Shown piece by piece: positions 1-64,000 of a stretch of 64,000 nucleotides of DNA (its first letter is position 1; the number at the start of each line of letters is the position of its first letter). Below the pieces are notes generated by a model. The model was not told where the DNA came from. It saw nothing but the letters and a program-made list of their open reading frames with translations, and made no database searches. The DNA is from Candidatus Paraprochloron terpiosi LD05 (lineage in GTDB: Bacteria; Cyanobacteriota; Cyanobacteriia; Cyanobacteriales; Prochloraceae), in NCBI GenBank assembly GCA_018141785.1, contig CP073341.1, forward strand, positions 2,279,422-2,343,421, given 5' to 3'. The translations under genes were made by a program, and so were the position numbers.

Positions 1-703
1 AATCCGATAAAGGTTGGTTTACTAATTCTACCCCAAAACAACCCCTAGCAGCCTCTGTCAGGGTTTCGACGATGGTTTCCACACCCGGAACACCTCCCTC
101 TTGGGACCAGGGCAATTCTAGAGGTAAAACAGGGGAGCCAAATACTTGCTCAAATAACTCCCTATCTCTTGCTAAAATCATAGAACCGTGCTGCAATAAA
201 GCTTGACCCTTATACAGTTGAGCGCTACCGATAAATTTGTTCCCTGATGAGGAGACTAAATCCGCCACCGTAGCAGTACCAAAACAGCTAGGATTCTTCA
301 TGTATGTCCTTCCTGCTGTGCCGTAGTGTAACTGTATACCCAGGGAACGCCAACCTTGAATTAAAAATTCGCAAAGCAGCCGATAAACTTCCTGCCTCTT
401 ACCACTGATGCTATTCGTGACTATCATATAAGTCAAATCCCCTTGGTGTAGCACCGCTCTACCGCCCGTGGGACGCCTGACCAAGTCCAGGGGCAGTGAG
501 TTCCAGAAAGTAGGGTAACGGCGTTGATGATAGCCTAGGGAAATGGCTGCTGGGGACCAAGTATAAAAGCGCAAGGTGGGGGGCTGCTTTCCCAATCGGT
601 GCTGTTCCAGTAGCCAGCTATCAATTGCCATCTGAACCTTCCCAGGAGCATTGATAAGGGGAATGAAACGCCAAAAAGGGGTTGCTGACACTTCAGATTT
701 CAT
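1..703 (-). CDS. lipoate-protein ligase A family protein (partial, C-terminus off the left edge)
   Basis: About 234 residues are visible, read on the minus strand from an ATG at 703. The segment RRPTGGRAVLHQGDLTY matches the lipoyl/octanoyl-binding signature of the biotin/lipoate A/B ligase fold, followed by a GNKFIGSAQ block typical of LplA/LipM relatives. Such enzymes attach lipoate or octanoate to lysines of dehydrogenase E2 subunits or GcvH. The start overlaps the stop of the upstream methyltransferase gene (ATGA at 700-703), so the two are probably translationally coupled. The 3' end and any C-terminal accessory domain lie outside the window, so ligase versus octanoyltransferase cannot be settled. 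Confidence 0.85.
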   Translation of the reverse strand, partial: MKSEVSATPFWRFIPLINAPGKVQMAIDSWLLEQHRLGKQPPTLRFYTWSPAAISLGYHQRRYPTFWNSLPLDLVRRPTGGRAVLHQGDLTYMIVTNSISGKRQEVYRLLCEFLIQGWRSLGIQLHYGTAGRTYMKNPSCFGTATVADLVSSSGNKFIGSAQLYKGQALLQHGSMILARDRELFEQVFGSPVLPLELPWSQEGGVPGVETIVETLTEAARGCFGVELVNQPLSD

Positions 704-1765
704 CCTTTTTTCCGAGCAACCCAATATTTACTCACAAAATGATTTTCTGTTCTAATCTGCTCAAAACCTGCATCATAGAGCCGTTGTTCCAAATCGTCAT
801 TGATGTAGCTTTGATAATAAGGCTCATGAAAAATAGCGGGGAAATTATCCATCATGGTTAATAATTCCGGACTATCTCGCCTTTGAATGGAATCACAAAT
901 CACCAATACTCCTCCTGGTTTCATCACCCGAAACATTTCGGCGATCGCCTTTCCTCTAACTACTGGTGGTAATTCGTGGAAGAGAAAAACGCAGGTGACA
1001 CCGTGGAAATAATTATCTCGATAAGGCAATTCCTCTGCATTAGCCTGCAATAGTTGAGGCAATTCTTCATAATTTGCTGCTAACATGTCATTGGCTTTTC
1101 GCAAATAAGTAGGGGAGAGATCAATCCCAAATAAGGAGGCGGATGTAATGGCAGCGCGAATCAATTTAAGAGTTACCCCCGTGCCGCAAGCTACATCTAG
1201 CACCCGCATTTTTTCACCGGATTCTCTTTTTAATCCTTCTAATTCTTGTTTTAACGGAGCGAGAATTCTTCTGCCCATGGCATCCCCCATACCGTTAAAG
1301 AGAATTTCCACCTGTAAATCATATAAATTAGCCGACATATGGCTCAAATAGCCATTAGTTTGGTAGTGGAAGTTCTGAAGATAATACTGAGGATAACCAT
1401 CCAAATTTATCTCTGGGGAAAACTGCTGATATTGCTTTTTTGCAATTCGCTCCCAAATGGAAGGCATATCTAGCCAGAGAAAAGGATAATAAAAGAAAAA
1501 ATCCTGCCAAGGGCGCTCAAAAAGCAGACTTTGAGGATATATGCCCAAACGAGCATCTTCCCAATCAACTTCTAATAATTTAGTTAATCTTACTTGCAGT
1601 TGTTGCAGTGTTTCTGGGGAAAAGGTTTGGGTATTTGGCTTGGCTGCTGGGGCAAAAAAAATTTCTTAATTGGGTGTTTATATTCTTGTGAGCAAGGCTA
1701 AAGGAAAGGTAGCTTTGCTGAACTGCCTGATAAGTTATTTTGTTGAGATAATCTGAGGAAAACAT
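700..1765 (-). CDS. class I SAM-dependent methyltransferase, frameshifted near the N-terminus
   Basis: The long open part (start at or before 1548) is a Rossmann methyltransferase: VLDVACGTGVTLKLI is SAM motif I, followed by an acidic GIDLS loop and MKPGGVLVICD. A second piece in another frame (1765 down to about 1662, beginning MFSSDYLNKITYQAVQQ) is the missing N-terminus. Removing one A from the A8 run at 1654-1661 joins them through NFFAPAAKPNTQTFSPETL, giving about 354 residues, the length I expect for this cyanobacterial family. Substrate unknown. Its stop overlaps the start of the lipoate ligase gene. The shift is either a real mutation or a homopolymer sequencing error. Confidence 0.75.
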
Positions 1766-1811
1766 GAATATTTTGCTTAATTAAATTATAGGTAGGCATA
1801 ATTTTTTGGGG

Positions 1812-1840
1812 ATAAACCGCAGAGACGCAGAGGACGCAGA
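1812..1840. repeat. CGCAGAG-type short dispersed repeat
   Basis: Reads TAAACCGCAGAGACGCAGAG followed by GACGCAG units. The same unit recurs at about 40317 and 40992, and a variant near 16861. It lies between glnA and the methyltransferase gene, outside coding sequence. Confidence 0.7.
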
Positions 1841-1951
1841 AGAAGAAGAGGAGAGGTGTAGGTGGGGAATGCCCACTCTACATATACATTGACAGCCCCT
1901 AACCGTTGGTCGAGCGCGCGTCCGATGAACGGAATGGTGCAAGAGCTGCTG

Positions 1952-3373
1952 TTATACGTCGTAGTAAAGAGCAAACTCATAGGGATGAGGGCGCAAACGC
2001 ATGGGGTTGACTTCATTATCCAGTTTGTACTCAATCCAGTTTTCGATAAAGTCTTCGGTAAACACCCCGGTATCTGTCAAGAAACTATGGTCTTTGTCTA
2101 AGTTTTCTAGGGCTGCTTCTAAAGAACTGGGGGTGGAAGGAATTTTGCTCAACTCCTCCGGGCTGAGGTCATAGATATCCACATCCAGAGATTTTCCGGG
2201 GTCGATTTCGTTCTTAATCCCATCAATACCAGCGCAGAGCATGGCTGCAAAGGCGAGATATGGGTTGCAAGTAGCATCGGGACAGCGGAACTCTAGACGC
2301 TTCGCTTTGGGATTAGGACCAGATAAGGGAATTCGGATGGAGGCAGAACGGTTACCTTGAGAGTATGCTAGGTTCACCGGAGCTTCAAAACCAGGTACTA
2401 AACGCTTGAAGGAATTAGTACTAGGATTAGTCAATGCTAATAGAGCAGGTGCGTGTTTGAGAAGACCCCCGATGTAGTTAAGAGCCATTTTGCTCAAATT
2501 GGCGTAGCCATCGCCCCAGAATAGGGGTTTGCCATCTTTCCAGATAGACTGGTGGGTGTGCATCCCACTCCCATTATCGTTAAATAGAGGCTTGGGCATG
2601 AAAGTAACGGTTTTGCCGTATTTCTTGCCCACATTTTTAATGACGTATTTATAAGTCATCAAATAATCAGCCGCCTGAATAATGGGGGCAAAGCGGAAAC
2701 CTAGTTCATTCTGTCCCCCTGTGGCTACTTCATGATGGTGTTTTTCAATGGGTACGCCGCAACGAGCCATGGTTAATAGCATTTCCGTGCGCATATCTTG
2801 CAGAGTGTCTGTGGGGGGGACGGGGAAATAACCCTCTTTGTAGCGAGGTTTATATCCCAGGTTGCCTCCTGATTCTTCGCGACCGGAATTCCAGCGACCT
2901 TCTACACTGTCTACATAATAGTAGCTCTGACTTTCGGTTTGGTCAAAACGAACATCGTCAAAAACGAAGAATTCTGCTTCGGGACCAAAATAGGCAACAT
3001 CCCCGATCCCACTGTTTTTCAGGAACTTAAGTGCTTTTTGCGCAATACTCCTCGGATCCCGACTGTACCACTCTCCGGTGCGTGGTTCCTTAATGGAACA
3101 GATCATGCTCAAGGTTTTTTCTTTCATGAAGGGGTCGATCCACGCAGTAGTAGGATCGGGAACCATTGCCATGTCCGATTCGTTGATTGCTTTCCAACCC
3201 CGAATACTGGAACCGTCGAAGGGAACACCGTCTTCAAAGGAACTTTCGTCAATTTGGTCTTTGTAGAAAGAACAGTGTTGCCAGATCCCTGGCATATCGA
3301 TGAATTTTAGGTCGATAATCTCAATGTCCTGGTCTTGAATCATAAACAAGACTTCAGCAGCAGTTTCCGCCAT
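1952..3373 (-). CDS. glnA: type I glutamine synthetase
   Basis: A 473-residue protein with the full GS-I architecture: an N-terminal beta-grasp region, then metal and ATP site blocks such as [14 protein letters not shown], the [14 protein letters not shown] segment, NRSASIRIP and the RLEFRCPD block near the end. It makes glutamine from glutamate, ammonia and ATP in the cytoplasm, the entry step of the GS-GOGAT cycle. Length matches other cyanobacterial GlnA proteins. Start ATG at 3373. A near-perfect NtcA-dependent promoter lies just upstream (separate entry), so expression should rise under nitrogen limitation. Confidence 0.97.
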
Positions 3374-3415
3374 GGTTTCTTCCTTAAATTTAAAAGATAT
3401 TTCAACTGTCGCATT

Positions 3416-3458
3416 ATCCTAGGGAGTGGAATGGGAGGAATTTTGTATCCAGTGTTAC
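3416..3458 (-). promoter_or_regulatory. NtcA-activated promoter of glnA
   Basis: A perfect NtcA box GTA-N8-TAC (3445-3458, palindromic so valid on the minus strand) is followed on the minus strand, after 23 bases, by TAGGAT (3421-3416), matching the TAN3T -10 element. The GTAN8TAC-N22/24-TAN3T arrangement is the textbook class II NtcA promoter, and it points at glnA. Confidence 0.85.
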
Positions 3459-3606
3459 AGAATTGCCAGTCAAAATTGGTGGGAAACCTGTAGATTTTGC
3501 AAAAATGTATTGAATTATACAGTTTTTCAAATTTCTCCCTCTATGGGATGATAGAGAGATAACCAAAAATAACTTGCATAAAAATTGCTGTTGGGAGAAA
3601 CTTTTA

Positions 3607-4116
3607 ATGCGAGACGCTGTTACTAGTCTGATCAGCAAATATGATATTACTGGTCGTTACTTAGATCGGAATGCTTTCGACGATCTGAAATCCTACTTTG
3701 AATCTGGCATGGCACGAATTGCCGCTGCCCAGATAATCAATGCTAATTCCGCCACCATTGTCAGGGACGCCAGTGCTAAGCTGTTTGAAGAAGTACCGGA
3801 ACTGCTTCGTCCCGGGGGCTATGCCTATACCACTCGGCGCTATTCTGCCTGTCTGCGGGATCTGGACTATTACTTGCGCTATGCAAGTTATGCCCTGGTT
3901 GCCGGGGATATGAATATTCTGGACGAACGAGTATTGCAGGGATTACGGGAAACTTACAATTCTTTGGGGGTACCTATTGGTCCCACCGTTGTGGGTATTC
4001 AGCTGATGAAGGATATGGTTAAAGAAATGGCGACAGAAGCAGGAGTGGAAGATACGGCTTTTGTGGATGCACCTTTTGACTATATGAGTCGGGAGTTGAG
4101 CGAAATTTCTGTTTAA
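3607..4116 (+). CDS. apcF: allophycocyanin beta-18 subunit
   Basis: A 169-residue phycobiliprotein starting MRDAVTSLI, with the chromophore cysteine in RRYSACLRDLDYYLRYASYA and the C-terminal FDYMSRELSEISV typical of ApcF rather than ApcB. It is a core component of the phycobilisome near the terminal emitter. I choose ATG 3607 over an upstream in-frame start because it aligns with the family and is preceded by GGGAGAAA. The residue at the site that is usually the methylated asparagine (GGN-AYTTRR) is tyrosine here (GGYAYTTRR). It diverges from glnA. Confidence 0.93.
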   Translation: MRDAVTSLISKYDITGRYLDRNAFDDLKSYFESGMARIAAAQIINANSATIVRDASAKLFEEVPELLRPGGYAYTTRRYSACLRDLDYYLRYASYALVAGDMNILDERVLQGLRETYNSLGVPIGPTVVGIQLMKDMVKEMATEAGVEDTAFVDAPFDYMSRELSEISV

Positions 4117-4131
4117 CAACCTAGCGCTTAA

Positions 4132-4151
4132 GGGCGCACAGCCGTGCGCCC
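4132..4151. repeat. hairpin repeat GGGCGCAC/GTGCGCCC after apcF
   Basis: A perfect 8-bp stem with a 4-base loop, 16 bases after the apcF stop. No T-run follows, so it is more likely a dispersed palindrome than a simple intrinsic terminator, though it may help end the transcript. Confidence 0.55.
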
Positions 4152-4177
4152 CTACAATTTGTCAGAATGGCTAAAGC

Positions 4178-4297
4178 GTGGTTCTGCGAAGACAGGTTTA
4201 TGAACGAGCAAAGGGTTGTTGTGAATATTGTCTAATTTCTGATGTGGCTACCTTTGCTCCCCATGAGATTGATCACATTAGTTCCCAGAAGCACTAG
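4178..4297 (+). pseudogene. HNH endonuclease remnant
   Basis: A 39-codon open frame reads [12 protein letters not shown] then [14 protein letters not shown] before a stop. The CCEYC pair and the HEIDHI core match the first half of the common cyanobacterial HNH endonuclease family, whose proteins continue well past this point. The N-terminus and the second half of the HNH motif are missing, so I read it as a decayed fragment. Confidence 0.6.
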
Positions 4298-4320
4298 AAA
4301 TACTAAGACACAATAAAACT

Positions 4321-4832
4321 ATGAACAATCCAAAGCTTGTCAGTTCTCTTACTCTGATTACACTAGCTATATCTTATTCAACTTTCCTCAATTCTTGTAC
4401 TTCTAGTAAGGGCGTTTTGGAAGCAGAAAACAAGGAACTTAAGCAAAGAGTTGAAATACTAGAAGGGCTACTACAGGAAACGCCAGGAAAACCACAACCA
4501 GCCCTGCAGATGATCGTGATTTAGAGGCAAAGGTAGAAGAGCTGAGAGCAGAAATTGACAAGCTACGAAGGGAAAACATTCAACAAGAACCACAAGCAAA
4601 CCAAACTCCAACTCCAGAATCAAATGTTGTTTATGTGAGGGGCAAAAAATATAACATCTCTCGTGAATGTCGGGCAAATGATAAGCTGATTGATGCATTT
4701 CGTGCAGGAATTGAGAACTATCTGCAAACAAAAGTTACTACACCACAGGGTACAGATAGTTATAGCAATTATTCAGGACAAGCACTAAACTGTTTCAGCA
4801 CAGGACATATTGCTGGTGTTTTAATCCCATAG
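4321..4832 (+). CDS. putative lipoprotein with coiled coil, frameshifted
   Basis: The first frame (4321-4524) gives a signal peptide with lipobox FLNSC and then a coiled coil (LEAENKELKQRVEILEG). The next frame continues the coiled coil (LEAKVEELRAEIDKLRREN) and runs to 4832 through a C-terminal part with VVYVRGKKYNISREC. The switch lies around 4500-4515. Both halves are low-complexity helical next to the junction, so one original gene of about 170 codons is the simplest reading. Function unknown; no family recognised. Confidence 0.55.
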
Positions 4833-4857
4833 GGTATCAGCATATTCGATTGAGATT

Positions 4858-4902
4858 GTAGGTTGGCGCTGTTGGGTAACGCTTGCGCTCTACCCAACCT
4901 AC
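4858..4902. repeat. nested inverted repeat GTAGGTTGG/CCAACCTAC
   Basis: Outer 9-bp arms GTAGGTTGG and CCAACCTAC with inner GTTGGGTA/TACCCAAC. A sister copy with the same arms is at 24484-24525. It lies between two converging genes. Confidence 0.7.
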
Positions 4903-4923
4903 TCAAGTCAAATAAGAGAGGAG

Positions 4924-5571
4924 TTAGATTTCGATTACACCTGCTATTAACTTCCAACAGGGAGCTTCGCCTTCCCAATTTTGACCTGCCCAAGGTAGGC
5001 TAAGACTGACGGTTACCAGACAATTATTTGGGGGTTCATAGCCTGCATCCAATTGTTGGACCAACACTGGATCGGTAATCTTTGCTTTTGCTAGACTGTC
5101 ACCACTAGCAGATCTAATAGTACCTCGCCATCTTGGCTCTACAGAAAAACTAACAACTTGAACAAGTTCGATTGTACGACGTTGATGAGATGGAAGAGAT
5201 TGCAAATAGGAAGGATTAACATATTTACATGAATTGTGGAGTATATGTGTGAAATCGCCACAATATCCAAGTAAATCTTTTGTTTTTGCTTTACCTAAAC
5301 AGTTCCAGCAACCAGGGAGAACCGAGCGGTTTTCAGATTCAAAGCCGAAATCATTGCCAGTATCAGCAAGAGGAATTTCCAAAATATCTAGTAATTCTGG
5401 TTCTCTACCTTCAACAAGCCGAACTGATCTTGGAATTCTCCCATCTTGAGGATATAATTTGTCACATACTGGACGAATCCATTTTCCTGTATCTACATCG
5501 ATTCCAGCAATACAGCGTTCCCCTTGCTTCCGTGAATTAGCCAAACAGATAATTTGCTTCATAGATGACAT
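4924..5571 (-). CDS. hypothetical protein, possibly dual OB-domain; third gene of the DUF488 operon
   Basis: 215 residues, beginning MSSMKQIICLANSRKQGERCIAGID and containing conserved-looking WIRPVC and PRWRGTIRS segments. It resembles proteins I know as dual-OB-domain proteins, but the assignment is tentative. Its start overlaps the end of the upstream DUF488 gene by 13 bases, so it is the last gene of a tight three-gene operon read from about 6633 downward. Nucleic-acid binding would fit an OB fold but is inferred only from that resemblance. Confidence 0.55.
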   Translation of the reverse strand: MSSMKQIICLANSRKQGERCIAGIDVDTGKWIRPVCDKLYPQDGRIPRSVRLVEGREPELLDILEIPLADTGNDFGFESENRSVLPGCWNCLGKAKTKDLLGYCGDFTHILHNSCKYVNPSYLQSLPSHQRRTIELVQVVSFSVEPRWRGTIRSASGDSLAKAKITDPVLVQQLDAGYEPPNNCLVTVSLSLPWAGQNWEGEAPCWKLIAGVIEI

Positions 5572-6005
5572 ATATTAATGTTTTCCCACTTGTTATTCAG
5601 ATACTCGGCAACTAAACGACGATGACAGTGATGAGGTTTTGCTTCACTACATAGTAAACAAGCATTATCAATCTGTTCTGGAGAGACTTTTTTCTCAATT
5701 TGGCGGTTGGCTATGAGTTGCACAAACTTTTGCTCATAGGTTGCCCAATCTCCTTTCTTCTTCTTATACTCATCAAGAATGTCTTTCGTTGGAGCTAGAT
5801 CGAGAAGATGAACATAATCGATATCAGCAATAGTTTTGAGAAAGTATTGTAAATCAGATTTTTTGGTAAATCCGGCTAACTGGGAAACATTGTTTAGACG
5901 AGTATCTATAACTCGTTTAACTCCTGCTTTTTTAAGGGTATCAAAGAATTTTTGAGCCGTCTTTTTGGTGAAACCGATTGTGAATAAATCAATTGGCTTG
6001 CTCAT
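5559..6005 (-). CDS. DUF488 family protein (second of the operon)
   Basis: About 148 residues beginning MSKPIDLFTIGFTKKTAQKF; an in-frame upstream start at 6017 exists, but GGGGATT sits just before ATG 6005. The IDTRLNNVSQLAGF block and LLCSEAKPHHCHRRLVAEYL contain the CxE-x(n)-P-xx-CHR motif of DUF488. The family is uncharacterised; the cysteine/histidine motif suggests an enzyme or metal site. It overlaps the first DUF488 gene at its 5' end and the possible OB-domain gene at its 3' end. Confidence 0.8.
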   Translation of the reverse strand: MSKPIDLFTIGFTKKTAQKFFDTLKKAGVKRVIDTRLNNVSQLAGFTKKSDLQYFLKTIADIDYVHLLDLAPTKDILDEYKKKKGDWATYEQKFVQLIANRQIEKKVSPEQIDNACLLCSEAKPHHCHRRLVAEYLNNKWENINICHL

Positions 6006-6633
6006 AATAATCCCCATTTTTTTCTACATATGCAATCTTGTCGCCCTGAATTTTATAGGCTTTTGCCAAACATTCTTCCCTGGTTGGCAAAGCTTGAGGA
6101 AACAGAGAAAGTTGAACTGGTTGGGCGACTTTGTCTTCAAACTCTCTAAACCCATGTTTTGCAAGCATTCTATCTTCTAAATCCCTATGGGGTTCCAAAT
6201 CACCGTTCTTCAAAATGTGATTGATATCTAAGTCCAGGTGTCGTAGGTACTGACAGACTAGAATTGCTCTGTGGCAATCTAGGGGGTCTTTCTCAGCACA
6301 CATCAGCCCAATCCTATATTTTTTTGAACCTGCTCGAACCCTTTTGATTCCTTCACGGAATTCATCGGTGTCAGCGATTTTTTCATACACTGCTTTTCTC
6401 TCAATATAACATTGTGAGTTACTGGGTCTTGCGCCTAATTCTCTCCCTAGAAATACGTACTTAATCGCCTCTCTCTCTAAGGTTTCTTTTAATGCTGCTC
6501 CATTGAAGTGTGGTAAGAAGCGACTGTACGGATAGGAACGCACATCAGCAACAGCAGTTATCCCATGCTTTTGTAGCAGAGAGATAAATGCTTTTATCTC
6601 TTGATTAGAGTGACCGATAGTGAATAACTCCAT
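5989..6633 (-). CDS. DUF488 family protein (first of the operon)
   Basis: 214 residues starting MELFTIGHSNQEIKAF; a start three codons upstream at 6642 is possible, but GAGGA is better spaced for 6633. It has the DVRSYPYSRFLPHFN block and LMCAEKDPLDCHRAILVCQYL, the same CxE-P-CHR signature as its neighbour, plus a C-terminal extension of about 70 residues (QLSLFPQALPTREECLAKAY). The two DUF488 proteins are diverged paralogues from different subgroups, not a recent duplication. Confidence 0.82.
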   Translation of the reverse strand: MELFTIGHSNQEIKAFISLLQKHGITAVADVRSYPYSRFLPHFNGAALKETLEREAIKYVFLGRELGARPSNSQCYIERKAVYEKIADTDEFREGIKRVRAGSKKYRIGLMCAEKDPLDCHRAILVCQYLRHLDLDINHILKNGDLEPHRDLEDRMLAKHGFREFEDKVAQPVQLSLFPQALPTREECLAKAYKIQGDKIAYVEKNGDYYEQAN

Positions 6634-6782
6634 CAATACCATTCCTCAGATTAACGCTAGTCAGACAATTGCATATTATCCTCATCTTTTATAGTATAGC
6701 GCACAAGCCAGATTGCCGCATCTTTGCTCTGCCTAATGAACCCTTGGATGGTGCCGTAAACGCCGAGGACAAACAAAACCGA

Positions 6783-7001
6783 TCAACCAGCCTCTGAAAC
6801 GTCAAATTTGCCCTGTATGAAACTCTCGAACTTTTTCTCCGCCAGGGGATCCTGGTATGAAATTGTTCCGAGTGGGCGCTGGGCAAAAACCCTCATGCAA
6901 ACTTGGGCTCTCGCTTCAGAATCCTCTGGGTGAGTAGCTATCCACTCCCGCAGCTGTTGTGGAGTCAGTGTCTTGTAATCTATTTCTCGGTTGGTAACCA
7001 T
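6783..7001 (-). CDS. small hypothetical protein (possibly DUF6887-like)
   Basis: 72 residues, MVTNREIDYKTLTPQQLREWI followed by ATHPEDSEARAQVCMRVF. The start is preceded by GGGAGGAG, a strong ribosome-binding site. The LTPQQLREWIATHPEDSEA pattern resembles small cyanobacterial proteins that I believe are grouped as DUF6887, but this is a recollection, not a search. A shorter ORF lies just upstream on the same strand. Downstream (6664-6782) is an open stretch without a start, possibly a gene remnant. Confidence 0.5.
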   Translation of the reverse strand: MVTNREIDYKTLTPQQLREWIATHPEDSEARAQVCMRVFAQRPLGTISYQDPLAEKKFESFIQGKFDVSEAG

Positions 7002-7054
7002 TCTGTTTCTCCTCCCTGGAAAATAACAACTCGCTCTTTTCTTTCAGTTACGTC

Positions 7055-7156
7055 CTAGAGTGCAACATAGCCATAGTCTGAGTTTCCTTGAACCAGGACT
7101 TCTTTGTCCTTCGAGAGAAACTTCCGAATCAGCCAGCACGCCTGGGTAAGTTTCAT
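7055..7156 (-). CDS. possible small ORF upstream of the DUF6887-like gene
   Basis: 33 residues, MKLTQACWLIRKFLSKDKE then VLVQGNSDYGYVAL. It reads the same way as the next gene and ends 53 bases before it, so the two could be a small pair. The ribosome-binding site is weak (GAAGAAA) and I recognise no family. The rest of the 7002-7434 gap holds the promoter at 7317 and short uninformative frames. Confidence 0.3.
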   Translation of the reverse strand: MKLTQACWLIRKFLSKDKEVLVQGNSDYGYVAL

Positions 7157-7316
7157 TGTTTCTTCAGTTTAGCCTGCCCAAAGACTCTATAACACAAGCA
7201 ACACTATCTCTAAATGAACCCATGGAAGAGTCACCCCTCCAACTGGTTTCCAAAAACCGGATCTCTGAACTGCCCTTGAAGGCGATCGCTCTAATGGAGA
7301 CCCAATTCATTCTTCC

Positions 7317-7345
7317 TTGACAAAACCTAAGTTTTTGATTAAACT
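7317..7345 (+). promoter_or_regulatory. sigma-70-type promoter upstream of the AsnB-like cluster
   Basis: TTGACA, 17 bases, TAAACT. It points at the gene starting at 7435, leaving an 80-90 base leader. The sequence TTCCTTGACAAAACCT is shared with a second promoter at 50816, also with 17-base spacing. Confidence 0.65.
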
Positions 7346-7434
7346 AAAAATCAGAAGTCAGGAGTTATCCATCTTATTTTTATTATTTTAGATTAGACAA
7401 AGTTATTTATAATTTCTTTGGAGAGTCTTGGTAT

Positions 7435-8058
7435 ATGGAACGAAAATTAACTCAAGCACAACTGGAACAGATTATAGCTGAAGTGCAGCGGTTGTCTGAA
7501 CAACAAGAAGCTGAATTGGACTTAGAGCAGGTTAGGGACATTCTGCGACAGTTGAATTTGCCACCAGAACTTCTAGAAGAAGCAATGGTACAGTTGCACC
7601 GACGGGATGTGTTAGGGAGGCAAAAACGACAGAATCGCTGGCCCATAGGTATTGTGATTGGTATCCTCCTCCTAATCTTCCTTGGAATTACGCGAATAGC
7701 TATCAATAAACAACAAATTCTTGCTCGTGTCATGGCTCAAAGCGATCGCATTACACTAGCTGAAGATGATGGCTCTAACCTCACCACTTTGTTTCGAGAA
7801 ACCAACGGGGAAGTATTTTATAGGGTAACATTGTCTGATGCACCTGTAGGTAAAAAATTGTCCCTGTCTTGTAATTGGATTGCTCCCAATAACCAGATTG
7901 TTCATCAAAATCGTTATCAAACCAAAGAGATTACTACACCAATTTGGCATACATATTGCCACTATAGAATTGGTTCCGCAACCCCCACAGGAAGGTGGCA
8001 AGTTCAGATGTTTTTGGGGAATCGCCTCCTCAAGGATGCTAACTTTGAGGTAAAATAG
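7435..8058 (+). CDS. conserved cyanobacterial single-pass membrane protein
   Basis: 207 residues. Residues 1-62 form a charged helical domain (EQIIAEVQRLSEQQEAELDL) with no signal peptide; residues about 67-85 are one membrane helix (WPIGIVIGILLLIFLGITRI); the rest is a probably extracytoplasmic beta-rich domain ending GRWQVQMFLGNRLLKDANFE. Six bases separate its stop from the AsnB-like gene, so it is probably the first gene of that operon. No enzymatic motif is visible; function unknown. Confidence 0.65.
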   Translation: MERKLTQAQLEQIIAEVQRLSEQQEAELDLEQVRDILRQLNLPPELLEEAMVQLHRRDVLGRQKRQNRWPIGIVIGILLLIFLGITRIAINKQQILARVMAQSDRITLAEDDGSNLTTLFRETNGEVFYRVTLSDAPVGKKLSLSCNWIAPNNQIVHQNRYQTKEITTPIWHTYCHYRIGSATPTGRWQVQMFLGNRLLKDANFEVK

Positions 8059-8063
8059 GCATT

Positions 8064-9779
8064 ATGGATCAGGATATTACCATTGGAATGGCAACCTGCC
8101 CACAACAATGGGTGGGATATTGGGGCTATGGCAATGGCACCACACTGACAGAATTGCTTCAACAAATTCTCCCCCAACAAGAGCAAAATACTTGGTGTAT
8201 ATCCTCCCAAACTCCCCTAAAATTAACACTTTCAGCATCTGGATTACCCATTAGTTTACCCGATGCTTGGGTAAAGGTTGGGGAAGGTTATTTAACCCTA
8301 GGAAGGCAAGCTTTTGGGAGGGTGCCACTCTACTGGATACAATTGGATCAGGTAATTTGGTTCGCCTCCCGATTCCAACTACTATTGCCTTTAGTCACAT
8401 CTCCTACTGTTAGCTTAGGAGCGCTCTATGGCTATAGTTGCTTTTCCTATGTGCCCACTCCTTTAACACCAGTTGAAGGTATTGTGGCAGTACCAGCGGG
8501 GATTGAGCAAACCTGGAGAGTAGATGGAGCGGGACATATTTTCTCTCCCCATTCCCACTCCCTTACAAAGTGGGAAGAGAAACCTCACCTCATTGACAAT
8601 GAACAGGTAGCCATCCCTCAGTTACAAACCCTTCTCAAAGAGGCGATTGAACGACAAATCTCTGATATAGGTAACGAAACAGTGGGTGTAATGTTGTCTG
8701 GTGGGTTAGATTCCTCCGTTGTGGCAGCATTGCTGGTTAATGCTGGGGTAAAAGTCTGTGGGTACACCCTCAATTTAGGAGACAGCAGTGTTCCCGAATA
8801 CCCTTACGCCCAGCAGGTTGCCCATTGGCTCCATATTCCCCTCATCAAAGTGGATGCCACTCCCCGGCAGATTCAATCTGCCCTAATCCCCACTATACAA
8901 GCCATGGATTTGCCCTTTGGGGATGGGGTAACTGTTCCCTTGTTTTTGCTCCACCAGGCGGCTAGCAGGGATACCGATCTTATCTTTAACGGCGAGGGAG
9001 GGGATCAATTATTTGCTGGTTGGACAAATAAACCCTTGATTGCTGCCAAGGTTTATCAAGGGGAGCATCCTGATAAGAACAAATCCTTTGAACATCATTA
9101 TCTGAGAACATTTCATCGACTCTGGGGCTATGAAAGACAGATATTTCAGCCTGCTGTCTATGCCCAAATTCAACATCTTCTCCCTCAAAACTGGCTGTAT
9201 CCCGCTTTAGATTCTACCTCCACCTCATCCCTCCTCCATCGATTACGCCGTGCATCCCTCATGCTCAAAGGAGCACAAAACATTCAGCCACGGGCAACGA
9301 ACCTGGCGTTTGCCCACGGTTTGCAAGTGCGCTCCCCCTTTTGTGATTTACCTCTTGCTGAATGGACTTTCCAATTATCAGGAGAACTGTTTTTACAGGG
9401 AGCGTGCGAGAAATACATTCTCAAACGAGCCGTAGAATCTTGGCTCCCACCAGAAATTGTGTGGCGAAAGAAACGGGGAATGGGAGTACCCTTAACTTCA
9501 TGGTGTTTGCAGGAGTGGTGGCGCTCCCTTGGATTCTGGTTGAATCCTGGTATTCTAGAAGCAGAAGGAAGATGGCAGCCCCATATTGCTGCGAGTGTTG
9601 CCTTCGGGGATTTAGGAGGTAAGATTCAAGGACGACGCATTGGCGAAATTCTCTGGTTATTGATTGTTTGGCAACTATGGCGAACCCACGTTCTGGGAGA
9701 ATCGGAGGGTAACCCATCCTGGAATCACCCTTTTTGGTTCCCCTATTCATTTTGGAGGTACGTTAAAAAATGGCTCTAG
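8064..9779 (+). CDS. asparagine synthetase-like protein without the glutaminase cysteine
   Basis: 571 residues. The C-terminal half is an AsnB-type ATP-pyrophosphatase domain: PP-loop MLSGGLDSS at about 213, FNGEGGDQLFAGW, RSPFCD and CEKYILKRAVESWLP. The N-terminus (MDQDITIGMATCP) lacks the Cys2 nucleophile of class II glutamine amidotransferases. It is therefore expected to adenylate a carboxylate and form an amide or amidine with ammonia or another amine rather than with glutamine, as do beta-lactam synthetase and lasso-peptide cyclases. Substrate unknown. Its last 10 bases overlap the PLP-decarboxylase homologue gene, strong evidence of one operon. Confidence 0.8.
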   Translation: MDQDITIGMATCPQQWVGYWGYGNGTTLTELLQQILPQQEQNTWCISSQTPLKLTLSASGLPISLPDAWVKVGEGYLTLGRQAFGRVPLYWIQLDQVIWFASRFQLLLPLVTSPTVSLGALYGYSCFSYVPTPLTPVEGIVAVPAGIEQTWRVDGAGHIFSPHSHSLTKWEEKPHLIDNEQVAIPQLQTLLKEAIERQISDIGNETVGVMLSGGLDSSVVAALLVNAGVKVCGYTLNLGDSSVPEYPYAQQVAHWLHIPLIKVDATPRQIQSALIPTIQAMDLPFGDGVTVPLFLLHQAASRDTDLIFNGEGGDQLFAGWTNKPLIAAKVYQGEHPDKNKSFEHHYLRTFHRLWGYERQIFQPAVYAQIQHLLPQNWLYPALDSTSTSSLLHRLRRASLMLKGAQNIQPRATNLAFAHGLQVRSPFCDLPLAEWTFQLSGELFLQGACEKYILKRAVESWLPPEIVWRKKRGMGVPLTSWCLQEWWRSLGFWLNPGILEAEGRWQPHIAASVAFGDLGGKIQGRRIGEILWLLIVWQLWRTHVLGESEGNPSWNHPFWFPYSFWRYVKKWL

Positions 9780-10975
9780 AGTCTATCCTTTCTCCTAACC
9801 TCGCCCAGAACCTGCTCAGTCTCTACGGTTCCCCACTGTACGTCTATAATGGCGATTCTCTTAGGGAAACCATTGAACATATAACTAAAGCAATTCCCTA
9901 TCCCCAAACCCAGTTTTGCTTCGCCAGCGTCACTAACGGCAATATTTCGTTGCTGCGGATTTTTCGAGATGCCCATTGGAGTCTCCATGCTAATACCCCT
10001 GGAGACATTTACCTGGGATTAAAAGCTGGGTTTGAACCCCAACACATAGTTTATAGCGGTAGCAATTTGAACAGGGAAGAAATGGCTCAAGTCTTGAATT
10101 GGGGAGTATCCGTGCTCAATTTGGACAGTCTATCTCAATTAGATTTGTGCTGTGAAGTCTATCAATCCTTACCCCTGAATGCCAAACCGCCAAACCTCCG
10201 TCTCGGATTAAGGTTAAATGAACCCACCCTCACGGGAGATAGCCGTATTGGTGTGGGCCCCCAAGAGTTTCCCGAAGCCATTGCTATCACCCAAAGCGCC
10301 AAACTCAAACTCAGTGGGTTGCATTTCTATCGTGGTACAGGAACCAACGCCACTAAAGCTTTTACCCAAGTTATCGACTCTATTCTCGCCATTGGTGAAC
10401 AACTACCGGATTGGAAATATTTGGATTTTGGCGGTGGTTTTGGTTATCCTTATGTTCATGGGGGTGCTGCTTTTGATTGGTATGAATTTGGTCAAGTGTT
10501 GACGGAGCGGCTGAATCAACAGGGAGGAGGGATTGATCTGGTTATTGAACCTGGACGAGCGGCGTGCGCTGGCTGTGCAATCCTACTCACTACCGTAGTT
10601 TCCATAAAATGGCAAGGTGAGAAACAAATTGTGGGGGTTGATACCACCGTAGCCAATCTCTCTGTACCTTCTGTTCATGGAAGATATCGAGAAATTGTAG
10701 GTTTGACAGCTCCAATTTCTGATACCCTATACTTAACAGATGTTTGTGGTAATACTACCTATTCGGGCGACTATTTAGGACGGAATCGTCCACTGCCAAA
10801 ACTAGCAATTGGAGATATTCTGGCAATTTTAGATGTGGGAGCCTACGGGTACGCCATGTCTTCCCATTTTTTACATCGTCTGCGTCCAGCAGAAGTTTTG
10901 TGGGAGCAAAACCAGCATCGGTTAATTCGCCATCGTGAAGATTATCAGGTTTTATTAGTTAATCAACATATCTAA
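9770..10975 (+). CDS. fold-III PLP decarboxylase homologue (LysA/ODC type) lacking the PLP lysine
   Basis: 401 residues with the two-domain alanine-racemase-barrel decarboxylase plan: FGGGFGYPY phosphate loop, IEPGRAACAG, DVCGNTTYSGD (cysteine of the active site) and GAYGYAMSSHF then LRPAEVLW. In place of the YAVKAN motif that supplies the Schiff-base lysine, the aligned segment reads FCFASVTNGN, with valine 54 where lysine should be. PLP, if bound, cannot form the usual internal aldimine. The protein may be a non-catalytic binder or use different chemistry. Overlap with the AsnB-like gene indicates a shared pathway, substrate unknown. Confidence 0.8.
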   Translation: MALESILSPNLAQNLLSLYGSPLYVYNGDSLRETIEHITKAIPYPQTQFCFASVTNGNISLLRIFRDAHWSLHANTPGDIYLGLKAGFEPQHIVYSGSNLNREEMAQVLNWGVSVLNLDSLSQLDLCCEVYQSLPLNAKPPNLRLGLRLNEPTLTGDSRIGVGPQEFPEAIAITQSAKLKLSGLHFYRGTGTNATKAFTQVIDSILAIGEQLPDWKYLDFGGGFGYPYVHGGAAFDWYEFGQVLTERLNQQGGGIDLVIEPGRAACAGCAILLTTVVSIKWQGEKQIVGVDTTVANLSVPSVHGRYREIVGLTAPISDTLYLTDVCGNTTYSGDYLGRNRPLPKLAIGDILAILDVGAYGYAMSSHFLHRLRPAEVLWEQNQHRLIRHREDYQVLLVNQHI

Positions 10976-11010
10976 TAACATTGATAAATTATTAAACTCT
11001 CAATAAAGTC

Positions 11011-12414
11011 ATGAAATGCATTCAATGTGGTACAGATAACACACTGCGGGATCGCACAAGAAATTACGGGCGGTGCAAACAATGTAACCATCAATTCGTC
11101 TTTGAACCTCAAAAAACTATGGATAGTGAACTTCGATTTACCGATCTGTTTTTTGGCAAGGCTCTCAACGATATTTCTGCTAACAATACACTGTACTTCA
11201 CTCTTAGACAGTTTCATTATTTACTCGATCGACGACTGAAGCGAAAAGCACCTGGTAATATTTTTAAACTTGGTTGTTTGATGCCCGTTGGTGTTTTTGG
11301 CTGTAGCCTTTTCATAACTGTGTTTTTCTGGTTCTTATTGTCAGTCTTATTGTCAGTATTTTCAGTACCTATTCCAGAATCTATTTTCGACTTATTGGTA
11401 TTTGTGGGGTGGTATTTCTTGTACATTTGCTACTTATTCACCCTCAGTAATTCTCCGAAATCGGATCGTCGAACGCGCCGCTCTAGTGCAACAGTCCTAC
11501 AGATTTGGGGCACTTTCATTTTTATTGTTGGAATTATATTAATCTATGATGAATATAATTATTATTATTCTAAACCTAACCTTACTTATGCACACCCTGA
11601 TGCTTGGTTAGTCATTGCAACGGTAACGGGCTTATTAACGTTTTTGTTAGGCTTTTTTCAGAAACGAAGGATAACTAAGATTCCTGAAACCTTTTTAATC
11701 AATACAGAGCAAATGCGAAAGTGGATGGCTGGATGGGTTAATGTGAACGGTTCCCCAGAAAAATTACTATCTTCACCTTCGGATTTATCATCTGACACTC
11801 CTAATAATGTACCAAATCCCGATGTCACTGCTTACAGTTTCGAGCGCTTGGTAGTTTGTGATAACATAGCGATCGCCCAAATGTTAATCGCCAATAATTT
11901 CCACTTTGAAAACAACTGTGCAGTGGTTACCATTTCAGGTTACCCCCAAAACATTTTTCACACTATCATAGAAATGGTTCGTCGTAATCCTGAATTGCAA
12001 GTATTTGCGTTACACGATTGCAATCCTAGGGGAATGGAATTAGTGCATGAATTGAGAACAAACCCCCATTGGTTTCCAGACAGTAACATCCCCATCGTGG
12101 ATATTGGATTGTTACCACGTCAAATTTTAGCCGCCAAAAGAGACATATTTGTTCAAACATCAATTACATCCGCAAGAAATGCCGAAAATTTAGACCCACA
12201 CATTCGACAAAACTTATCAGAGAAGGAGTTAAAATGGTTAGACGAAGGAAATTTTGTTGAATTAGAATTCTTTACCCCCCGCAAGTTAATTCAGATACTG
12301 AACAAGGGAATTGCCACTAGCAAACAAATGGATATTGTCGAAGACGATACCTCCACTTTCGTCGGGGTAGGGAATGACAGTGGATATTTTTATACCACAG
12401 AAAGTTTTGGATAA
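11011..12414 (+). CDS. zinc-ribbon membrane protein with Toprim-like C-terminal domain
   Basis: 467 residues. N-terminus: two CxxC knuckles (CIQCG at 3-7, CKQC at 22-25), a zinc ribbon. Residues about 90-225 hold roughly four membrane helices. From about 270, LVVCDNIAIAQML, VVTISGYPQN and VFALHDCNPRGMEL follow the order seen in the Toprim domain of topoisomerase VI A/Spo11 (VVE..., GKGYPD, LVDADPxG). The metal ligands differ: glutamate is replaced by cysteine and DxD by DxN, so catalysis is doubtful. Role unknown. It follows the AsnB/decarboxylase operon by 35 bases on the same strand. Confidence 0.65.
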   Translation: MKCIQCGTDNTLRDRTRNYGRCKQCNHQFVFEPQKTMDSELRFTDLFFGKALNDISANNTLYFTLRQFHYLLDRRLKRKAPGNIFKLGCLMPVGVFGCSLFITVFFWFLLSVLLSVFSVPIPESIFDLLVFVGWYFLYICYLFTLSNSPKSDRRTRRSSATVLQIWGTFIFIVGIILIYDEYNYYYSKPNLTYAHPDAWLVIATVTGLLTFLLGFFQKRRITKIPETFLINTEQMRKWMAGWVNVNGSPEKLLSSPSDLSSDTPNNVPNPDVTAYSFERLVVCDNIAIAQMLIANNFHFENNCAVVTISGYPQNIFHTIIEMVRRNPELQVFALHDCNPRGMELVHELRTNPHWFPDSNIPIVDIGLLPRQILAAKRDIFVQTSITSARNAENLDPHIRQNLSEKELKWLDEGNFVELEFFTPRKLIQILNKGIATSKQMDIVEDDTSTFVGVGNDSGYFYTTESFG

Positions 12415-12444
12415 CAGTCGATGAACATTTAATCGGATGTGATA

Positions 12445-14145
12445 TTATTTGCTGTTAACCTGTAACCAAATTTCCAAACTAACCAATAACCACAATTTTA
12501 CCCCATATCGCCCCCAAGTATCACCCCGATAATTAAACCATTGGCGAATTAATTCCTGATTGAGATAAGGAGCGATGCGCGCTTTACGATTCAACAATAA
12601 TGCTCTAGCTTTTCGTTGCCAATACTTCTTAAACCCCAATTGAACTGGTACCATCATCCCACTTTTGGGACGATGAAGAATCTGCTCTGGCAGCAAATCT
12701 GCTACTGCTTGTTTTAACACAGCTTTTTCCTGCACTCCCGCTAATTTGTACTCAGGAGGAATCTCCATACTCAACTCGACAATGCGCTGATCAAAAAGAG
12801 GAGAACGCCCCTGTATCCCCGCCCCTCTGGTTAGATTATTCACCTTAGTTAAGATGTGATCAGCACCTTTGAACTTGATATTTAATGCCATCAAGCGATT
12901 CAAATAACTAGCCGTGGAATTCAACTCTTCCGAAAAGAAGTAGGGTTGGTGACGCACTGCTTCCCAAATCTCTGGTTTGAGCAAATAGGGTAAATCCGAG
13001 GCACATTTTTTGAAAGCTAGGAGATAAGCTTGGAGTGAATCTTGTTGAGTGGCGGTACCATATAACTGGTTGAGCAACATAGGTTGATTTTTGGGTCCAC
13101 CAAAGCAGGGATCGCCCCCCTCCCCATTCAGCACTACCTCTACTGATTCCTTGGCGAGACGCCCAATCAACAAATTAGGTACCGTTAAAGGATCGCCAAT
13201 GGGATCATCCAACCATCCCATAGTTTCCGGTAATTTATCCCACATTTGGCGGAAAGTAATTTCCAAGATATGATGATTTGTGTTACAGTGTTGTGCAACT
13301 AAACTAGAAAACTCTAACTCATTGGGACAATTTTCTCCAAAGTGAATAGAGAAGGTATGAACCGGTGCAGGATGCAATTTAGCAGCCAAAGCGGTTATAC
13401 AACTGGAATCCAACCCACCGGATAAAAACACTCCCACAGGTTCCCTTTCAGGAGGTAGATACTCAGTCACTATCTGCTCTAACAAATTTCGCAATTGTTG
13501 GGGATACCCCCCTTTTTTTGAAGAATTACCCTCTTGTAATTGCCAGTATGACTGAATTTTCTCATCAGGGAAAGAGACAATGGTTCCTGGGCGAATTTCT
13601 CTCACACCTTCCCATAGGGTGTGTGTTCCTGGGACAAATGCACAACAAAGATAGTCTCGCAGCGCCACCATGTCCAATTCTTGGGCGTGATAAGGGTTGA
13701 GGGAGCGCAAATTTGGGGCAATCCAACGGGTTGTGTCACTTGTTGTATAATAAAGGCTCCTTGCTCCTGTGGGATCCCGTCCCAACCATAATGTTTGTTC
13801 CTCTCGATCCCAAACAGCTAAACTAAATATTCCCATCAATTTGGTGAATGTCTCCGCAAACCAGTGTTCCCATGCTAATGCAACCCATTGCAAATCGGAA
13901 AATGGCAAGGAAGGATCGTAGTCTTGTAATTGTGAAAGTGATTGATGATTACTCAGCCAGACTTCGTCAATAATCACAAACCGTTCAGAAGGGCTAAATA
14001 CTAGTGGGGAAACTGAATTGGTTGAGTCTACAAAAAGAGCAATGTGCTCCGAGTACCATGTAGCTCCAGTTACTGTGGCGATCCTCCCCCAACCTAAGTA
14101 CCAGGTTTGTGGAATACTTAATCGGGAGTAATTATTGATTAACAT
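12445..14145 (-). CDS. second asparagine synthetase-like protein without the glutaminase cysteine
   Basis: 566 residues. It keeps a recognisable amidotransferase-type N-terminal fold (LMGIFSLAVWDREEQTLWLGRDPTGARSLYY, split here at natural breaks) but starts MLINNYSRLS instead of Met-Cys-Gly. The synthetase half has FLSGGLDSS at about 240, LNGEGGDPCFGG, GRSPLFDQRIVELS and EKAVLKQAVADLLP. It should make an acyl-adenylate and couple an amine, substrate unknown. It converges on the Toprim-like gene and diverges from a DUF29 gene, the start codons touching. Diverged from the first AsnB-like protein, so not a recent duplicate. Confidence 0.8.
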   Translation of the reverse strand: MLINNYSRLSIPQTWYLGWGRIATVTGATWYSEHIALFVDSTNSVSPLVFSPSERFVIIDEVWLSNHQSLSQLQDYDPSLPFSDLQWVALAWEHWFAETFTKLMGIFSLAVWDREEQTLWLGRDPTGARSLYYTTSDTTRWIAPNLRSLNPYHAQELDMVALRDYLCCAFVPGTHTLWEGVREIRPGTIVSFPDEKIQSYWQLQEGNSSKKGGYPQQLRNLLEQIVTEYLPPEREPVGVFLSGGLDSSCITALAAKLHPAPVHTFSIHFGENCPNELEFSSLVAQHCNTNHHILEITFRQMWDKLPETMGWLDDPIGDPLTVPNLLIGRLAKESVEVVLNGEGGDPCFGGPKNQPMLLNQLYGTATQQDSLQAYLLAFKKCASDLPYLLKPEIWEAVRHQPYFFSEELNSTASYLNRLMALNIKFKGADHILTKVNNLTRGAGIQGRSPLFDQRIVELSMEIPPEYKLAGVQEKAVLKQAVADLLPEQILHRPKSGMMVPVQLGFKKYWQRKARALLLNRKARIAPYLNQELIRQWFNYRGDTWGRYGVKLWLLVSLEIWLQVNSK

Positions 14146-14147
14146 TG

Positions 14148-14585
14148 ATGATGAATGATACCTATTTAACAGACTTCAATTTGTGGATTGATAAAACCGC
14201 TCAACTGCTACGGGAGCAGCGTTGGCATGAAATTGATGTCGTACACTTAATTGAGGAGATTGAAGATTTGGGTAAGAGTGAACGGCGATCGCTCAGTAGT
14301 CAACTAACTCGTCTTTTACTGCATTTGCTCAAGTGGCAATATCAGCCCCAGCGTCGCTCAGATAGCTGGTTAGACTCCATAACCGATGCTCGTACTCAAA
14401 TAGAATTAGCTATTGAAGATAGTCCCAGTCTGAGAAACTATCCCGCAGAAAAACTGGAAGAAAGTTACACTCGAGCCCGTCGTGCTGCGGCGAAACAAAC
14501 TAATATGGATATATCGGTGTTTCCAAACCTTTGTCCCTATTCTTTAGAATTAGTATTAACAGAAAATTGGCTACCGTGGGACTAA
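14148..14585 (+). CDS. DUF29 family protein
   Basis: About 145 residues; ATG at 14148 or 14151 are both possible. Contains the family pattern: TDFNLWIDKTAQLLREQRW, IDVVHLIEEIEDLGKSERR, LTRLLLHLLKWQYQP and a C-terminal EDSPSLRNYP. DUF29 proteins are abundant in cyanobacteria and uncharacterised. It starts within 3 bases of the divergent AsnB-like gene. A second member is at 26977. Confidence 0.85.
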   Translation: MMNDTYLTDFNLWIDKTAQLLREQRWHEIDVVHLIEEIEDLGKSERRSLSSQLTRLLLHLLKWQYQPQRRSDSWLDSITDARTQIELAIEDSPSLRNYPAEKLEESYTRARRAAAKQTNMDISVFPNLCPYSLELVLTENWLPWD

Positions 14586-14587
14586 TT

Positions 14588-15101
14588 TCAATTCATGATG
14601 TTCTTCAACCTTCTCACTAACCAGTCATATCTAGCTTGAGCGAGAGTCAAATTATCTAGATCGTAACCCTTTTGTTTTACTGAAGAATTGTCTTTAGAAC
14701 TATTACCTTTAACTATAGCCCGCAATCCACTGGAAAGAAAAATTGAGATGGCTCGATAAAAGCGAGAAGCAAAACCCACATCCTGATATAATCGGTTAGC
14801 CAATTTATGTCGAGGAATAGATAAAACGATGGAGGGTTCTACCGTTTCAACACTGGCTAAGGGTCAACCCTTGTCGATAAAAAACATTTCTCCGAACACC
14901 TCACCGCTGGTTAATTCTGCTACTTCTTTACTACTATCAACGTTGTAGTAAGATATAGAAACTATCAATTTTCAACTGGCTTACCTTGTTCAATTAGAAT
15001 ACCCTGGTAATTCTTTCTATCTCTCCCGTCGCAATCATCCAGTCTATATCATCATCCTTGAGTTCTCCAAACAGGTAAAATACTTTTTGCATGTCTAACA
15101 T
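14588..15101 (-). pseudogene. cyclic nucleotide-binding domain protein, decayed
   Basis: Conceptual translation from ATG 15101 gives MLDMQKVFYLFGELKDDDID, then ILIEQGKPVEN, TSGEVFGEMFFIDKG, ASVETVEPSIVLSIPR and LYQDVGFASRFYRAISIFLS, the order of a cAMP-binding-fold protein of a cyanobacterial type. These pieces are in more than one frame and include an in-frame TGA after IDKG. Only the last 71 codons remain open. Several lesions make a true pseudogene more likely than one sequencing error. Confidence 0.7.
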
Positions 15102-15148
15102 AAAAACTTCAATTGTGTATTATAACTCGAATAATATAACACACAAAT

Positions 15149-15173
15149 AGGGGCACAGCAATGCCGTACCCCT
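15149..15173. terminator. hairpin AGGGG...CCCCT downstream of groL
   Basis: An imperfect stem beginning AGGGGCACAGC and ending CCGTACCCCT, 31 bases after the groL stop, in an A/T-rich surrounding. Could serve as a terminator for groESL; it also resembles dispersed palindromes elsewhere in the window. Confidence 0.4.
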
Positions 15174-15203
15174 GGGTATTAATTGCCTAATTAGAGCAGT
15201 TGC

Positions 15204-16829
15204 TTAATAGTCAAAGTCACCACCACCAGGAGCAGCAGGTGCTTTTTCTTTCTCTGGCTTGTCTACAACGATACACTCGGTAGTTAGTACCATACCAGCA
15301 ATGGAAGCGGCATTTTGCAGAGCGGAACGAGTTACTTTCGCAGGATCCACAATACCAGCTGCAAACATATCGACAAAGTCGTTATTAGCTGCATCGTAGC
15401 CTACATTGAATTCCTTTTCTCGCACTCGTTCAGCAATGACAGCTCCATTTTGACCTGCATTCTCAGCAATACGCTTGAGAGGGGAGGTTAAAGCACGAGC
15501 TACAATCATAGCTCCAGTCAAACCTTCATCTTTCAGGTTGCTGGTAGCCCACTCTTCCAGTGAGGGTGCCAGGTGAGCTAGGGTGGTACCGCCACCGGGA
15601 ACGATCCCTTCCTCTACTGCTGCTTTCGTAGCGTTGATGGCATCTTCTAGGCGCAACTTACGGTCTTTCATTTCCGTTTCCGTGGCTGCACCTACTTTAA
15701 CCACAGCTACGCCCCCAGCTAGTTTGGCGAGACGCTCTTCCAGTTTCTCTTTGTCGTAGGAAGAGTCGGTTTCGTCCATCTGACGGCGAATTTGGTCGCA
15801 GCGAGTTTTCACTGCTGCTTCATTCCCCTCCGCCACAATGGTGGTATTTTCTTTCGTAATGGTGAGGCGGCGGGCTTTACCCAGTACATCCAGTTTGGCG
15901 CTCTCTAGCTTCAAACCAGCGTCTTCGGTGATAACTTGACCGCCAGTGAGAACGGCAATATCTTCCAGCATCGCTTTGCGGCGATCGCCAAAACCGGGAG
16001 CTTTGACAGCAGCCACTGTGAGTACTCCTCGTAGGCGGTTCACTACTAGGGTAGCCAGGGCTTCTTTCTCGATATCCTCAGCGATAATTACTAAGGGCTT
16101 GCTCTGTCTGGCTACTTGCTCTAGCACGGGAACTAAGTCTTGTACCAGGGTAATCTTCTTGTCGGTAATGAGGATGAAAGGCTCATCTAATACGGCTTCC
16201 ATGCGCTCTGAATCCGTAACGAAGTAGGGGGAGATATAACCCTTATCGAAGCGCATACCCTCGGTAATTTCCAATTCCGTGGTCATAGATTTGCCTTCTT
16301 CCAGGGAGATAACCCCTTCTTGGCCCACTTTGTCCATGGCGTCGGCAATCATCTTACCCACTTCTTCGTCATTTCCCGCAGAAATGGCTCCCACCTGGGC
16401 GATGGCTTTGGCATCTTCTATTTGCTTAGCGTGGTCAGCAATTTTGCCCACCAAGAACTCCGTTGCTTTGTCGATTCCTCGCTTGAGGGAAATGGGGTTG
16501 GCTCCTGCTGCAACGTTCCGCAATCCTTCTTTCACAATAGCGTGAGCTAAAACTGTAGCAGTAGTGGTGCCGTCCCCAGCAACATCGTTAGTTTTAGATG
16601 CTGCTTGACGTATTAAGGACACCCCGGTGTTTTCGATGTTGTCTTCCAGTTCAATTTCTTTGGCAATGGTAACGCCATCGTTGACGATTTGGGGAGCGCC
16701 AAATTTCTTTTCTAGCACTACGTTCCGTCCCTTGGGACCCAGGGTGACGGCTACAGATTCAGTCAACAGATCGATGCCTTTTTCTAAGGCGCGACGGGCT
16801 TCGTCGTTGTAGATAATGGATTTAGCCAT
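15204..16829 (-). CDS. groL: chaperonin GroEL (60 kDa)
   Basis: 541 residues, all GroEL hallmarks: [29 protein letters not shown], the [14 protein letters not shown] site and [14 protein letters not shown]. The C-terminus ends APGGGDFDY, without a GGM tail. It forms the tetradecameric folding chamber with GroES. It follows groES by 116 bases, which hold a short repeat, and the CIRCE operator upstream of groES should govern both. Its linkage to groES identifies it as the groESL-operon copy; a second unlinked groEL is usual in cyanobacteria but not seen here. Confidence 0.97.
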
Positions 16830-16857
16830 GGGTTTGTCTCTTACTCAGGGAATGAAT

Positions 16858-16905
16858 TATGAACCGCAGATGAACGCAGATGAACGCGGATAAACCTAAT
16901 CTCTT
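16858..16905. repeat. repeat in the groES-groL gap
   Basis: Reads AACCGCAGATGAACGCAGAT followed by GAACGCGGATAAACC. It is a variant of the CGCAGAG-type dispersed unit found at 1812, 40315 and 40990, here inside an operon. Confidence 0.5.
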
Positions 16906-16945
16906 ATCCGCTCTCTGTGCCTCAGCGCCGGAGCGCGCATTATGA

Positions 16946-17257
16946 TTAGGCAACTGCTGCGAGAATGTCTTTCTCAGAGAGGAGAACGTACTCGTCGCCC
17001 CCCAGCTTAATGTCGGTACCGGCGTACTTGGAGTAAAGAACCTTATCCCCAACTTTCACTTCTAGTGGGGAGTAGGTGCCGTCGTCATTGCGCTTCCCCG
17101 GACCTGTTGCCACTATTTCTCCTACTTGGGGCTTCTCTTTGGCATTGTCTGGTAGCAGAATGCCCCCAGCGGTTTTTTCTTCTGCGGGGCTGACCTTGAC
17201 AAATACCCGCTCCCCTAAGGGTTTTACTGTTGCGACATTAATGCTAATGGCTGCCAT
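16946..17257 (-). CDS. groES: co-chaperonin GroES (10 kDa)
   Basis: 103 residues with the GroES signature [21 protein letters not shown], the mobile loop ([14 protein letters not shown]) and [20 protein letters not shown]. It caps the GroEL ring. It is the first gene of the groESL operon, 47 bases downstream of the CIRCE element. Confidence 0.97.
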
Positions 17258-17304
17258 AGAAAATCCTCCTGATTACTTGTGTTCGATGGTGTCTAACCAC
17301 TTAG

Positions 17305-17331
17305 TTAGCACTCTCACCTTCCGAGTGCTAA
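17305..17331 (-). promoter_or_regulatory. CIRCE operator (HrcA site) of groESL
   Basis: A perfect inverted repeat TTAGCACTC-N9-GAGTGCTAA. This is the exact consensus bound by the repressor HrcA and predicts heat-induced derepression of groES and groL. Confidence 0.95.
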
Positions 17332-17408
17332 TTTAACTAAATACTTCGGTGAATGGCAACTACTGATGAGTACGGTTTCCCGTACAGTTACCAGTTACCA
17401 GCTCTTTC

Positions 17409-17549
17409 AGTAACCTCGTACCATGACAGTTACCAGCTCTCTCCGGACGCTGTTGGCCCCTAAAATAAAGAAAGATTTAGGGGGGAGGTTGATCCTCTAG
17501 CTTTGTTGGAGCAATAATCCTACGAGGTTACGGTTGGACAACGAACCAA
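17409..17549. other. structured non-coding stretch, possible IS200/IS605-like left end
   Basis: Contains a hairpin CCCCTAAA/TTTAGGGG (about 17458-17485), a GAGG/CCTC hairpin, and GTAACCTCGTA (from 17409) complementary to TACGAGGTTAC (to about 17531). Downstream is TTGGAGCAAT, also found in the element at 54933-55399. Group II intron 1 begins at 17550, and the sequence after the intron (GAATCCCACG...CCGTGAGAG) resembles that element's right-end hairpin. I infer a degenerate IS605-type element split by the intron. Confidence 0.4.
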
Positions 17550-18174
17550 GTGCGGCTCGTTTCCTGTGAAAGTCGCGGCGTGAGCCAAACATAAGCAGGG
17601 GCAGGGTTTCCGGGACAACGTCTCCGATAATCTAAACCACCGAAAGGGGCGAAAACGGACAAACGATACCGAACCTTGACAACTGAATGAACTATGAGGG
17701 TGAAAGCCCCTCCCGTGAGGGAATCACGTGAATCCTTATCTGGCCACTGTGAGGTTAATCACCAGGCAGAAGCTGGCAGCAGGGCGGTAAAGTGCGACCG
17801 AACGGTTAGGTAGAGATACTTCCGCTAACAGGGAGAACACCGGGATAACTTAACGTGAATCATCTACGAAAAGACCTAAGTTGTGACACTGTCGGAAGGC
17901 CGTTACAGACGACAGAAAAGACACCGAAAGAAACTCGTAAGGCAATTGGTTAACACTTACATTCCTGAGTTGGTGATAGGTCAATGGATGAATCCCAAGG
18001 GTTCGCAACAATAGTTCATTCGGAACGAGTAAAAACTCGCTTAACCTCCACGGAAACTAGGGATTCCAAGCCCTGCTCAGGCGCGGCTGCGCAGGAGCAG
18101 GCAAGTGAAGGGGTGGGGTCGTCTGATTAACGGCCTATCGGAAGAGTGAGGGTAAGAGAAGGCGTAACTGCCTG

Positions 18175-19979
18175 ATGGTTTCTACAGAGAAGAAACCCAA
18201 TGTAATTATCAGAGCGACTAACGAGGTCAAAACTGTGAATATCACTAACCCGACTTCAATCGAATACCGCAGTCTGAAAGCCTTGAGGCTCCACTTAGCA
18301 GCACTCCTGCTAGCGGGGAAGATTGGCCGGAGGGCTGACGACGTCTGGAAAGACCTGCCATGGAAGCGATTTCGGCAACAAGTCTTTCGGTTACAGCGGA
18401 GTATCTTCAAAGCGCAAAAGAACAAGCAAAAAGCCAAAGTCAGACGTTTACAACGGCTCCTACTACAGAGCCGTGCAGCTCAAGCTCTGGCCGTCAAACA
18501 AGTAACACAGCTAACACCTTGGGCGTAAGTCCCCCGGAGTTGATGGAAAAACAGCGCTTTCTATCAATGAGCGTCTAGTGTTATGCCAAAGGCTGAACAA
18601 GCACTGGTACCACTGGAAACACCAGCAACTGAGAAGGGTAAATATCCCCAAGCCTAACGGCAAAACTCGTGGATTAGGCATCCCAACAATAGCTGACAGG
18701 GCGTGGCAGGCACTACTAAAGTTAGCAGCCGAGCCAGCCTATGAGGCGACTGCCGGAAAAAGAAGCTACGGCTTCAGACCCGGACGCTGTACTGCGGACG
18801 CACAAAGGTTCATCTTTAACAACCTCAGAAGTTATGCAAATGGTAAAGACAAGCGGATACTGGAAACAGATATTAGCAAATGCTTTGACGAAATTGACCA
18901 CAAGGTCATGCTCGATGGAGTAGTCCTACCAATCGAAGCTTTAAAAGGGTTAAAGAAAGCTGTAAAAGCAGGCGTTCGTGGTGAATATCCCTCCAGTATG
19001 AAGGGTACCCCCCAAGGCGGGGTTATCTCACCCCTACTGGCCAATATCGCCCTAGATGGATTCGAGAACCTAGGGTTGAATCAGTGGAAAGGGAGTCGTA
19101 AAGATGGGACTCTCATAAGAGGTATTCGTTACGCAGATGACGCGGTCTTTATCTGTAAACCCGAAGCCGACACCAAAAGGCTAAGGAAGGATATCGACAA
19201 ATTCCTGGAGTCCAGAGGGCTAAGAATCAACGAAACTAAGACTAAGGTGAGTAAAGCTACGGATGGATTCGACTTTCTGGGGTGGCACTTCCGTGTCAAC
19301 TCCCGTGGAGTCTTCAAATCTACACCGAGTTGGGAGAATTATGCAGACATAAAAGCTAAGGTAAAGGCCACTTGGAGAAATGGCACAACCACGGAAACTC
19401 GCCTGAAAAGGATAGAGTCACAAATCCGAGGTTGGAGGCAATATCACAAAAACTGCGATATGGGCAAACACTCGCTATGGTCGCTCAGGTACTGGGTATG
19501 GCATAAGCTGAGGGCTGAAAAACGCAGGATGGCAATTAAGGAAGCCGAGAAAGCAAGACGTCTGGCTATCAAGGGTAAACCCTTAGGAGCGGCTAAACGC
19601 CAGCTCACATCAGAGCAGATTAAGAAAGCTTTCCCTGCAATTCCCTGGAAAGTCAATGGCCACGTAATGGTCAAAGGTGATGCCTCACCCTACGATGGGA
19701 ACATTCCCTATTGGGTTGGCCGGAATTCCAAACTATATAGTGGCCCAACCGCTAACGCCATTAATCGACAAAAGGGCGTATGTCCGCATTGCAACCGTAA
19801 GTTCATGGAGATAGACGGTACCGTGGAGTTGCACCCCCGGCATCGCGGATGGCGGGGGCAACCATAACAACTGGAAACGTAAGAATCTAGTTGCTCTCCA
19901 TCGGGAATGTCACCAGGCGCAAGCGATACACCGCAAGCGCATTAAGGATGGACTCGTGAAGCGCGCCGTTAAGGCATAG
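18175..19979 (+). pseudogene. group II intron reverse transcriptase/maturase, frameshifted and truncated
   Basis: The first frame (18175-18528) covers the N-terminal domain and breaks at QVTQLTPWA, where intron 2 reads QVTQLNTGRKSPG: a one-base insertion near 18517. The second frame (18578-19867) keeps the RT core, including GTPQGGVISPLLANIALDGF and the catalytic IRYADDAVF, and the maturase X region. At 19834 a 25-bp palindrome replaces the sequence that codes HHKDGNHNNW in the sister copy, destroying the HNH motif and bringing an early stop. Remaining HNH sequence runs to the original stop at 19979. Confidence 0.85.
19834..19858. repeat. palindrome CCCCCGGCAT/ATGGCGGGGG inside the maturase gene
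   Basis: Stem around the core CGGCAT-N5-ATGGCG. Absent from the sister intron at the same place. Same core as the palindromes at 19991 and 29139. Confidence 0.8.
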
Positions 19980-19990
19980 GAACACCTGAG

Positions 19991-20016
19991 CCCCCGGCAT
20001 TGATTAATGGCGGGGG
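19991..20016. repeat. palindrome CCCCCGGCAT/ATGGCGGGGG beside intron 1 domain V
   Basis: A perfect 10-bp stem with a 6-base loop. Intron 2 has only TGTATGA here, so this is a second insertion of the same element into intron 1, next to the catalytic domain. Confidence 0.8.
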
Positions 20017-20079
20017 TGAAAGTCGCACGTCCGGTTCGTCGGAGAGGGGCGAGGTGGTAACATCTCCCTCGACTCTAAT

Positions 20080-20315
20080 GAATCCCACGGATGACAGCGT
20101 AGCTTCGCCGTGAGAGACCAGCTAAACATCCGAAAATTTTTGCCCCTCGCGAATCCTTCCGGAGTTGGCTGAAGCCAGGGTTATTGTTGAATAGAGCACG
20201 GGGCAACGACTATGATGGAATTGTAGCCCAACTAAAAGCTCTCGTGCTGAAGTATTGCCCGAAAAGCGCGTTTTCGTTCGTAAGGAGCTGGTAACTGGTT
20301 ATTTCCCGCTAGCAA
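20080..20315. other. non-coding stretch after intron 1
   Basis: Begins GAATCCCACGGATGACAGCG and folds as CACGG/CCGTG; further on AGCACG/CGTGCT arms bracket about 40 bases (20188-20243). No gene is visible. It may be the right part of the IS605-like element split by intron 1. Confidence 0.35.
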
Positions 20316-20324
20316 TTGAAATTG

Positions 20325-21233
20325 ATGTCTGATCCGACCCTGAATAAGTCGTCAAACCAGAATGATTTGCCCGATAAGCCACCGTCAATGGTAAGAAATG
20401 CACAGGAATTGATGGAGGATATCTTTTCTGACATAGACAGAGTGCTGGAAGGAAAAAATAGTTTACCCCTCCATCGGCCATCAATTACAATCAAGGAAGA
20501 AAAGGAGATAAAATCGGACAAGATTCGGGAGCGCCATTTTCCTCGTTATTTTGACCAAATTCTTTTTCTTGTCGCTTGTACCTCTCTCGTAGCAGCCATA
20601 TTTTTGTTTTTGCATCAAGATAAGTTTAAATCACAGTTTGTGCCGGAAGTTACTACGGCAGATAACCAAGCAGAAGCAGCAGATGCTCAGTTTATTGCCT
20701 ATATGCTGCGATCTCTCAAAGAAATCGAAGGTCAAGAGTTAGCTAGGGAAGAAAATGCTACTACCGTCAATCCACCATCTCCAGTTAATTCTCCCACACC
20801 AGAGCCAACCTCGATCCAAAAACCGCAAGTAATCAAAAGAAGAACCTACATACCTATACCCGTCTATCCCCCAACTCCAACACCAACTGAAACTGAGACT
20901 GAAACTGAGACTGAAACTGAGACTGAAACTCCAACACCAACTGAAACTGTTACTCCCACCCCAACTGAGACTGTTACTCCAACTCCCTCCCTAGAGAGTG
21001 AACCAACTCCCCTCCTCTCTCCTGAACCCAATCATAATCATACCCTAGTGGGATTGTTAGAATTAGGCGATCGCTCTGTCGCTTTGTTTGATATTAATGG
21101 AAATATAGAACGTATTCATCTTGGAGAAGAGATTGGGGCTAGTGGTTGGATTTTAGATTCTGTCGCTGATCTGGAAGTTAAAATCCGTGGCTATGATACT
21201 CAGCGCTCTATTTATGTGGGACAAAAACTTTAA
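20325..21233 (+). CDS. membrane-anchored protein with Pro/Thr/Glu repeat linker and PilP/GspC-like C-terminal domain
   Basis: 302 residues from ATG 20325 (MSDPTLNKSS). Cytoplasmic N-terminus, one membrane helix at about 83-102 (ILFLVACTSLVAAIFLFL), a long linker with TETETE and TPTETVTPTP tandem repeats, and a C-terminal domain of about 65 residues (LVGLLELGDRSVALFDING, then IERIHLGEEIGASGWIL). That last domain resembles the small beta domains of PilP/GspC pilus and type II secretion proteins, which fits an inner-membrane protein with a periplasmic reach; the role is inferred. The DNA under the linker is an ACTGAA/ACTGAG microsatellite. Confidence 0.6.
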   Translation: MSDPTLNKSSNQNDLPDKPPSMVRNAQELMEDIFSDIDRVLEGKNSLPLHRPSITIKEEKEIKSDKIRERHFPRYFDQILFLVACTSLVAAIFLFLHQDKFKSQFVPEVTTADNQAEAADAQFIAYMLRSLKEIEGQELAREENATTVNPPSPVNSPTPEPTSIQKPQVIKRRTYIPIPVYPPTPTPTETETETETETETETPTPTETVTPTPTETVTPTPSLESEPTPLLSPEPNHNHTLVGLLELGDRSVALFDINGNIERIHLGEEIGASGWILDSVADLEVKIRGYDTQRSIYVGQKL

Positions 21234-21252
21234 TATATAATCTTAAAACAAC

Positions 21253-21714
21253 ATGGGTCTCTTTGATAATCATAATCTAGAATTACGCTCCCTCTTAAAG
21301 CAATTACAAACACAAGAGCAACATACGCAAAGGTTAATTGCTAACTTGCAGCGCCAAGAAAAAAGCTTGCAAAACCAGATTATCGCTATTGCTAGAGACG
21401 TTCAAATTTGGAACACCAGAATTAAGGACGCAAAAGCTGCTAAAAGAATTGAATCAGCCCGCACTGCTGCGGATAAAGAAGCAGCTTTACGAAGAGAGGG
21501 CGATCGACTTTGGCGACAAATGGAAGAAAAGAAAAAGCGCTTAATGCAAGCTCAAAAATTATTGGTTCAAATTTATCAGAAACGTCAACAAGTCTTAGCT
21601 CAAGCAGATAACTTTCCTGGATATCAAACCGGATATAATAACGTCGAACAGGAATTTGATCGCTTGGAAATAGAATTTGAACTAGAGCAGTTGAAACAAA
21701 ATCTTGGCCTTTAA
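21253..21714 (+). CDS. conserved cyanobacterial coiled-coil protein
   Basis: 153 residues, almost wholly helical and charged (LLKQLQTQEQHTQRLIANLQ; EEKKKRLMQAQKLLVQIYQK) with a C-terminal LEIEFELEQLKQNLGL. No signal peptide, membrane segment or catalytic motif. It starts 19 bases after the preceding gene, probably the same operon. The general look recalls PspA-like coiled coils, but I would not assign it. Function unknown. Confidence 0.6.
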   Translation: MGLFDNHNLELRSLLKQLQTQEQHTQRLIANLQRQEKSLQNQIIAIARDVQIWNTRIKDAKAAKRIESARTAADKEAALRREGDRLWRQMEEKKKRLMQAQKLLVQIYQKRQQVLAQADNFPGYQTGYNNVEQEFDRLEIEFELEQLKQNLGL

Positions 21715-21732
21715 CAGTTACCAGCATGAAGT

Positions 21733-21769
21733 AGGGTCGATGCTCCTGTTACCAGGAGGCACCGACCCT
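21733..21769. terminator. two-tier hairpin between converging genes
   Basis: Outer arms AGGGTCG/CGACCCT and inner CTCCTG/CAGGAG with a TTAC loop. It lies between the stop at 21714 (+) and the alaS stop at 21783 (-), a natural place for a bidirectional terminator. There is no clear T-run on the plus side. Confidence 0.55.
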
Positions 21770-21782
21770 CGAGAACTACCTA

Positions 21783-24389
21783 CTACTTTAAAGCTGAAAG
21801 CAAATCCTTTCTGGCAGTTGCTAAAGCTTCGGTAAATTTACCGGGTTCCCTTCCTCCTGCTTGAGCAAGGTTGGGACGTCCTCCACCCCCACCACCACAA
21901 ATTTTGGCAATTTGACCGATAAATTTTCCTGCTTGCAATTTCTTCTCTTTGTTTACTTTGCCAGAGAACGCTGCTACTAAACTCACTTTCTCTTGCCTTG
22001 GAGTGGAACCCAACACTACAGCACTTTCACCTAGTTTTTGTTGCAACCTGACTGCTGCTGCTTTCAAAGCTTCTGGTTCGGCATGTTCTAATTCTCCTAC
22101 CAGAATTTTGAATTCCCCCACTGACTCTACTTTTTGCAGCAGTTGATCTGATTTTGCTAAAGCTAGTTCTTCTTTGAGGGCTGCTAATTGTTTCTGAGAC
22201 GCTTTTAATTCTCCGATGTAAATATTAACTCTTTCGGGAATACCTTCCGGTTTCACTTTCAGGCGATCGCTCAATTCCCTAACTACTTTATCTCTCACGT
22301 TTAAGTATTCTAACACGGCAGGTCCTGCCACCGCTTCAATTCGCCGCACCCCCGCTGAAATGCCTATCTCTGAGATTATTTTAAATAAGCCAATCTCTGC
22401 TGTATTACCCACATGAGTACCTCCACACAATTCCATGGAAACCCCCGGGATATCCACTACCCTTACTTTATTGCCATAACTTTCAGTGGCCATATAGGTA
22501 GCACCTTTTTCCTTGGCTTCGGTTATGGACATAACCTTTGTTTTTGTATCTCGGGCTTCTCCGATCCAAGTGTTAATCTCAGCTTCGATTTGCTGCAACT
22601 CTTCCTGTTCCAGGGGACGGGGACAGTTAAAATCAAAACGGAGGCGATCCCCCGCTACCAAGGAACCTGCTTGGTCAATTGAGTTATTGATACTCTTTTT
22701 CAGTGATGCTTGAAGTAAGTGAGTTGCGGTATGATGGGCTTGGGCGCGACGGCGAGAAGGGATATCTATGGTGGCTGTGACTGTGTCACCTACTTGTAGT
22801 ATTCCCTGTTGGATGGAACCCCTGTGAAGGAAGAGACCGGCTTCTTTCTGTACGTCTTCAATGGTCACCAGGAGATTATGAGCTTTTAAAATGCCGCGAT
22901 CGCCTATTTGCCCCCCAGACTCGGCATAAAAAGGGGTGCGATCCAAGACTATCTGCACCTTCTTCCCAGTTCCTAAGACTGCTTTTACTGTTGCTGTGGC
23001 GGATGTTTCCCTGTAACCTAAAAATTCTGTGGGGGGTATTTGTTTTGCTAAAATATCAATACTGCCTGACAGGGTTAAATCAATGGTTTCATGAGCAGCT
23101 TGAGAACGGATGCGCTGCCGGGCCAAATAAGCCTCGAAGCTTTCTACATCTACTTTCACACCAACTTCGGCGGCAATTTCTTGGGTTAATTCTAAGGGGA
23201 AGCCATAGGTATCGTAAAGGGTAAAAGCATCCACTCCTGAGATTTGCTGGGGAAATGATGCTAAAATTTCTGCTAAAAGCTTTTCTCCTCGCTCTAATGT
23301 GGTGGTGAAACTAGCCACTTCCCGTTCCAGTTCCTGGAGGATGACTTGTTCCTTTGTTTTTAGGTTGGGAAAAGCTTCTGGTACCAGGGAGATGGCCTTT
23401 TGAGCTAGGATTTGGATAAAGTTCCCCTGGATTCCAATTTGCCTTCCGTGACGTACTACTCTGCGAATAAGCCGTCGCAGGATGTAACCTCGACCTATAT
23501 TAGCAGCGGTAATGCCGTCTGCTATCATGTGTACTGTAGCGCGGATGTGGTCCCCAATTACTTTGAGAGATACTTTGGTTTTTTCGTCTGCTCTACTATA
23601 GTCAATGGCCGCAAGTTCTGCTGCTGTCTTGAGAATAGGAAATATGAGGTCTGTTTCGTAGTTATTGGGGACGGATTGTAAAATTTGGGCCATCCTTTCT
23701 AACCCCATACCGGTGTCAATGTTTTGGGCTGCCAAGGGGGTGAGATTCCCAGATCCATCCCGGTTGTATTGCATAAACACCAGGTTATAGAACTCAATGA
23801 AGCGACTGTCATCTTCCAAGTCTATCCCTTCCTCTCCTAATTCTGGGTGGAAATCGTAGTAAATTTCCGAACAGGGACCACAGGGACCGGTGGGACCGGA
23901 TTTCCAGAAATTATCTTTTTCCCCCATTCGCACAATGCGATGTGGGGTAACCCCAATTTTATCTCGCCAGATCCTCAGTGCTTCCTCATCATCTTCATAG
24001 ACACTCACCACCAAGCGTGCTGGGGGTAAACCAAAGACTTCTGTAGAAAGTTCCCAAGCCCAGACGATGGCTTGTTCTTTAAAATAATCCCCAAAACTAA
24101 AATTGCCCAACATTTCAAAAAAAGTGTGATGGCGAGCAGTGCGCCCCACATTTTCGAGATCGTTGGTTCTGATGCATTTTTGCGCTGTAGTAGCTCGTTT
24201 CCATTCTGAGGTACTCTTACCGAGAAAAATGGGTTTAAAGGGCACCATTCCTGCAATAGTCAGGAGCACTGTGGGATCTTCCGGTACTAAGGAGGCACTG
24301 GGTAAGATTTTGTGCTGTCGCTGGCTATAAAATTCCAAAAATTTTTGCCGGATTTCGCTACCACTCAGATACTGGGGAGAATAAGACAT
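21783..24389 (-). CDS. alaS: alanyl-tRNA synthetase
   Basis: 868 residues, full length for AlaRS: class II catalytic core ([40 protein letters not shown]), editing domain with [13 protein letters not shown] and [13 protein letters not shown] zinc ligands, and the C-terminal C-Ala domain with the glycine-rich [15 protein letters not shown]. It charges tRNA-Ala and clears mischarged Ser/Gly. Single gene, converging on the coiled-coil gene. Confidence 0.98.
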
Positions 24390-24483
24390 AAAAATTAGAT
24401 CTGTTTTCTTCCATTTTACCTCATTATAGCGTGATCGGGCTGGAGAACCCCTCCCCTACCACTGGGCAAAAACTTAAATAATC

Positions 24484-24525
24484 GTAGGTTGGCTGTTGGG
24501 TTTCACCACGATAAGCCCAACCTAC
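24484..24525. repeat. inverted repeat GTAGGTTGG/CCAACCTAC
   Basis: Same arms and inner GTTGGG/CCCAAC as the element at 4858-4902, with a different loop. It sits in the alaS-menE gap. Confidence 0.7.
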
Positions 24526-24554
24526 AGTTGCTTACCAAGAGCCATCGCCTTCCC

Positions 24555-24583
24555 CCCTTTGCGCCTTTGCGGCTTTGCGCGAA
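24555..24583. repeat. GCAAAGG-type repeat after menE
   Basis: Reads CCCTTTGCGCCTTTGCGGCT then TTGCGCG; its reverse complement is the GCGCAAAGNCGCAAAGG unit also found at 27428, 29163 and 58417. It begins directly downstream of the menE stop. Confidence 0.65.
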
Positions 24584-24585
24584 AC

Positions 24586-25911
24586 TCAAAAAGATGCTAA
24601 CATATACCTGTTAATCTTCCCTTGTTCATTGCGAGGTAAACTGTCTACTTTTATCCAACGTTGAGGTATTTTATAAATACATAACTTCTTTGTTAATACT
24701 TTTTTTATTATCACACTATTTAAATATTTAGTTTGAGGAACGTAGAAAGCTGTCACAACCTCGCCCCACTTAGGGTCAGGCTTACCTACAACCCAGACAT
24801 CACTTACTAATCCAGTAGCTAAAATTGCCCCTTCTACTTCTGAGGGAAAGACATTTTCGCCTCCAGTAATAATTTTACCACTGCTGCGCCCCACCACGTG
24901 GAAATAACCTAAACTATCAAAATGACCCAGGTCATCGGTAGTAAAGTAGGAAGAAGAGGGAACAGGTTGTCCGTAGTAACCAGAACACAAAGAATCAGCT
25001 TCAATCACAATTGTATCAGTTTCCTGCCCTGCCAATACTGTTGCATGGGGTAAAACTCTACCACTGCTATTATTACCTGCCAGGAAATCATCCGGTGGCA
25101 AGGCAACTACCATGGAAGCAGTTTCCGTCATGCCATAGCTGGAGGCTAATCTAATTTTAGCCTTTCTGGCAGTATCTAACAATCCTCTCCAAGGAGGAGC
25201 ACCCCCCAGGAGAACAGTATGAAACCGAGATAACCAGTCTGAGTCCATTTCTAACAGGTATTGTAATTGAGTGGGTACAAGGGAAATAAAGAAATCCTGG
25301 GGATCTATAGTTCCGGTTTCCCCTGCTTTTAGTTCCTTATAGGACTTTAGGAGGAACTTGCCCCCAGTGAGAAAGGAACGGAGAAATTGCATTAAACCAC
25401 TAACGTGATAGAGAGGCAAAACGCAGTAGGAGTTAACTGGTGTTTGGGAGAAATATTCGGTAAAACCCTTTACGGAAGCTGTTAAACTGGACCAAGTGTG
25501 AACTGCGAAACGAATTTTTCCCGAAGACCCCCCTGTAGGAATCATTATTTGTGGTGGGTGGTTTGTTGTTTCCCCCTCACCCCCTGTCCTTTTCTCCCAC
25601 TTTCCCTCTCTCCCCAAAATTAAATCCGGTTGTACTAATGCTAAGACTTCTTGCCATTCTCTTTCTACCCAGTAGGGGTTGGCAAGGAAAAGGGGGCAGT
25701 TGGCGGCGACGGCGGCGATCCAGGAGGCGAGAAAGAGGTAGGGGTTTGCTTCGGCGAGGAGTATTTTTGGAGTTGGGATTAGTTGGGTGAATTGGGTGTA
25801 TAATGCTAATCTGAGGTGGTTAAACTGGTTGCTGTCGTAATCGATTAACCAATCATGGGGAAGCTGTTCCAGATGAGTTAATATTTTAGATGTAGGTATT
25901 GAAACTGCCAT
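24586..25911 (-). CDS. menE: o-succinylbenzoate-CoA ligase
   Basis: 441 residues of the adenylate-forming superfamily: phosphate loop MIPTGGSSGKIRFAVHTW, SSYGMTETASMV, FTTDDLGHFDSLGYFHVVGR and the C-terminal lysine motif GKINRYML. It activates o-succinylbenzoate to its CoA ester in phylloquinone synthesis. The assignment to MenE rather than another acyl-CoA ligase rests on the neighbouring menC, menA, menG and menF and on the short length usual for MenE. Confidence 0.88.
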   Translation of the reverse strand: MAVSIPTSKILTHLEQLPHDWLIDYDSNQFNHLRLALYTQFTQLIPTPKILLAEANPYLFLASWIAAVAANCPLFLANPYWVEREWQEVLALVQPDLILGREGKWEKRTGGEGETTNHPPQIMIPTGGSSGKIRFAVHTWSSLTASVKGFTEYFSQTPVNSYCVLPLYHVSGLMQFLRSFLTGGKFLLKSYKELKAGETGTIDPQDFFISLVPTQLQYLLEMDSDWLSRFHTVLLGGAPPWRGLLDTARKAKIRLASSYGMTETASMVVALPPDDFLAGNNSSGRVLPHATVLAGQETDTIVIEADSLCSGYYGQPVPSSSYFTTDDLGHFDSLGYFHVVGRSSGKIITGGENVFPSEVEGAILATGLVSDVWVVGKPDPKWGEVVTAFYVPQTKYLNSVIIKKVLTKKLCIYKIPQRWIKVDSLPRNEQGKINRYMLASF

Positions 25912-26036
25912 GGCTGTTTTAGGTATTTATTAGTTATCATAATACTATAAATATCAACTTTTACCAAAGTTATAGACTTAGAAAAAATTAGGCAAATAAC
26001 TAGTCCAATTTTGGGATAAAATTGCTGGAATGTACT

Positions 26037-26966
26037 TTAAATCTTCTTTTCTACTCCTGCAAACCAATGTTTAACTCCAAAACCGACAGCGCGGTGAGGG
26101 GAGGAAAGTTCTGCTGCGAGACGTAATACTGCTTTTCTCCCGATACTGGTTTCAAATACTGAGGAAAAGACAGCATCAATTTTATTTTGATAACAAAACT
26201 GACGTAACCGTTGGGGAGAACCGGAAATAGCTGGTTTAATGACAAATATCCCTTTCCACCCCTGATAGTAACATGTCTCTAATTGCTTTACACTAGCCAC
26301 AGACTCATCTAAAGCTAGGGAAGTTTTGTAATTAGAACTCAATGCTAACATATTTGGAAACTGTTGGGGAGGTAAAGGTTGTTCCAGAAACTCCACTAGC
26401 TTCATTTTATCCGTTACTTCTAACCACTCCTTGGCTTCTGGTAGAGTCAGTCCTCCATTAGCGTCTAGACGGAGTTTAGCACCAGGAGGTAACATTTCTG
26501 CAAGTTGTGTCAATATTTCCCTTTCACGAACTGGGTCACCAACTCCAATTTTCCATTTAAAGGTACGTTCTTCTCCCTTATAATCCTTCAAAGTCTTCAA
26601 AGCTGCTGAGTCTGCTGGTAATAAATAACTGTAACCGAAAGAGGTAATTTGCTGAGGAGAGCACTCTAAATCTTCAAGGGCTGAGATTATACCAAACTGA
26701 GTGGCAGGTAAGGAGTCGGGAATAGCTACAATTTCCTGATCATTTACCTCTTGCCCTAACTGGTGACAAAAATTCTTCGCCATGGCAAAAGTTTCTGAAC
26801 CAAACCAGGGTAAAGGGGCAATTTCTCCCCTACCTATTCTACCATTATTATCCCTCAAACTCACAATAATCCCTTCTCTTACTGCCCAACTTCCATGACT
26901 GGTAATGAGAGGTTGGGTAAAAGGGTGTTTATAAGGATGGAATTTAAATTGGTAAGTCTGGTTCAT
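26037..26966 (-). CDS. menC: o-succinylbenzoate synthase
   Basis: 309 residues of the enolase superfamily. Visible active-site landmarks: FKWKIGVGD (lysine pair region), LRLDANGGLT (Asp ligand), EFLEQPLPP (Glu ligand), ALDESVAS (Asp ligand) and FVIKPAISG (second lysine). It dehydrates SHCHC to o-succinylbenzoate. It lies between menE and menA on the same strand, 10 bases after a DUF29 gene. Confidence 0.93.
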   Translation of the reverse strand: MNQTYQFKFHPYKHPFTQPLITSHGSWAVREGIIVSLRDNNGRIGRGEIAPLPWFGSETFAMAKNFCHQLGQEVNDQEIVAIPDSLPATQFGIISALEDLECSPQQITSFGYSYLLPADSAALKTLKDYKGEERTFKWKIGVGDPVREREILTQLAEMLPPGAKLRLDANGGLTLPEAKEWLEVTDKMKLVEFLEQPLPPQQFPNMLALSSNYKTSLALDESVASVKQLETCYYQGWKGIFVIKPAISGSPQRLRQFCYQNKIDAVFSSVFETSIGRKAVLRLAAELSSPHRAVGFGVKHWFAGVEKKI

Positions 26967-26976
26967 TCACTTTTAG

Positions 26977-27420
26977 CTATGGTAAATATTCTGGATCTAA
27001 TGTTTGTTCTGGGGTAAACATGGCTTTATGGTCGAAAGTATTGAGGGGTAAACCAGTTTCATCGGCAGCTAATTTTCTGGCATCTTCATAGCATTCGGGA
27101 AATATTTGATTCAAATAGGGCTTTAAACTGGGACTGTTGCGGAGCGCTTTCCTTACTCGGCGCCGATGTTCCCTAATAGTATAGCGCCAGCTATTGGTTC
27201 TTTTCTCTGATTGATATTTATATTTCAGTAAGTGCATTATGATAATACACAAGTTACTTTCTAATGCATTTTTTTCACTTCTTCCCATATCTTGGATTTC
27301 TTCAATTAGATTAGGTAAATCTAACGCGGATAAGTCCTTGGATTTTAAGATTTTCGCTGTGTTGGTTAACCAGAGATAATAATCTTGTTCGTAAAGATTA
27401 GTTGAGGGTTTTAAGTTCAT
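26977..27420 (-). CDS. DUF29 family protein
   Basis: 147 residues from ATG 27420 (MNLKPSTNLYEQDYYLWL); an upstream TTG start would read into a GCAAAGG repeat and is rejected. Family blocks: LDLPNLIEEIQDMGRSEKNA, HLLKYKYQSEKR, RNSPSLKPYL. It sits inside the men gene run, between menA and menC, without an obvious link to quinone synthesis. Same family as the gene at 14148. Confidence 0.85.
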   Translation of the reverse strand: MNLKPSTNLYEQDYYLWLTNTAKILKSKDLSALDLPNLIEEIQDMGRSEKNALESNLCIIIMHLLKYKYQSEKRTNSWRYTIREHRRRVRKALRNSPSLKPYLNQIFPECYEDARKLAADETGLPLNTFDHKAMFTPEQTLDPEYLP

Positions 27421-27424
27421 GGTA

Positions 27425-27452
27425 ATATCGCGCAAAGGCGCAAAGACGCAAA
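27425..27452. repeat. GCAAAGG-type repeat
   Basis: Reads GCGCAAAGGCGCAAAGACGC then AAAGG. It fills the gap between the menA stop and the DUF29 start. Confidence 0.7.
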
Positions 27453-27454
27453 GG

Positions 27455-28351
27455 TTAGATGAGAAATCCTAGTGCTAAGAGGATACCACTGGTAAAGTGG
27501 AGGTTTACGGCGAGGAATTTCAAGTTTTTGACTTTTTCAGGAATGTCTCTGTACAGGTGAACATGACGCACTAACTGATAAGCAAAGGGTAAACTGAGAA
27601 AAGAAATGAATGTAGCCTTGGGAAAATAACCTAATAGGATATATAATAGTACCAAAAGAAACATTGTTATGCAAACTCCGGTTAAAACCTGGGAACCTCT
27701 AACAGTACCAAGACGCACTATAGGGGACAACTTTCCGGCTGCTAAATCATCTTCTACTTGATGAAAGTGAGAGCAAAATAAAATAATGGCTGTACTCACA
27801 CCAATAATTGTAGCAGCAGCCAAACTCATGGCGGAAAAGTTCCCCCCTTGACTGTAACATGCAGCCATAGTAGCTATACTAAAGCAAAGGATGCAAATAA
27901 TCTCTCCCCAACCTTGATAACCGAGACGAAAGGGTGGACCTTGATAAGTATAGGCTAAACTATTGGCTAGGATTATCAATCCTAACACGGTCCAATCTTT
28001 TTGCCACCAGGATATGATTCCTATTGCTAACATACCCAAGAGTAAGCAGCAGTTACTTAACCAGAAAATTAATGTTTTCTTCCCGGTGAGATTAACTACA
28101 GAGTGGGGTTTGTTTTTATCAATCCCGGTTTCGGCGTCGAAGACATCGTTACTCAGGTTCATCCAAGCAATTAACAAGATTGCTCCCATTAAGAAGGTCC
28201 AAAATCTGCCGGGGTAAAAGACTTTATTTTCAGCAAAAGCTACGGCAGTACCAACAATTATGGGTATAATGGCTACGGTATAAATGGGGGGCTTAATTGC
28301 TGCTAACCACAATTTACTTGCTTGAGTTTGGGGTAACTTGGCAGTAGTCAT
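27455..28351 (-). CDS. menA: 1,4-dihydroxy-2-naphthoate phytyltransferase
   Basis: 298 residues, a UbiA-family membrane prenyltransferase with about eight or nine hydrophobic helices and the first Asp motif NLSNDVFDAETGIDKNK, plus the second loop QVEDDLAAGK. It attaches the phytyl chain to DHNA in phylloquinone synthesis. Divergent from menG with an 81-bp shared promoter region. Confidence 0.92.
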   Translation of the reverse strand: MTTAKLPQTQASKLWLAAIKPPIYTVAIIPIIVGTAVAFAENKVFYPGRFWTFLMGAILLIAWMNLSNDVFDAETGIDKNKPHSVVNLTGKKTLIFWLSNCCLLLGMLAIGIISWWQKDWTVLGLIILANSLAYTYQGPPFRLGYQGWGEIICILCFSIATMAACYSQGGNFSAMSLAAATIIGVSTAIILFCSHFHQVEDDLAAGKLSPIVRLGTVRGSQVLTGVCITMFLLVLLYILLGYFPKATFISFLSLPFAYQLVRHVHLYRDIPEKVKNLKFLAVNLHFTSGILLALGFLI

Positions 28352-28432
28352 GAAAACAACTTGCTAATTTTTGACTTTTTCTATTATAATCCCAAATAAG
28401 AACAAGATAAAGTAAAAATTTATTACAAAATA

Positions 28433-29185
28433 ATGACATTGAATGTCAGAGCAGCAGAAATTAAAGTCTTATTTCATCGCATCGCCCCAGTGTACGATGC
28501 TCTCAATAATCGCATAAGTCTGGGTCAACATGGCATATGGAAGTTGATGACGGTGAAGTGGGCGGAACCGAAACCGGAGGATCTGGGTTTGGATCTGTGC
28601 TGTGGGAGTGGGGATTTAGCCCTGTTGTTGGGGCGAAAAATCGGTACCGGGGGTGGGGTGATTGGGGTGGATTTTGCGGCGGGGCAGTTGGCGATCGCCC
28701 GCACCAGAGCCAATAAGTACCCCTGGTTGGATTTTAATTGGATCGAAGGGGATGTTCTAGATTTACCCTTCCCGGATAACCATTTTGATTGTGCTACTAT
28801 GGGCTACGGTTTGCGCAACGTCACGGACATTCCCCGGTGCCTGAGAGAGTTGTATCGAGTGCTCAAACCAGGGGCAAAAGCTGCTATTCTGGATTTCCAT
28901 CGCCCCTCAAACCCCGCACTGCGGCGGTTTCAGCAATGGTATCTAGATAAGGTTGTGGTACCGGCAGCCCGCAGCTTCAATTTAACCTCAGAATATGCTT
29001 ATATAGCTCCTAGTGTGGAACGGTTTCCCACAGGATCCGAACAGGTAAAATTGGCTCAAAGTGCCGGGTTTGGTGCTGCAACCCACTATCCTATTGTGAA
29101 CGGGATGATGGGAGTATTGGTTGTAACTAAATTGTCTCGCCCTCGGCATCCGCGATGGCGAGGGCAAAGGCGCAAAGAAGGGTAA
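28433..29185 (+). CDS. menG: demethylphylloquinone methyltransferase (UbiE/MenG family)
   Basis: 250 residues. IAPVYDALNNRISLGQHGIW and LGLDLCCGSGDLALLLG are UbiE hallmarks; LRNVTDIPRCLRELYRVLKP follows. It performs the last C-methylation of phylloquinone. Family members usually end at about GMMGVLVVTK; here a tail of about 18 residues is encoded by a palindrome (29139-29165) and a GCAAAGG repeat, so the C-terminus looks extended by repeat insertion. Confidence 0.9.
   Translation: MTLNVRAAEIKVLFHRIAPVYDALNNRISLGQHGIWKLMTVKWAEPKPEDLGLDLCCGSGDLALLLGRKIGTGGGVIGVDFAAGQLAIARTRANKYPWLDFNWIEGDVLDLPFPDNHFDCATMGYGLRNVTDIPRCLRELYRVLKPGAKAAILDFHRPSNPALRRFQQWYLDKVVVPAARSFNLTSEYAYIAPSVERFPTGSEQVKLAQSAGFGAATHYPIVNGMMGVLVVTKLSRPRHPRWRGQRRKEG
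29139..29165. repeat. palindrome GCCCTCGGCAT/ATGGCGAGGGC at the menG 3' end
   Basis: A perfect 11-bp stem with a 5-base loop. It shares the CGGCAT...ATGGCG core with the two palindromes in group II intron 1 and lies inside the menG reading frame. Confidence 0.8.
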
Positions 29186-29193
29186 GAGTGTTA

Positions 29194-30540
29194 ATGGGGT
29201 TAAAGGTGGAGGATTGTGCTACCGTAAGGAAAGATAAGATTCTCAGTATTTCTCAAGCAATCGAACCGGTGGATCCTCTCTCTGTCTTTCAAACACTCCA
29301 CCAAGAGGAACAACTCCATTTTTATTGGGAAAAACCTCGTCTCGGGGAAGCGATGGTTTGTCTTGGTGCAGCAGTATCTATCACCCTAGCACCAGGAGGG
29401 GACAGATTTCGACTAGGGCGTCAATTTATCCAAGATTGGATCCCAAAAATCCACCAAACAGGAGATTTACCGAATCTAAATCCCAGGTTTTGCTGTAGTT
29501 TTACCTTCTTTAACGAACCCACCACGTCTCCTTTTCCGGTAGGAACCGTTTTCTTACCTATCTTTCAGATTATAGAACAAAGAAACCAATGCTTTCTGGT
29601 GGTGAACATTCCCCTAGGGGATAAGAATAAAGTTCAATTAATTCTGCAACGCTTGCAAGAAGTGCAGGGAGCAATTAATTTAGCTAAAAGGGGAGTAGAG
29701 GGGAGCAGTGGTCAACCAAATTTAACCCCTACAGAGAGAATGTGTGTCCGATCTGGTTTTCCCAGGGCAGTCAAGAAGGGATTAAAGGCGATCGCTAGGG
29801 GAGAGTTAAATAAAATCGTCCTTGCTCAAGCTTTCGACTTTATCTCCCCCACCCCTTTTGACCTGGTCCTATCCCTTCATAACCTGCGTCAACGTCACCC
29901 AGATTGTTATATCTTCTCTACCAGTAACGGTAAGGGGGATAACTTTATCGGTGCTAGTCCAGAAAGGCTAATCCGGATTCAAAATAAACAATTAATCACT
30001 GACGCTTTAGCTGGTTCCACCCAACGAGGAGCCAACCCAGCAGCAGACGCTGTTTTTGCTACTCGACTCTTAAACAGCGAAAAGGAGAAGCGAGAACATG
30101 AAGCTGTGAGCGATTTTATTGCCCAACGTCTGATAGAGGTAGGTTTAATCCCTAAGAGAGGAACTCGTCAACTAATGCAACTGAACGGCATTCAGCATTT
30201 ATGGACCCCATTTTACGCCCAAATCCCCAGTTTTGTCAATCCCCTGGACCTAGTAGCCCAACTCCATCCTACCCCAGCAGTAGCAGGAGTGCCAACAGCA
30301 GCAGCCTGCGCCGCTATCCGCCGCTACGAAACCTTTGACCGTTCCCTTTACGGTGCCCCTCTGGGTTGGCTAGACTGTGAGGGGAACAGTGAGTTTATTG
30401 TTGCTATTCGCTCTGGTTTAATTAATGGTAATAAAGCGAGACTTTATGGGGGTGCAGGTATTGTGGCAGGTTCAGATCCAGAGCAGGAGTTTGCTGAAGT
30501 ACAATTGAAACTGCGATCGCTCCTAGAAACATTGGTTTAG
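29194..30540 (+). CDS. menF: isochorismate synthase
   Basis: About 448 residues from ATG 29194 (MGLKVEDCATVRKDKIL); a longer frame from 29155 reads through the repeat and is unlikely. Chorismate-binding domain motifs: FIGASPERLIRIQN, LAGSTQRGANPAADA, HPTPAVAGVPTAAACAAIRR and LYGGAGIVAGSDPEQEFAE. It converts chorismate to isochorismate, the first step of phylloquinone synthesis. It starts 8 bases after menG. Confidence 0.93.
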   Translation: MGLKVEDCATVRKDKILSISQAIEPVDPLSVFQTLHQEEQLHFYWEKPRLGEAMVCLGAAVSITLAPGGDRFRLGRQFIQDWIPKIHQTGDLPNLNPRFCCSFTFFNEPTTSPFPVGTVFLPIFQIIEQRNQCFLVVNIPLGDKNKVQLILQRLQEVQGAINLAKRGVEGSSGQPNLTPTERMCVRSGFPRAVKKGLKAIARGELNKIVLAQAFDFISPTPFDLVLSLHNLRQRHPDCYIFSTSNGKGDNFIGASPERLIRIQNKQLITDALAGSTQRGANPAADAVFATRLLNSEKEKREHEAVSDFIAQRLIEVGLIPKRGTRQLMQLNGIQHLWTPFYAQIPSFVNPLDLVAQLHPTPAVAGVPTAAACAAIRRYETFDRSLYGAPLGWLDCEGNSEFIVAIRSGLINGNKARLYGGAGIVAGSDPEQEFAEVQLKLRSLLETLV

Positions 30541-30582
30541 TTATAATTAAGATTATATTTAGCTTGTTTTTTTATTTGAACT

Positions 30583-31236
30583 ATGTCAAACTCTGTAACC
30601 ATTCAAGATATTTACCAATTGTTTCAAGCTTCTCAAGCAGAAGCAGATCGTCGTTTAGCAAAACTAGAGCGTCTTGTAGCCGAACTTGCCGAGGATCGCA
30701 AGCGTCGCTCAGAAGAAGCGGATCGTCGCGGGGCAGAAGCAGATCGTCGTGCTGTGGAAGCAGAAAAAAGGCTTGCTAAAGTAGAAGCTATTGCAGCAAA
30801 CATCAATAAAGCTGTGAGTGCTCTCACAAGCCGTTGGGGACAGTTTGTGGAGAACTTGGTAGAACCTGCTGCTATACGGATATTTCAAGAAAGAGGTATC
30901 ACGGTAACACAAACCCTCCAGCGGCTGGAAATGAAACGTGCAGGTATAGAAATGGAAATTGACATCCTAGGTATTGATGGGGATGTAGCCGTCGCAATAG
31001 AGGTTAAACCTCGTTTGTCTAAAACCGATGTGGACTATTTTTTAGAAAAGTTGGCTCATTTTAAGGAAGCATTTCCCCGTTATAGTGACGTCAAACTAAA
31101 TGCTGCTGTGGCGGGGATTGAGATTGATGAGGGAATCGACACCTATGCTTATCGTCAGGGGTTATTCGTTATCCAGCAGTCAGGGGAGGTGGTGGAAATT
31201 GTCAATGACCAAAATTTTCGACCTAAAGTTTGGTAA
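30583..31236 (+). CDS. coiled-coil protein with PD-(D/E)XK nuclease-like domain (copy 1)
   Basis: 217 residues. N-terminal MSNSVTIQDIYQLFQASQAE, then an Ala/Glu/Arg heptad coiled coil (EEADRRGAEADRRAVEAEKR), then a domain with EIDILGIDGDVAVAIEVK, the spacing of a PD-(D/E)XK nuclease core (Asp...Glu-x-Lys), as in DUF3782-type proteins. DNA cleavage is inferred, not shown. From about residue 70 it is nearly identical to copy 2 at 34058, and each is followed by a sorting-signal protein gene. Confidence 0.75.
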   Translation: MSNSVTIQDIYQLFQASQAEADRRLAKLERLVAELAEDRKRRSEEADRRGAEADRRAVEAEKRLAKVEAIAANINKAVSALTSRWGQFVENLVEPAAIRIFQERGITVTQTLQRLEMKRAGIEMEIDILGIDGDVAVAIEVKPRLSKTDVDYFLEKLAHFKEAFPRYSDVKLNAAVAGIEIDEGIDTYAYRQGLFVIQQSGEVVEIVNDQNFRPKVW

Positions 31237-31313
31237 ATTTTTCCGATTTTGGGGTTGCGTGAGGAAACGAACATCTACTAGACTCTGGAAGTTGTTCTCG
31301 GATTTCCTTCGTC

Positions 31314-32057
31314 ATGAAAAAACCACTAGCCGCCACTCTGGCAATTACGACCGCACTCCTGGCTCTCGGTAGGGGCCCTGCTCATGCTGTCAGTACTATT
31401 CTACAGCCTGATGGTGTTACCTCAAATTTGAGTCCAGTACGAGGAATCGTTTCACGAGTAAATAACCTAATTAATCAAAGTGGATTATCACAAAGTTATA
31501 CGTCTGGAGTAACTCCATGGAATGAGGTAAGTAATATTAATGGATTACTTATACCTTTTTTCAGAGGAGTTAACCGGAGATTTATAATATATTTGGCTTC
31601 TCTTGGCGAACAACCACAACGCTTAACTTTTAACCTTTTGAATAGCGGTAACAGAAAGATCCAATCCTTGGCATTGTGGAATGTACATACCAATGATGGT
31701 ATAAATAGATTTGAGTTATTCGCTGATAACGATAATGATTTTAATAACGGAGGTACAACTTTGTTGGGTACTTTTAGTGCACCTCTAAGAGAACTCAGAA
31801 TCCCAACACAATCAGCTGATATATTTTCTTTCACAGCCACTAGAGCTCGATATGTTCACCTAAATATTCTTAGTAATTATAGTGGTGGTGGACCTGTAGC
31901 TATCAATGAAATAGCTTTTGAATTAGTACCATTTGAATTTGGGCCTCTACCAGGAATTATTGGGATATTAACAGCATTTGGCATCAACTACTACCGGAGG
32001 AAAAATAGCTACCAGCTGGCAATCCGAGAGCAAAAACTTAGGCAATCAGGCATATAG
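31314..32057 (+). CDS. exported protein with cyanobacterial PEP-CTERM-like sorting signal (copy 1)
   Basis: 247 residues. Signal peptide MKKPLAATLAITTALLALG ending near AHA; a beta-rich domain with SLALWNVHTNDGINRFELFA and TRARYVHLNILSNY, which recalls discoidin-like sandwich domains; then the tail VPFEFGPLPGIIGILTAFG with basic RRK, matching the PFEF...hydrophobic...basic sorting signals of cyanobacterial exosortase systems. After the tail the frame runs about 15 residues further than in its paralogues. Function unknown; probably surface-exposed. Confidence 0.75.
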   Translation: MKKPLAATLAITTALLALGRGPAHAVSTILQPDGVTSNLSPVRGIVSRVNNLINQSGLSQSYTSGVTPWNEVSNINGLLIPFFRGVNRRFIIYLASLGEQPQRLTFNLLNSGNRKIQSLALWNVHTNDGINRFELFADNDNDFNNGGTTLLGTFSAPLRELRIPTQSADIFSFTATRARYVHLNILSNYSGGGPVAINEIAFELVPFEFGPLPGIIGILTAFGINYYRRKNSYQLAIREQKLRQSGI

Positions 32058-32085
32058 TGAGTTTAAATCATTGGAGTATTATAAC

Positions 32086-32447
32086 ATGGCGACTGAACGT
32101 TGGAACGACGAAATGCTTGACAAGTTAGCATCAAGTGTCAGTGCACTACGAGATGAAATGAAGGAGAGTATCGGTGCACTGCGAGATGAAATGAAGGAGA
32201 GTATCGGTGCACTGCGAGATGAAGTCAGTGGATTGCGAGTAACTTCACAAGCGCTACTGCAAATAGCGGCTCAACACCAAAGGAAAATGGACCAGTTTGA
32301 GGAAGAGTCAGCAGACAGGAAGCGGGAAATCGAGGTTATGGAGCGGAAAGTGGAGGCCGCTCGCGAGAACAAGCCCAAAATAGCAAGCGATTTGATGTCC
32401 TGCTGGGAGAGATACGTTACCTAATTCGAGGCAAAACTGACGAATAG
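32086..32447 (+). CDS. small coiled-coil protein, frameshifted near the C-terminus
   Basis: From ATG 32086: MATERWNDEMLDKLASSVSA, then two exact 11-residue repeats of ALRDEMKESIG (33-bp tandem DNA repeat at 32144-32209). The open frame ends at 32424 with SDLMSCWERYVT, but the next frame reads FDVLLGEIRYLIRGKTDE to a stop at 32445-32447, a more natural ending. A one-base shift near 32385-32395 is likely. Function unknown; the small ORF at 50908 has a similar start. Confidence 0.6.
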
Positions 32448-32451
32448 GTTG

Positions 32452-33846
32452 CTAAAAACATTCCTTTTCCTGTTTACTCATCTTATTCTGCACAGCGATA
32501 GGAACCCCCAACACTGCTTTGCTGTACAACCTGGCAAACTCCCGGCTAAAATGAGCTGCAACTGTGGGATTTTCAATCACTAACAGAGCCTCATCGTTGT
32601 TATAATTTGCAGAGGCAGACCAATTATGAGAGCCGGTAATGACTATTTTATCATCTATGACGGCAAATTTATGATGTAATTTATCTCCTTTGGGTAACCG
32701 AGACACTCCCACCGTATTAATGGGTACCTCCCAGGGATGATTATCAGCTTCATATTTGCATTTGTTTCTCAAAGCAACTCCTAACATATCCAACCCTTCA
32801 CTATAATAGCGATAAGCAAAACTTTTGTCAATTAATGCTCTCACTTTGACTCCTCTGTGGTGAAGGGTTTGGAGAATATCCCCTAATTTTTGGTCGCTGA
32901 AGACAAATAAAGCCATGTTCACAGACTTATCAGCTTCTTTTAAGATACTACCAATTACACCATTCCCGGTGAACTCCCAATCAGTTTTCGGGGAAGTGGG
33001 GGCAAAATTTACCGTGATTTTACTATCCCCAATAATAACTTGCTGGGGTTGGCGCCAAGGTTTATTTTTGCCAAATTTACTATCCAGTTTCCCCCCAGGA
33101 CCATCTCCCCACATGAAATTAAATTCCGACCCAAACAATTTGGCCAATGACCGGCTCTTAATTTGCACCAGGTTATTGGCATTTCCCCGACTTTCCGGAC
33201 TCTTAAAATCCCCATGAATACCACTAGTGGTAAAATTTACCGAACCAGTCAGCAGAATTTCCTCATCGATAATGACGAATTTGTGATGCATTAAATCACT
33301 ATCTTTAGAACCATCAGCAGTATCGTCTATTATGGGTATTCCGGCATTCCGTAAGATAACCAGAGCGTCTCCTTGGTTTATTTCATCAGTACTCAGATTT
33401 CCATCTTGGTTGGTATCTACTAAGGCGATAAATTCATGATAACGCCGACGTTTTGTCTGCTCTAATTTATCAATTTCTCGCTCTTTGAAGATGCTATAGG
33501 GGCGACTGTAGCTATTTTCTAAGATTACCCTCACCTTAACGCCAGCCCTATGTTTTTTAGCTAGTGCTTGGGCAATTTTTGGTAACCGGAACTCCTGCAC
33601 TGCTACATCTATAGTATAATTGGCGGAGTTAATTGCTGTCACGATTATCTCTTCTAAATCGTCCCCCTCCCGCTCTAGATTCCGATAGGGTTCAGTATAT
33701 TTTGCCCCTTGGCTCTGGTTGTGATTAAAATAGACTTGCACATTAGGGCTCTGTGGTAAAGGTAGGGGAAGTTTTTCTGGCTGCGGTAGGTTGAGACAAC
33801 CAGGGAGGAAAATTAACGTAATCGTAAGATAGTGGTAGAGTTTCAT
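32452..33846 (-). CDS. phospholipase D-like lipoprotein with an EF-hand-like insert
   Basis: 464 residues. Lipobox FLPGC at the N-terminus. Two HKD motifs: MHHKFVIIDEEILLTGSVNF at about 187 and LHHKFAVIDDKIVITGSHNW at about 400, so both halves of a PLD active site are present. Between the start and the first HKD motif is DTNQDGNLSTDEI, a good EF-hand calcium loop. Such proteins are phosphodiesterases (phospholipase or nuclease); the lipid anchor and calcium loop suggest an extracytoplasmic, calcium-responsive enzyme. The calcium role is inferred. Confidence 0.85.
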   Translation of the reverse strand: MKLYHYLTITLIFLPGCLNLPQPEKLPLPLPQSPNVQVYFNHNQSQGAKYTEPYRNLEREGDDLEEIIVTAINSANYTIDVAVQEFRLPKIAQALAKKHRAGVKVRVILENSYSRPYSIFKEREIDKLEQTKRRRYHEFIALVDTNQDGNLSTDEINQGDALVILRNAGIPIIDDTADGSKDSDLMHHKFVIIDEEILLTGSVNFTTSGIHGDFKSPESRGNANNLVQIKSRSLAKLFGSEFNFMWGDGPGGKLDSKFGKNKPWRQPQQVIIGDSKITVNFAPTSPKTDWEFTGNGVIGSILKEADKSVNMALFVFSDQKLGDILQTLHHRGVKVRALIDKSFAYRYYSEGLDMLGVALRNKCKYEADNHPWEVPINTVGVSRLPKGDKLHHKFAVIDDKIVITGSHNWSASANYNNDEALLVIENPTVAAHFSREFARLYSKAVLGVPIAVQNKMSKQEKECF

Positions 33847-33960
33847 GGATTAAATAAGGGTTTCATCAAGATTAACTGAAAACACAAAATGTCCCACAGC
33901 CACAGGTTGGTTTTACGCCCTGAATTTGTTATAATTATTATATACTGTTGTGGATTACTT

Positions 33961-34005
33961 ATGAAAAAACCACTAACTGCCACTGTTTTTTTGCTAAAGC
34001 ACTAG
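33961..34005 (+). pseudogene. 5' remnant of a sorting-signal protein gene
   Basis: Reads MKKPLTATVFLLKH then stop. The first 25 bases match the start of the genes at 31314 and 34813 (MKKPLAATL), after which homology ends. A decayed extra copy of the module. Confidence 0.6.
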
Positions 34006-34057
34006 ACAAGTTACCTCATTGCTATATATTACAGGAATTTCCTTTGGAGATATAACT

Positions 34058-34735
34058 ATGTCAGATTCTTTTACTATTAACGACATTTATAACCTGTTTC
34101 GAGCTTCTCAAACTGAGGCAGATCGTCGTTTAGCAGCATTAGATCGTCGTTTAGCAGAACTCGCAGAGGATAGTAAACGTCGTACAGAGGAACTCGCAGC
34201 AGAACTTGCCGAGGATCGCAAGCGTCGGGCCGAAGAAGCAGATCGTCGCGCGGCAGAAGCAGAAAAAAGACTTGCCAAAGCAGAAGCTATTGCAGCAAAC
34301 ACCAATAAAGCTGTGAGTGCTCTCACAAGCCGTTGGGGACAGTTTGTGGAGAACTTGGTAGAACCTGCTGCTGTGCGGATATTTCAAGAAAGAGGTATCA
34401 CGGTAACACAAACCCTCCGGCGGCTGGAAATGAAACGTGCAGGTATAGAAATGGAAATTGACATCCTAGGTATTGATGGGGATGTAGCCGTCGCAATAGA
34501 GGTTAAACCTCGTTTGTCTAAAACCGATGTGGACTATTTTTTAGAAAAGTTGGCTCATTTTAAGGAAGCATTTCCCCGTTATAGTGACGTCAAACTAAAT
34601 GCTGCTGTGGCGGGGATTGAGATTGATGAGGGAGTAGATCGCTACGCTTACCGTCAGGGGTTATTCGTTATCCAACAGTCAGGGGAGGTGGTGGAAATTG
34701 TCAATGACCAAAATTTTCGACCTAAAGTTTGGTAA
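34058..34735 (+). CDS. coiled-coil protein with PD-(D/E)XK nuclease-like domain (copy 2)
   Basis: 225 residues from ATG 34058 (MSDSFTINDIYNLFRASQTE), preceded by TTTGGAGA. The coiled coil is longer than in copy 1, by extra RR-A-LAELAED repeats. The nuclease-like part (EIDILGIDGDVAVAIEVK) is almost identical to copy 1 at the DNA level, and identity continues past the stop into the shared leader of the next gene, which marks a recent segmental duplication. Confidence 0.75.
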   Translation: MSDSFTINDIYNLFRASQTEADRRLAALDRRLAELAEDSKRRTEELAAELAEDRKRRAEEADRRAAEAEKRLAKAEAIAANTNKAVSALTSRWGQFVENLVEPAAVRIFQERGITVTQTLRRLEMKRAGIEMEIDILGIDGDVAVAIEVKPRLSKTDVDYFLEKLAHFKEAFPRYSDVKLNAAVAGIEIDEGVDRYAYRQGLFVIQQSGEVVEIVNDQNFRPKVW

Positions 34736-34812
34736 ATTTTTCCGATTTTGGGGTTGCATGAGGAAACGAACATCTACTAGACTTAGGATGTTCTTATAGG
34801 ACTTCCTTTCTC

Positions 34813-35493
34813 ATGAAAAAACCACTAGCCGCCACTCTGGGCATTACTGCTGCACTCCTCACTCTCGGTAGGGGCCCTGCTGATGCTGTCAGTACTATCC
34901 TACAGCCTGAGAGAGTTACCACAAATATAGAGGATGACACGGTAAACGCAGAAGTAAATAACCTAATTAATCAAAGTGGATTATCACAAAGTTATACGAG
35001 CAGAGAAACTCCTTGGAGTGAGGTAAGTAATATTGTTGGATCCAGTAATTTCATTGGTATATGGGCAACTCGTAACGTAGTACTTAGCCAGGTCTTACCA
35101 GCACCCTTAACTTTTGACCTAGGTGATGAGTTCTTAATCCAAGGGTTGGCATTGTGGCGTGCAAATTTTGGCAGTGATATAAATGAATTTGAGTTATTCG
35201 TTGATAACGATGATAATTTTGAGAACGACGGTAGAACAAGCTTGGGCACTTTTAATGCATCTTCAGAAAATGTTTCAACATTTTCTTTCACAGCCACTGA
35301 AACTCGATATGTTCACCTAAATATTCATAGTACTTTCAATAGTGCCGACAGTGGTGCTAGAAACATAACTGCCGGGGAAGTAGCTTTTGAATTAGTCCCA
35401 TTTGAATTTGGGCATCTACCTGGAATTATTTTCGCAGTATCCTTAGGCGGTATCCATTACTTCAGAAATAAAAGAGGAGGTAAGGACAAGTGA
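34813..35493 (+). CDS. exported protein with cyanobacterial PEP-CTERM-like sorting signal (copy 2)
   Basis: 226 residues: signal peptide MKKPLAATLGITAALLTLG, LALWRANFGSDINEFELFVD, TETRYVHLNIHS, and tail FELVPFEFGHLPGIIFAVSL followed by basic residues. Paralogue of the gene at 31314; the N-terminal third is close, the middle has diverged. The neighbouring nuclease-like gene precedes it in the same arrangement as in copy 1. Confidence 0.75.
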   Translation: MKKPLAATLGITAALLTLGRGPADAVSTILQPERVTTNIEDDTVNAEVNNLINQSGLSQSYTSRETPWSEVSNIVGSSNFIGIWATRNVVLSQVLPAPLTFDLGDEFLIQGLALWRANFGSDINEFELFVDNDDNFENDGRTSLGTFNASSENVSTFSFTATETRYVHLNIHSTFNSADSGARNITAGEVAFELVPFEFGHLPGIIFAVSLGGIHYFRNKRGGKDK

Positions 35494-35549
35494 TATAGAG
35501 AGAGCAATCTATAATAGATGTAAAAAATATCAACCCGCCTGGAGAGAAA

Positions 35550-35599
35550 ATGTCAGAAAATTTTACCGTCAACGACATTTATAAACTCTTTCAGGCTTC
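35550..35599 (+). pseudogene. 5' remnant of a third nuclease-like gene
   Basis: MSENFTVNDIYKLFQA, matching the start of the genes at 30583 and 34058, with a good ribosome-binding site (GGAGAG). It stops abruptly at 35599 where a group II intron remnant begins. The matching last codons (AAAGTTTGGTAA, KVW-stop) lie beyond intron 2 at 38174-38185. Confidence 0.75.
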
Positions 35600-35678
35600 G
35601 TCACCAGCGGACGGTCAATGTTCGCGCGCCATAAAAGCATAGAAGCACCTGAGGTGACAACACCTCCCTCGACTCTAA
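35600..35678 (+). mobile_element. 3' remnant of a group II intron, lacking domain V
   Basis: Reads GTCACCAG, then GCGCGCCATAAAAGCATAGA, CACCTGAG, joined directly to GTGACAACACCTCCCTCGAC and TCTAA. These are pieces of the 3' part of the same intron family, with the maturase end and most of domain V deleted. Intron 2 starts at the next base. Confidence 0.7.
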
Positions 35679-38172
35679 GTGCGGCTCGTTTCCTGTGAAG
35701 GTCGCGGCGTGAGCCAAACATAAGCAGGAGCAGGGTTCCCGGGACAACGTCTCCGATAATCTAAACCACCGAAAGGGACGAAAACGGACAAACGATACCG
35801 AACCCTGACAACTGAATGAACTATGAGAGTGAGGGCACGGCCAGAAATCGTGTTACCAAGCCTCTCCCATGAAGGAATCATGTGAATCCTTATCTGGCCA
35901 CAGTGAGATTAATCATCAGGCTGAAGCTGGCAGCAGGGCGGGACCGGACTATCGAGCGGTTCGATGGTTACGCCGCTAATAGGGAGAACACCGGGATAAC
36001 AACGTGAATCATCAGTGAAAAGACCTAACGAGAGACACTGCCAAGCCGCTATAGAGCAGAAAAGACACCGAAAGAAACTCGTAAAATCCGTGGAGCATAT
36101 TTACATTCCTGAGTTGGTGATAGGTCAAAGGATGAGTCCCAAGGGTTCGTAACAATAGGTCATTCGGAACGAGTAAAAACTCGCTCAACCTCCATTAAAA
36201 CAAGGGATTCCAAGCCCTGATATGTGAGATGGTGGGGTCGCCCGATTAACGGCCTACCGGAAGAGCGAGGGTAAGAGAAGGCGTAACTGCCTGATGGTTT
36301 CTACAGAGAAGATACCCAATGTAATTATCAGAGCGACTAATGAAGGTCAAAACTGTGAATATCACTAACCAGACTCCAATCGAATACCGCAGTCTAAAAG
36401 CCTTGAGGCTCCACCTAGCAGTTCTGCTAATGGCGGGGAAGATTGGCCGGAAGGCTGACGATGTCTGGAAAGACCTGCCATGGAAGAGATTTCGAGGTCA
36501 GGTATTTCGGTTACAGCGGAGTATCTTCAAAGCGCAAAAGGACAAGCACAAAGCCAAAGTCAAACGTTTACAACGGCTCCTATTACAGAGTCGTGCAGCT
36601 CAAGCTCTGGCCGTCAAACAAGTAACACAGCTGAACACAGGGCGTAAGTCCCCCGGAGTTGATGGAAAAACAGCGCTTTCTACCAATGAGCGTCTAGTGT
36701 TATGCCAAAGGCTGAATAAGCACTGGTACCACTGGAAACACCAGCAACTAAGAAGGGTAAATATCCCGAAGCCAAACGGCAAAACAAGGGGATTAGGCAT
36801 CCCTACAATGGCCGACAGGGCATGGCAAGCACTGCTTAAGTTAGCAGCCGAGCCTGCCTACGAAGCAACCGCCGGAGAACGGAGCTACGGCTTCAGACCC
36901 GGTCGCTGTACTGCGGACGCACAAAAGCTGATTTTCGTGAACCTAAACAGCCAAGCAAATGGTAAAGACAAGCTGATTCTGGAAACAGATATCAGTAAAT
37001 GCTTTGACGAAATTGACCACAAGGTCATGCTCAATGGAGTAATCTTACCAATCGAAGCTCTAAAGGGGTTAAAGAAAGCTGTAAAAGCAGGCGTTCGTGG
37101 TGAATATCCCTCCAGTATGAAGGGTACCCCCCAAGGTGGGGTTATCTCACCTCTACTGGCCAATATCGCTCTAGATGGATTTGAGAACCTGGGGTTGAAT
37201 CAATGGAAAAGGAGACGCCAAGGTGGCACTCTCATAAGGGGTATACGTTACGCAGATGATGCGGTCTTTATCTGTAAACCCGGAGCTGATACCAAGAGGC
37301 TACGGGAGAATATCGATGAATTCCTAAAGTCCAGAGGGCTACGAATTAACGAAACTAAGACTAAGGTGAGTAAAGCTACGGATGGGTTCGATTTCCTGGG
37401 GTGGCGCTTCCGTGTCAATTCCCGTGGAGTCTTCAAATCTACACCGAGCTCTGAGAATTATGCGGACATCAAGGCCAAGATAAAGACCACTTGGAAGAAT
37501 GGCGCAACCACGGATGCTCGCCTGAAAAGGATAGAGTCACAAGTCCGAGGTTGGAGGCAGTACCACAAAAACTGCGACATGAACAAGCACTCGCTATGGT
37601 CACTCAGTCACTGGGTATGGCGTAAGCTGAGGGCTGAAAAACGCAGGATGGCAATTAAGGAAGCGGAGAAAGCAAGACGTCTGGCTATCAAAGGGAAACC
37701 CCTAGTAGGAGCAGCAAAACGCCAACTTACAATAGCCCAGATAGAGAAAGCCTTTCCCTCAGTTCCCTGGAAAGTCAATGACCACGTAATGGTCAAAGGT
37801 GATGCCTCACCCTTCAATGGGAATATTTCCTATTGGGTCGGTCGCAACTCTAAACTATATAGTGGCCCAACCGCTAACGCCATTAAGCGACAGAAGGGTA
37901 CGTGTCCGCATTGCAACCGTAAGTTCATGGAGAGGGATGGAGCTGTGGAGTTGCACCACAAAGACGGCAATCATAACAACTGGAAACCCAAGAATCTAGT
38001 TGCCCTCCACCGAGAATGTCACCAGGCGCAAGCAATACATCGCAAGCGCATTAAGGACGGACTCGTAAAGCGCGTCGTGAAGACATAGGAGCACCTGAGC
38101 TGTATGAGGTGAAAGTCTCACGTACAGTTCGTAGGAGAGGGGCGAGGTGGCAACATCTCCCTCGACTCTAAT
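35679..38172 (+). mobile_element. group II intron 2 (apparently intact)
   Basis: Starts GTGCGGCTCGTTTCCTGTGA and ends near CTCGACTCTAAT, with a domain V-like CACGTACAGTTCGTAGG and a domain VI hairpin. It encodes a complete maturase. It is inserted exactly at the 3' end of an intron remnant, inside what was a third copy of the nuclease-like gene. The boundary at the 3' end is uncertain by one base. Confidence 0.88.
36340..38088 (+). CDS. ltrA: group II intron reverse transcriptase/maturase
   Basis: 582 residues, full length. N-terminal RT0 region, RT core with GTPQGGVISPLLANIALDGF and IRYADDAVFICKPG (YADD catalytic pair), maturase domain X (GWRQYHKNCDMNKHSLW) and a C-terminal HNH endonuclease with CPHCNRKF, VELHHKDGNHNNW and LHRECHQ. 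It splices the RNA and performs target-primed reverse transcription. Start ATG 36340; intron 1 lacks this ATG. Possibly able to act in trans on intron 1. Confidence 0.92.
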   Translation: MKVKTVNITNQTPIEYRSLKALRLHLAVLLMAGKIGRKADDVWKDLPWKRFRGQVFRLQRSIFKAQKDKHKAKVKRLQRLLLQSRAAQALAVKQVTQLNTGRKSPGVDGKTALSTNERLVLCQRLNKHWYHWKHQQLRRVNIPKPNGKTRGLGIPTMADRAWQALLKLAAEPAYEATAGERSYGFRPGRCTADAQKLIFVNLNSQANGKDKLILETDISKCFDEIDHKVMLNGVILPIEALKGLKKAVKAGVRGEYPSSMKGTPQGGVISPLLANIALDGFENLGLNQWKRRRQGGTLIRGIRYADDAVFICKPGADTKRLRENIDEFLKSRGLRINETKTKVSKATDGFDFLGWRFRVNSRGVFKSTPSSENYADIKAKIKTTWKNGATTDARLKRIESQVRGWRQYHKNCDMNKHSLWSLSHWVWRKLRAEKRRMAIKEAEKARRLAIKGKPLVGAAKRQLTIAQIEKAFPSVPWKVNDHVMVKGDASPFNGNISYWVGRNSKLYSGPTANAIKRQKGTCPHCNRKFMERDGAVELHHKDGNHNNWKPKNLVALHRECHQAQAIHRKRIKDGLVKRVVKT

Positions 38173-38185
38173 TAAAGTTTGGTAA
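38173..38185 (+). pseudogene. 3' end of the third nuclease-like gene
   Basis: TAAAGTTTGGTAA matches the last 13 bases of the genes at 30583 and 34058 (ending RPKVW). Found immediately after intron 2, opposite the 5' remnant at 35550, so the intron pair now occupies a deleted gene. Confidence 0.55.
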
Positions 38186-38199
38186 CAGTTATCTTCGGG

Positions 38200-39162
38200 C
38201 TATAACTGTTGTTCAAATTTTTTACTCCCTAAAGACATAGAATAACAAAAAATCCAGTAAATTAGAGCAATAAAGAGATAAACCTCACCGTAGCGTCCTA
38301 GAAATTTAGGATTAGCGAGAATGGATTGGGATATACCTAATAATTCCACCAACCCCACAATAGCTAAAAGGGATGTATCTTTAAACAAACTAATGAATTG
38401 TCCCACAATAGTGGGAATCACCGCTTTAAGAGCTTGGGGAAGAATAATCAGTGCTAATACTAAAGGAGTACTCAAACCCAAAGCTTTAGCTGCTTCAGTT
38501 TGCCCTTTAGGAATAGACTGCAAACCACCGCGCACGTTTTCAGCCAGATAAGCAGCACTAAACATGGTCAACCCACAAATAGCTCGTACCACTCGATCCG
38601 GTCTAATATCAGGGGGTAGCACTAAGGGAACCATGACTTGAGCCATAAAGAGAATACCAATGAGAGGTAAACCTCGGATTAGTTCAATGTACCCTATAGA
38701 TAACCAACGAATTACAGGTAGGTTACTCTGTCTTCCTAATGCTAACAAGACACCAAAAGGAAAGGAGAGGACAATACTCACCAGGGCAGTTAATAGAGTC
38801 AGCACCAGTCCACCCAAGTCATCCAGTTTCACTGTCTCTAAGAATAATCCCCCTGTCAGGAGCCAACTGATTACTAAGAACCCCAAAAACCAGATTAATA
38901 TTTTGCCTTTTCTCAGTCTCCAGGATAGGGTTCCTAACCCCATTATAATCCCTAGTATAGTCCAGGGACGCCACAGGAGGTCAACTGGGTATCTACCTAG
39001 AAAGAAGAGTCGCAGATTTGCTTGGAGAACTCCCCATTCTGCTTGGGTAAACCCCCAGGAAATTAAGCTAAAGCTGATCCAGTAAATCAACCAAAGACTT
39101 ATCAGGGTGAGCAGACTGTTGTACCAAGTATTGAATAAGTTTTGTTGGATTTTTTTCATCAT
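38200..39162 (-). CDS. natH: amino-acid ABC transporter permease
   Basis: 320 residues, HisM/GlnP-type with several membrane helices and the EAA loop TEAAKALGLSTPLVLALIIL. An N-terminal extension with extra helices matches the AapM/NatH type for polar amino acids. It overlaps natG by 4 bases (39159-39162). With NatF (binding protein) and NatG it would form the N-I type importer; the ATPase gene is not in the window. Substrate specificity (acidic and neutral amino acids) is inferred from family. Confidence 0.85.
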   Translation of the reverse strand: MMKKIQQNLFNTWYNSLLTLISLWLIYWISFSLISWGFTQAEWGVLQANLRLFFLGRYPVDLLWRPWTILGIIMGLGTLSWRLRKGKILIWFLGFLVISWLLTGGLFLETVKLDDLGGLVLTLLTALVSIVLSFPFGVLLALGRQSNLPVIRWLSIGYIELIRGLPLIGILFMAQVMVPLVLPPDIRPDRVVRAICGLTMFSAAYLAENVRGGLQSIPKGQTEAAKALGLSTPLVLALIILPQALKAVIPTIVGQFISLFKDTSLLAIVGLVELLGISQSILANPKFLGRYGEVYLFIALIYWIFCYSMSLGSKKFEQQL

Positions 39163-40310
39163 TCTTTTATTTGTACTGAGCGGTTTAACCAGTTCATAGC
39201 AAAGGAAGTTACCATGTTGATTGTTAAATAGGTTGTCATCACTAATAATACCATTTCTATGTCCTTTCCTGTTTGGGTTAACGTGGTTTGGGAGACTGCG
39301 TAAACATCGCTATAACCAGTAGCGATCGCCAAACTAGAATTTTTCGTTAAGTTCAGAAATTCACTGGTGAGGGGAGGAATCATCATTCGCAATGCTTGAG
39401 GGAAGATTATTAACTGCATTAGATTACTATAGTTTAGTCCTAATGCTCTCCCTGCTTCCCACTGTCCTTTATTTACCGATTGAATTCCTGCTCGCACAAC
39501 TTCGGCAATAAAAGCAGCAGTATAAACAGTTAGCCCCACGAGCAAGGTGGCAAATTCAGTGGAAAGGTTTATTCCTCCCTGAATCACTTCCTCCTTTAGT
39601 TGGGGTACTCTCCAATCTAATCCGAAGACTAAAGCAATAATGGTAGTGAGTGATAAAATAATTATAATCCCTTGGAAGAGCTGTCCCGATTCTGATTTTT
39701 CCACTATTACTTTCATTCGTCTTCCCCAGAGAATGATAGCAAAAATGACGCTCAAAACCACCCATGCTAAACCTAACCAGGTTTGTGTGGTTCCTGCGGG
39801 CCAAGGTATATCCAAACCCCTATTGGTGAGAAAAATTGGCCCGGGTATAACTACTGGATTCTCTATAGGAGGGAGTTGGAGAAAGAAGGCAAAATACCAG
39901 CAGAAGAGTTGCAAAAGCAGGGGTGTGTTGCGGAATGTTTCCACATAAATTGTGGCGAGGAATCGCACTAACCAATTATCTGCTAATCTGGCAATACCTA
40001 CCGTAATACCTAGACCTGTTGCGAGAATAATACCAAAGATTGTTACCCGTCCGGTGTTTAGCAACCCCACCAGCAAAGCTTTCATGAAGGAGTCGTGGGA
40101 ACTGAAGGAAATGGGAGCATTCCCAATATCAAAGGAAGCAGGACGGCTCAGAAATTCAAATCCAAATTTTATATTTAGTTGTTGGTAGTTACGAATTAGG
40201 TTATTCCCTAGCACCCCGAGGATAATTAGGAGCATTAACACTACCAAAACTTGTCCTGCTATAGCTATAACTTTTCCGTCTCTCCAGAAGGGAATTTTTT
40301 CTTTTTTCAT
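39159..40310 (-). CDS. natG: amino-acid ABC transporter permease
   Basis: 383 residues, AapQ/NatG type, with a long insert between the first and later helices (residues about 75-270) usual for this subfamily, and the EAA loop WEAGRALGLNYSNLMQLIIF. It partners NatH. Its stop codon overlaps the natH start, so they are co-transcribed. Upstream the operon is interrupted by a Uma2 gene and repeats before natF. Confidence 0.87.
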   Translation of the reverse strand: MKKEKIPFWRDGKVIAIAGQVLVVLMLLIILGVLGNNLIRNYQQLNIKFGFEFLSRPASFDIGNAPISFSSHDSFMKALLVGLLNTGRVTIFGIILATGLGITVGIARLADNWLVRFLATIYVETFRNTPLLLQLFCWYFAFFLQLPPIENPVVIPGPIFLTNRGLDIPWPAGTTQTWLGLAWVVLSVIFAIILWGRRMKVIVEKSESGQLFQGIIIILSLTTIIALVFGLDWRVPQLKEEVIQGGINLSTEFATLLVGLTVYTAAFIAEVVRAGIQSVNKGQWEAGRALGLNYSNLMQLIIFPQALRMMIPPLTSEFLNLTKNSSLAIATGYSDVYAVSQTTLTQTGKDIEMVLLVMTTYLTINMVTSFAMNWLNRSVQIKE

Positions 40311-40314
40311 TTTT

Positions 40315-40362
40315 GATTAAACCGCAGAGACGCAGAGGACACAGAGAAAGATAAGAGAGAGT
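40315..40362. repeat. CGCAGAG-type repeat, left flank of the Uma2 cassette
   Basis: Reads GATTAAACCGCAGAGACGCA then GAGGACACAGAGAAAGATAA and GAGAGAG. It matches the copy at 40990 over about 45 bases with few differences, in direct orientation. Confidence 0.8.
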
Positions 40363-40369
40363 TTAATGG

Positions 40370-40957
40370 TTACCAAATGGTGGTTAAATCTAAAACAAAG
40401 CCTGGTAACAGTGGTTCTCCGTTGATGATGGATGGATTCTCTAACCATTCTACTTCTACTCCGGGACGATAAATGTAAACCCGGCGATTTTGGCGATGGA
40501 TTAACCAACCTAATGATACTCCATTTTGGATGTATTCTTCTAGTTTATCTTGTGCTAACCTGAGATTATCACTAGGAGAAAGTAACTCCACGACAAAATC
40601 AGGACATAGAGGAGCAAATTTGACTTTCTCTGATTCGGTGATGGAATTCCATTTCTCTAGTTTCATCCAAGCGGCGTCTGAGGATCTAACTGCACCGTTG
40701 GGGAGAGTAAAACCAGCAGAAGAGTCGAAACCTATTCCTGTCCCATCTTTTCTTACCCAAACTGCTAATTGTCCGATTAAATCAAAATTCCGATTACCTG
40801 TTTCCGAACCTGTGGGTGACATGATAATTATTTCTCCAAAAGAGGTTCGTTCCATGGGATAATCCCGGTTGAGCTGACATAAGGCAAAGAATTTATCCGC
40901 CGTCAACTCTAGTTCGGGAGGTATCTTTAGGGTGACGGGTTCTTCTTGGGTAATCAT
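40370..40957 (-). CDS. Uma2 family endonuclease-like protein
   Basis: 195 residues from ATG 40957 (MITQEEPVTLKIPPELELTA), which has AGGAGA directly upstream. Uma2/DUF820 motifs: MERTSFGEIIIMSPTGSETG, RSSDAAWMKLEKW, LCPDFVVELLSPSDNL and LGWLIHRQNRRVYIYRPG, a restriction-endonuclease-like fold. Members are abundant in cyanobacteria and their function is unknown. It sits between natF and natG and is framed by direct repeats, so it looks like an insertion in the transporter operon. Confidence 0.87.
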   Translation of the reverse strand: MITQEEPVTLKIPPELELTADKFFALCQLNRDYPMERTSFGEIIIMSPTGSETGNRNFDLIGQLAVWVRKDGTGIGFDSSAGFTLPNGAVRSSDAAWMKLEKWNSITESEKVKFAPLCPDFVVELLSPSDNLRLAQDKLEEYIQNGVSLGWLIHRQNRRVYIYRPGVEVEWLENPSIINGEPLLPGFVLDLTTIW

Positions 40958-40989
40958 TTTTCTCCTGACTCCTTTATTATAAATTGATT

Positions 40990-41034
40990 TGATTAAACCA
41001 CAGAGGCGCAGAGGACGCAGAGAAAGATAAGAGA
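40990..41034. repeat. CGCAGAG-type repeat, right flank of the Uma2 cassette
   Basis: Reads GATTAAACCACAGAGGCGCA then GAGGACGCAGAGAAAGATAA and GAGA. Near-identical to 40315-40362. It abuts the inverted-repeat element at 41035. Confidence 0.8.
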
Positions 41035-41103
41035 GTAGGGTGGGCAATTGTTACAACTTTTGGTACCCTATAATGAGAGTTAATTCATTATTGCCCACCC
41101 TAC
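41035..41103. repeat. MITE-like element with 14-bp terminal inverted repeats
   Basis: GTAGGGTGGGCAAT at one end and ATTGCCCACCCTAC at the other, 69 bp in all, with an A/T-rich centre. It ends 7 bases before the natF stop codon. It can fold into one hairpin and could act as a terminator for natF. Confidence 0.75.
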
Positions 41104-41110
41104 CAGAGAG

Positions 41111-42160
41111 CTAACGAAAGGGAGGTGAGTAGAGCAATCCACCATTTGTCCAGAGTTTATTTGGTCCTCGTTCTAAACCTAAAGGTTCACCAATATTGCG
41201 CTGGTAGATTTCGCCGTAGTTTCCCACGTGCTTAATGACACGAGCTGCGAAGTCCTTAGGTAAACCCATATCTTCCCCCAAATTGCCTTCAAGACCTAAG
41301 AAGCGTTTTATGCTGGGGTCGTTGCTATTTTCAAAGCTACTCAAGTTCTCCTGAGTTATCCCAAATTCTTCTGCTTGAATCAGGGCATAGGTGATCCATT
41401 TTATAGTATCAGACCAGGTAGAGTCCCCATTGGCAACTGCGGGAGCAAGGGGTTCTTTAGACATAACCACGTCCAATACTACGTGGTCATCTGGTTGGGG
41501 TAAACTAGCACGACGGGCGATTAATGCGGAGCGATCTGATGTTGCACCCTCACAGCGCCCTTGCTCGTAAGCAGCGTAAAGAGCATCTGGATTCTCAAAA
41601 ACTACTGGAGTATAGTTTATCCCCCGTTTATTCATTTGATCCGCCAAGTTGAGTTCTGTGGTGGTTCCAGACTGAACGCAAATGGATTTATTGTTCAGGT
41701 CTGCTAATTCTTTCGCCCCACTAGCTTTTTTCACCATCATTCCCTGGCCGTCATAGAATATTGTGGGGGCAAACTCCAGGCCTACGGAAGTATCCCGACT
41801 AATAGTCCAAGTGGTGTTGCGACTCAATAAGTCTACTTCTCCTGATTTGACTGCTGCAAATCGTTCCTGAGCGCTCAGATTGCGAAATTGAATTTTGTCC
41901 GGGTCGTCAAATAAAGCTGCTGCAATGCCACGGCACAAATCCGCATCTATACCGGAATATTCCCCACTCTCGTCCACAAAGCTAAATCCGGGTAAATTGC
42001 CATATACGCCACAAACTAGGGTACCTCGGCTTTTTACCGTATCTAATCGACTACTATTATTTATAGTATTGTTGCTTTCGTTTGACCCGCAACCACTTAG
42101 AGTGGTTACCACCAAAATCATTGCTAGGAGCAGAGTTTTGCCATTTAGTTGATTTAACAT
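41111..42160 (-). CDS. natF: amino-acid ABC transporter substrate-binding lipoprotein
   Basis: About 349 residues from ATG 42160 (MLNQLNGKTLLLAMILVVTT), chosen over an earlier start at 42280 because it gives a clean signal peptide with lipobox LSGC and is preceded by AAAGGAAA. Then RLDTVKSRGTLVCGVYGNLP, GFSFVDESGEYSGIDADLCR and SICVQSGTTTELNLAD, typical of AapJ/NatF periplasmic binding proteins. It captures polar amino acids for the NatG/NatH channel. Confidence 0.88.
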   Translation of the reverse strand: MLNQLNGKTLLLAMILVVTTLSGCGSNESNNTINNSSRLDTVKSRGTLVCGVYGNLPGFSFVDESGEYSGIDADLCRGIAAALFDDPDKIQFRNLSAQERFAAVKSGEVDLLSRNTTWTISRDTSVGLEFAPTIFYDGQGMMVKKASGAKELADLNNKSICVQSGTTTELNLADQMNKRGINYTPVVFENPDALYAAYEQGRCEGATSDRSALIARRASLPQPDDHVVLDVVMSKEPLAPAVANGDSTWSDTIKWITYALIQAEEFGITQENLSSFENSNDPSIKRFLGLEGNLGEDMGLPKDFAARVIKHVGNYGEIYQRNIGEPLGLERGPNKLWTNGGLLYSPPFR

Positions 42161-42283
42161 AGGTTTTTCCTTTAGGACAGGGCTTTGGGCAACTATAAAG
42201 GAGAATTGGTCAAGATTCAAGTCCTGGTATTGGCAAATATGTGCTACACCATCTCTCAGACTGAAAGCTGAGGAGATCACAAT

Positions 42284-42919
42284 ATGATAAAGGAATCACT
42301 CATTATCACTATGGCTATGGCTGCCTCTCTCCTGAATGGGGGGCCCGCTTATGCTGTTACTAATAACGTCATCCAGCCAATATCTGTTGATTCAAGTGTA
42401 GACTTTTTCTCAACCAGTAGCCATAGTCAATTAATTAATCAGCTAAACAATTTGACCTGTCATAATAACATGATGCATTCAGTAAATTTCGGAACTTGTG
42501 TATTTACAACTGAATCTACAAATAACGTACAATTAACTTTTGTTTTCCCTGATGTCCAAAATATCAATGCATTTCTTCTGTGGAATGGAAGGTTAAGTTC
42601 CGGAATAAATTCATTTCAGTTATTCGTCGATGAGGATAGTGATAGGAGTAATGGCCTTGGAAATCAAATAGGAAATTCTTTTAACGCAAATCGAGAAACT
42701 GGATTTTCTGTTCCCGCTCAAAGATTTACTTTTACCCCCACAAGAACTCGATATGTTCACCTAAATATTATCAGTAATCATGGTAGTAATGATTTTTTAA
42801 GCGCTGGGGAAATAGCCTTTGAAGAAGTACCTTTTGAAAATACTCCCATATCAGGAATTATATTCCTCCTAGGGGCAAGAGCAATGAACTACTTCCGCCG
42901 GTTGAAGAAAAACTCCTAG
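42284..42919 (+). CDS. exported protein with PEP-CTERM-like sorting signal (copy 3)
   Basis: 211 residues: signal peptide MIKESLIITMAMAASLLNGG ending near AYA, FLLWNGRLSSGINSFQLFVD, TRTRYVHLNIISNHG, and the tail FEEVPFENTPISGIIFLLGA with a basic end (RRLKK). It is closer to the gene at 44494 than to those at 31314 and 34813, with PFEN instead of PFEF. Divergent from natF. Probably processed by the exosortase at 56925. Confidence 0.75.
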   Translation: MIKESLIITMAMAASLLNGGPAYAVTNNVIQPISVDSSVDFFSTSSHSQLINQLNNLTCHNNMMHSVNFGTCVFTTESTNNVQLTFVFPDVQNINAFLLWNGRLSSGINSFQLFVDEDSDRSNGLGNQIGNSFNANRETGFSVPAQRFTFTPTRTRYVHLNIISNHGSNDFLSAGEIAFEEVPFENTPISGIIFLLGARAMNYFRRLKKNS

Positions 42920-42930
42920 TCAATACCTTC

Positions 42931-44220
42931 TTAGCCTTGAGACTTTTGCGGTTTTAAGATAGTAACAGCATAGCGCTCGTCACTCAAATACTGACGAGCA
43001 ATGCGTTGCAATCTTAAACCATCTAGCTGTTGAATTACATAGGGATATACGGTAGCATATTCTGCTTTAGCAATGGTATGATAATAACCGTACATCTCAG
43101 CTAATTGACGAGGAGTTTCCGTGGAAAAAGTATAGTTATTGCAGAGGAGACGCTTGCAACGATTCAACTCCATTTCCGGCACTTTCCTTTCTTGTAATTC
43201 AGAAATGCTCAGACGAATCATCTCTTCCACTTCCTCTATCTTATCAGCAAATAACCAAGCCTCAATCATAAACAAACTGGAATCTCTTTGTAAAGAGGAA
43301 TCGCTGGCAATATCTATTACTAACCGTTTTTTTTCTCGTAATTCTCGCACGAGACGAGAAGAACGACTTCCCCCTAATATAGCGGCTAATAACTCTAAAC
43401 CAAAAGCGTCTTCCAACCTTTCTACTCCCGCCCCCAACCAAGCGAGAGATAAACGGGCATGTTCAATGCGGGGCAAATACATTTCCGTGCGGCGAATTCC
43501 CGTCATGGGGGGTTCGGCATGCACTACAGTGGTAGGACATTCGGAACGGACGCTAAACTCTGCAAAGGCTTGATTGGTAAGAGCTAATGCTAAAGACTCC
43601 TCCAACCCCCCCACTAGGGCTACCGTCATGTTTTCTGGTTGGTAGTGAGTGTCATGAAAACAGCGCATTTGGTTGGGAGTCTGGTTCAGCACGTCTGCTT
43701 GCTCCCCTAAAATGGTTCTCCCGTAGGGATGCCGTTGGTAAATAGTCTCGCACAAGGCTTTAAAACCAATCCAGTCCGGTTCGTCATAACAGGAGCGAAT
43801 TTCTTCTAACACCACGTCTCGTTCCCGGTAAAACTCTTCATCCGGTATAGTGGCTCTGAGGAGGATATCTGCTAATAAAGATAAATTCTCCGGCAAATAG
43901 GTGGCTGCCGTAGCGAGGAAAAAATGAGTGTAATCGTGACTAGTCTCTGCATTAGTGACACCACCGCTATTTTCTATCGCCCAATCAAATTCTCTTGGCT
44001 GAATTTCCTTGCTACCTTTAAAAATCATGTGTTCCAGAAAATGAGCCATGCCCCACCAATTTTCCGGTTCCGCCATAGCCCCAGCCCGTACCCACACGTC
44101 AGCTACCACTACAGGGGTTGATGGCATATATTGATGAATGAGGGTTAAGCCCCTATCCAATCTATAGATATTGGCCGGAAATGGTATTTCCTCCACCAGA
44201 CGCTCCAATAATTCTTTCAA
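42931..44220 (-). CDS. M16 family zinc metallopeptidase
   Basis: 429 residues, one pitrilysin-type protomer: zinc motif MAHFLEHMIFKGS (HxxEH) with the distal glutamate in ERDVVLEEIRSCYDEP, and the C-terminal half with GSRSSRLVRELREKKRL. Members form heterodimers or open-close clamshells that degrade peptides. Cyanobacteria usually carry two tandem members; only this one is here. Confidence 0.88.
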   Translation of the reverse strand: MKELLERLVEEIPFPANIYRLDRGLTLIHQYMPSTPVVVADVWVRAGAMAEPENWWGMAHFLEHMIFKGSKEIQPREFDWAIENSGGVTNAETSHDYTHFFLATAATYLPENLSLLADILLRATIPDEEFYRERDVVLEEIRSCYDEPDWIGFKALCETIYQRHPYGRTILGEQADVLNQTPNQMRCFHDTHYQPENMTVALVGGLEESLALALTNQAFAEFSVRSECPTTVVHAEPPMTGIRRTEMYLPRIEHARLSLAWLGAGVERLEDAFGLELLAAILGGSRSSRLVRELREKKRLVIDIASDSSLQRDSSLFMIEAWLFADKIEEVEEMIRLSISELQERKVPEMELNRCKRLLCNNYTFSTETPRQLAEMYGYYHTIAKAEYATVYPYVIQQLDGLRLQRIARQYLSDERYAVTILKPQKSQG

Positions 44221-44264
44221 AACCTATTCCGAGATAATTATATTTGTTAACCGTTCGTGATAGA

Positions 44265-44446
44265 GACCCGCTGCGCCGTTTTACCTCAGTTTATGACCTG
44301 GGTAACCCAGGTGGGTACCTTATGCTGTAGAGTCTTCGTTTCCGGGTACAGGCCCGGTTTACTGCAACCCCAGCTTTTGGTTCCCTTGTAATAGAGCATA
44401 GATCAAAAAACTTGATTGGCAGTCACCAACGCAGTAGGTCTTTTTT
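44265..44446 (+). ncRNA. ssrS: candidate 6S RNA
   Basis: A stretch of about 180 bases with a closing stem GACC-CG-CTGCG (44265-44275) to CGCAG-TA-GGTC (44430-44440) directly followed by TTTTTT. The interior has a perfect ACCTGGGT/ACCCAGGT hairpin and a GC-rich second half (GGGTACAGGCCCGG). Length, terminal stem, inner helix and T-run fit 6S RNA, and purK lies nearby; I recall purK linkage of 6S RNA in other cyanobacteria. Not confirmed by any covariance search. Confidence 0.5.
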
Positions 44447-44493
44447 GACTATAATCCCTTTTGACGAATTTGGCAATCGGGAAATTTATACCT

Positions 44494-45134
44494 ATGAAAA
44501 AACAACTAATTATAACTATGGCCATGGCTGCCTCTCTCTTCAATGGGAGCAAGGCTCATGCTGTTACTAATCATATCATCCAGCCAATTTCTGTTAGTAC
44601 ATCCTTAACTCAGGATACAACTTTTAAATCGTTAACTGTAACAAGCATAACACTGCTTTAAGTGTTATTAAGAATAGTATGCTTGCTAAAGCTATTATTG
44701 AAAATACAGGCTGCATATTCATCAATGAAACAAATAGTGATGTGACTTCAGGAACCGTAACTTTTACCTTTAGTAATGCCGTCACTATCCGGGAATTCCT
44801 ACTTTGGAATATAACAGGAAACAACGGTATAAGAGAATTTCAGTTATTCGCCGATAACAATGATGATTTTAGTGATGGCCCTGGAAGTATGTTAGGAGAA
44901 ACTTTTACGGCAAATAGAGAAGCTGAATTTCCTGTTGCCGCTCAGAGATTTTCTTTCTCCGCCACTACAACTCAATATGTTCACCTAAATATTCTCAATA
45001 ATCATGGCGGATCATTTCTCGGCATTGGGAAAACAGCCTTTGAAGTACCTTTTGAAAATACTCCCATATCAGGAATTATATTCCTCCTAGGAGCAGGAGG
45101 CATCAACTACCTCCGGTTGAAGAAAAACTCCTAG
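44494..45134 (+). CDS. exported protein with PEP-CTERM-like sorting signal (copy 4), frameshifted
   Basis: First frame from ATG 44494: MKKQLIITMAMAASLFNGSK then HAVTNHIIQPISVSTSLTQD, stopping at 44661. The next frame (open to 45134) supplies FLLWNITGNNGIREFQLFAD, TTQYVHLNILNNHG and the tail VPFENTPISGIIFLLGAGGI. Aligned with the intact gene at 42284, the shift falls in the A-run region near 44625-44630. The last 32 bases overlap the 3' end of purK on the other strand. Confidence 0.7.
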
Positions 45135-46263
45135 ATTTCGTGAACATTGATTCTATCTGGAAACTTTTAGCCAGTAAATGACTGCGATTCTCGGATTTTC
45201 CAGCTAGAATCGTAACATGACCGAGTTTTCTACCGGGACGGGATGTTTTGCCGTACCAGTGGACATAAGTGCGTTCCAGAGTACCTATTTGCTCTCGAAC
45301 TTCTTGATAATCCTCCCTAGAATCCTCGTATCCGAGCAAATTAACCATTACTGCCCCCGCAGACTTTAACCCAGGACTTCCTAAAGGCAAACCCGCAACC
45401 GCCCTCAAGTGCATCTCAAACTGAGAAGTAGAGCAAGCGTCTAGGGTATAATGGCCAGAATTGTGAGTGCGAGGTGCTATTTCATTTACCAATACCTTAT
45501 TATCAGCTGTGAGAAATAGTTCAATCCCCAATACCCCCACGTAGCCAAGTTGATTTAGTAAAGTAGAGGCGATCGCCTCCACTTGCTCTTTTATACTCAC
45601 AGAAATAGAAGCAGGAACTATTACCCGACGGCAAACCTGTTCTTCCTGCTGAGTTTCTACCACGGGATAAATAGCTACCTCCCCAGTCACGCTGCGACTA
45701 GCTATAACTGCCAATTCCTTTTGGAAAGGGATATATTCTTCCAAAACCATGGCCTGGCCCTGACACTGTTGGCAAGTCTTTGCTAAAGCTTCCCGAGAGT
45801 GGAGGATAAATGTGAGTTGTCCATCATACCCGTGACGACGAGCTTTCAGCACTACCGATTCCCCAAAAGGAGAGGAAATTTTCTCCCCCTCTGACAGCTT
45901 GACAAATTTAGGAACGGGCAAACCCATATCTCTTAAATAGCAGCGCTGGCTATATTTATCTAATAGAGGAGATAGGGCTGATAAACTGGGGCGAAAACAA
46001 ACCCCCTGACTTTCGAGAGAGGACAGGGCTGCCAAGTCGATAAATTCGTTCTCAAAGGTAATTATATCGCAACTTTTGCCCAATTCTGCTGTTGCTACAC
46101 TATCCTGAATAGATGCTAGGATTGTGTCTGCTGCTACTTGAGCAGCTGGATCTGAATCATTGGGAGTTTGCACGACGAATTCTATGGCCAAAGCCTTGGC
46201 CGCACTGGCCATCATCATGGCTAATTGTCCCCCGCCAATCACACCCACTTTTTTTACAGACAT
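45103..46263 (-). CDS. purK: 5-(carboxyamino)imidazole ribonucleotide synthase
   Basis: 386 residues. ATP-grasp enzyme: N-terminal GVIGGGQLAMMM nucleotide-binding loop, ITFENEFIDLAAL, VLKARRHGYDGQ, LGIELFLTADNKVLVNEIAP and RTHNSGHYTLDAC. It makes N5-CAIR from AIR, bicarbonate and ATP in purine synthesis. The C-terminal residues (FTKSRSFSSTGGS) overlap the sorting-signal gene, a convergent arrangement. Confidence 0.95.
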   Translation of the reverse strand: MSVKKVGVIGGGQLAMMMASAAKALAIEFVVQTPNDSDPAAQVAADTILASIQDSVATAELGKSCDIITFENEFIDLAALSSLESQGVCFRPSLSALSPLLDKYSQRCYLRDMGLPVPKFVKLSEGEKISSPFGESVVLKARRHGYDGQLTFILHSREALAKTCQQCQGQAMVLEEYIPFQKELAVIASRSVTGEVAIYPVVETQQEEQVCRRVIVPASISVSIKEQVEAIASTLLNQLGYVGVLGIELFLTADNKVLVNEIAPRTHNSGHYTLDACSTSQFEMHLRAVAGLPLGSPGLKSAGAVMVNLLGYEDSREDYQEVREQIGTLERTYVHWYGKTSRPGRKLGHVTILAGKSENRSHLLAKSFQIESMFTKSRSFSSTGGS

Positions 46264-46424
46264 TTGATATATTTAATCTATGGTTACTAGCCCATATTAG
46301 AGCTTTGTCGGGAGTAACCTATGAGACGATCGCAAATCAAGATTAAGTTCCACAAGATATGATAGAAATAGTGGGAAAGACCATAAATACTTTTTTTATG
46401 AATTATTCACCAAAAGGAGTTAAA

Positions 46425-47033
46425 ATGAATGACAAACAACGAAAAATTTTGCAAGCACTTGGCCAAGGATTACAAACAACTGATGCAATTGCTGAAAAGA
46501 CTGGTTTAAAGAAGCACTTGATAAATCATTATTTAGAAGAGTTTGAAAAAGATGGCTATTTTATAGCTGCCAGGGAATCGTACTCTGGGGAAGATAACTT
46601 TGACAATTTAATACTGACAAATAAGGGTAAAGTTGCTATTGAAAACCCCGATGACTTGCTCGAGCCAACCTCAACTTCAAAATATGATTTACGAGGTGCC
46701 CAAATTGGAGGCTTCGCAGAAACTGTCAATGGTAATCAAATCAATACGCAGCACAACTATGCCCTAGAAGAAACACAAACCTTGGTAGAAGCTGCTAAGA
46801 AAATTCAACAGCTCTTGGAACAACAGCAGCATGAAGGATTGGGTTTGGAAACAGCACAAAAGCAGATTGCTGAAGATTTAGCGACAAAAGCTAAAACTAA
46901 TGTCACAATATCAGAGAAATTAGTGAACTGGGGAAAATCTTTGTGTGATCCGGCAATAACGGCAGCGATACAAGAACCTGTCAGACAAGTTATTAGGCTG
47001 GTTATCGAAAAAATTTCCAGTAATGACGCTTAG
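46425..47033 (+). CDS. winged-helix protein of unknown function
   Basis: About 202 residues from ATG 46425 (MNDKQRKILQALGQGLQTTD), preceded by AAAGGAG; the longer frame from 46359 is unlikely. Residues 1-60 look like a winged-helix domain (AIAEKTGLKKHLINHYLEEF). Residues about 85-105 (YDLRGAQIGGFAETVNGNQI) resemble glycine/asparagine-rich linkers common in cyanobacterial multidomain proteins. The C-terminus is helical (EAAKKIQQLLEQQQHEGLGL). No catalytic motif. A regulator is a guess from the DNA-binding-like fold. Confidence 0.6.
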   Translation: MNDKQRKILQALGQGLQTTDAIAEKTGLKKHLINHYLEEFEKDGYFIAARESYSGEDNFDNLILTNKGKVAIENPDDLLEPTSTSKYDLRGAQIGGFAETVNGNQINTQHNYALEETQTLVEAAKKIQQLLEQQQHEGLGLETAQKQIAEDLATKAKTNVTISEKLVNWGKSLCDPAITAAIQEPVRQVIRLVIEKISSNDA

Positions 47034-47041
47034 TGCTGCCC

Positions 47042-47110
47042 ATGACAAATAACCAACTACCAGCACCAATAAAACCAGGAGATTTGCTACGGGTAATAGC
47101 CCCTAGTCCC
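47042..47110 (+). pseudogene. 5' remnant of an LD-carboxypeptidase gene
   Basis: MTNNQLPAPIKPGDLLRVIA then PSP, matching the N-terminus of LdcA/MccF-type LD-carboxypeptidases (KPGDxLRVIAPS). Homology ends at once; the following sequence is the moaD 3' end on the other strand. Confidence 0.55.
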
Positions 47111-47142
47111 TCCCAAGAAAATAACTCGCGCCCCTACGCCCT

Positions 47143-47403
47143 CTATCCTCCACTAACAGGAGGAATGAGAACAACTTCATCTCCATGTTGTAAAATAGTA
47201 TCTGGTTGGACAAATTGCAGGTTAATACCCAAACGAGTGAAGTGGCGCCATTTTTCTAGTTCTGGTTTTTCTAGTAACAAATACTCCAATACATTTAGGA
47301 CGGGGGTTTTTGGTGGAAATTCTAGCTTTAATTCCGAAACTCCATAAGCTTCTTGATAAGCAGCAAATAGTTTCACTGTAACTGTAATAGAAAAGGAAGA
47401 CAT
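47143..47403 (-). CDS. moaD: MoaD/ThiS family sulfur-carrier protein
   Basis: 86 residues from ATG 47403 (MSSFSITVTVKLFAAYQEAY), a ubiquitin-like beta-grasp protein ending in IPPVSGG with the essential C-terminal Gly-Gly. It carries sulfur as a thiocarboxylate, for molybdopterin synthesis (MoaD) or a related use. No MoaE or thiazole genes are adjacent, so the exact partner is unclear; the V-F-x-A-Y-x-x-x-x-G pattern favours MoaD-like proteins. Confidence 0.8.
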   Translation of the reverse strand: MSSFSITVTVKLFAAYQEAYGVSELKLEFPPKTPVLNVLEYLLLEKPELEKWRHFTRLGINLQFVQPDTILQHGDEVVLIPPVSGG

Positions 47404-47409
47404 AAGCAA

Positions 47410-47984
47410 CTAAACCTCAACTATGTCAGTAAAGCGAATTTTGAGATAATCTTCTTCCATTTTAGTACCTGCTGGTTATTAGTCAAACAAAATTGCAATG
47501 ATCCGCACGCCTTGGAATGTATCGGCATTGCCCATAAAGAGGCGCTGTTACGCAGCTCTTCCGAGTTTTTCCTTCCTTAACTCTGTCCTTGTGAACCTCC
47601 TGTCAACGAAGCTTCTCTGCGAAACTGGTAGCTACAAATTAATCTCGGCCCAACCAGCAGATTTCTTTCCCCAAACTCCTCACGTGGAGATTTAATCCAT
47701 TTTTAGGTATAATGAAATGGAAACTAGTTAATAGTCTTTCCTGAGTATTATTGACCACAATTACAGCCAATTTTTCAAGATATAACACTTTTGTGATTAT
47801 ATTCTGTATAAATGGATACTAAATTTAAAAAAGCCTCAAAAGTAACAGGAATAATAACTTGAATACTGCTGAAAACTCACTAAGCTTGAATCAATCCTAT
47901 CAAACCTTTTAATCGATTATACCACAGAACAATTAATTGCTCAATTGCAGGGAAAACACAAAGCTATAAAACGAGGTAGAATTA
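47410..47984. other. 575-bp stretch without a convincing gene
   Basis: Includes a 65-codon frame (47498-47695) with no ribosome-binding site or recognisable pattern, and a 16-codon minus-strand frame (MEEDYLKIRFTDIVEV) near 47460. The part 47490-47700 is richer in G/C than the rest and has short complementary arms (GAGGCGCTG/CGCAGCTC), so a small RNA is possible but unproven. From about 47700 on it is A/T-rich leader sequence. Confidence 0.4.
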
Positions 47985-48407
47985 GTGATTGCTATATCAA
48001 AGCCTCCAAGTCGAGGAAAAAGTCAAACCATGTGTTTCCCTTCTACCCTCTATCTTAACCCCATTCTGGATTCTCTTTTAGCTAAAATTCAGCCAAAATG
48101 GCGGCCAGAACTGAGACTGGGACTGCAAGAAGCCTTAATAAACGCAGCTCTTCATGGTAACAAGCTGGATCCGAAAAAAAATGTTTTTGTCGCATTTTCC
48201 ATGACAGAAGAAGAGTACTCCTGGACTATCGTCAACGAAGGTTCCGGTTTTATCCCCCAACTTGACAGGAATCATACCCCAGAAGAGGCAGAATGTGGTC
48301 GAGGTTTGTGTATTATTAACGAGATTTTTGACCGAGTTCAATGGAACAGCTTGGGAACAGAAGTAAGACTTTACAAGCAAGTGAAAGGTAAACCTCTCAT
48401 TGCCTAA
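47985..48407 (+). CDS. RsbW/SpoIIAB-like ATP-binding anti-sigma-type protein
   Basis: 140 residues, GTG start at 47985. GHKL-type histidine-kinase-like ATPase fold: N-box LGLQEALINAALHGNKLDPK and G-boxes NEGSGFIP and ECGRGLCIINEIFDRV. This group includes serine kinases that hold sigma factors or anti-anti-sigma proteins. The partner is not encoded next door. Its stop overlaps the convergent gene by 4 bases. Confidence 0.85.
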   Translation: MIAISKPPSRGKSQTMCFPSTLYLNPILDSLLAKIQPKWRPELRLGLQEALINAALHGNKLDPKKNVFVAFSMTEEEYSWTIVNEGSGFIPQLDRNHTPEEAECGRGLCIINEIFDRVQWNSLGTEVRLYKQVKGKPLIA

Positions 48408-48673
48408 CCAGGTGGCCGGGTATCACCGTGAGTAGGACAGGGAAGTGGATCGATGGAACGGTCTAACCACCCCGCAGCTTGATTGAACCTAACCAGAGCT
48501 TCTTCTGGCAAATCTTGTAGCAGAAAGACTAAAGCAGCAGCAGCTTGTTGTCCTGCTTGGGCTTTGCGGTTAGCTTTGAGACGGTGCCATTCATTGGGGG
48601 CAATCGCCAAACGTTGGGCTAAAATTTGAGCTAATTCCAAAGTGCTGCATTGCTCCAGAGTTGTTTTAATCAT
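48404..48673 (-). CDS. small conserved cyanobacterial protein
   Basis: 89 residues: LELAQILAQRLAIAPNEWHR, AAAALVFLLQDLPEEALVRF, AGWLDRSIDPLPCPTHG. I recognise the pattern as a cyanobacteria-only family, which I believe is DUF6439. No known function, no membrane segment. Convergent with the RsbW-like gene. Confidence 0.65.
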   Translation of the reverse strand: MIKTTLEQCSTLELAQILAQRLAIAPNEWHRLKANRKAQAGQQAAAALVFLLQDLPEEALVRFNQAAGWLDRSIDPLPCPTHGDTRPPG

Positions 48674-48783
48674 GATTTATAGTGAGATGGGGGTAGTGGT
48701 GGTATGATAATTATACTAGACTAGTAAAAATATTGTTCTATAAGATAAATCTGCTTCCTACCCGCGCAATCGCACTATATAAG

Positions 48784-49152
48784 ATGACTCAAGATACTGA
48801 CAAACTAGATAATAGCAGCCAAGAAGAAGATTTAGAAAGCGCTCTAGCAAAAGTCGAAGGGTTTCTTCTCTCTCTCAAACAAAGAATAGCGCAAGTGGAG
48901 CTCTCGCAAGGTCGTCGGCAGGAATTAAAACAACGGCAGCAGGAACTAAAGCAGCAGCAAAGAGATAATAAGAGAAAAGAGCCAATTAAAACCGAATTGC
49001 GCCATATCCAACAGGAGTTGGAGGCCATCGAACTGAACCTAGAAAGTCGTCTCGTCAGCTGGAGTAGCTTCAAAGAACCATTTTGGCAAATAGTCAGGTT
49101 TGGTGGACTGGGAGTAGTGATCGGTTGGCTACTCAAGTCCTGCGCAGGGTGA
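48784..49152 (+). CDS. coiled-coil protein with C-terminal membrane helix
   Basis: 122 residues from ATG 48784 (MTQDTDKLDNSSQEEDLESA). A Gln/Arg-rich coiled coil (RRQELKQRQQELKQQQRDNK) is followed by a tail-anchor-like helix FWQIVRFGGLGVVIGWLLKS. This design is seen in an uncharacterised cyanobacterial family. Function unknown. Confidence 0.6.
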   Translation: MTQDTDKLDNSSQEEDLESALAKVEGFLLSLKQRIAQVELSQGRRQELKQRQQELKQQQRDNKRKEPIKTELRHIQQELEAIELNLESRLVSWSSFKEPFWQIVRFGGLGVVIGWLLKSCAG

Positions 49153-49408
49153 ATCAGTTACCAGCTCCTTACGAACGAAAACGCCCGGAGATGGGGACAT
49201 TTGGAGTAGTGGTTGTTAAATAAAAATTGTCCATGATATATCATGATTCAAGCTTACTATGCTTACCCATAGCAAAAATAGTAGAACAGTTGTTTCAAGA
49301 TAACTCACTCTACCAACAAAGATTAGCCATTGACCAGTGACTAGTGAAGACAGACAGACAATAGTACATAGTAGGGAATATAAGAATAAAAAAAGGAACG
49401 ATGGAACA

Positions 49409-50800
49409 ATGGAAACTCGACGCATTGCTGATATTTTACGACAAGGTCAAGCAGAAGAATCGGTGACGATTCGGGGTTGGATACGGACTACGCGGGAATT
49501 GAAGGGATTCGCTTTTATGGAAGTGAACGACGGCTCCTTTTTAGCCAACCTGCAAGTAGTCCTAGACCAGTCGGTACCGGATTATGATAAACTGCTCAAA
49601 CAGCTGAGTACAGGGGCTTCTGTGGCTGTGAAAGGGGTGTTGGTGCCTTCCCAGGGACGGGGACAGAGGCTGGAACTGAAAGCAACCTCGGTAGTTATCT
49701 ATGGGGAGTCAGATCCAGAAACCTATCCCCTACAAAAGAAAAGGCACTCTTTTGAGTTTCTCCGTACTATCGCTCATTTGCGTTCTCGTACCAATACCCT
49801 GGGGGCTGTTTTCCGAGTCCGAAATGCTAGTGCAGCAGCGATTCATCAGTTCTTCCAAGAACGAAGTTTCTTGTGGATTCACAGCCCGATTATTACTGCT
49901 AATGACTGCGAAGGAGCAGGGGAACTATTTCGCGTCACTAACCTCAATTTAGAAAGTATTCCGAAAACAGATAAGGACTCAGTAGATTATAGTCAAGATT
50001 TCTTTGGAAGTCCAGCTTATTTAACCGTCAGTGGACAACTGCAAGCGGAAGTAATGGCTATGTCTTTTGAGAATGTCTATACTTTTGGCCCCACTTTTCG
50101 CGCTGAAAACTCCAATACTTCCCGTCATTTGGCAGAATTTTGGATGGTGGAACCGGAGATGGCTTTTTGCGATTTAGAAGGGGATCAAGACTTGGCAGAG
50201 GAGTTTCTGAAATACATTTTCCAATATGTCCTGGAAAAGTGTCCCGAAGATATGGAGTTTTTTAACCAGCGCATTGATAAGTCGGTGCTAAAGACAGCAG
50301 ATAATATTATCAAGAACGAATTTGAACGCATTAGTTATAGTGAGGCGATCGCCTTATTAACAAAAGCCAACCGCCAGTTCGAGTATCCAGTAGAATGGGG
50401 CTTAGATTTACAGTCAGAACATGAGCGTTATTTAGCCGAAGAACTGTTTAAAAAGCCAGTCATTGTCAGGGATTATCCTGTGGGTATCAAAGCTTTTTAT
50501 ATGCGGTTAAACTCAGACAGCAAGACAGTAGCAGCTATAGATGTATTAGTGCCGAAAATTGGGGAAATAATTGGAGGTTCCCAGCGAGAAGAAAGGTTAG
50601 AAGTCTTGCAAAATCGCCTGGAACAAAAAGGGATAGCAGAAGAAGATTTGTGGTGGTATTTAGACTTGCGTCGCTACGGAACAGTTCCCCATGCTGGTTT
50701 TGGTTTGGGCTTTGAACGTATGGTACAATTTATGACCGGCATGGCCAATATTCGCGACGTAATCCCCTTCCCCCGCACTCCTTTAAGTGCCCAATTTTAG
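49409..50800 (+). CDS. asnS: asparaginyl-tRNA synthetase
   Basis: 463 residues from ATG 49409 ([20 protein letters not shown]); a start at 49337 is in frame but outside the family limit. N-terminal OB fold ([20 protein letters not shown]), then class II core with [35 protein letters not shown] and the motif 3 region [20 protein letters not shown]. It charges tRNA-Asn, whose gene lies 3.9 kb downstream. Confidence 0.96.
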
Positions 50801-50815
50801 ATATTCCGTATTTCC

Positions 50816-50844
50816 TTGACAAAACCTGAGTTTTAGTCTACACT
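50816..50844 (+). promoter_or_regulatory. sigma-70-type promoter, twin of the one at 7317
   Basis: TTGACA, 17 bases, TACACT, embedded in TTCCTTGACAAAACCT as at 7311. The predicted transcript would begin at about 50851 with the perfect hairpin TTCCCCTAG/CTAGGGGAA (50853-50875). Confidence 0.7.
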
Positions 50845-50907
50845 AAAAATAATTCCCCTAGACAGACTAGGGGAAATAATTAATAAATCAATAAGGAGCA
50901 TTATACC

Positions 50908-51021
50908 ATGACTGTAGACGAATTGGGTGCGGAGGTTAATCATAAAAGCGACAAGCTGAGTGAAGAGGTTAATGACTTGAGGGTGTCGGTATTTTTTCCG
51001 AACTTACCAGGTAATGTATAG
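50908..51021 (+). CDS. small ORF behind a strong promoter
   Basis: 37 residues, MTVDELGAEVNHKSDKLSEE then VNDLRVSVFFPNLPGNV. It has an AAGGAG ribosome-binding site 10 bases before ATG, and a consensus promoter plus 5' hairpin upstream. The start resembles the helical N-terminus of the gene at 32086, so it may be a truncated relative or a real small protein. Confidence 0.45.
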   Translation: MTVDELGAEVNHKSDKLSEEVNDLRVSVFFPNLPGNV

Positions 51022-51090
51022 CCCAGTAGGAAGGATTAGGGTATTGTACTCCTAATCTTATCATCCTCCCCTATCCGCGTTAATCTGCGG

Positions 51091-52596
51091 TTAAATATCA
51101 TAACCGAACAAATTGGGGTCCACTTCATCTAACTGCAAATCTCCCAAACCATATTCCTGCCAACGTCGATCTACCATGGCCGCTACGTCCGGGTCAGACT
51201 GCAAAGCTTCCCCCCATTCATGGTCAGTTTCCGGGGCAATCTTCGTCGTTGCATCAATTCCCATTCTCCCTCCTAAACCAATCTTCTCACTGGCAAAATC
51301 TAAGGTATCAAAAGGGGTTTCCGGGAGAATAAAAACATCTCTGACTGGGTCTACTTTAGAACAAATCGCCCACACAACTTCCCGGGGGTTGCGCACATTA
51401 ATCTCTTTATCTACCACCACCACAAATTTGGTATAGGTAAACTGAGGTAAAGCACTCCAAAAAGCTAAGGCAGCCCTTCTGGCTTGCCCAGGATAGGCTT
51501 TATCTATGGAGATAATGGCTGCTTTGTAACTGAGGGCTTCCATAGGTAAAAAGAAGTCCACAATTTCTGTAACTTGTTGCCGTAAAATGGGAGTATAAAT
51601 GCGATTGAGGGCAATAGCCATAGCCGCTTCTTCTTTCGGAGGACGACCACTAAAAGTAGTCAGATAAATAGGGTCTTTTCTGTGGGTTAGACAATGGAAG
51701 CGAATTAAAGGAGAATCCTCCACACCACCGTAATAACCCATATGGTCGCCAAAAGGACCGTCAGGTAATACCTCCCCTGGAGTAATGGTCCCTTCTAACA
51801 CCATTTCTGCGTCCCCTGGTACTTCTAAATCCAAAGTTTTGCACTTTGTCAACTTCACTCCAGAACCACCGTATAAACCCGCAAATAACCATTCTGATAA
51901 ATCCACGGGAATGGGAGTAGCAGCAGCCATAATCAGGAGGGGGTCAATCCCTAGAGCAATGGCAATTTCCAATTTTTGCCCCGCCTTCGCCGCTTTGCGC
52001 AGATGTCTCGCTCCTCCTCGGACGGACAGCCAATGGACAGTCATGGTATTTTTGGATTGCAATTGCAGACGATAAACCCCCACATTAGGGGTACCTGTCT
52101 CACAATCTTTGGTTATAACCAAACCCAAAGTAATAACTTTCCCAGCGTCCCCAGGATAAGGACGAATGAGGGGTAATTGGTTTAAATCCAAGTCATCCCC
52201 TTCCACCACCATTTGTTGACAAGGGGGGGACCAGCTTTTTCCTGGTTTCGCTTTCAGCACGTCAAACAGTACTTTGCCAAAATCCACTGCTTGGGAAATA
52301 TTCTTCGGCGGTTTTGGTTGTTGCAGCATTGCTAGCTTTTCTCCCAGCTTCTCCAATTCCTGGGGATTGGACATATTCATGGCCCAACAAATCCTTTCCA
52401 CTGTCCCCATTAAATTGATGGCGATGGGAAAAGGAGAACCTTTAACGTTTTCAAATAACAGTCCCTCTCCCCCCGCAACCAGCATACGGTTGGCGATTTC
52501 GGCAATTTCTAAATCCGGGTCTACTAAGGCTTGGATCCGCCGTAGTTGTCCCCGTTGTTCCAGTAGTTTAATGAATCCCCGCAGATCTCTTGCCAT
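51091..52596 (-). CDS. ubiD: UbiD family decarboxylase
   Basis: 501 residues. Prenylated-FMN decarboxylase family: MARDLRGFIKLLEQRGQLRR at the start, VGVYRLQLQSKNTMTVHWLS, GEVLPDGPFGDHMGYYGGVE (catalytic region) and IVDFFLPMEALSYKAAIISI. In cyanobacteria it is the candidate for decarboxylating the prenylated 4-hydroxybenzoate intermediate of plastoquinone synthesis; this role is inferred from family. Single gene, diverging from the NYN gene. Confidence 0.92.
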   Translation of the reverse strand: MARDLRGFIKLLEQRGQLRRIQALVDPDLEIAEIANRMLVAGGEGLLFENVKGSPFPIAINLMGTVERICWAMNMSNPQELEKLGEKLAMLQQPKPPKNISQAVDFGKVLFDVLKAKPGKSWSPPCQQMVVEGDDLDLNQLPLIRPYPGDAGKVITLGLVITKDCETGTPNVGVYRLQLQSKNTMTVHWLSVRGGARHLRKAAKAGQKLEIAIALGIDPLLIMAAATPIPVDLSEWLFAGLYGGSGVKLTKCKTLDLEVPGDAEMVLEGTITPGEVLPDGPFGDHMGYYGGVEDSPLIRFHCLTHRKDPIYLTTFSGRPPKEEAAMAIALNRIYTPILRQQVTEIVDFFLPMEALSYKAAIISIDKAYPGQARRAALAFWSALPQFTYTKFVVVVDKEINVRNPREVVWAICSKVDPVRDVFILPETPFDTLDFASEKIGLGGRMGIDATTKIAPETDHEWGEALQSDPDVAAMVDRRWQEYGLGDLQLDEVDPNLFGYDI

Positions 52597-52664
52597 GATT
52601 TAATAGAGTTTTGCCTTGTTTCTGTTACCGCCTGTGATAGAATTACTCTAACACCAAGATTCAG

Positions 52665-54650
52665 ATGACTCCAGATTCTGTCACCATCGACTCTATTACC
52701 CGCCGCATCTGTACCCTGCTTGTCGCCATTAAGTCTAGCTATCCTCAATGGCTGAATGATAAGTACAGCCATTATGAATGGGAGAGTGAGAAGGTTTTGG
52801 CTCAATTTAGGGCTAAATTCAAGTCAAAGCTATCCCAGACAAAGGATAGAGATGCTCTGGTGATGGAAATCATGAAAGTGCTCCATCTTTTTCTGGTTCC
52901 CAGCTTCTTTCTTTCTCCTGAGTTTGCCCAATTACTGGCAGACATTCGTCACTACATTCACCCCATGGTAACACATCCCTCGATGGATGGAGGGATCTGT
53001 GGTAACAGATCTGGCGGGTGGGGTGCGCCCCACCCCCAGATCGCCATTCTGCTTTTAGATGCGGAGAATTTACAGCTAGATGTAGCAACGGAACAATTCC
53101 TCACCAGTATTTGCAGTTATCCCATTCAAATTAAAGTGGCTTTTGCAAATTGGCGCAGTTTGGGGAAAAAAGACCTAGAATTTCACGGAAGGGGTTACGA
53201 ATTGATTCATGTTCCTCCCGGTAAGGATAGTGCAGACGTTAAAATGGCTACTGTAGGCTCTTCTATTTTCGTTCACTATCCCTCGGCCAAGGAAGTTTTT
53301 GTTTGCTCCTCTGATGGGGTCATGACTCATCTCTGTACTACTTTACAAACCCATGGCTTGAGTGTATATTTAGTTAGGAAGCAAAAAAAGAAAATTACGG
53401 TTTTAAATACCAAAACTGGTAATCTTATCAACCATTCTACCCTTTCCACACCTAGTATACCTACTCCTGAAGAATTTATCGGGCAATTACAAGCTATTAT
53501 CCTTCAAGAGCAAAAAGCCACGGGCAATTCTTGGATCAAACTGGAGCGAATATCTCAACTTTTTCAACAGCAGTATCACATAACCATTTCTAAAGTAGTA
53601 GGAGAGCAGTTACCGGGAAAAAAGGTACGGGATGTGTTGAGTAATTACCCGGATAAGTTAGTCATTAATCAACCCACAGCGGAATCTGGTATCTACATTA
53701 CTGTTTTTAATGAGGGTAAAGAGGTAAAATCTGCCCCGGAAAGTCATATTGCCGACTACTCTCAACTATCCCAGAGCATTGCTTCCATTGCTGCGGACCT
53801 AGAAACAGCCCTAACTCTCATTGTCCGCGATTTGACAGCTAAATTCAAGAAAACTGACATTCCCATCACGGATGTATCCTCCCAATTTCTCAAGCAATAT
53901 GGTATAAGCATTAAGAAAACCATGGAGATATTGGAATTAAGTGATAACTTCCTGGAACTATTAGAATCTTACGCCAATTTCCGAGTCACGACAATCAAAG
54001 GGAGATACCATGTTGCTCTAGTTACCGAGGGAAAATCTGCCCAAAAACCCCCGTTAGAAAATCAGGTTGCTGATTCCTCTCAACTACCAAATACCATTAA
54101 AACTGAAGCCGATCTAGAACAAGCTATAACTATCATTCTGGGCAATTTAACCGCTGAATCCAATCAAACTAACATTTCCATCGCCAATGTAGCTGCTAAA
54201 TTTATGAAGCAATATGGTAAGTCTATTACGAAAACCATGAAAAGATTGCAATTAAGTGGCAACTTCACGAAACTCTTGCAATCTTACTCCAATTTCCAAC
54301 TCAAGCCAATCTATGGAGTATACCATGTCGCTCTAGTTACCGAGGGAAAATCTGCCCAAAATAACCCGTTAGAAAGTCAGGTTGTTGATTACTCTCAATT
54401 ACCGAATTCCATTGAAACTGAAGCAGATCTAGAAACAGCCCTAACTCTCATTGTGCGAGGTTTGACGGCTAAATCCAATGAAACTAACATTTCCATCTCA
54501 AATGTAGATTCCCAATTTATGAAGCGATATCGTAAGTCTATTACGGAAACCATGAAAAGATTGAAATTAAGCGGCAACTTCACGAAATTCTTACAATCTC
54601 ACGCCAATTTCCAAGTCACGGAAAACCATGTCAGGATGAGAAGATTGTGA
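52665..54650 (+). CDS. NYN-domain nuclease with LOTUS/OST-HTH-like repeat array
   Basis: 661 residues. Helical N-terminal domain (1-105); an insert at about 104-124 encoded by three DNA palindromes; a NYN/PIN-like domain at 125-240 with LLLDAENLQ, GKDSADVKMA and VFVCSSDGVMTHL carrying the expected acidic positions; then four helix-turn-helix-like units. The first (EFIGQLQAIILQEQKATGNS, WIKLERISQLFQQQY, VRDVLSNYPDKLVI) looks like OST-HTH/LOTUS. Units 2-4 repeat with spacing of 318 and 315 bp and are very alike. Combination suggests RNA cleavage guided by RNA-binding repeats; LabA-type proteins are the nearest known comparison. Confidence 0.8.
   Translation: MTPDSVTIDSITRRICTLLVAIKSSYPQWLNDKYSHYEWESEKVLAQFRAKFKSKLSQTKDRDALVMEIMKVLHLFLVPSFFLSPEFAQLLADIRHYIHPMVTHPSMDGGICGNRSGGWGAPHPQIAILLLDAENLQLDVATEQFLTSICSYPIQIKVAFANWRSLGKKDLEFHGRGYELIHVPPGKDSADVKMATVGSSIFVHYPSAKEVFVCSSDGVMTHLCTTLQTHGLSVYLVRKQKKKITVLNTKTGNLINHSTLSTPSIPTPEEFIGQLQAIILQEQKATGNSWIKLERISQLFQQQYHITISKVVGEQLPGKKVRDVLSNYPDKLVINQPTAESGIYITVFNEGKEVKSAPESHIADYSQLSQSIASIAADLETALTLIVRDLTAKFKKTDIPITDVSSQFLKQYGISIKKTMEILELSDNFLELLESYANFRVTTIKGRYHVALVTEGKSAQKPPLENQVADSSQLPNTIKTEADLEQAITIILGNLTAESNQTNISIANVAAKFMKQYGKSITKTMKRLQLSGNFTKLLQSYSNFQLKPIYGVYHVALVTEGKSAQNNPLESQVVDYSQLPNSIETEADLETALTLIVRGLTAKSNETNISISNVDSQFMKRYRKSITETMKRLKLSGNFTKFLQSHANFQVTENHVRMRRL
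52975..53035. repeat. three adjacent palindromes inside the NYN gene
   Basis: ATCCCTC/GAGGGAT (52975-52996), GATCTGT/ACAGATC (52994-53011) and GGGTGGGG/CCCCACCC (53016-53035), each a perfect stem with a short loop. They stay in frame and code for MDGGICGNRSGGWGAPHP-type residues. Confidence 0.8.
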
Positions 54651-54688
54651 AAGAACTGGTCACTGAAGAAGCTAGTAACTGTTTAAAG

Positions 54689-54760
54689 CTCCCCAGATAG
54701 GACTCGAACCTACGACCAATCGGTTAACAGCCGACCGCTCTACCACTGAGCTACTGAGGA
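54689..54760 (-). tRNA. trnN-GUU: tRNA-Asn (anticodon GTT)
   Basis: 72 bases folding as a cloverleaf: acceptor TCCTCAG/CTGGGGA with discriminator G, D-loop AGCTCAGTGG, anticodon loop CTGTTAA, T-arm GGTTCGAGTCC. CCA is not encoded. Confidence 0.96.
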
Positions 54761-54932
54761 TTGTGTACTCACACTTTTATATTATAAGAGCAAGCTTTTG
54801 AATTTGTCAACCCCTTTTGGAAAAAAAATTTTTTTTCTTTCTCTCTCCCTCAAACCTTTACCCTGTAAGGAACAAGAGCAATGATGCCCTCACACCCTGA
54901 CCCCAGAACCCCTTATTGAACTAGGAGCAAAA

Positions 54933-55399
54933 CCCACGTCTTTTAAGCGTGGGATGTAGCGATGGCAGCTAAAGCTGCCGTCACCCGTTTGGAGCAATGC
55001 GGACTCACTTGTGCTAGAATTTGGCTGGTTTGAATCCCCAAGGTGGGCGGTTGTGAAGCGGCGAGAGTCGGCACCCTAGAACCTGAAAACAGAGTTCAGT
55101 CTGTAGCCAGAGGTGCGAAAAACCTCTCTAAAAACGTATGGACTCGAAGGAGTACCGAACCACCAGCGAAAGATAGTTTTTAACTCGAAAAGCTGTACCG
55201 AGGGGCACTCGGAAACAGGATAAACTACGCTTGGGGATATCGTTCCAGCTGAGTTGCACAGCTCACAGCTCTATGGTTAGACCGTTTTGGTGCGGTAATT
55301 GGGTGAGAGGTCGCTGAGTTTGAGTCAAGCTCTCTGCTGCAATTTAAGGATGGTAGTTAAACCAAGAATCCCACGTGCTTTTAGCCGTGGGAGTGTCAA
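54933..55399. mobile_element. non-coding element with IS200/IS605-like ends, candidate omega-RNA/HEARO-like RNA
   Basis: Left hairpin CCCACG-9 nt-CGTGGG (54933-54953) and right hairpin CCCACG-10 nt-CGTGGG (55370-55391) ending GAGTGTCAA, the design of IS200/IS605 subterminal palindromes. Between them there is no gene but many hairpins: GGCAGC/GCTGCC, AGAGGT/ACCTCT, CCGAG/CTCGG, ACCG/CGGT, and a GC-rich GCGGCGAGAGTCGGCACCC. This suggests a structured RNA mobilised by transposase acting in trans, of the kind linked to IscB or TnpB. The RNA family is not confirmed. It ends about 40 bases before map. Confidence 0.5.
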
Positions 55400-55441
55400 A
55401 CTACAGGAATAGCTGGCTCAAAAAATATCCAATCAGGATTT

Positions 55442-56215
55442 ATGGGAAAGGAAAAAAAGGAAAGAATCGTACTTCTCTCCAAACGAGAGATCGCCAAAAT
55501 GCGTCGAGCAGGACGTTTAGCAGCAGAACTATTAGACCATTTGGAGAAAATGGTCAAACCGGGAGTCAGCACCTTAGCCATCAACGATGAAGCGGAACGC
55601 TGGACGAAGGAACGGGGTGCAAAAAGCGCTCCTTTGGGGTATCTTGGCTTTTCTAAGTCTATCTGTACCAGCGTCAATCACGTCATTTGTCACGGTATTC
55701 CCAATGCCAAGGAAATCCTGAAAGATGGAGATATTATTAATATAGACGTAACGCCAATTCTGGATGGCTTTCACGGAGATACCTCCCGCACCTTCTTTGT
55801 GGGTACCCCCTCCCCCCTTGCGAAAAAGCTGGTGGAAATAACAAAGGAATGCTTGTACAGGGGGATTGCTGCTGTGAAACCGGGAGGTAAAATTGGAGAT
55901 ATCGGCGCTGCTATTCAGGAATATGCGGAAGGGGAAGGCTTTTCTGTAGTCAGGGATTTTGTGGGACATGGAGTGAGTCGAGTGTTTCATACTGCTCCTC
56001 ACGTTCCTCACTACGGTACCCGGGGGAAAGGGAAGCGTCTCCGTTCCGGGATGGTTTTTACCATTGAGCCTATGATTAATGAGGGAACTTACGAAGCGCT
56101 GCTTCTCCCTGATGGTTGGACGGCGGTGACGAAAGATGGTAAACTCTCAGCTCAGTTCGAGCATACCATTGCTGTGACTCAAGATGGGGTGGAAATCCTC
56201 ACTCTCAGGGATTAG
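55442..56215 (+). CDS. map: type I methionine aminopeptidase
   Basis: 257 residues. Metal-site motifs in order: CHGIPNAKEILKDGDIINID, DGFHGDTSRTFFVG, RDFVGHGVSRVFHTAPHVPH, MVFTIEPMINEG and QFEHTIAVTQDGVEILT. It removes the initiator methionine from nascent proteins. An IS605-like element lies about 40 bases upstream and may have brought or displaced promoter signals. Confidence 0.96.
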   Translation: MGKEKKERIVLLSKREIAKMRRAGRLAAELLDHLEKMVKPGVSTLAINDEAERWTKERGAKSAPLGYLGFSKSICTSVNHVICHGIPNAKEILKDGDIINIDVTPILDGFHGDTSRTFFVGTPSPLAKKLVEITKECLYRGIAAVKPGGKIGDIGAAIQEYAEGEGFSVVRDFVGHGVSRVFHTAPHVPHYGTRGKGKRLRSGMVFTIEPMINEGTYEALLLPDGWTAVTKDGKLSAQFEHTIAVTQDGVEILTLRD

Positions 56216-56244
56216 GTTTAAGTTTTGGAGGATACATTTAGAAA

Positions 56245-56928
56245 ATGGCAGAAGAAAAAAAAGAACCCCTGTACATATCGGAGGAAATCGAATATTTTGC
56301 TGTCACCTTACTCCCTTTGATGGGATATATTATCCTAGGTCTCATCTTAATCGATTATATCGCCTTATTAGTTCAACCCCAATTCTTCAACCCCAACTGG
56401 GAATACCAAACCATGGGGAAAATCGTCGAAACCATTTGGGCACCTATTATCGGCTTCGCCTTAATCTTTTATCGTCGGGAAGGAAATACAATTGACCCAA
56501 AAGAATTGAGATTATTATCCTGGATCTCCCGATTTGCATTACTACTAGGTATATTGTATCTATTCATGGTTCCTTTATTGGTAGTCAACACTGTTCGCAT
56601 TCACGAATTGAACCGTGCTGGACTTATAGTTCAGTTTGACAATAATGAGAATCAATTAGAGGGAGTTCAAGAACAGCTTGACAGAGCAAGCGAAGAACAA
56701 ATAAGGCGGCGATTTCCTAACAAGAACCGAGAGGAAGTGTTGGCCCAATTTCAGGATGAGGTTAAGAATTTTAAAGAGCAAGCTCTGGACAATTATGAGG
56801 CTCAAGTGGGCGATTTAATCACATTAACGGTTAAATGGTGTTTGGGAGCCATTCTTGGAGCCACATCATTGATTTTAATTTGGCGCTACACCTTTTGGGC
56901 GAGGCAACTTGGGGGAAGGGAGAGATGA
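56245..56928 (+). CDS. HpsJ-like membrane protein, cyanoexosortase-associated
   Basis: 227 residues with about four membrane helices (LLPLMGYIILGLILIDYIAL; WISRFALLLGILYLFMVPLL; near the end LTVKWCLGAILGATSLILIW) and a charged periplasmic or cytosolic helical loop between helices 3 and 4. It matches my recollection of the HpsJ-like family found next to cyanoexosortase A. It overlaps the exosortase start by ATGA (56925-56928), so they are translationally coupled. Likely helps export or sorting. Confidence 0.75.
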   Translation: MAEEKKEPLYISEEIEYFAVTLLPLMGYIILGLILIDYIALLVQPQFFNPNWEYQTMGKIVETIWAPIIGFALIFYRREGNTIDPKELRLLSWISRFALLLGILYLFMVPLLVVNTVRIHELNRAGLIVQFDNNENQLEGVQEQLDRASEEQIRRRFPNKNREEVLAQFQDEVKNFKEQALDNYEAQVGDLITLTVKWCLGAILGATSLILIWRYTFWARQLGGRER

Positions 56929-57869
56929 TCCAAAAAACGGAATTTTTATTAGTAGCTATAACTGCTGCTTTACTGGTACTATTCCTCACTTCTTACAACG
57001 CCTCTCTCTCCTCTCTGTTTTTCCTTACAGCAGTATATATAGCCTGGAAAAAAAGGGGAGAAAGAAACTATCACAGCGATATAGGTTCCACTACCTGGGG
57101 CATAATCCTTCTGGTCTGGGTATTACTGCGCATGGTATTATCTAGTAGCCAGGATGACGTCCTGACGCTGATTTCTCCTTTCTTCGCTGCCCTAGGATTG
57201 TGTTTGCTAGCTTCTGGGAGAAAAGGCTTGGCACAATATTGGCAGGAACTGCTCATTATGGGGTTCGCTTCCCTCCCGGACCAGCATATAGGGTATTTTT
57301 TAGATTCTATCTCCTCGGAATTATTACCCCAACTAGATGCCACGTTCTCCGCCTATTTACTCTGGTATTTATCCTTTGATGCAATTTCCGAAGGCACTTT
57401 GGTAATTCTCCCCACAGGAACAATTCAGGTGATAACCGATTGTTCTAGTTACGGGATAATCTTTTTACTCTGGCAATGTACGATTATTTTGACCTTTATT
57501 TTCAATCTATCTCCTGGGAAAGTAATCCGTTTATTCTGGATTGCTCCTCTTATAGCTATCCCCGTGAATGTTATGCGTCTCGCCTTACTCGCTCTCTTGG
57601 TAGCGGAAGATAACCAAACTGGATTTGATTATTGGCATAGTGGTAGTGGCGGGGATATTTTTGCTACCATCGCCTTAATGCTCTTGGCTGGGGTATATTA
57701 TCTCCTCAATAATGCAAAATCCCCCTCATTCCCCAAAAAACCAAATTCTCCTCTATTATTACCTTCTCCCCCAGAGAAGGATACCGCGCCCGTAAAAAAC
57801 TCAACAGCAAACCACCATCTGCCCCCGTTAAAACCACCTGACTCCCAGGAAAATCCTCCCACCAATTAG
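56925..57869 (+). CDS. crtA: cyanoexosortase (exosortase A-type)
   Basis: About 314 residues from ATG 56925 (MIQKTEFLLVAITAALLVLF). Multipass membrane protein with the exosortase triad: cysteine in VITDCSSYGIIFLL, arginine in PVNVMRLALLALLV and histidine in FDYWHSGSGGDIF. It is expected to cleave and perhaps transfer proteins with PEP-CTERM-like tails, several of which lie at 31-45 kb here. A C-terminal Pro/Ser-rich tail of about 50 residues is encoded antisense to the end of coaX, probably a frame kept open by the overlap. Confidence 0.85.
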   Translation: MIQKTEFLLVAITAALLVLFLTSYNASLSSLFFLTAVYIAWKKRGERNYHSDIGSTTWGIILLVWVLLRMVLSSSQDDVLTLISPFFAALGLCLLASGRKGLAQYWQELLIMGFASLPDQHIGYFLDSISSELLPQLDATFSAYLLWYLSFDAISEGTLVILPTGTIQVITDCSSYGIIFLLWQCTIILTFIFNLSPGKVIRLFWIAPLIAIPVNVMRLALLALLVAEDNQTGFDYWHSGSGGDIFATIALMLLAGVYYLLNNAKSPSFPKKPNSPLLLPSPPEKDTAPVKNSTANHHLPPLKPPDSQENPPTN

Positions 57870-58452
57870 TAATAAATTCCTTGATACCAGCTAAAATTGT
57901 ATATATCACCCCACTCTGAATTGCTCCTGGAGTATCTAACCCCCAACGGTTTGGTAACTCTTTGGATAACCCTATTAAAGGTAAAGCAGCCGTTCCCCTT
58001 CCTAAAGACTTCAACTGCAACCTCAACCCGGGCAAAATGGCTCCTCCTACACTGATGCGATCGCCATTGGCTCCTGTAAACGTAAGAGCTGTTCCTCCAT
58101 CAATCACCAAACAGGGAAACCCCCAAGTTACCCCTGCACCCCACAAAGCTAAAGCACGATCCACCCCCAAGGTGGGATAAAGATTCCCCAAAGGAATATC
58201 CTCCAAACCAATAAATCTCCCATGAGGATAATTACACCACAATTCTGCTTGCGCAGGAACCACAGAAGCAATATAGACAGGAACCCCAGGAGGTACAATT
58301 TTCTCAGGTAATTCCCCGGGCATGAGATGTTCCCGATGCCAAGTCCACTGTAACTCTTTCCCCCGAAACCCAGCAAAATGAAGTCGGGAGTTGCCGATGA
58401 CTAAATAAATTGTCTCGCGCAAAGACGCAAAGGCGCAAAGGTTTGTTATCAT
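57706..58452 (-). CDS. coaX: type III pantothenate kinase
   Basis: 248 residues. CoaX motifs: IYLVIGNSRLHFAGF (phosphate 1-like), NLYPTLGVDRALALWGAG, CLVIDGGTALTFTG and LPGLRLQLKSLGRGTAALP. It phosphorylates pantothenate, the first step of CoA synthesis. The first 12 residues (MITNLCAFASLR) are encoded by a GCAAAGG-type repeat, so the natural N-terminus may lie later or be replaced. It overlaps the exosortase gene by 164 bases tail to tail. Confidence 0.88.
   Translation of the reverse strand: MITNLCAFASLRETIYLVIGNSRLHFAGFRGKELQWTWHREHLMPGELPEKIVPPGVPVYIASVVPAQAELWCNYPHGRFIGLEDIPLGNLYPTLGVDRALALWGAGVTWGFPCLVIDGGTALTFTGANGDRISVGGAILPGLRLQLKSLGRGTAALPLIGLSKELPNRWGLDTPGAIQSGVIYTILAGIKEFITNWWEDFPGSQVVLTGADGGLLLSFLRARYPSLGEKVIIEENLVFWGMRGILHY
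58415..58443. repeat. GCAAAGG-type repeat at the coaX 5' end
   Basis: Reads TCGCGCAAAGACGCAAAGGC then GCAAAGG. It is inside the first codons of coaX on the minus strand. Confidence 0.75.
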
Positions 58453-58475
58453 GGTATAATTTTAGGAGATAAGAT

Positions 58476-59496
58476 ATGGTGGTAGCAACTCCCATCAAAA
58501 CAGCAAAACGCTTAACTATACAGACAGAAGCCATCGGCACCAATACTACCGCTATTCGCTCTCTAGACTGGGATAGGGATAGGTTCGACATTGAATTTGG
58601 CCTGCAAAACGGCACCACCTACAACTCCTACCTCATTCGCGGGGAGAAAACTGCCCTAGTAGATACCTCCCACGGAAAGTTCCGCCAACTCTATCTGGAT
58701 ACCCTAACTGGTATCATAGAACCCACAGCCATCGACTATCTGGTAATCAGTCACACGGAACCAGATCACAGCGGCTTAGTGAAAGACTTGCTGGAATTAG
58801 CTCCCGAAATAGTGGTGGTAGGTTCCAAAGTAGCAATTCAATTCCTGGAAGACTTAGTTCACCAACCCTTCCAACGGCAAATCGTCAAAAACGGCAATAC
58901 CCTAGATTTAGGTAAAGGCCATGTGTTAGAATTCGTTAACGCCCCTAACCTCCATTGGCCCGATACTATCTTCTCCTACGACCGCGCTACAGAAACTCTC
59001 TTCAGCTGCGACGCCTTTGGTATGCACTACTGTTCTCATAGCCTTTTTGATGAGGATTTAGAAGCCATAGAACCAGATTACCGCTTTTATTATGAATGTT
59101 TAATGGCACCCAATGCCCGCTCCGTCCTTTCAGCCATGAAGCGCATGGACAAATTGGGAACCATTACCACCGTCGCCAATGGACACGGTCCAGTATTGCG
59201 CCACAATGTAGCAGAACTCCTGAGTTGTTATCGCAGTTGGAGCGAAGCACAGGCAAAAGCAGAGAAGACAGCAGCTGTCTTTTATATTTCTGACTACGGT
59301 TGGTGCGATCGCCTCTCCCAAGCCGTTGCTAAAGGCATTACTAAAGCCGGGGTAGGGGTAGAAATGGTAGATTTGAAATCCGCCGACAGTCACGAAGTGC
59401 AAGAATTAGTTAGTCGAGCAGCAGCACTAGCTATCGCTATGCCCCCCTTATCAGGGAGTCATCATCAAGAGATAGCCAGTAACATGGGAGCCATAT
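58476..59496 (+). CDS. flv3: diflavin flavoprotein Flv3, exon 1
   Basis: 340 codons plus one base. Covers the metallo-beta-lactamase di-iron domain with all canonical ligands (ISHTEPDHSGL, LHWPDTIF, SCDAFGMHY, NGHGPVLR) and most of the flavodoxin domain (VFYISDYGWCDRLSQAVAK). The retained ligand set and close sequence likeness point to Flv3, which with Flv1 reduces O2 to water downstream of photosystem I. The frame is cut by a group II intron after ATAT at 59496; spliced to 61944 it continues ILAAANKKQAIGMFESYGG with no change, total 576 residues. Confidence 0.93.
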
Positions 59497-61943
59497 GCGC
59501 GGCCTGAACTGGTCGTTTAGTACGGGACATCGAGTCCCCTAGGGAGTTCCACCCCTAGCCCTCACGGAAAAGACTCTATGAGTCCGGTCACGGCGGGAGT
59601 AAGTAATAAAACCGTTGGAATGCAGACCCCGAAAGTAACCGAAGCCCTAGAGATTAAGGGTCAGGAGCAAGAGGGAAATAGCTGGAAGGCTGAACGAAAG
59701 TGAAGTAAAAGGATTCGCCTTCAACGAATCCCTCCGTATAAACCTCGTGACCCATGAAAGGCGAAATTATCTCTGATACGCCTTAGCCAAAATGGCAAGT
59801 AGACAGGAACTGACACTATATGGTTATCAGTTCGGGAAGAATTGATACTGGAGTATTATCAATTCGGGGAACCAGAGCGCTACCGGGGGAAAGGAACCAG
59901 CCTAACCAGTTAAGAAAACTAAGCGAAACAACAGGATAAGCCCTACAGAGTCTAACGGAGGGTCGAGTCCGTTAGTAAGCCAAAGGTAACGGAGGCAGAA
60001 TTCTCTGGAGGGTAAAGGATGAGTGAAAAAGCGAATGCTCCCTTGTAATGAGGGAGATAGGGGTTCAAAATTTGCCCTTGACCGAAAGGAATAGCAGACT
60101 TCACTTGGGTCTCATACGAAAATTGAAGACAACTAGAAACCAAACGAACGGAAAAGTTAGATGACGGAAGAAATTCCCGAAAATGGACTGAACGGACAAT
60201 TAACTGAGTGGGGCGACATTAACTGGCGTCGCACAAAAAAGATTGTTAGGAATTTACGCGGTCGGATATTTCGTGCCCAAAAGCTTGGACTGTGGAGACG
60301 ATTACTGTCTTTACAGAAACTGATGAAAAGATGTCGGTCGAACCTATTACTGAGCATCAGACAAATCACACAGGTAAATACCGGAAAACGAACAGCGGGG
60401 GTAGATAAGGAGGTCATAGACACCCCAGCACAGCGTGTGAAACTTGCCAATAACTGGGAAATGCCCAAGGCAAAACCTGCCAGACGGGTATACATTCCTA
60501 AAGCGAATGGTAAGAAACGTCCTCTTGGAATCCCAACCATCAGAGATAGAGTCGCTCAGGCAATAGTCAAAAATGCACTGGAACCCGAATGGGAGGCCAA
60601 GTTTGAAGCTAACTCCTATGGCTTCAGACCCGGTCGAAGTTGCCTAGATGCTATTGGACAATGTTTCAGTAGACTACGCGGCGACTATAAAACGAAGACC
60701 GGAACATGGCGAAAGCACGATAAATGGGTTTTGGACGCTGATATCAAAGGCTTCTTTGACAACATTGACCATAAATCCATCCAGACAGCAGTCAGGGAAA
60801 ATACCTTGGTTGATGGATGGTTAAAAGCTGGATCTATCGAGAGTAAGAAGGGATATAGCCCAACTGAAAAAGGAACTCCACAGGGTGGCGTAATAAGTCC
60901 TTTGTTAGCAAATATCGGACTCCACGGGTTAGAAACATATATCAAAGAATGTAACCCAAAGGTAGGCGTCATCAGGTACGCAGATGATTTCGTAGTCACT
61001 GCAAAGGACAAGGAATCCTTGGAGGAATTGAAAATCCAGATAAATCAATGGCTGTCAGAACGAGGTCTTGAGATTAGTGATGAGAAGACGCGGATAGTAC
61101 ATTTAAGAGACGGATTTGATTTCCTGGGGTTTAACTTGAGACACTATGAGGTGAAAGGAGAAGATAAAATCCTACGGGATAAACTAATCATTGAGCCACA
61201 GAAGTCAAAGGTATTAGAACTCTGCAAGAAAGTCGGTGCAACCATCGACAGCATGAAAACAAAAACCCCAGAACAGAGTCATCCGCAAGATAGAACCGCT
61301 TCTCAGAGGTTTTGCGAATTACTACAGAGGAGTATGCAGCAAAGAAACCTTTTCATATATACACAACCGAGTATGGTGGTACCTCTGGCGTTGGGCAAAA
61401 AGACGACACCCCAAAAAATCACGAAAATGGGTAAAAGAAAAGTACTTCCGAACAACGGGCGAAAGAAATTGGGTGTTTTTCTACGAAGGTAATGACCGGA
61501 GGGGCAAAAGAATAGTACATAACTTGTACAATATAAAAACTGTCCCGATTGAAAGACATATCAAAGTTAAGGGAGCTTATTCCCCAGACGACCCCGAACA
61601 GGTGGAATATTGGTCAAAGCGGCGAACGAAGTCGGGCAAGATTATATGGTCTAAAGGCTCAAAATACGAAAACGTTGGAAAGTCGCAAGATTGGAAATGC
61701 CCAATCTGCCACGACCACCTCTTCAACGGGGAGGAAATCGAAACCCATCACATAGTACCTATAAGGGATGGAGGTTCTGACGATATCGACAACCTTCAAC
61801 ACCTACATAAAACGTGTCATAAGCAGGTACATTCAAGAAAATTCCAAGCAGGGCTTGAAGTGAGGCTTGAGCCGGATGATAGGAAACTGTCACGTCCGGT
61901 TCTTAGGGGAGGGGATGGAAGCGATTCCTGAACCTTACCCGAC
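59497..61943 (+). mobile_element. group II intron 3, inside flv3
   Basis: Begins GCGCGGCCTGAAC and ends CCTTACCCGAC (AC at the 3' end). These limits are fixed by the flv3 reading frame on both sides. A domain V-like CACGTCCGGTTCTTAGGG precedes the end. It belongs to a different subgroup from introns 1 and 2 (maturase sequence clearly distinct). The first bases deviate from the GTGYG consensus by one base. It must splice for Flv3 to be made. Confidence 0.92.
60161..61931 (+). CDS. ltrA: group II intron maturase of intron 3, frameshifted
   Basis: ATG 60161. RT core with GTPQGGVISPLLANIGLHGL and VIRYADDFVVTAKD, domain X start (FDFLGFNLRHYEVKGED). At the C-run 61266-61269 one extra base shifts the frame, after which the expected RVIRKIEPLLRGFANYYRGV continues in the next frame to WVFFYEGND and a C-terminal HNH domain (CPICHDHLFNGEEIETHHIV) ending at 61931. 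Restoring one C gives about 590 residues. A homopolymer error is possible; if real, splicing would need a maturase from elsewhere. Confidence 0.85.
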
Positions 61944-62653
61944 TAGCCGCCGCTAACAAAAAGCAAGCCATCGGTATGTTTGAATCTTACGGTGGAGACG
62001 ACGAACCCATCGATCCCCTCCTGAATAAATTCCGAGATTTAGGACTAAAACAAGCTTTCCCTCCCATTAGAATTAAAGATACCCCCACATCAGCTATCTA
62101 TCAACTCTGTGAAGAATCTGGTACCGACTTAGGACAAACTCTCGCCTTAGATCGGAAAGTGAAAGCCAGGAAATCCCTGGACAACGAGTTAGATAAAGCC
62201 ATGGGGCGTTTGAGCGGTGGACTTTACATTCTCACCGCCAAAAAAGATAACCTCACCAGCGCTATGCTCGCTTCTTGGGTAGCCCAAGCTAGTTTTGAAC
62301 CCCCAGGTTTTACCGTTGCTGTAGCTAAAGATAGGGCAATAGAATCTTTAATGCAATTTGGCGATCGCTTTGTTTTAAATATTCTCGAAGAAGGGAAATA
62401 TCAAAAGTTAATGAAACACTTCCTCAAGCGCTTCCCTCCTGGTGCCGATCGCTTTGCTGGAGTACAAACCCAAACAGCAGCTAATGGCTCTCCTATCCTC
62501 ACAGAAGCCCTCGCCTATTTAGAGTGCACTGTTGCCAGTAGGATGGAATGTTCAGACCACTGGGTAATCTATAGCCAAGTAACCAACGGTCGCGTCGCCA
62601 ACCCTGACGCCTTCACTGCTGTCCACCATCGCAAAGTGGGCAATTACTATTAG
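61944..62653 (+). CDS. flv3: diflavin flavoprotein Flv3, exon 2
   Basis: Continues exon 1 in frame: end of the flavodoxin domain (FESYGGDDEPIDPLLNKFRD) and the C-terminal flavin reductase domain (GRLSGGLYILTAKKDNLTSA, MLASWVAQASFEPPGFTVAV, VHHRKVGNYY), the part that lets Flv proteins of cyanobacteria take electrons from NAD(P)H or ferredoxin. An internal ATG at 61976 is unlikely to be a separate start; it lies within the flavodoxin domain. Confidence 0.92.
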
Positions 62654-62871
62654 AGGGTTTGAGGTTTGGGGTTTCATATTTTAGGAATTTGACCCCAAAT
62701 CTTATTATATACTATAATTGAAAGGTGAGGGTATATGAAAAGTCAAATGACAATGATTTATTGGAAAAGCGAAAGGTTTTGGCTAGGTAAACTCCTTTAA
62801 CATCCAAAAATTATGAAAATTTCAAAGATGCTTATTTAATGATGCTCATGGAATAAGATAGAATAAAACTC

Positions 62872-63966
62872 ATGAAGTTTGAGTGGAGTGAAAACAAGGC
62901 TGTGGCAAATCTATCAAAGCATAGAGTCTCATTTGAGGAAGCAACAACTGTTTTTGATGATCCTCTTTTTGTTGACTTCTATGACCCAGACCATTTTGCC
63001 GATGAGGAGCGATACCTTATTGTTGGAGAATCAAACCGTAGGAAATTATTAATCGTGTCCTATACTGAAAGAGCAACTTCAATTCGCATCATCAGTGCAA
63101 GAGAAGTGACTCCATCTGAACGAGAATCTTATGAGGAGGATTGTAAATCAATGAAAAATGAATTTGAACGATTAGGTTTAGATCCAGATTATTTCAGACG
63201 TCTTATAAATATAAACAATATTAAAGCATTTTTTCAGGAACTTATTCGGCCAATAGCAAGTTTGAAACATCAAAGACCTGGCTCCATTGAGTTTCACAGA
63301 TGGAAACGTAATGTCGAAGAGCAACTTGGACAACCACAAATAGATAGCGAAAGATATTTGCAGGAATTCAGCAATATCGACTTTGACAAGAACTATGAAT
63401 CTGCTCTGAACGAGGCCCAAGTCTTATTTCAGTCATATAGAGATAATCTAATCAACTCTAAGCCAGCAACAATGAAACAGCAAAACTCCTCCGTCAGTCC
63501 ACGAACAAACGATATTTTCATTGTTCATGGACATGATGAAGAAATGAAGCAAGCAGTAGCCAGAACTCTAGAGAGACTTAAGCTCAAGCCCATTATTCTT
63601 CATGAACAACTTAATCAAGGTGCCACGATCATTGAAAAGTTTGAGAAAAATGCTAATGTTCAATTCGCAATTATTTTGCTTTCACCTGATGATATTGGCT
63701 ACCTAAAAACAGAAGGTTCTGAAAAGGCTCAACCACGGGCAAGGCAGAATGTAATTCTTGAATTAGGGTATTTTATTGGTAAACTTTCCAGAGCTAAAGT
63801 TTTTGTACTAAAGCGAGATAATGAAAAGGATGAATTAGAATTGCCAACAGATATAAATGGGATTACTTATACCTCATATGACTCAGGTGATAGTTGGAAA
63901 TCGAAATTATTTCAGGAACTAAAAGCCACGGGCTATAATGTTGATGCAAATGATTTATTTACCTAA
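62872..63966 (+). CDS. BrnT-like toxin domain fused to a CAP12-type TIR-like domain
   Basis: 364 residues, one open frame. Residues 1-88 match BrnT (MKFEWSENKAVANLSKHRVS, FEEATTVFDDPLFVDFYDPD, EERYLIVGES, IRIISAREVTPSERESYE), a RelE-fold ribonuclease toxin. Residues about 105-205 are a helical linker (FHRWKRNVEEQLGQ). Residues 218-345 match the TIR-like nucleotide-binding domain (DIFIVHGHDEEMKQAVARTL, KFEKNANVQFAIILLSPDDI, NVILELGYFIGKLSRAKVFV), with the glutamate of ELGYF in the NADase position. BrnT is normally followed by BrnA; none is here. Probably an anti-phage or toxin protein. Confidence 0.8.
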   Translation: MKFEWSENKAVANLSKHRVSFEEATTVFDDPLFVDFYDPDHFADEERYLIVGESNRRKLLIVSYTERATSIRIISAREVTPSERESYEEDCKSMKNEFERLGLDPDYFRRLININNIKAFFQELIRPIASLKHQRPGSIEFHRWKRNVEEQLGQPQIDSERYLQEFSNIDFDKNYESALNEAQVLFQSYRDNLINSKPATMKQQNSSVSPRTNDIFIVHGHDEEMKQAVARTLERLKLKPIILHEQLNQGATIIEKFEKNANVQFAIILLSPDDIGYLKTEGSEKAQPRARQNVILELGYFIGKLSRAKVFVLKRDNEKDELELPTDINGITYTSYDSGDSWKSKLFQELKATGYNVDANDLFT

Positions 63967-64000
63967 CAAGTTGGTCTCACGCCGCTGACCTCAAGGTCTT

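Follow-up and report, generated by a model that had tools for sequence, protein, structure and literature searches.

A single-chain BrnT–TIR protein in a cyanobacterial genome and its possible origin from a brnT–brnA operon

The analysed stretch of 64,000 nucleotides (the window) contains an ORF (62872–63966) that encodes a BrnT toxin domain and a CAP12-type TIR domain in a single chain of 364 aa. In the closest named relative of the window genome, the cyanobacterium Candidatus Paraprochloron terpiosi SP5CPC1, two adjacent genes stand in its place; the brnT stop codon and the recognisable brnA sequence have been lost in the window, and BrnT and TIR form one chain. We regard it as probable, if not strongly so, that a TIR gene of the PDC-S35 type entered a brnT–brnA operon and that this led to a lineage-specific fusion, most likely an abortive-infection effector of the TIR kind. 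The locus may have captured a possible new defence protein in the course of its making, from a toxin–antitoxin (TA) operon through an antitoxin–TIR chimera to a toxin–TIR chain, in one lineage of symbiotic cyanobacteria and with TIR as a probable cell-suicide enzyme.

The fused ORF, its domains and the signals described with it lie on the forward strand. The ORF begins with ATG and has no internal stop codon. Residues 5–83 (62884–63120) match the BrnT_toxin family (PF04365) over positions 1–77 of the 77 in the profile, with a score of 85.3 bits (Pfam cut-off 34.5), and residues 215–337 (63514–63882) match the CAP12-PCTIR_TIR family of CAP12/Pycsar-type TIR domains (PF10137) with a score of 133.7 bits (cut-off 24.7). 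A preliminary description of the window had proposed one uninterrupted frame joining the two domains and an HMM check of both halves; the frame is indeed open throughout, and both scores are far above the cut-offs. The K16, H17, and R72 residues, reported as important for the toxicity of the B. abortus BrnT (PMC13284704), are retained at the same positions in the BrnT half. In the TIR half, the glutamate of the NVxxE(F/L)G motif is present (E297 in NVILELG) and aligns with the glutamate of NVVFEFG in Cap12. Residues 133–362 were assigned by PADLOC to the PDC-S35 candidate defence family (best E about 1e-72), and two models of this family are matched near full length: PDLC05005 (positions 21–262 of 264) and PDLC05007 (positions 76–277 of 278). 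The match begins in the helical region of the PDC-S35 TIR protein (63205–63513). In the predicted structure of the fusion, residues 1–88 (BrnT, pLDDT mostly above 80–90) and about 210–363 (TIR) are modelled confidently, the helical linker between them has low confidence, and a helix traverses the junction. A Foldseek search with the predicted structure found the BrnT proteins of Salmonella (7vd7) and Brucella (3u97) and the TIR domain of SfSTING (7un8). A promoter-like site, TTGACC-18-TATAAT (62689–62718; 11 of 12 positions, a consensus match only), is located about 154 bp 5′ of the fused ORF and is unchanged in the relative.

In the locus of SP5CPC1 (L009; identical to the sequence G002:C181 of a same-genus genome), brnT encodes 91 aa (2634–2909) and is followed, 2 nt past its stop codon, by a TIR gene encoding 289 aa (2912–3781). 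Both loci share a flavodiiron gene on the 5′ side and a kinase-like gene on the 3′ side. Up to and including brnT, the two loci are about 96–96.5% identical; past the junction, the value is about 92–94.5%. The junction itself takes about 65 nt in the window (63139–63204, residues about 90–111) versus about 117 nt in the sister locus, with little similarity between the two; the sister has the brnT stop codon and the N-terminal codons of brnA there. An AGGAGG motif (63134–63139) followed by an in-frame ATG (63151, M94; the whole element occupies 63134–63153) can be noted at the junction, and the same AGGAGG stands before the separate TIR start in the sister locus. M94 could yield a TIR-only product as a possible internal start, with a long spacing of 11 nt between the two elements.

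The sister TIR gene, itself a PDC-S35 candidate, opens with about 28–36 codons of brnA. The start of its protein (MEDELRREYDLKSLEVRRLGAARKSFGG) is identical at 18–22 of 28 positions to the antitoxin starts of five cyanobacteria and at 14 of 28 to the distant locus L026; its score with the brnA-like profile is 38.1 bits, a value that none of 485 shuffled sequences reached. Given this resemblance, TIR has taken the place of the C-terminal part of the antitoxin in the sister locus. The window junction shows no significant similarity to the same brnA-like profile (−0.7 bits). The linker of the window was also considered as a brnA homologue on the basis of a short likeness ('DCKSM..ERLG' and 'DLKSL..RRLG') and was rejected, its score being within the shuffled range.

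The nearest relatives of the BrnT half, found in other cyanobacteria, are 71–77% identical to it and are located in ordinary brnT–brnA operons. Such pairs are present in six close relatives and in a more divergent seventh, L026. With the first ATG taken as the start codon, the reading frame of the antitoxin gene in the relatives overlaps that of brnT by 14 nt. None of the Pfam and NCBIfam antitoxin models recognise this small protein, and we therefore call it brnA-like. A profile of the cyanobacterial antitoxins matches annotated BrnA with an hhalign E value of 2e-4, and the YDF and RL(D/E)xDV motifs are common to both. The predicted structure of the antitoxin has low confidence, and no useful match came from a sequence search for solved structures of BrnA.

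The cognate brnA that lies directly 3′ of brnT in BrnTA systems was not found 3′ of the fusion, including the DNA beyond position 64000; the absence of a visible antitoxin in the preliminary description is thus confirmed by the adjoining sequence. The sole antitoxin match in the window genome is 33% identical and adjoins another brnT. The antitoxin of the fusion would be missing because brnA was truncated and overwritten by the TIR gene. The stretch 3′ of the fusion (L005:4598–6008, corresponding to 64176–65586 in window numbering) contains a zeta/AAA kinase-like ORF, a short gp49-like ORF, and an HTH ORF; it is rich in TA genes and has members that are apparently broken.

This brnT and TIR locus was found in two genomes only, and the fused state in the window genome alone. 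Neither a fusion nor a BrnT gene followed by a TIR gene was found outside the genus in 386 genomes of the phylum or in 391 genomes of the order, two samples that overlap, nor in 299 genomes of the phylum of Chengkuizengella; overall, the search covered about 1,000 genomes and a local scan of the fetched loci. None of the plasmid and phage records covers 80% of the fusion query in one place, and no relative of the fusion was found among viral contigs. A widespread BrnT–TIR family was rejected on these grounds, as no fusion or pair in this order was found beyond the genus in the genomes searched, nor in plasmid or phage records at 80% coverage. No sequenced equivalent of the single chain was found, nor a published one in the open-access literature, in agreement with the preliminary description, which knew of no such protein and had suggested looking for the same fusion in other genomes. 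The proposal that two active toxins represent a general new defence design finds no support, the fusion being confined, within the genomes and records searched, to one cyanobacterial genus in which the sister has two genes. One candidate relative, a 367-aa frame (L077), was rejected as it has no BrnT. On a plasmid of Photobacterium toruni (L053:5662–7145), a PDC-S35-like TIR gene is located just 5′ of an intact brnT–brnA pair. This arrangement was rejected as an equivalent since the gene order differs, and its TIR-first order is read as proximity in a TA-rich region.

The window and sister loci differ in an unusual way. In the TIR part, counted from GSIEFH, 44 differences are nonsynonymous and 2 synonymous (P 0.002 by the uniform neutral count); nonsynonymous change reaches 8.1% there, whereas the local neutral rate is 2.2% (P 8e-7). 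The adjoining flavodiiron gene (flv) is strongly constrained, with 3 nonsynonymous and 13 synonymous differences, and the comparison of BrnT plus TIR with this gene gives a Fisher P of 3e-9. These values come from a simple Nei–Gojobori count on one genome pair. They suggest that the TIR part has been evolving adaptively, and such amino-acid-biased divergence marks it as a likely arms-race gene. BrnT has 10 nonsynonymous differences and 1 synonymous (P 0.28 by count and a borderline P of 0.056 versus the local rate); purifying selection on it was not detected in the window–sister pair, and this half could be either adapting or relaxed. In addition, the S42F and R81P substitutions of the window BrnT fall at positions that are invariant among its closest relatives.

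A diversity-generating retroelement was considered as the cause of this divergence and was rejected. No adenine bias was found among the substitution types in the window–sister comparison, the changes do not cluster at adenines, and the reverse transcriptase encoded nearby is that of a group II intron. This intron (59495–61943; Rfam RF00029 at 61867–61943) splits the flavodiiron/flavin reductase gene of the window around residues 341–343; the sister genome has an unbroken copy of this gene. Its reverse transcriptase (60161–61492) and HNH (61473–61931) ORFs are in separate, overlapping frames; therefore, the intron protein may be frameshifted.

The origin of the fusion can be pictured as two steps. 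In the first, a TIR gene would have replaced the C-terminal part of brnA, its putative DNA-binding half, to give brnT and, behind it, a chimeric brnA(N-terminus)–TIR gene, an arrangement still found in the sister genome. In the second, the window lineage would have lost the stop codon of brnT and what remained of brnA, so that the promoter of the former TA operon would now drive BrnT and TIR as a single chain. As the locus is carried by two genomes only, we infer by parsimony that the two-gene state came before the fusion. As for function, membership of the TIR family suggests that an infection cue would cause the TIR domains to assemble and to consume NAD+, probably ending in abortive infection. 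The BrnT half would be either a retained second warhead with RNase activity or a module converted to regulation or assembly.

The single frame could in principle be an assembly or sequencing artefact that merged two genes, as the sister genome does have two, and the preliminary description had named a frameshift or misassembly near 63130–63180 as a possible flaw. This is very improbable: the locus lies within a single 3.84-Mb contig, its neighbour genes are collinear with those of the sister except for the intron, and the divergent, shorter tract at 63130–63210 shows numerous substitutions together with about 50 nt of net loss rather than one indel, which indicates a true local difference and not a one-base slip. 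In a rather unlikely reading, the TIR half would do the work and BrnT would be a decaying passenger, read through since its stop codon was lost, with TIR possibly being made mainly from M94. The lack of purifying selection on BrnT also fits decay, as do the changes at two invariant positions, the internal AGGAGG and ATG, and the disappearance of the antitoxin. However, all 364 codons have remained open, the three key BrnT residues are intact, and the model gives a confident BrnT fold (pLDDT above 90) and a helix that spans the junction.

Both halves might also be active warheads, RNase and NADase, silent until infection, with the linker possibly covering the BrnT active site instead of the antitoxin. 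The key residues of both families are present, and BrnT–BrnA single-chain fusions exist in nature, 28 prokaryotic ones being listed in Gerdes 2025 (PMC11980606); nevertheless, a linker that has no recognisable brnA sequence and is modelled at low confidence makes this quite doubtful. Somewhat less doubtful, but still unlikely, is a bolder version of the preferred explanation, by which a TA operon was rebuilt as a TIR defence system: the DNA-binding half of the antitoxin would have been swapped for an NADase, the brnA(N)–TIR protein of the sister would be kept in an inert complex by BrnT, and the window would encode a single-chain RNase and NADase that evolves fast under phage pressure. Should such a chimera work, it would show how the N-terminal segment of an antitoxin can take on the control of a suicide enzyme to which it is unrelated.

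When compared with known systems, the fusion has the PF10137 family domain, the glutamate motif, and the 7un8 fold match in common with the Cap12/TIR-STING and PycTIR effectors of CBASS and Pycsar. Unlike Cap12/TIR-STING, it has neither a STING nor another cyclic-nucleotide sensor domain (no sensor was matched in the Pfam and NCBIfam searches) and no nearby cyclase, and its NCBIfam Cap12 score is 38.6, with a cut-off of 450. The assignment to CBASS Cap12 was rejected for lack of a sensor domain and of a cyclase nearby; the relation to CBASS given in the preliminary description holds for the TIR domain but not for the full protein, which belongs with PDC-S35. A single SMODS cyclase gene was found in the genome, a CD-NTase (PF18144; G000:C1:1513278–1513751, L083); it is about 830 kb away and possibly belongs to a separate CBASS. 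The PDC-S35 candidates, annotated as nucleotide-binding proteins, match residues 133–362 of the fusion; many plasmid relatives are stand-alone genes, which, in contrast to the fusion, start with an N-terminus of their own and lack BrnT. With the type II BrnT/BrnA TA systems (PF04365), the fusion shares a complete BrnT domain with K16, H17, and R72; in these systems, brnA is present on the 3′ side, whereas it is truncated in the sister locus and unrecognisable in the window. The main text of Gerdes 2025 (PMC11980606), which describes the BrnT–BrnA single-gene fusions, does not mention TIR. In these fusions, as in the BrnT–TIR chain, BrnT forms the N-terminal portion of a longer polypeptide; their C-terminal partner is an RHH or HTH antitoxin, whereas in the BrnT–TIR chain it is a TIR protein.
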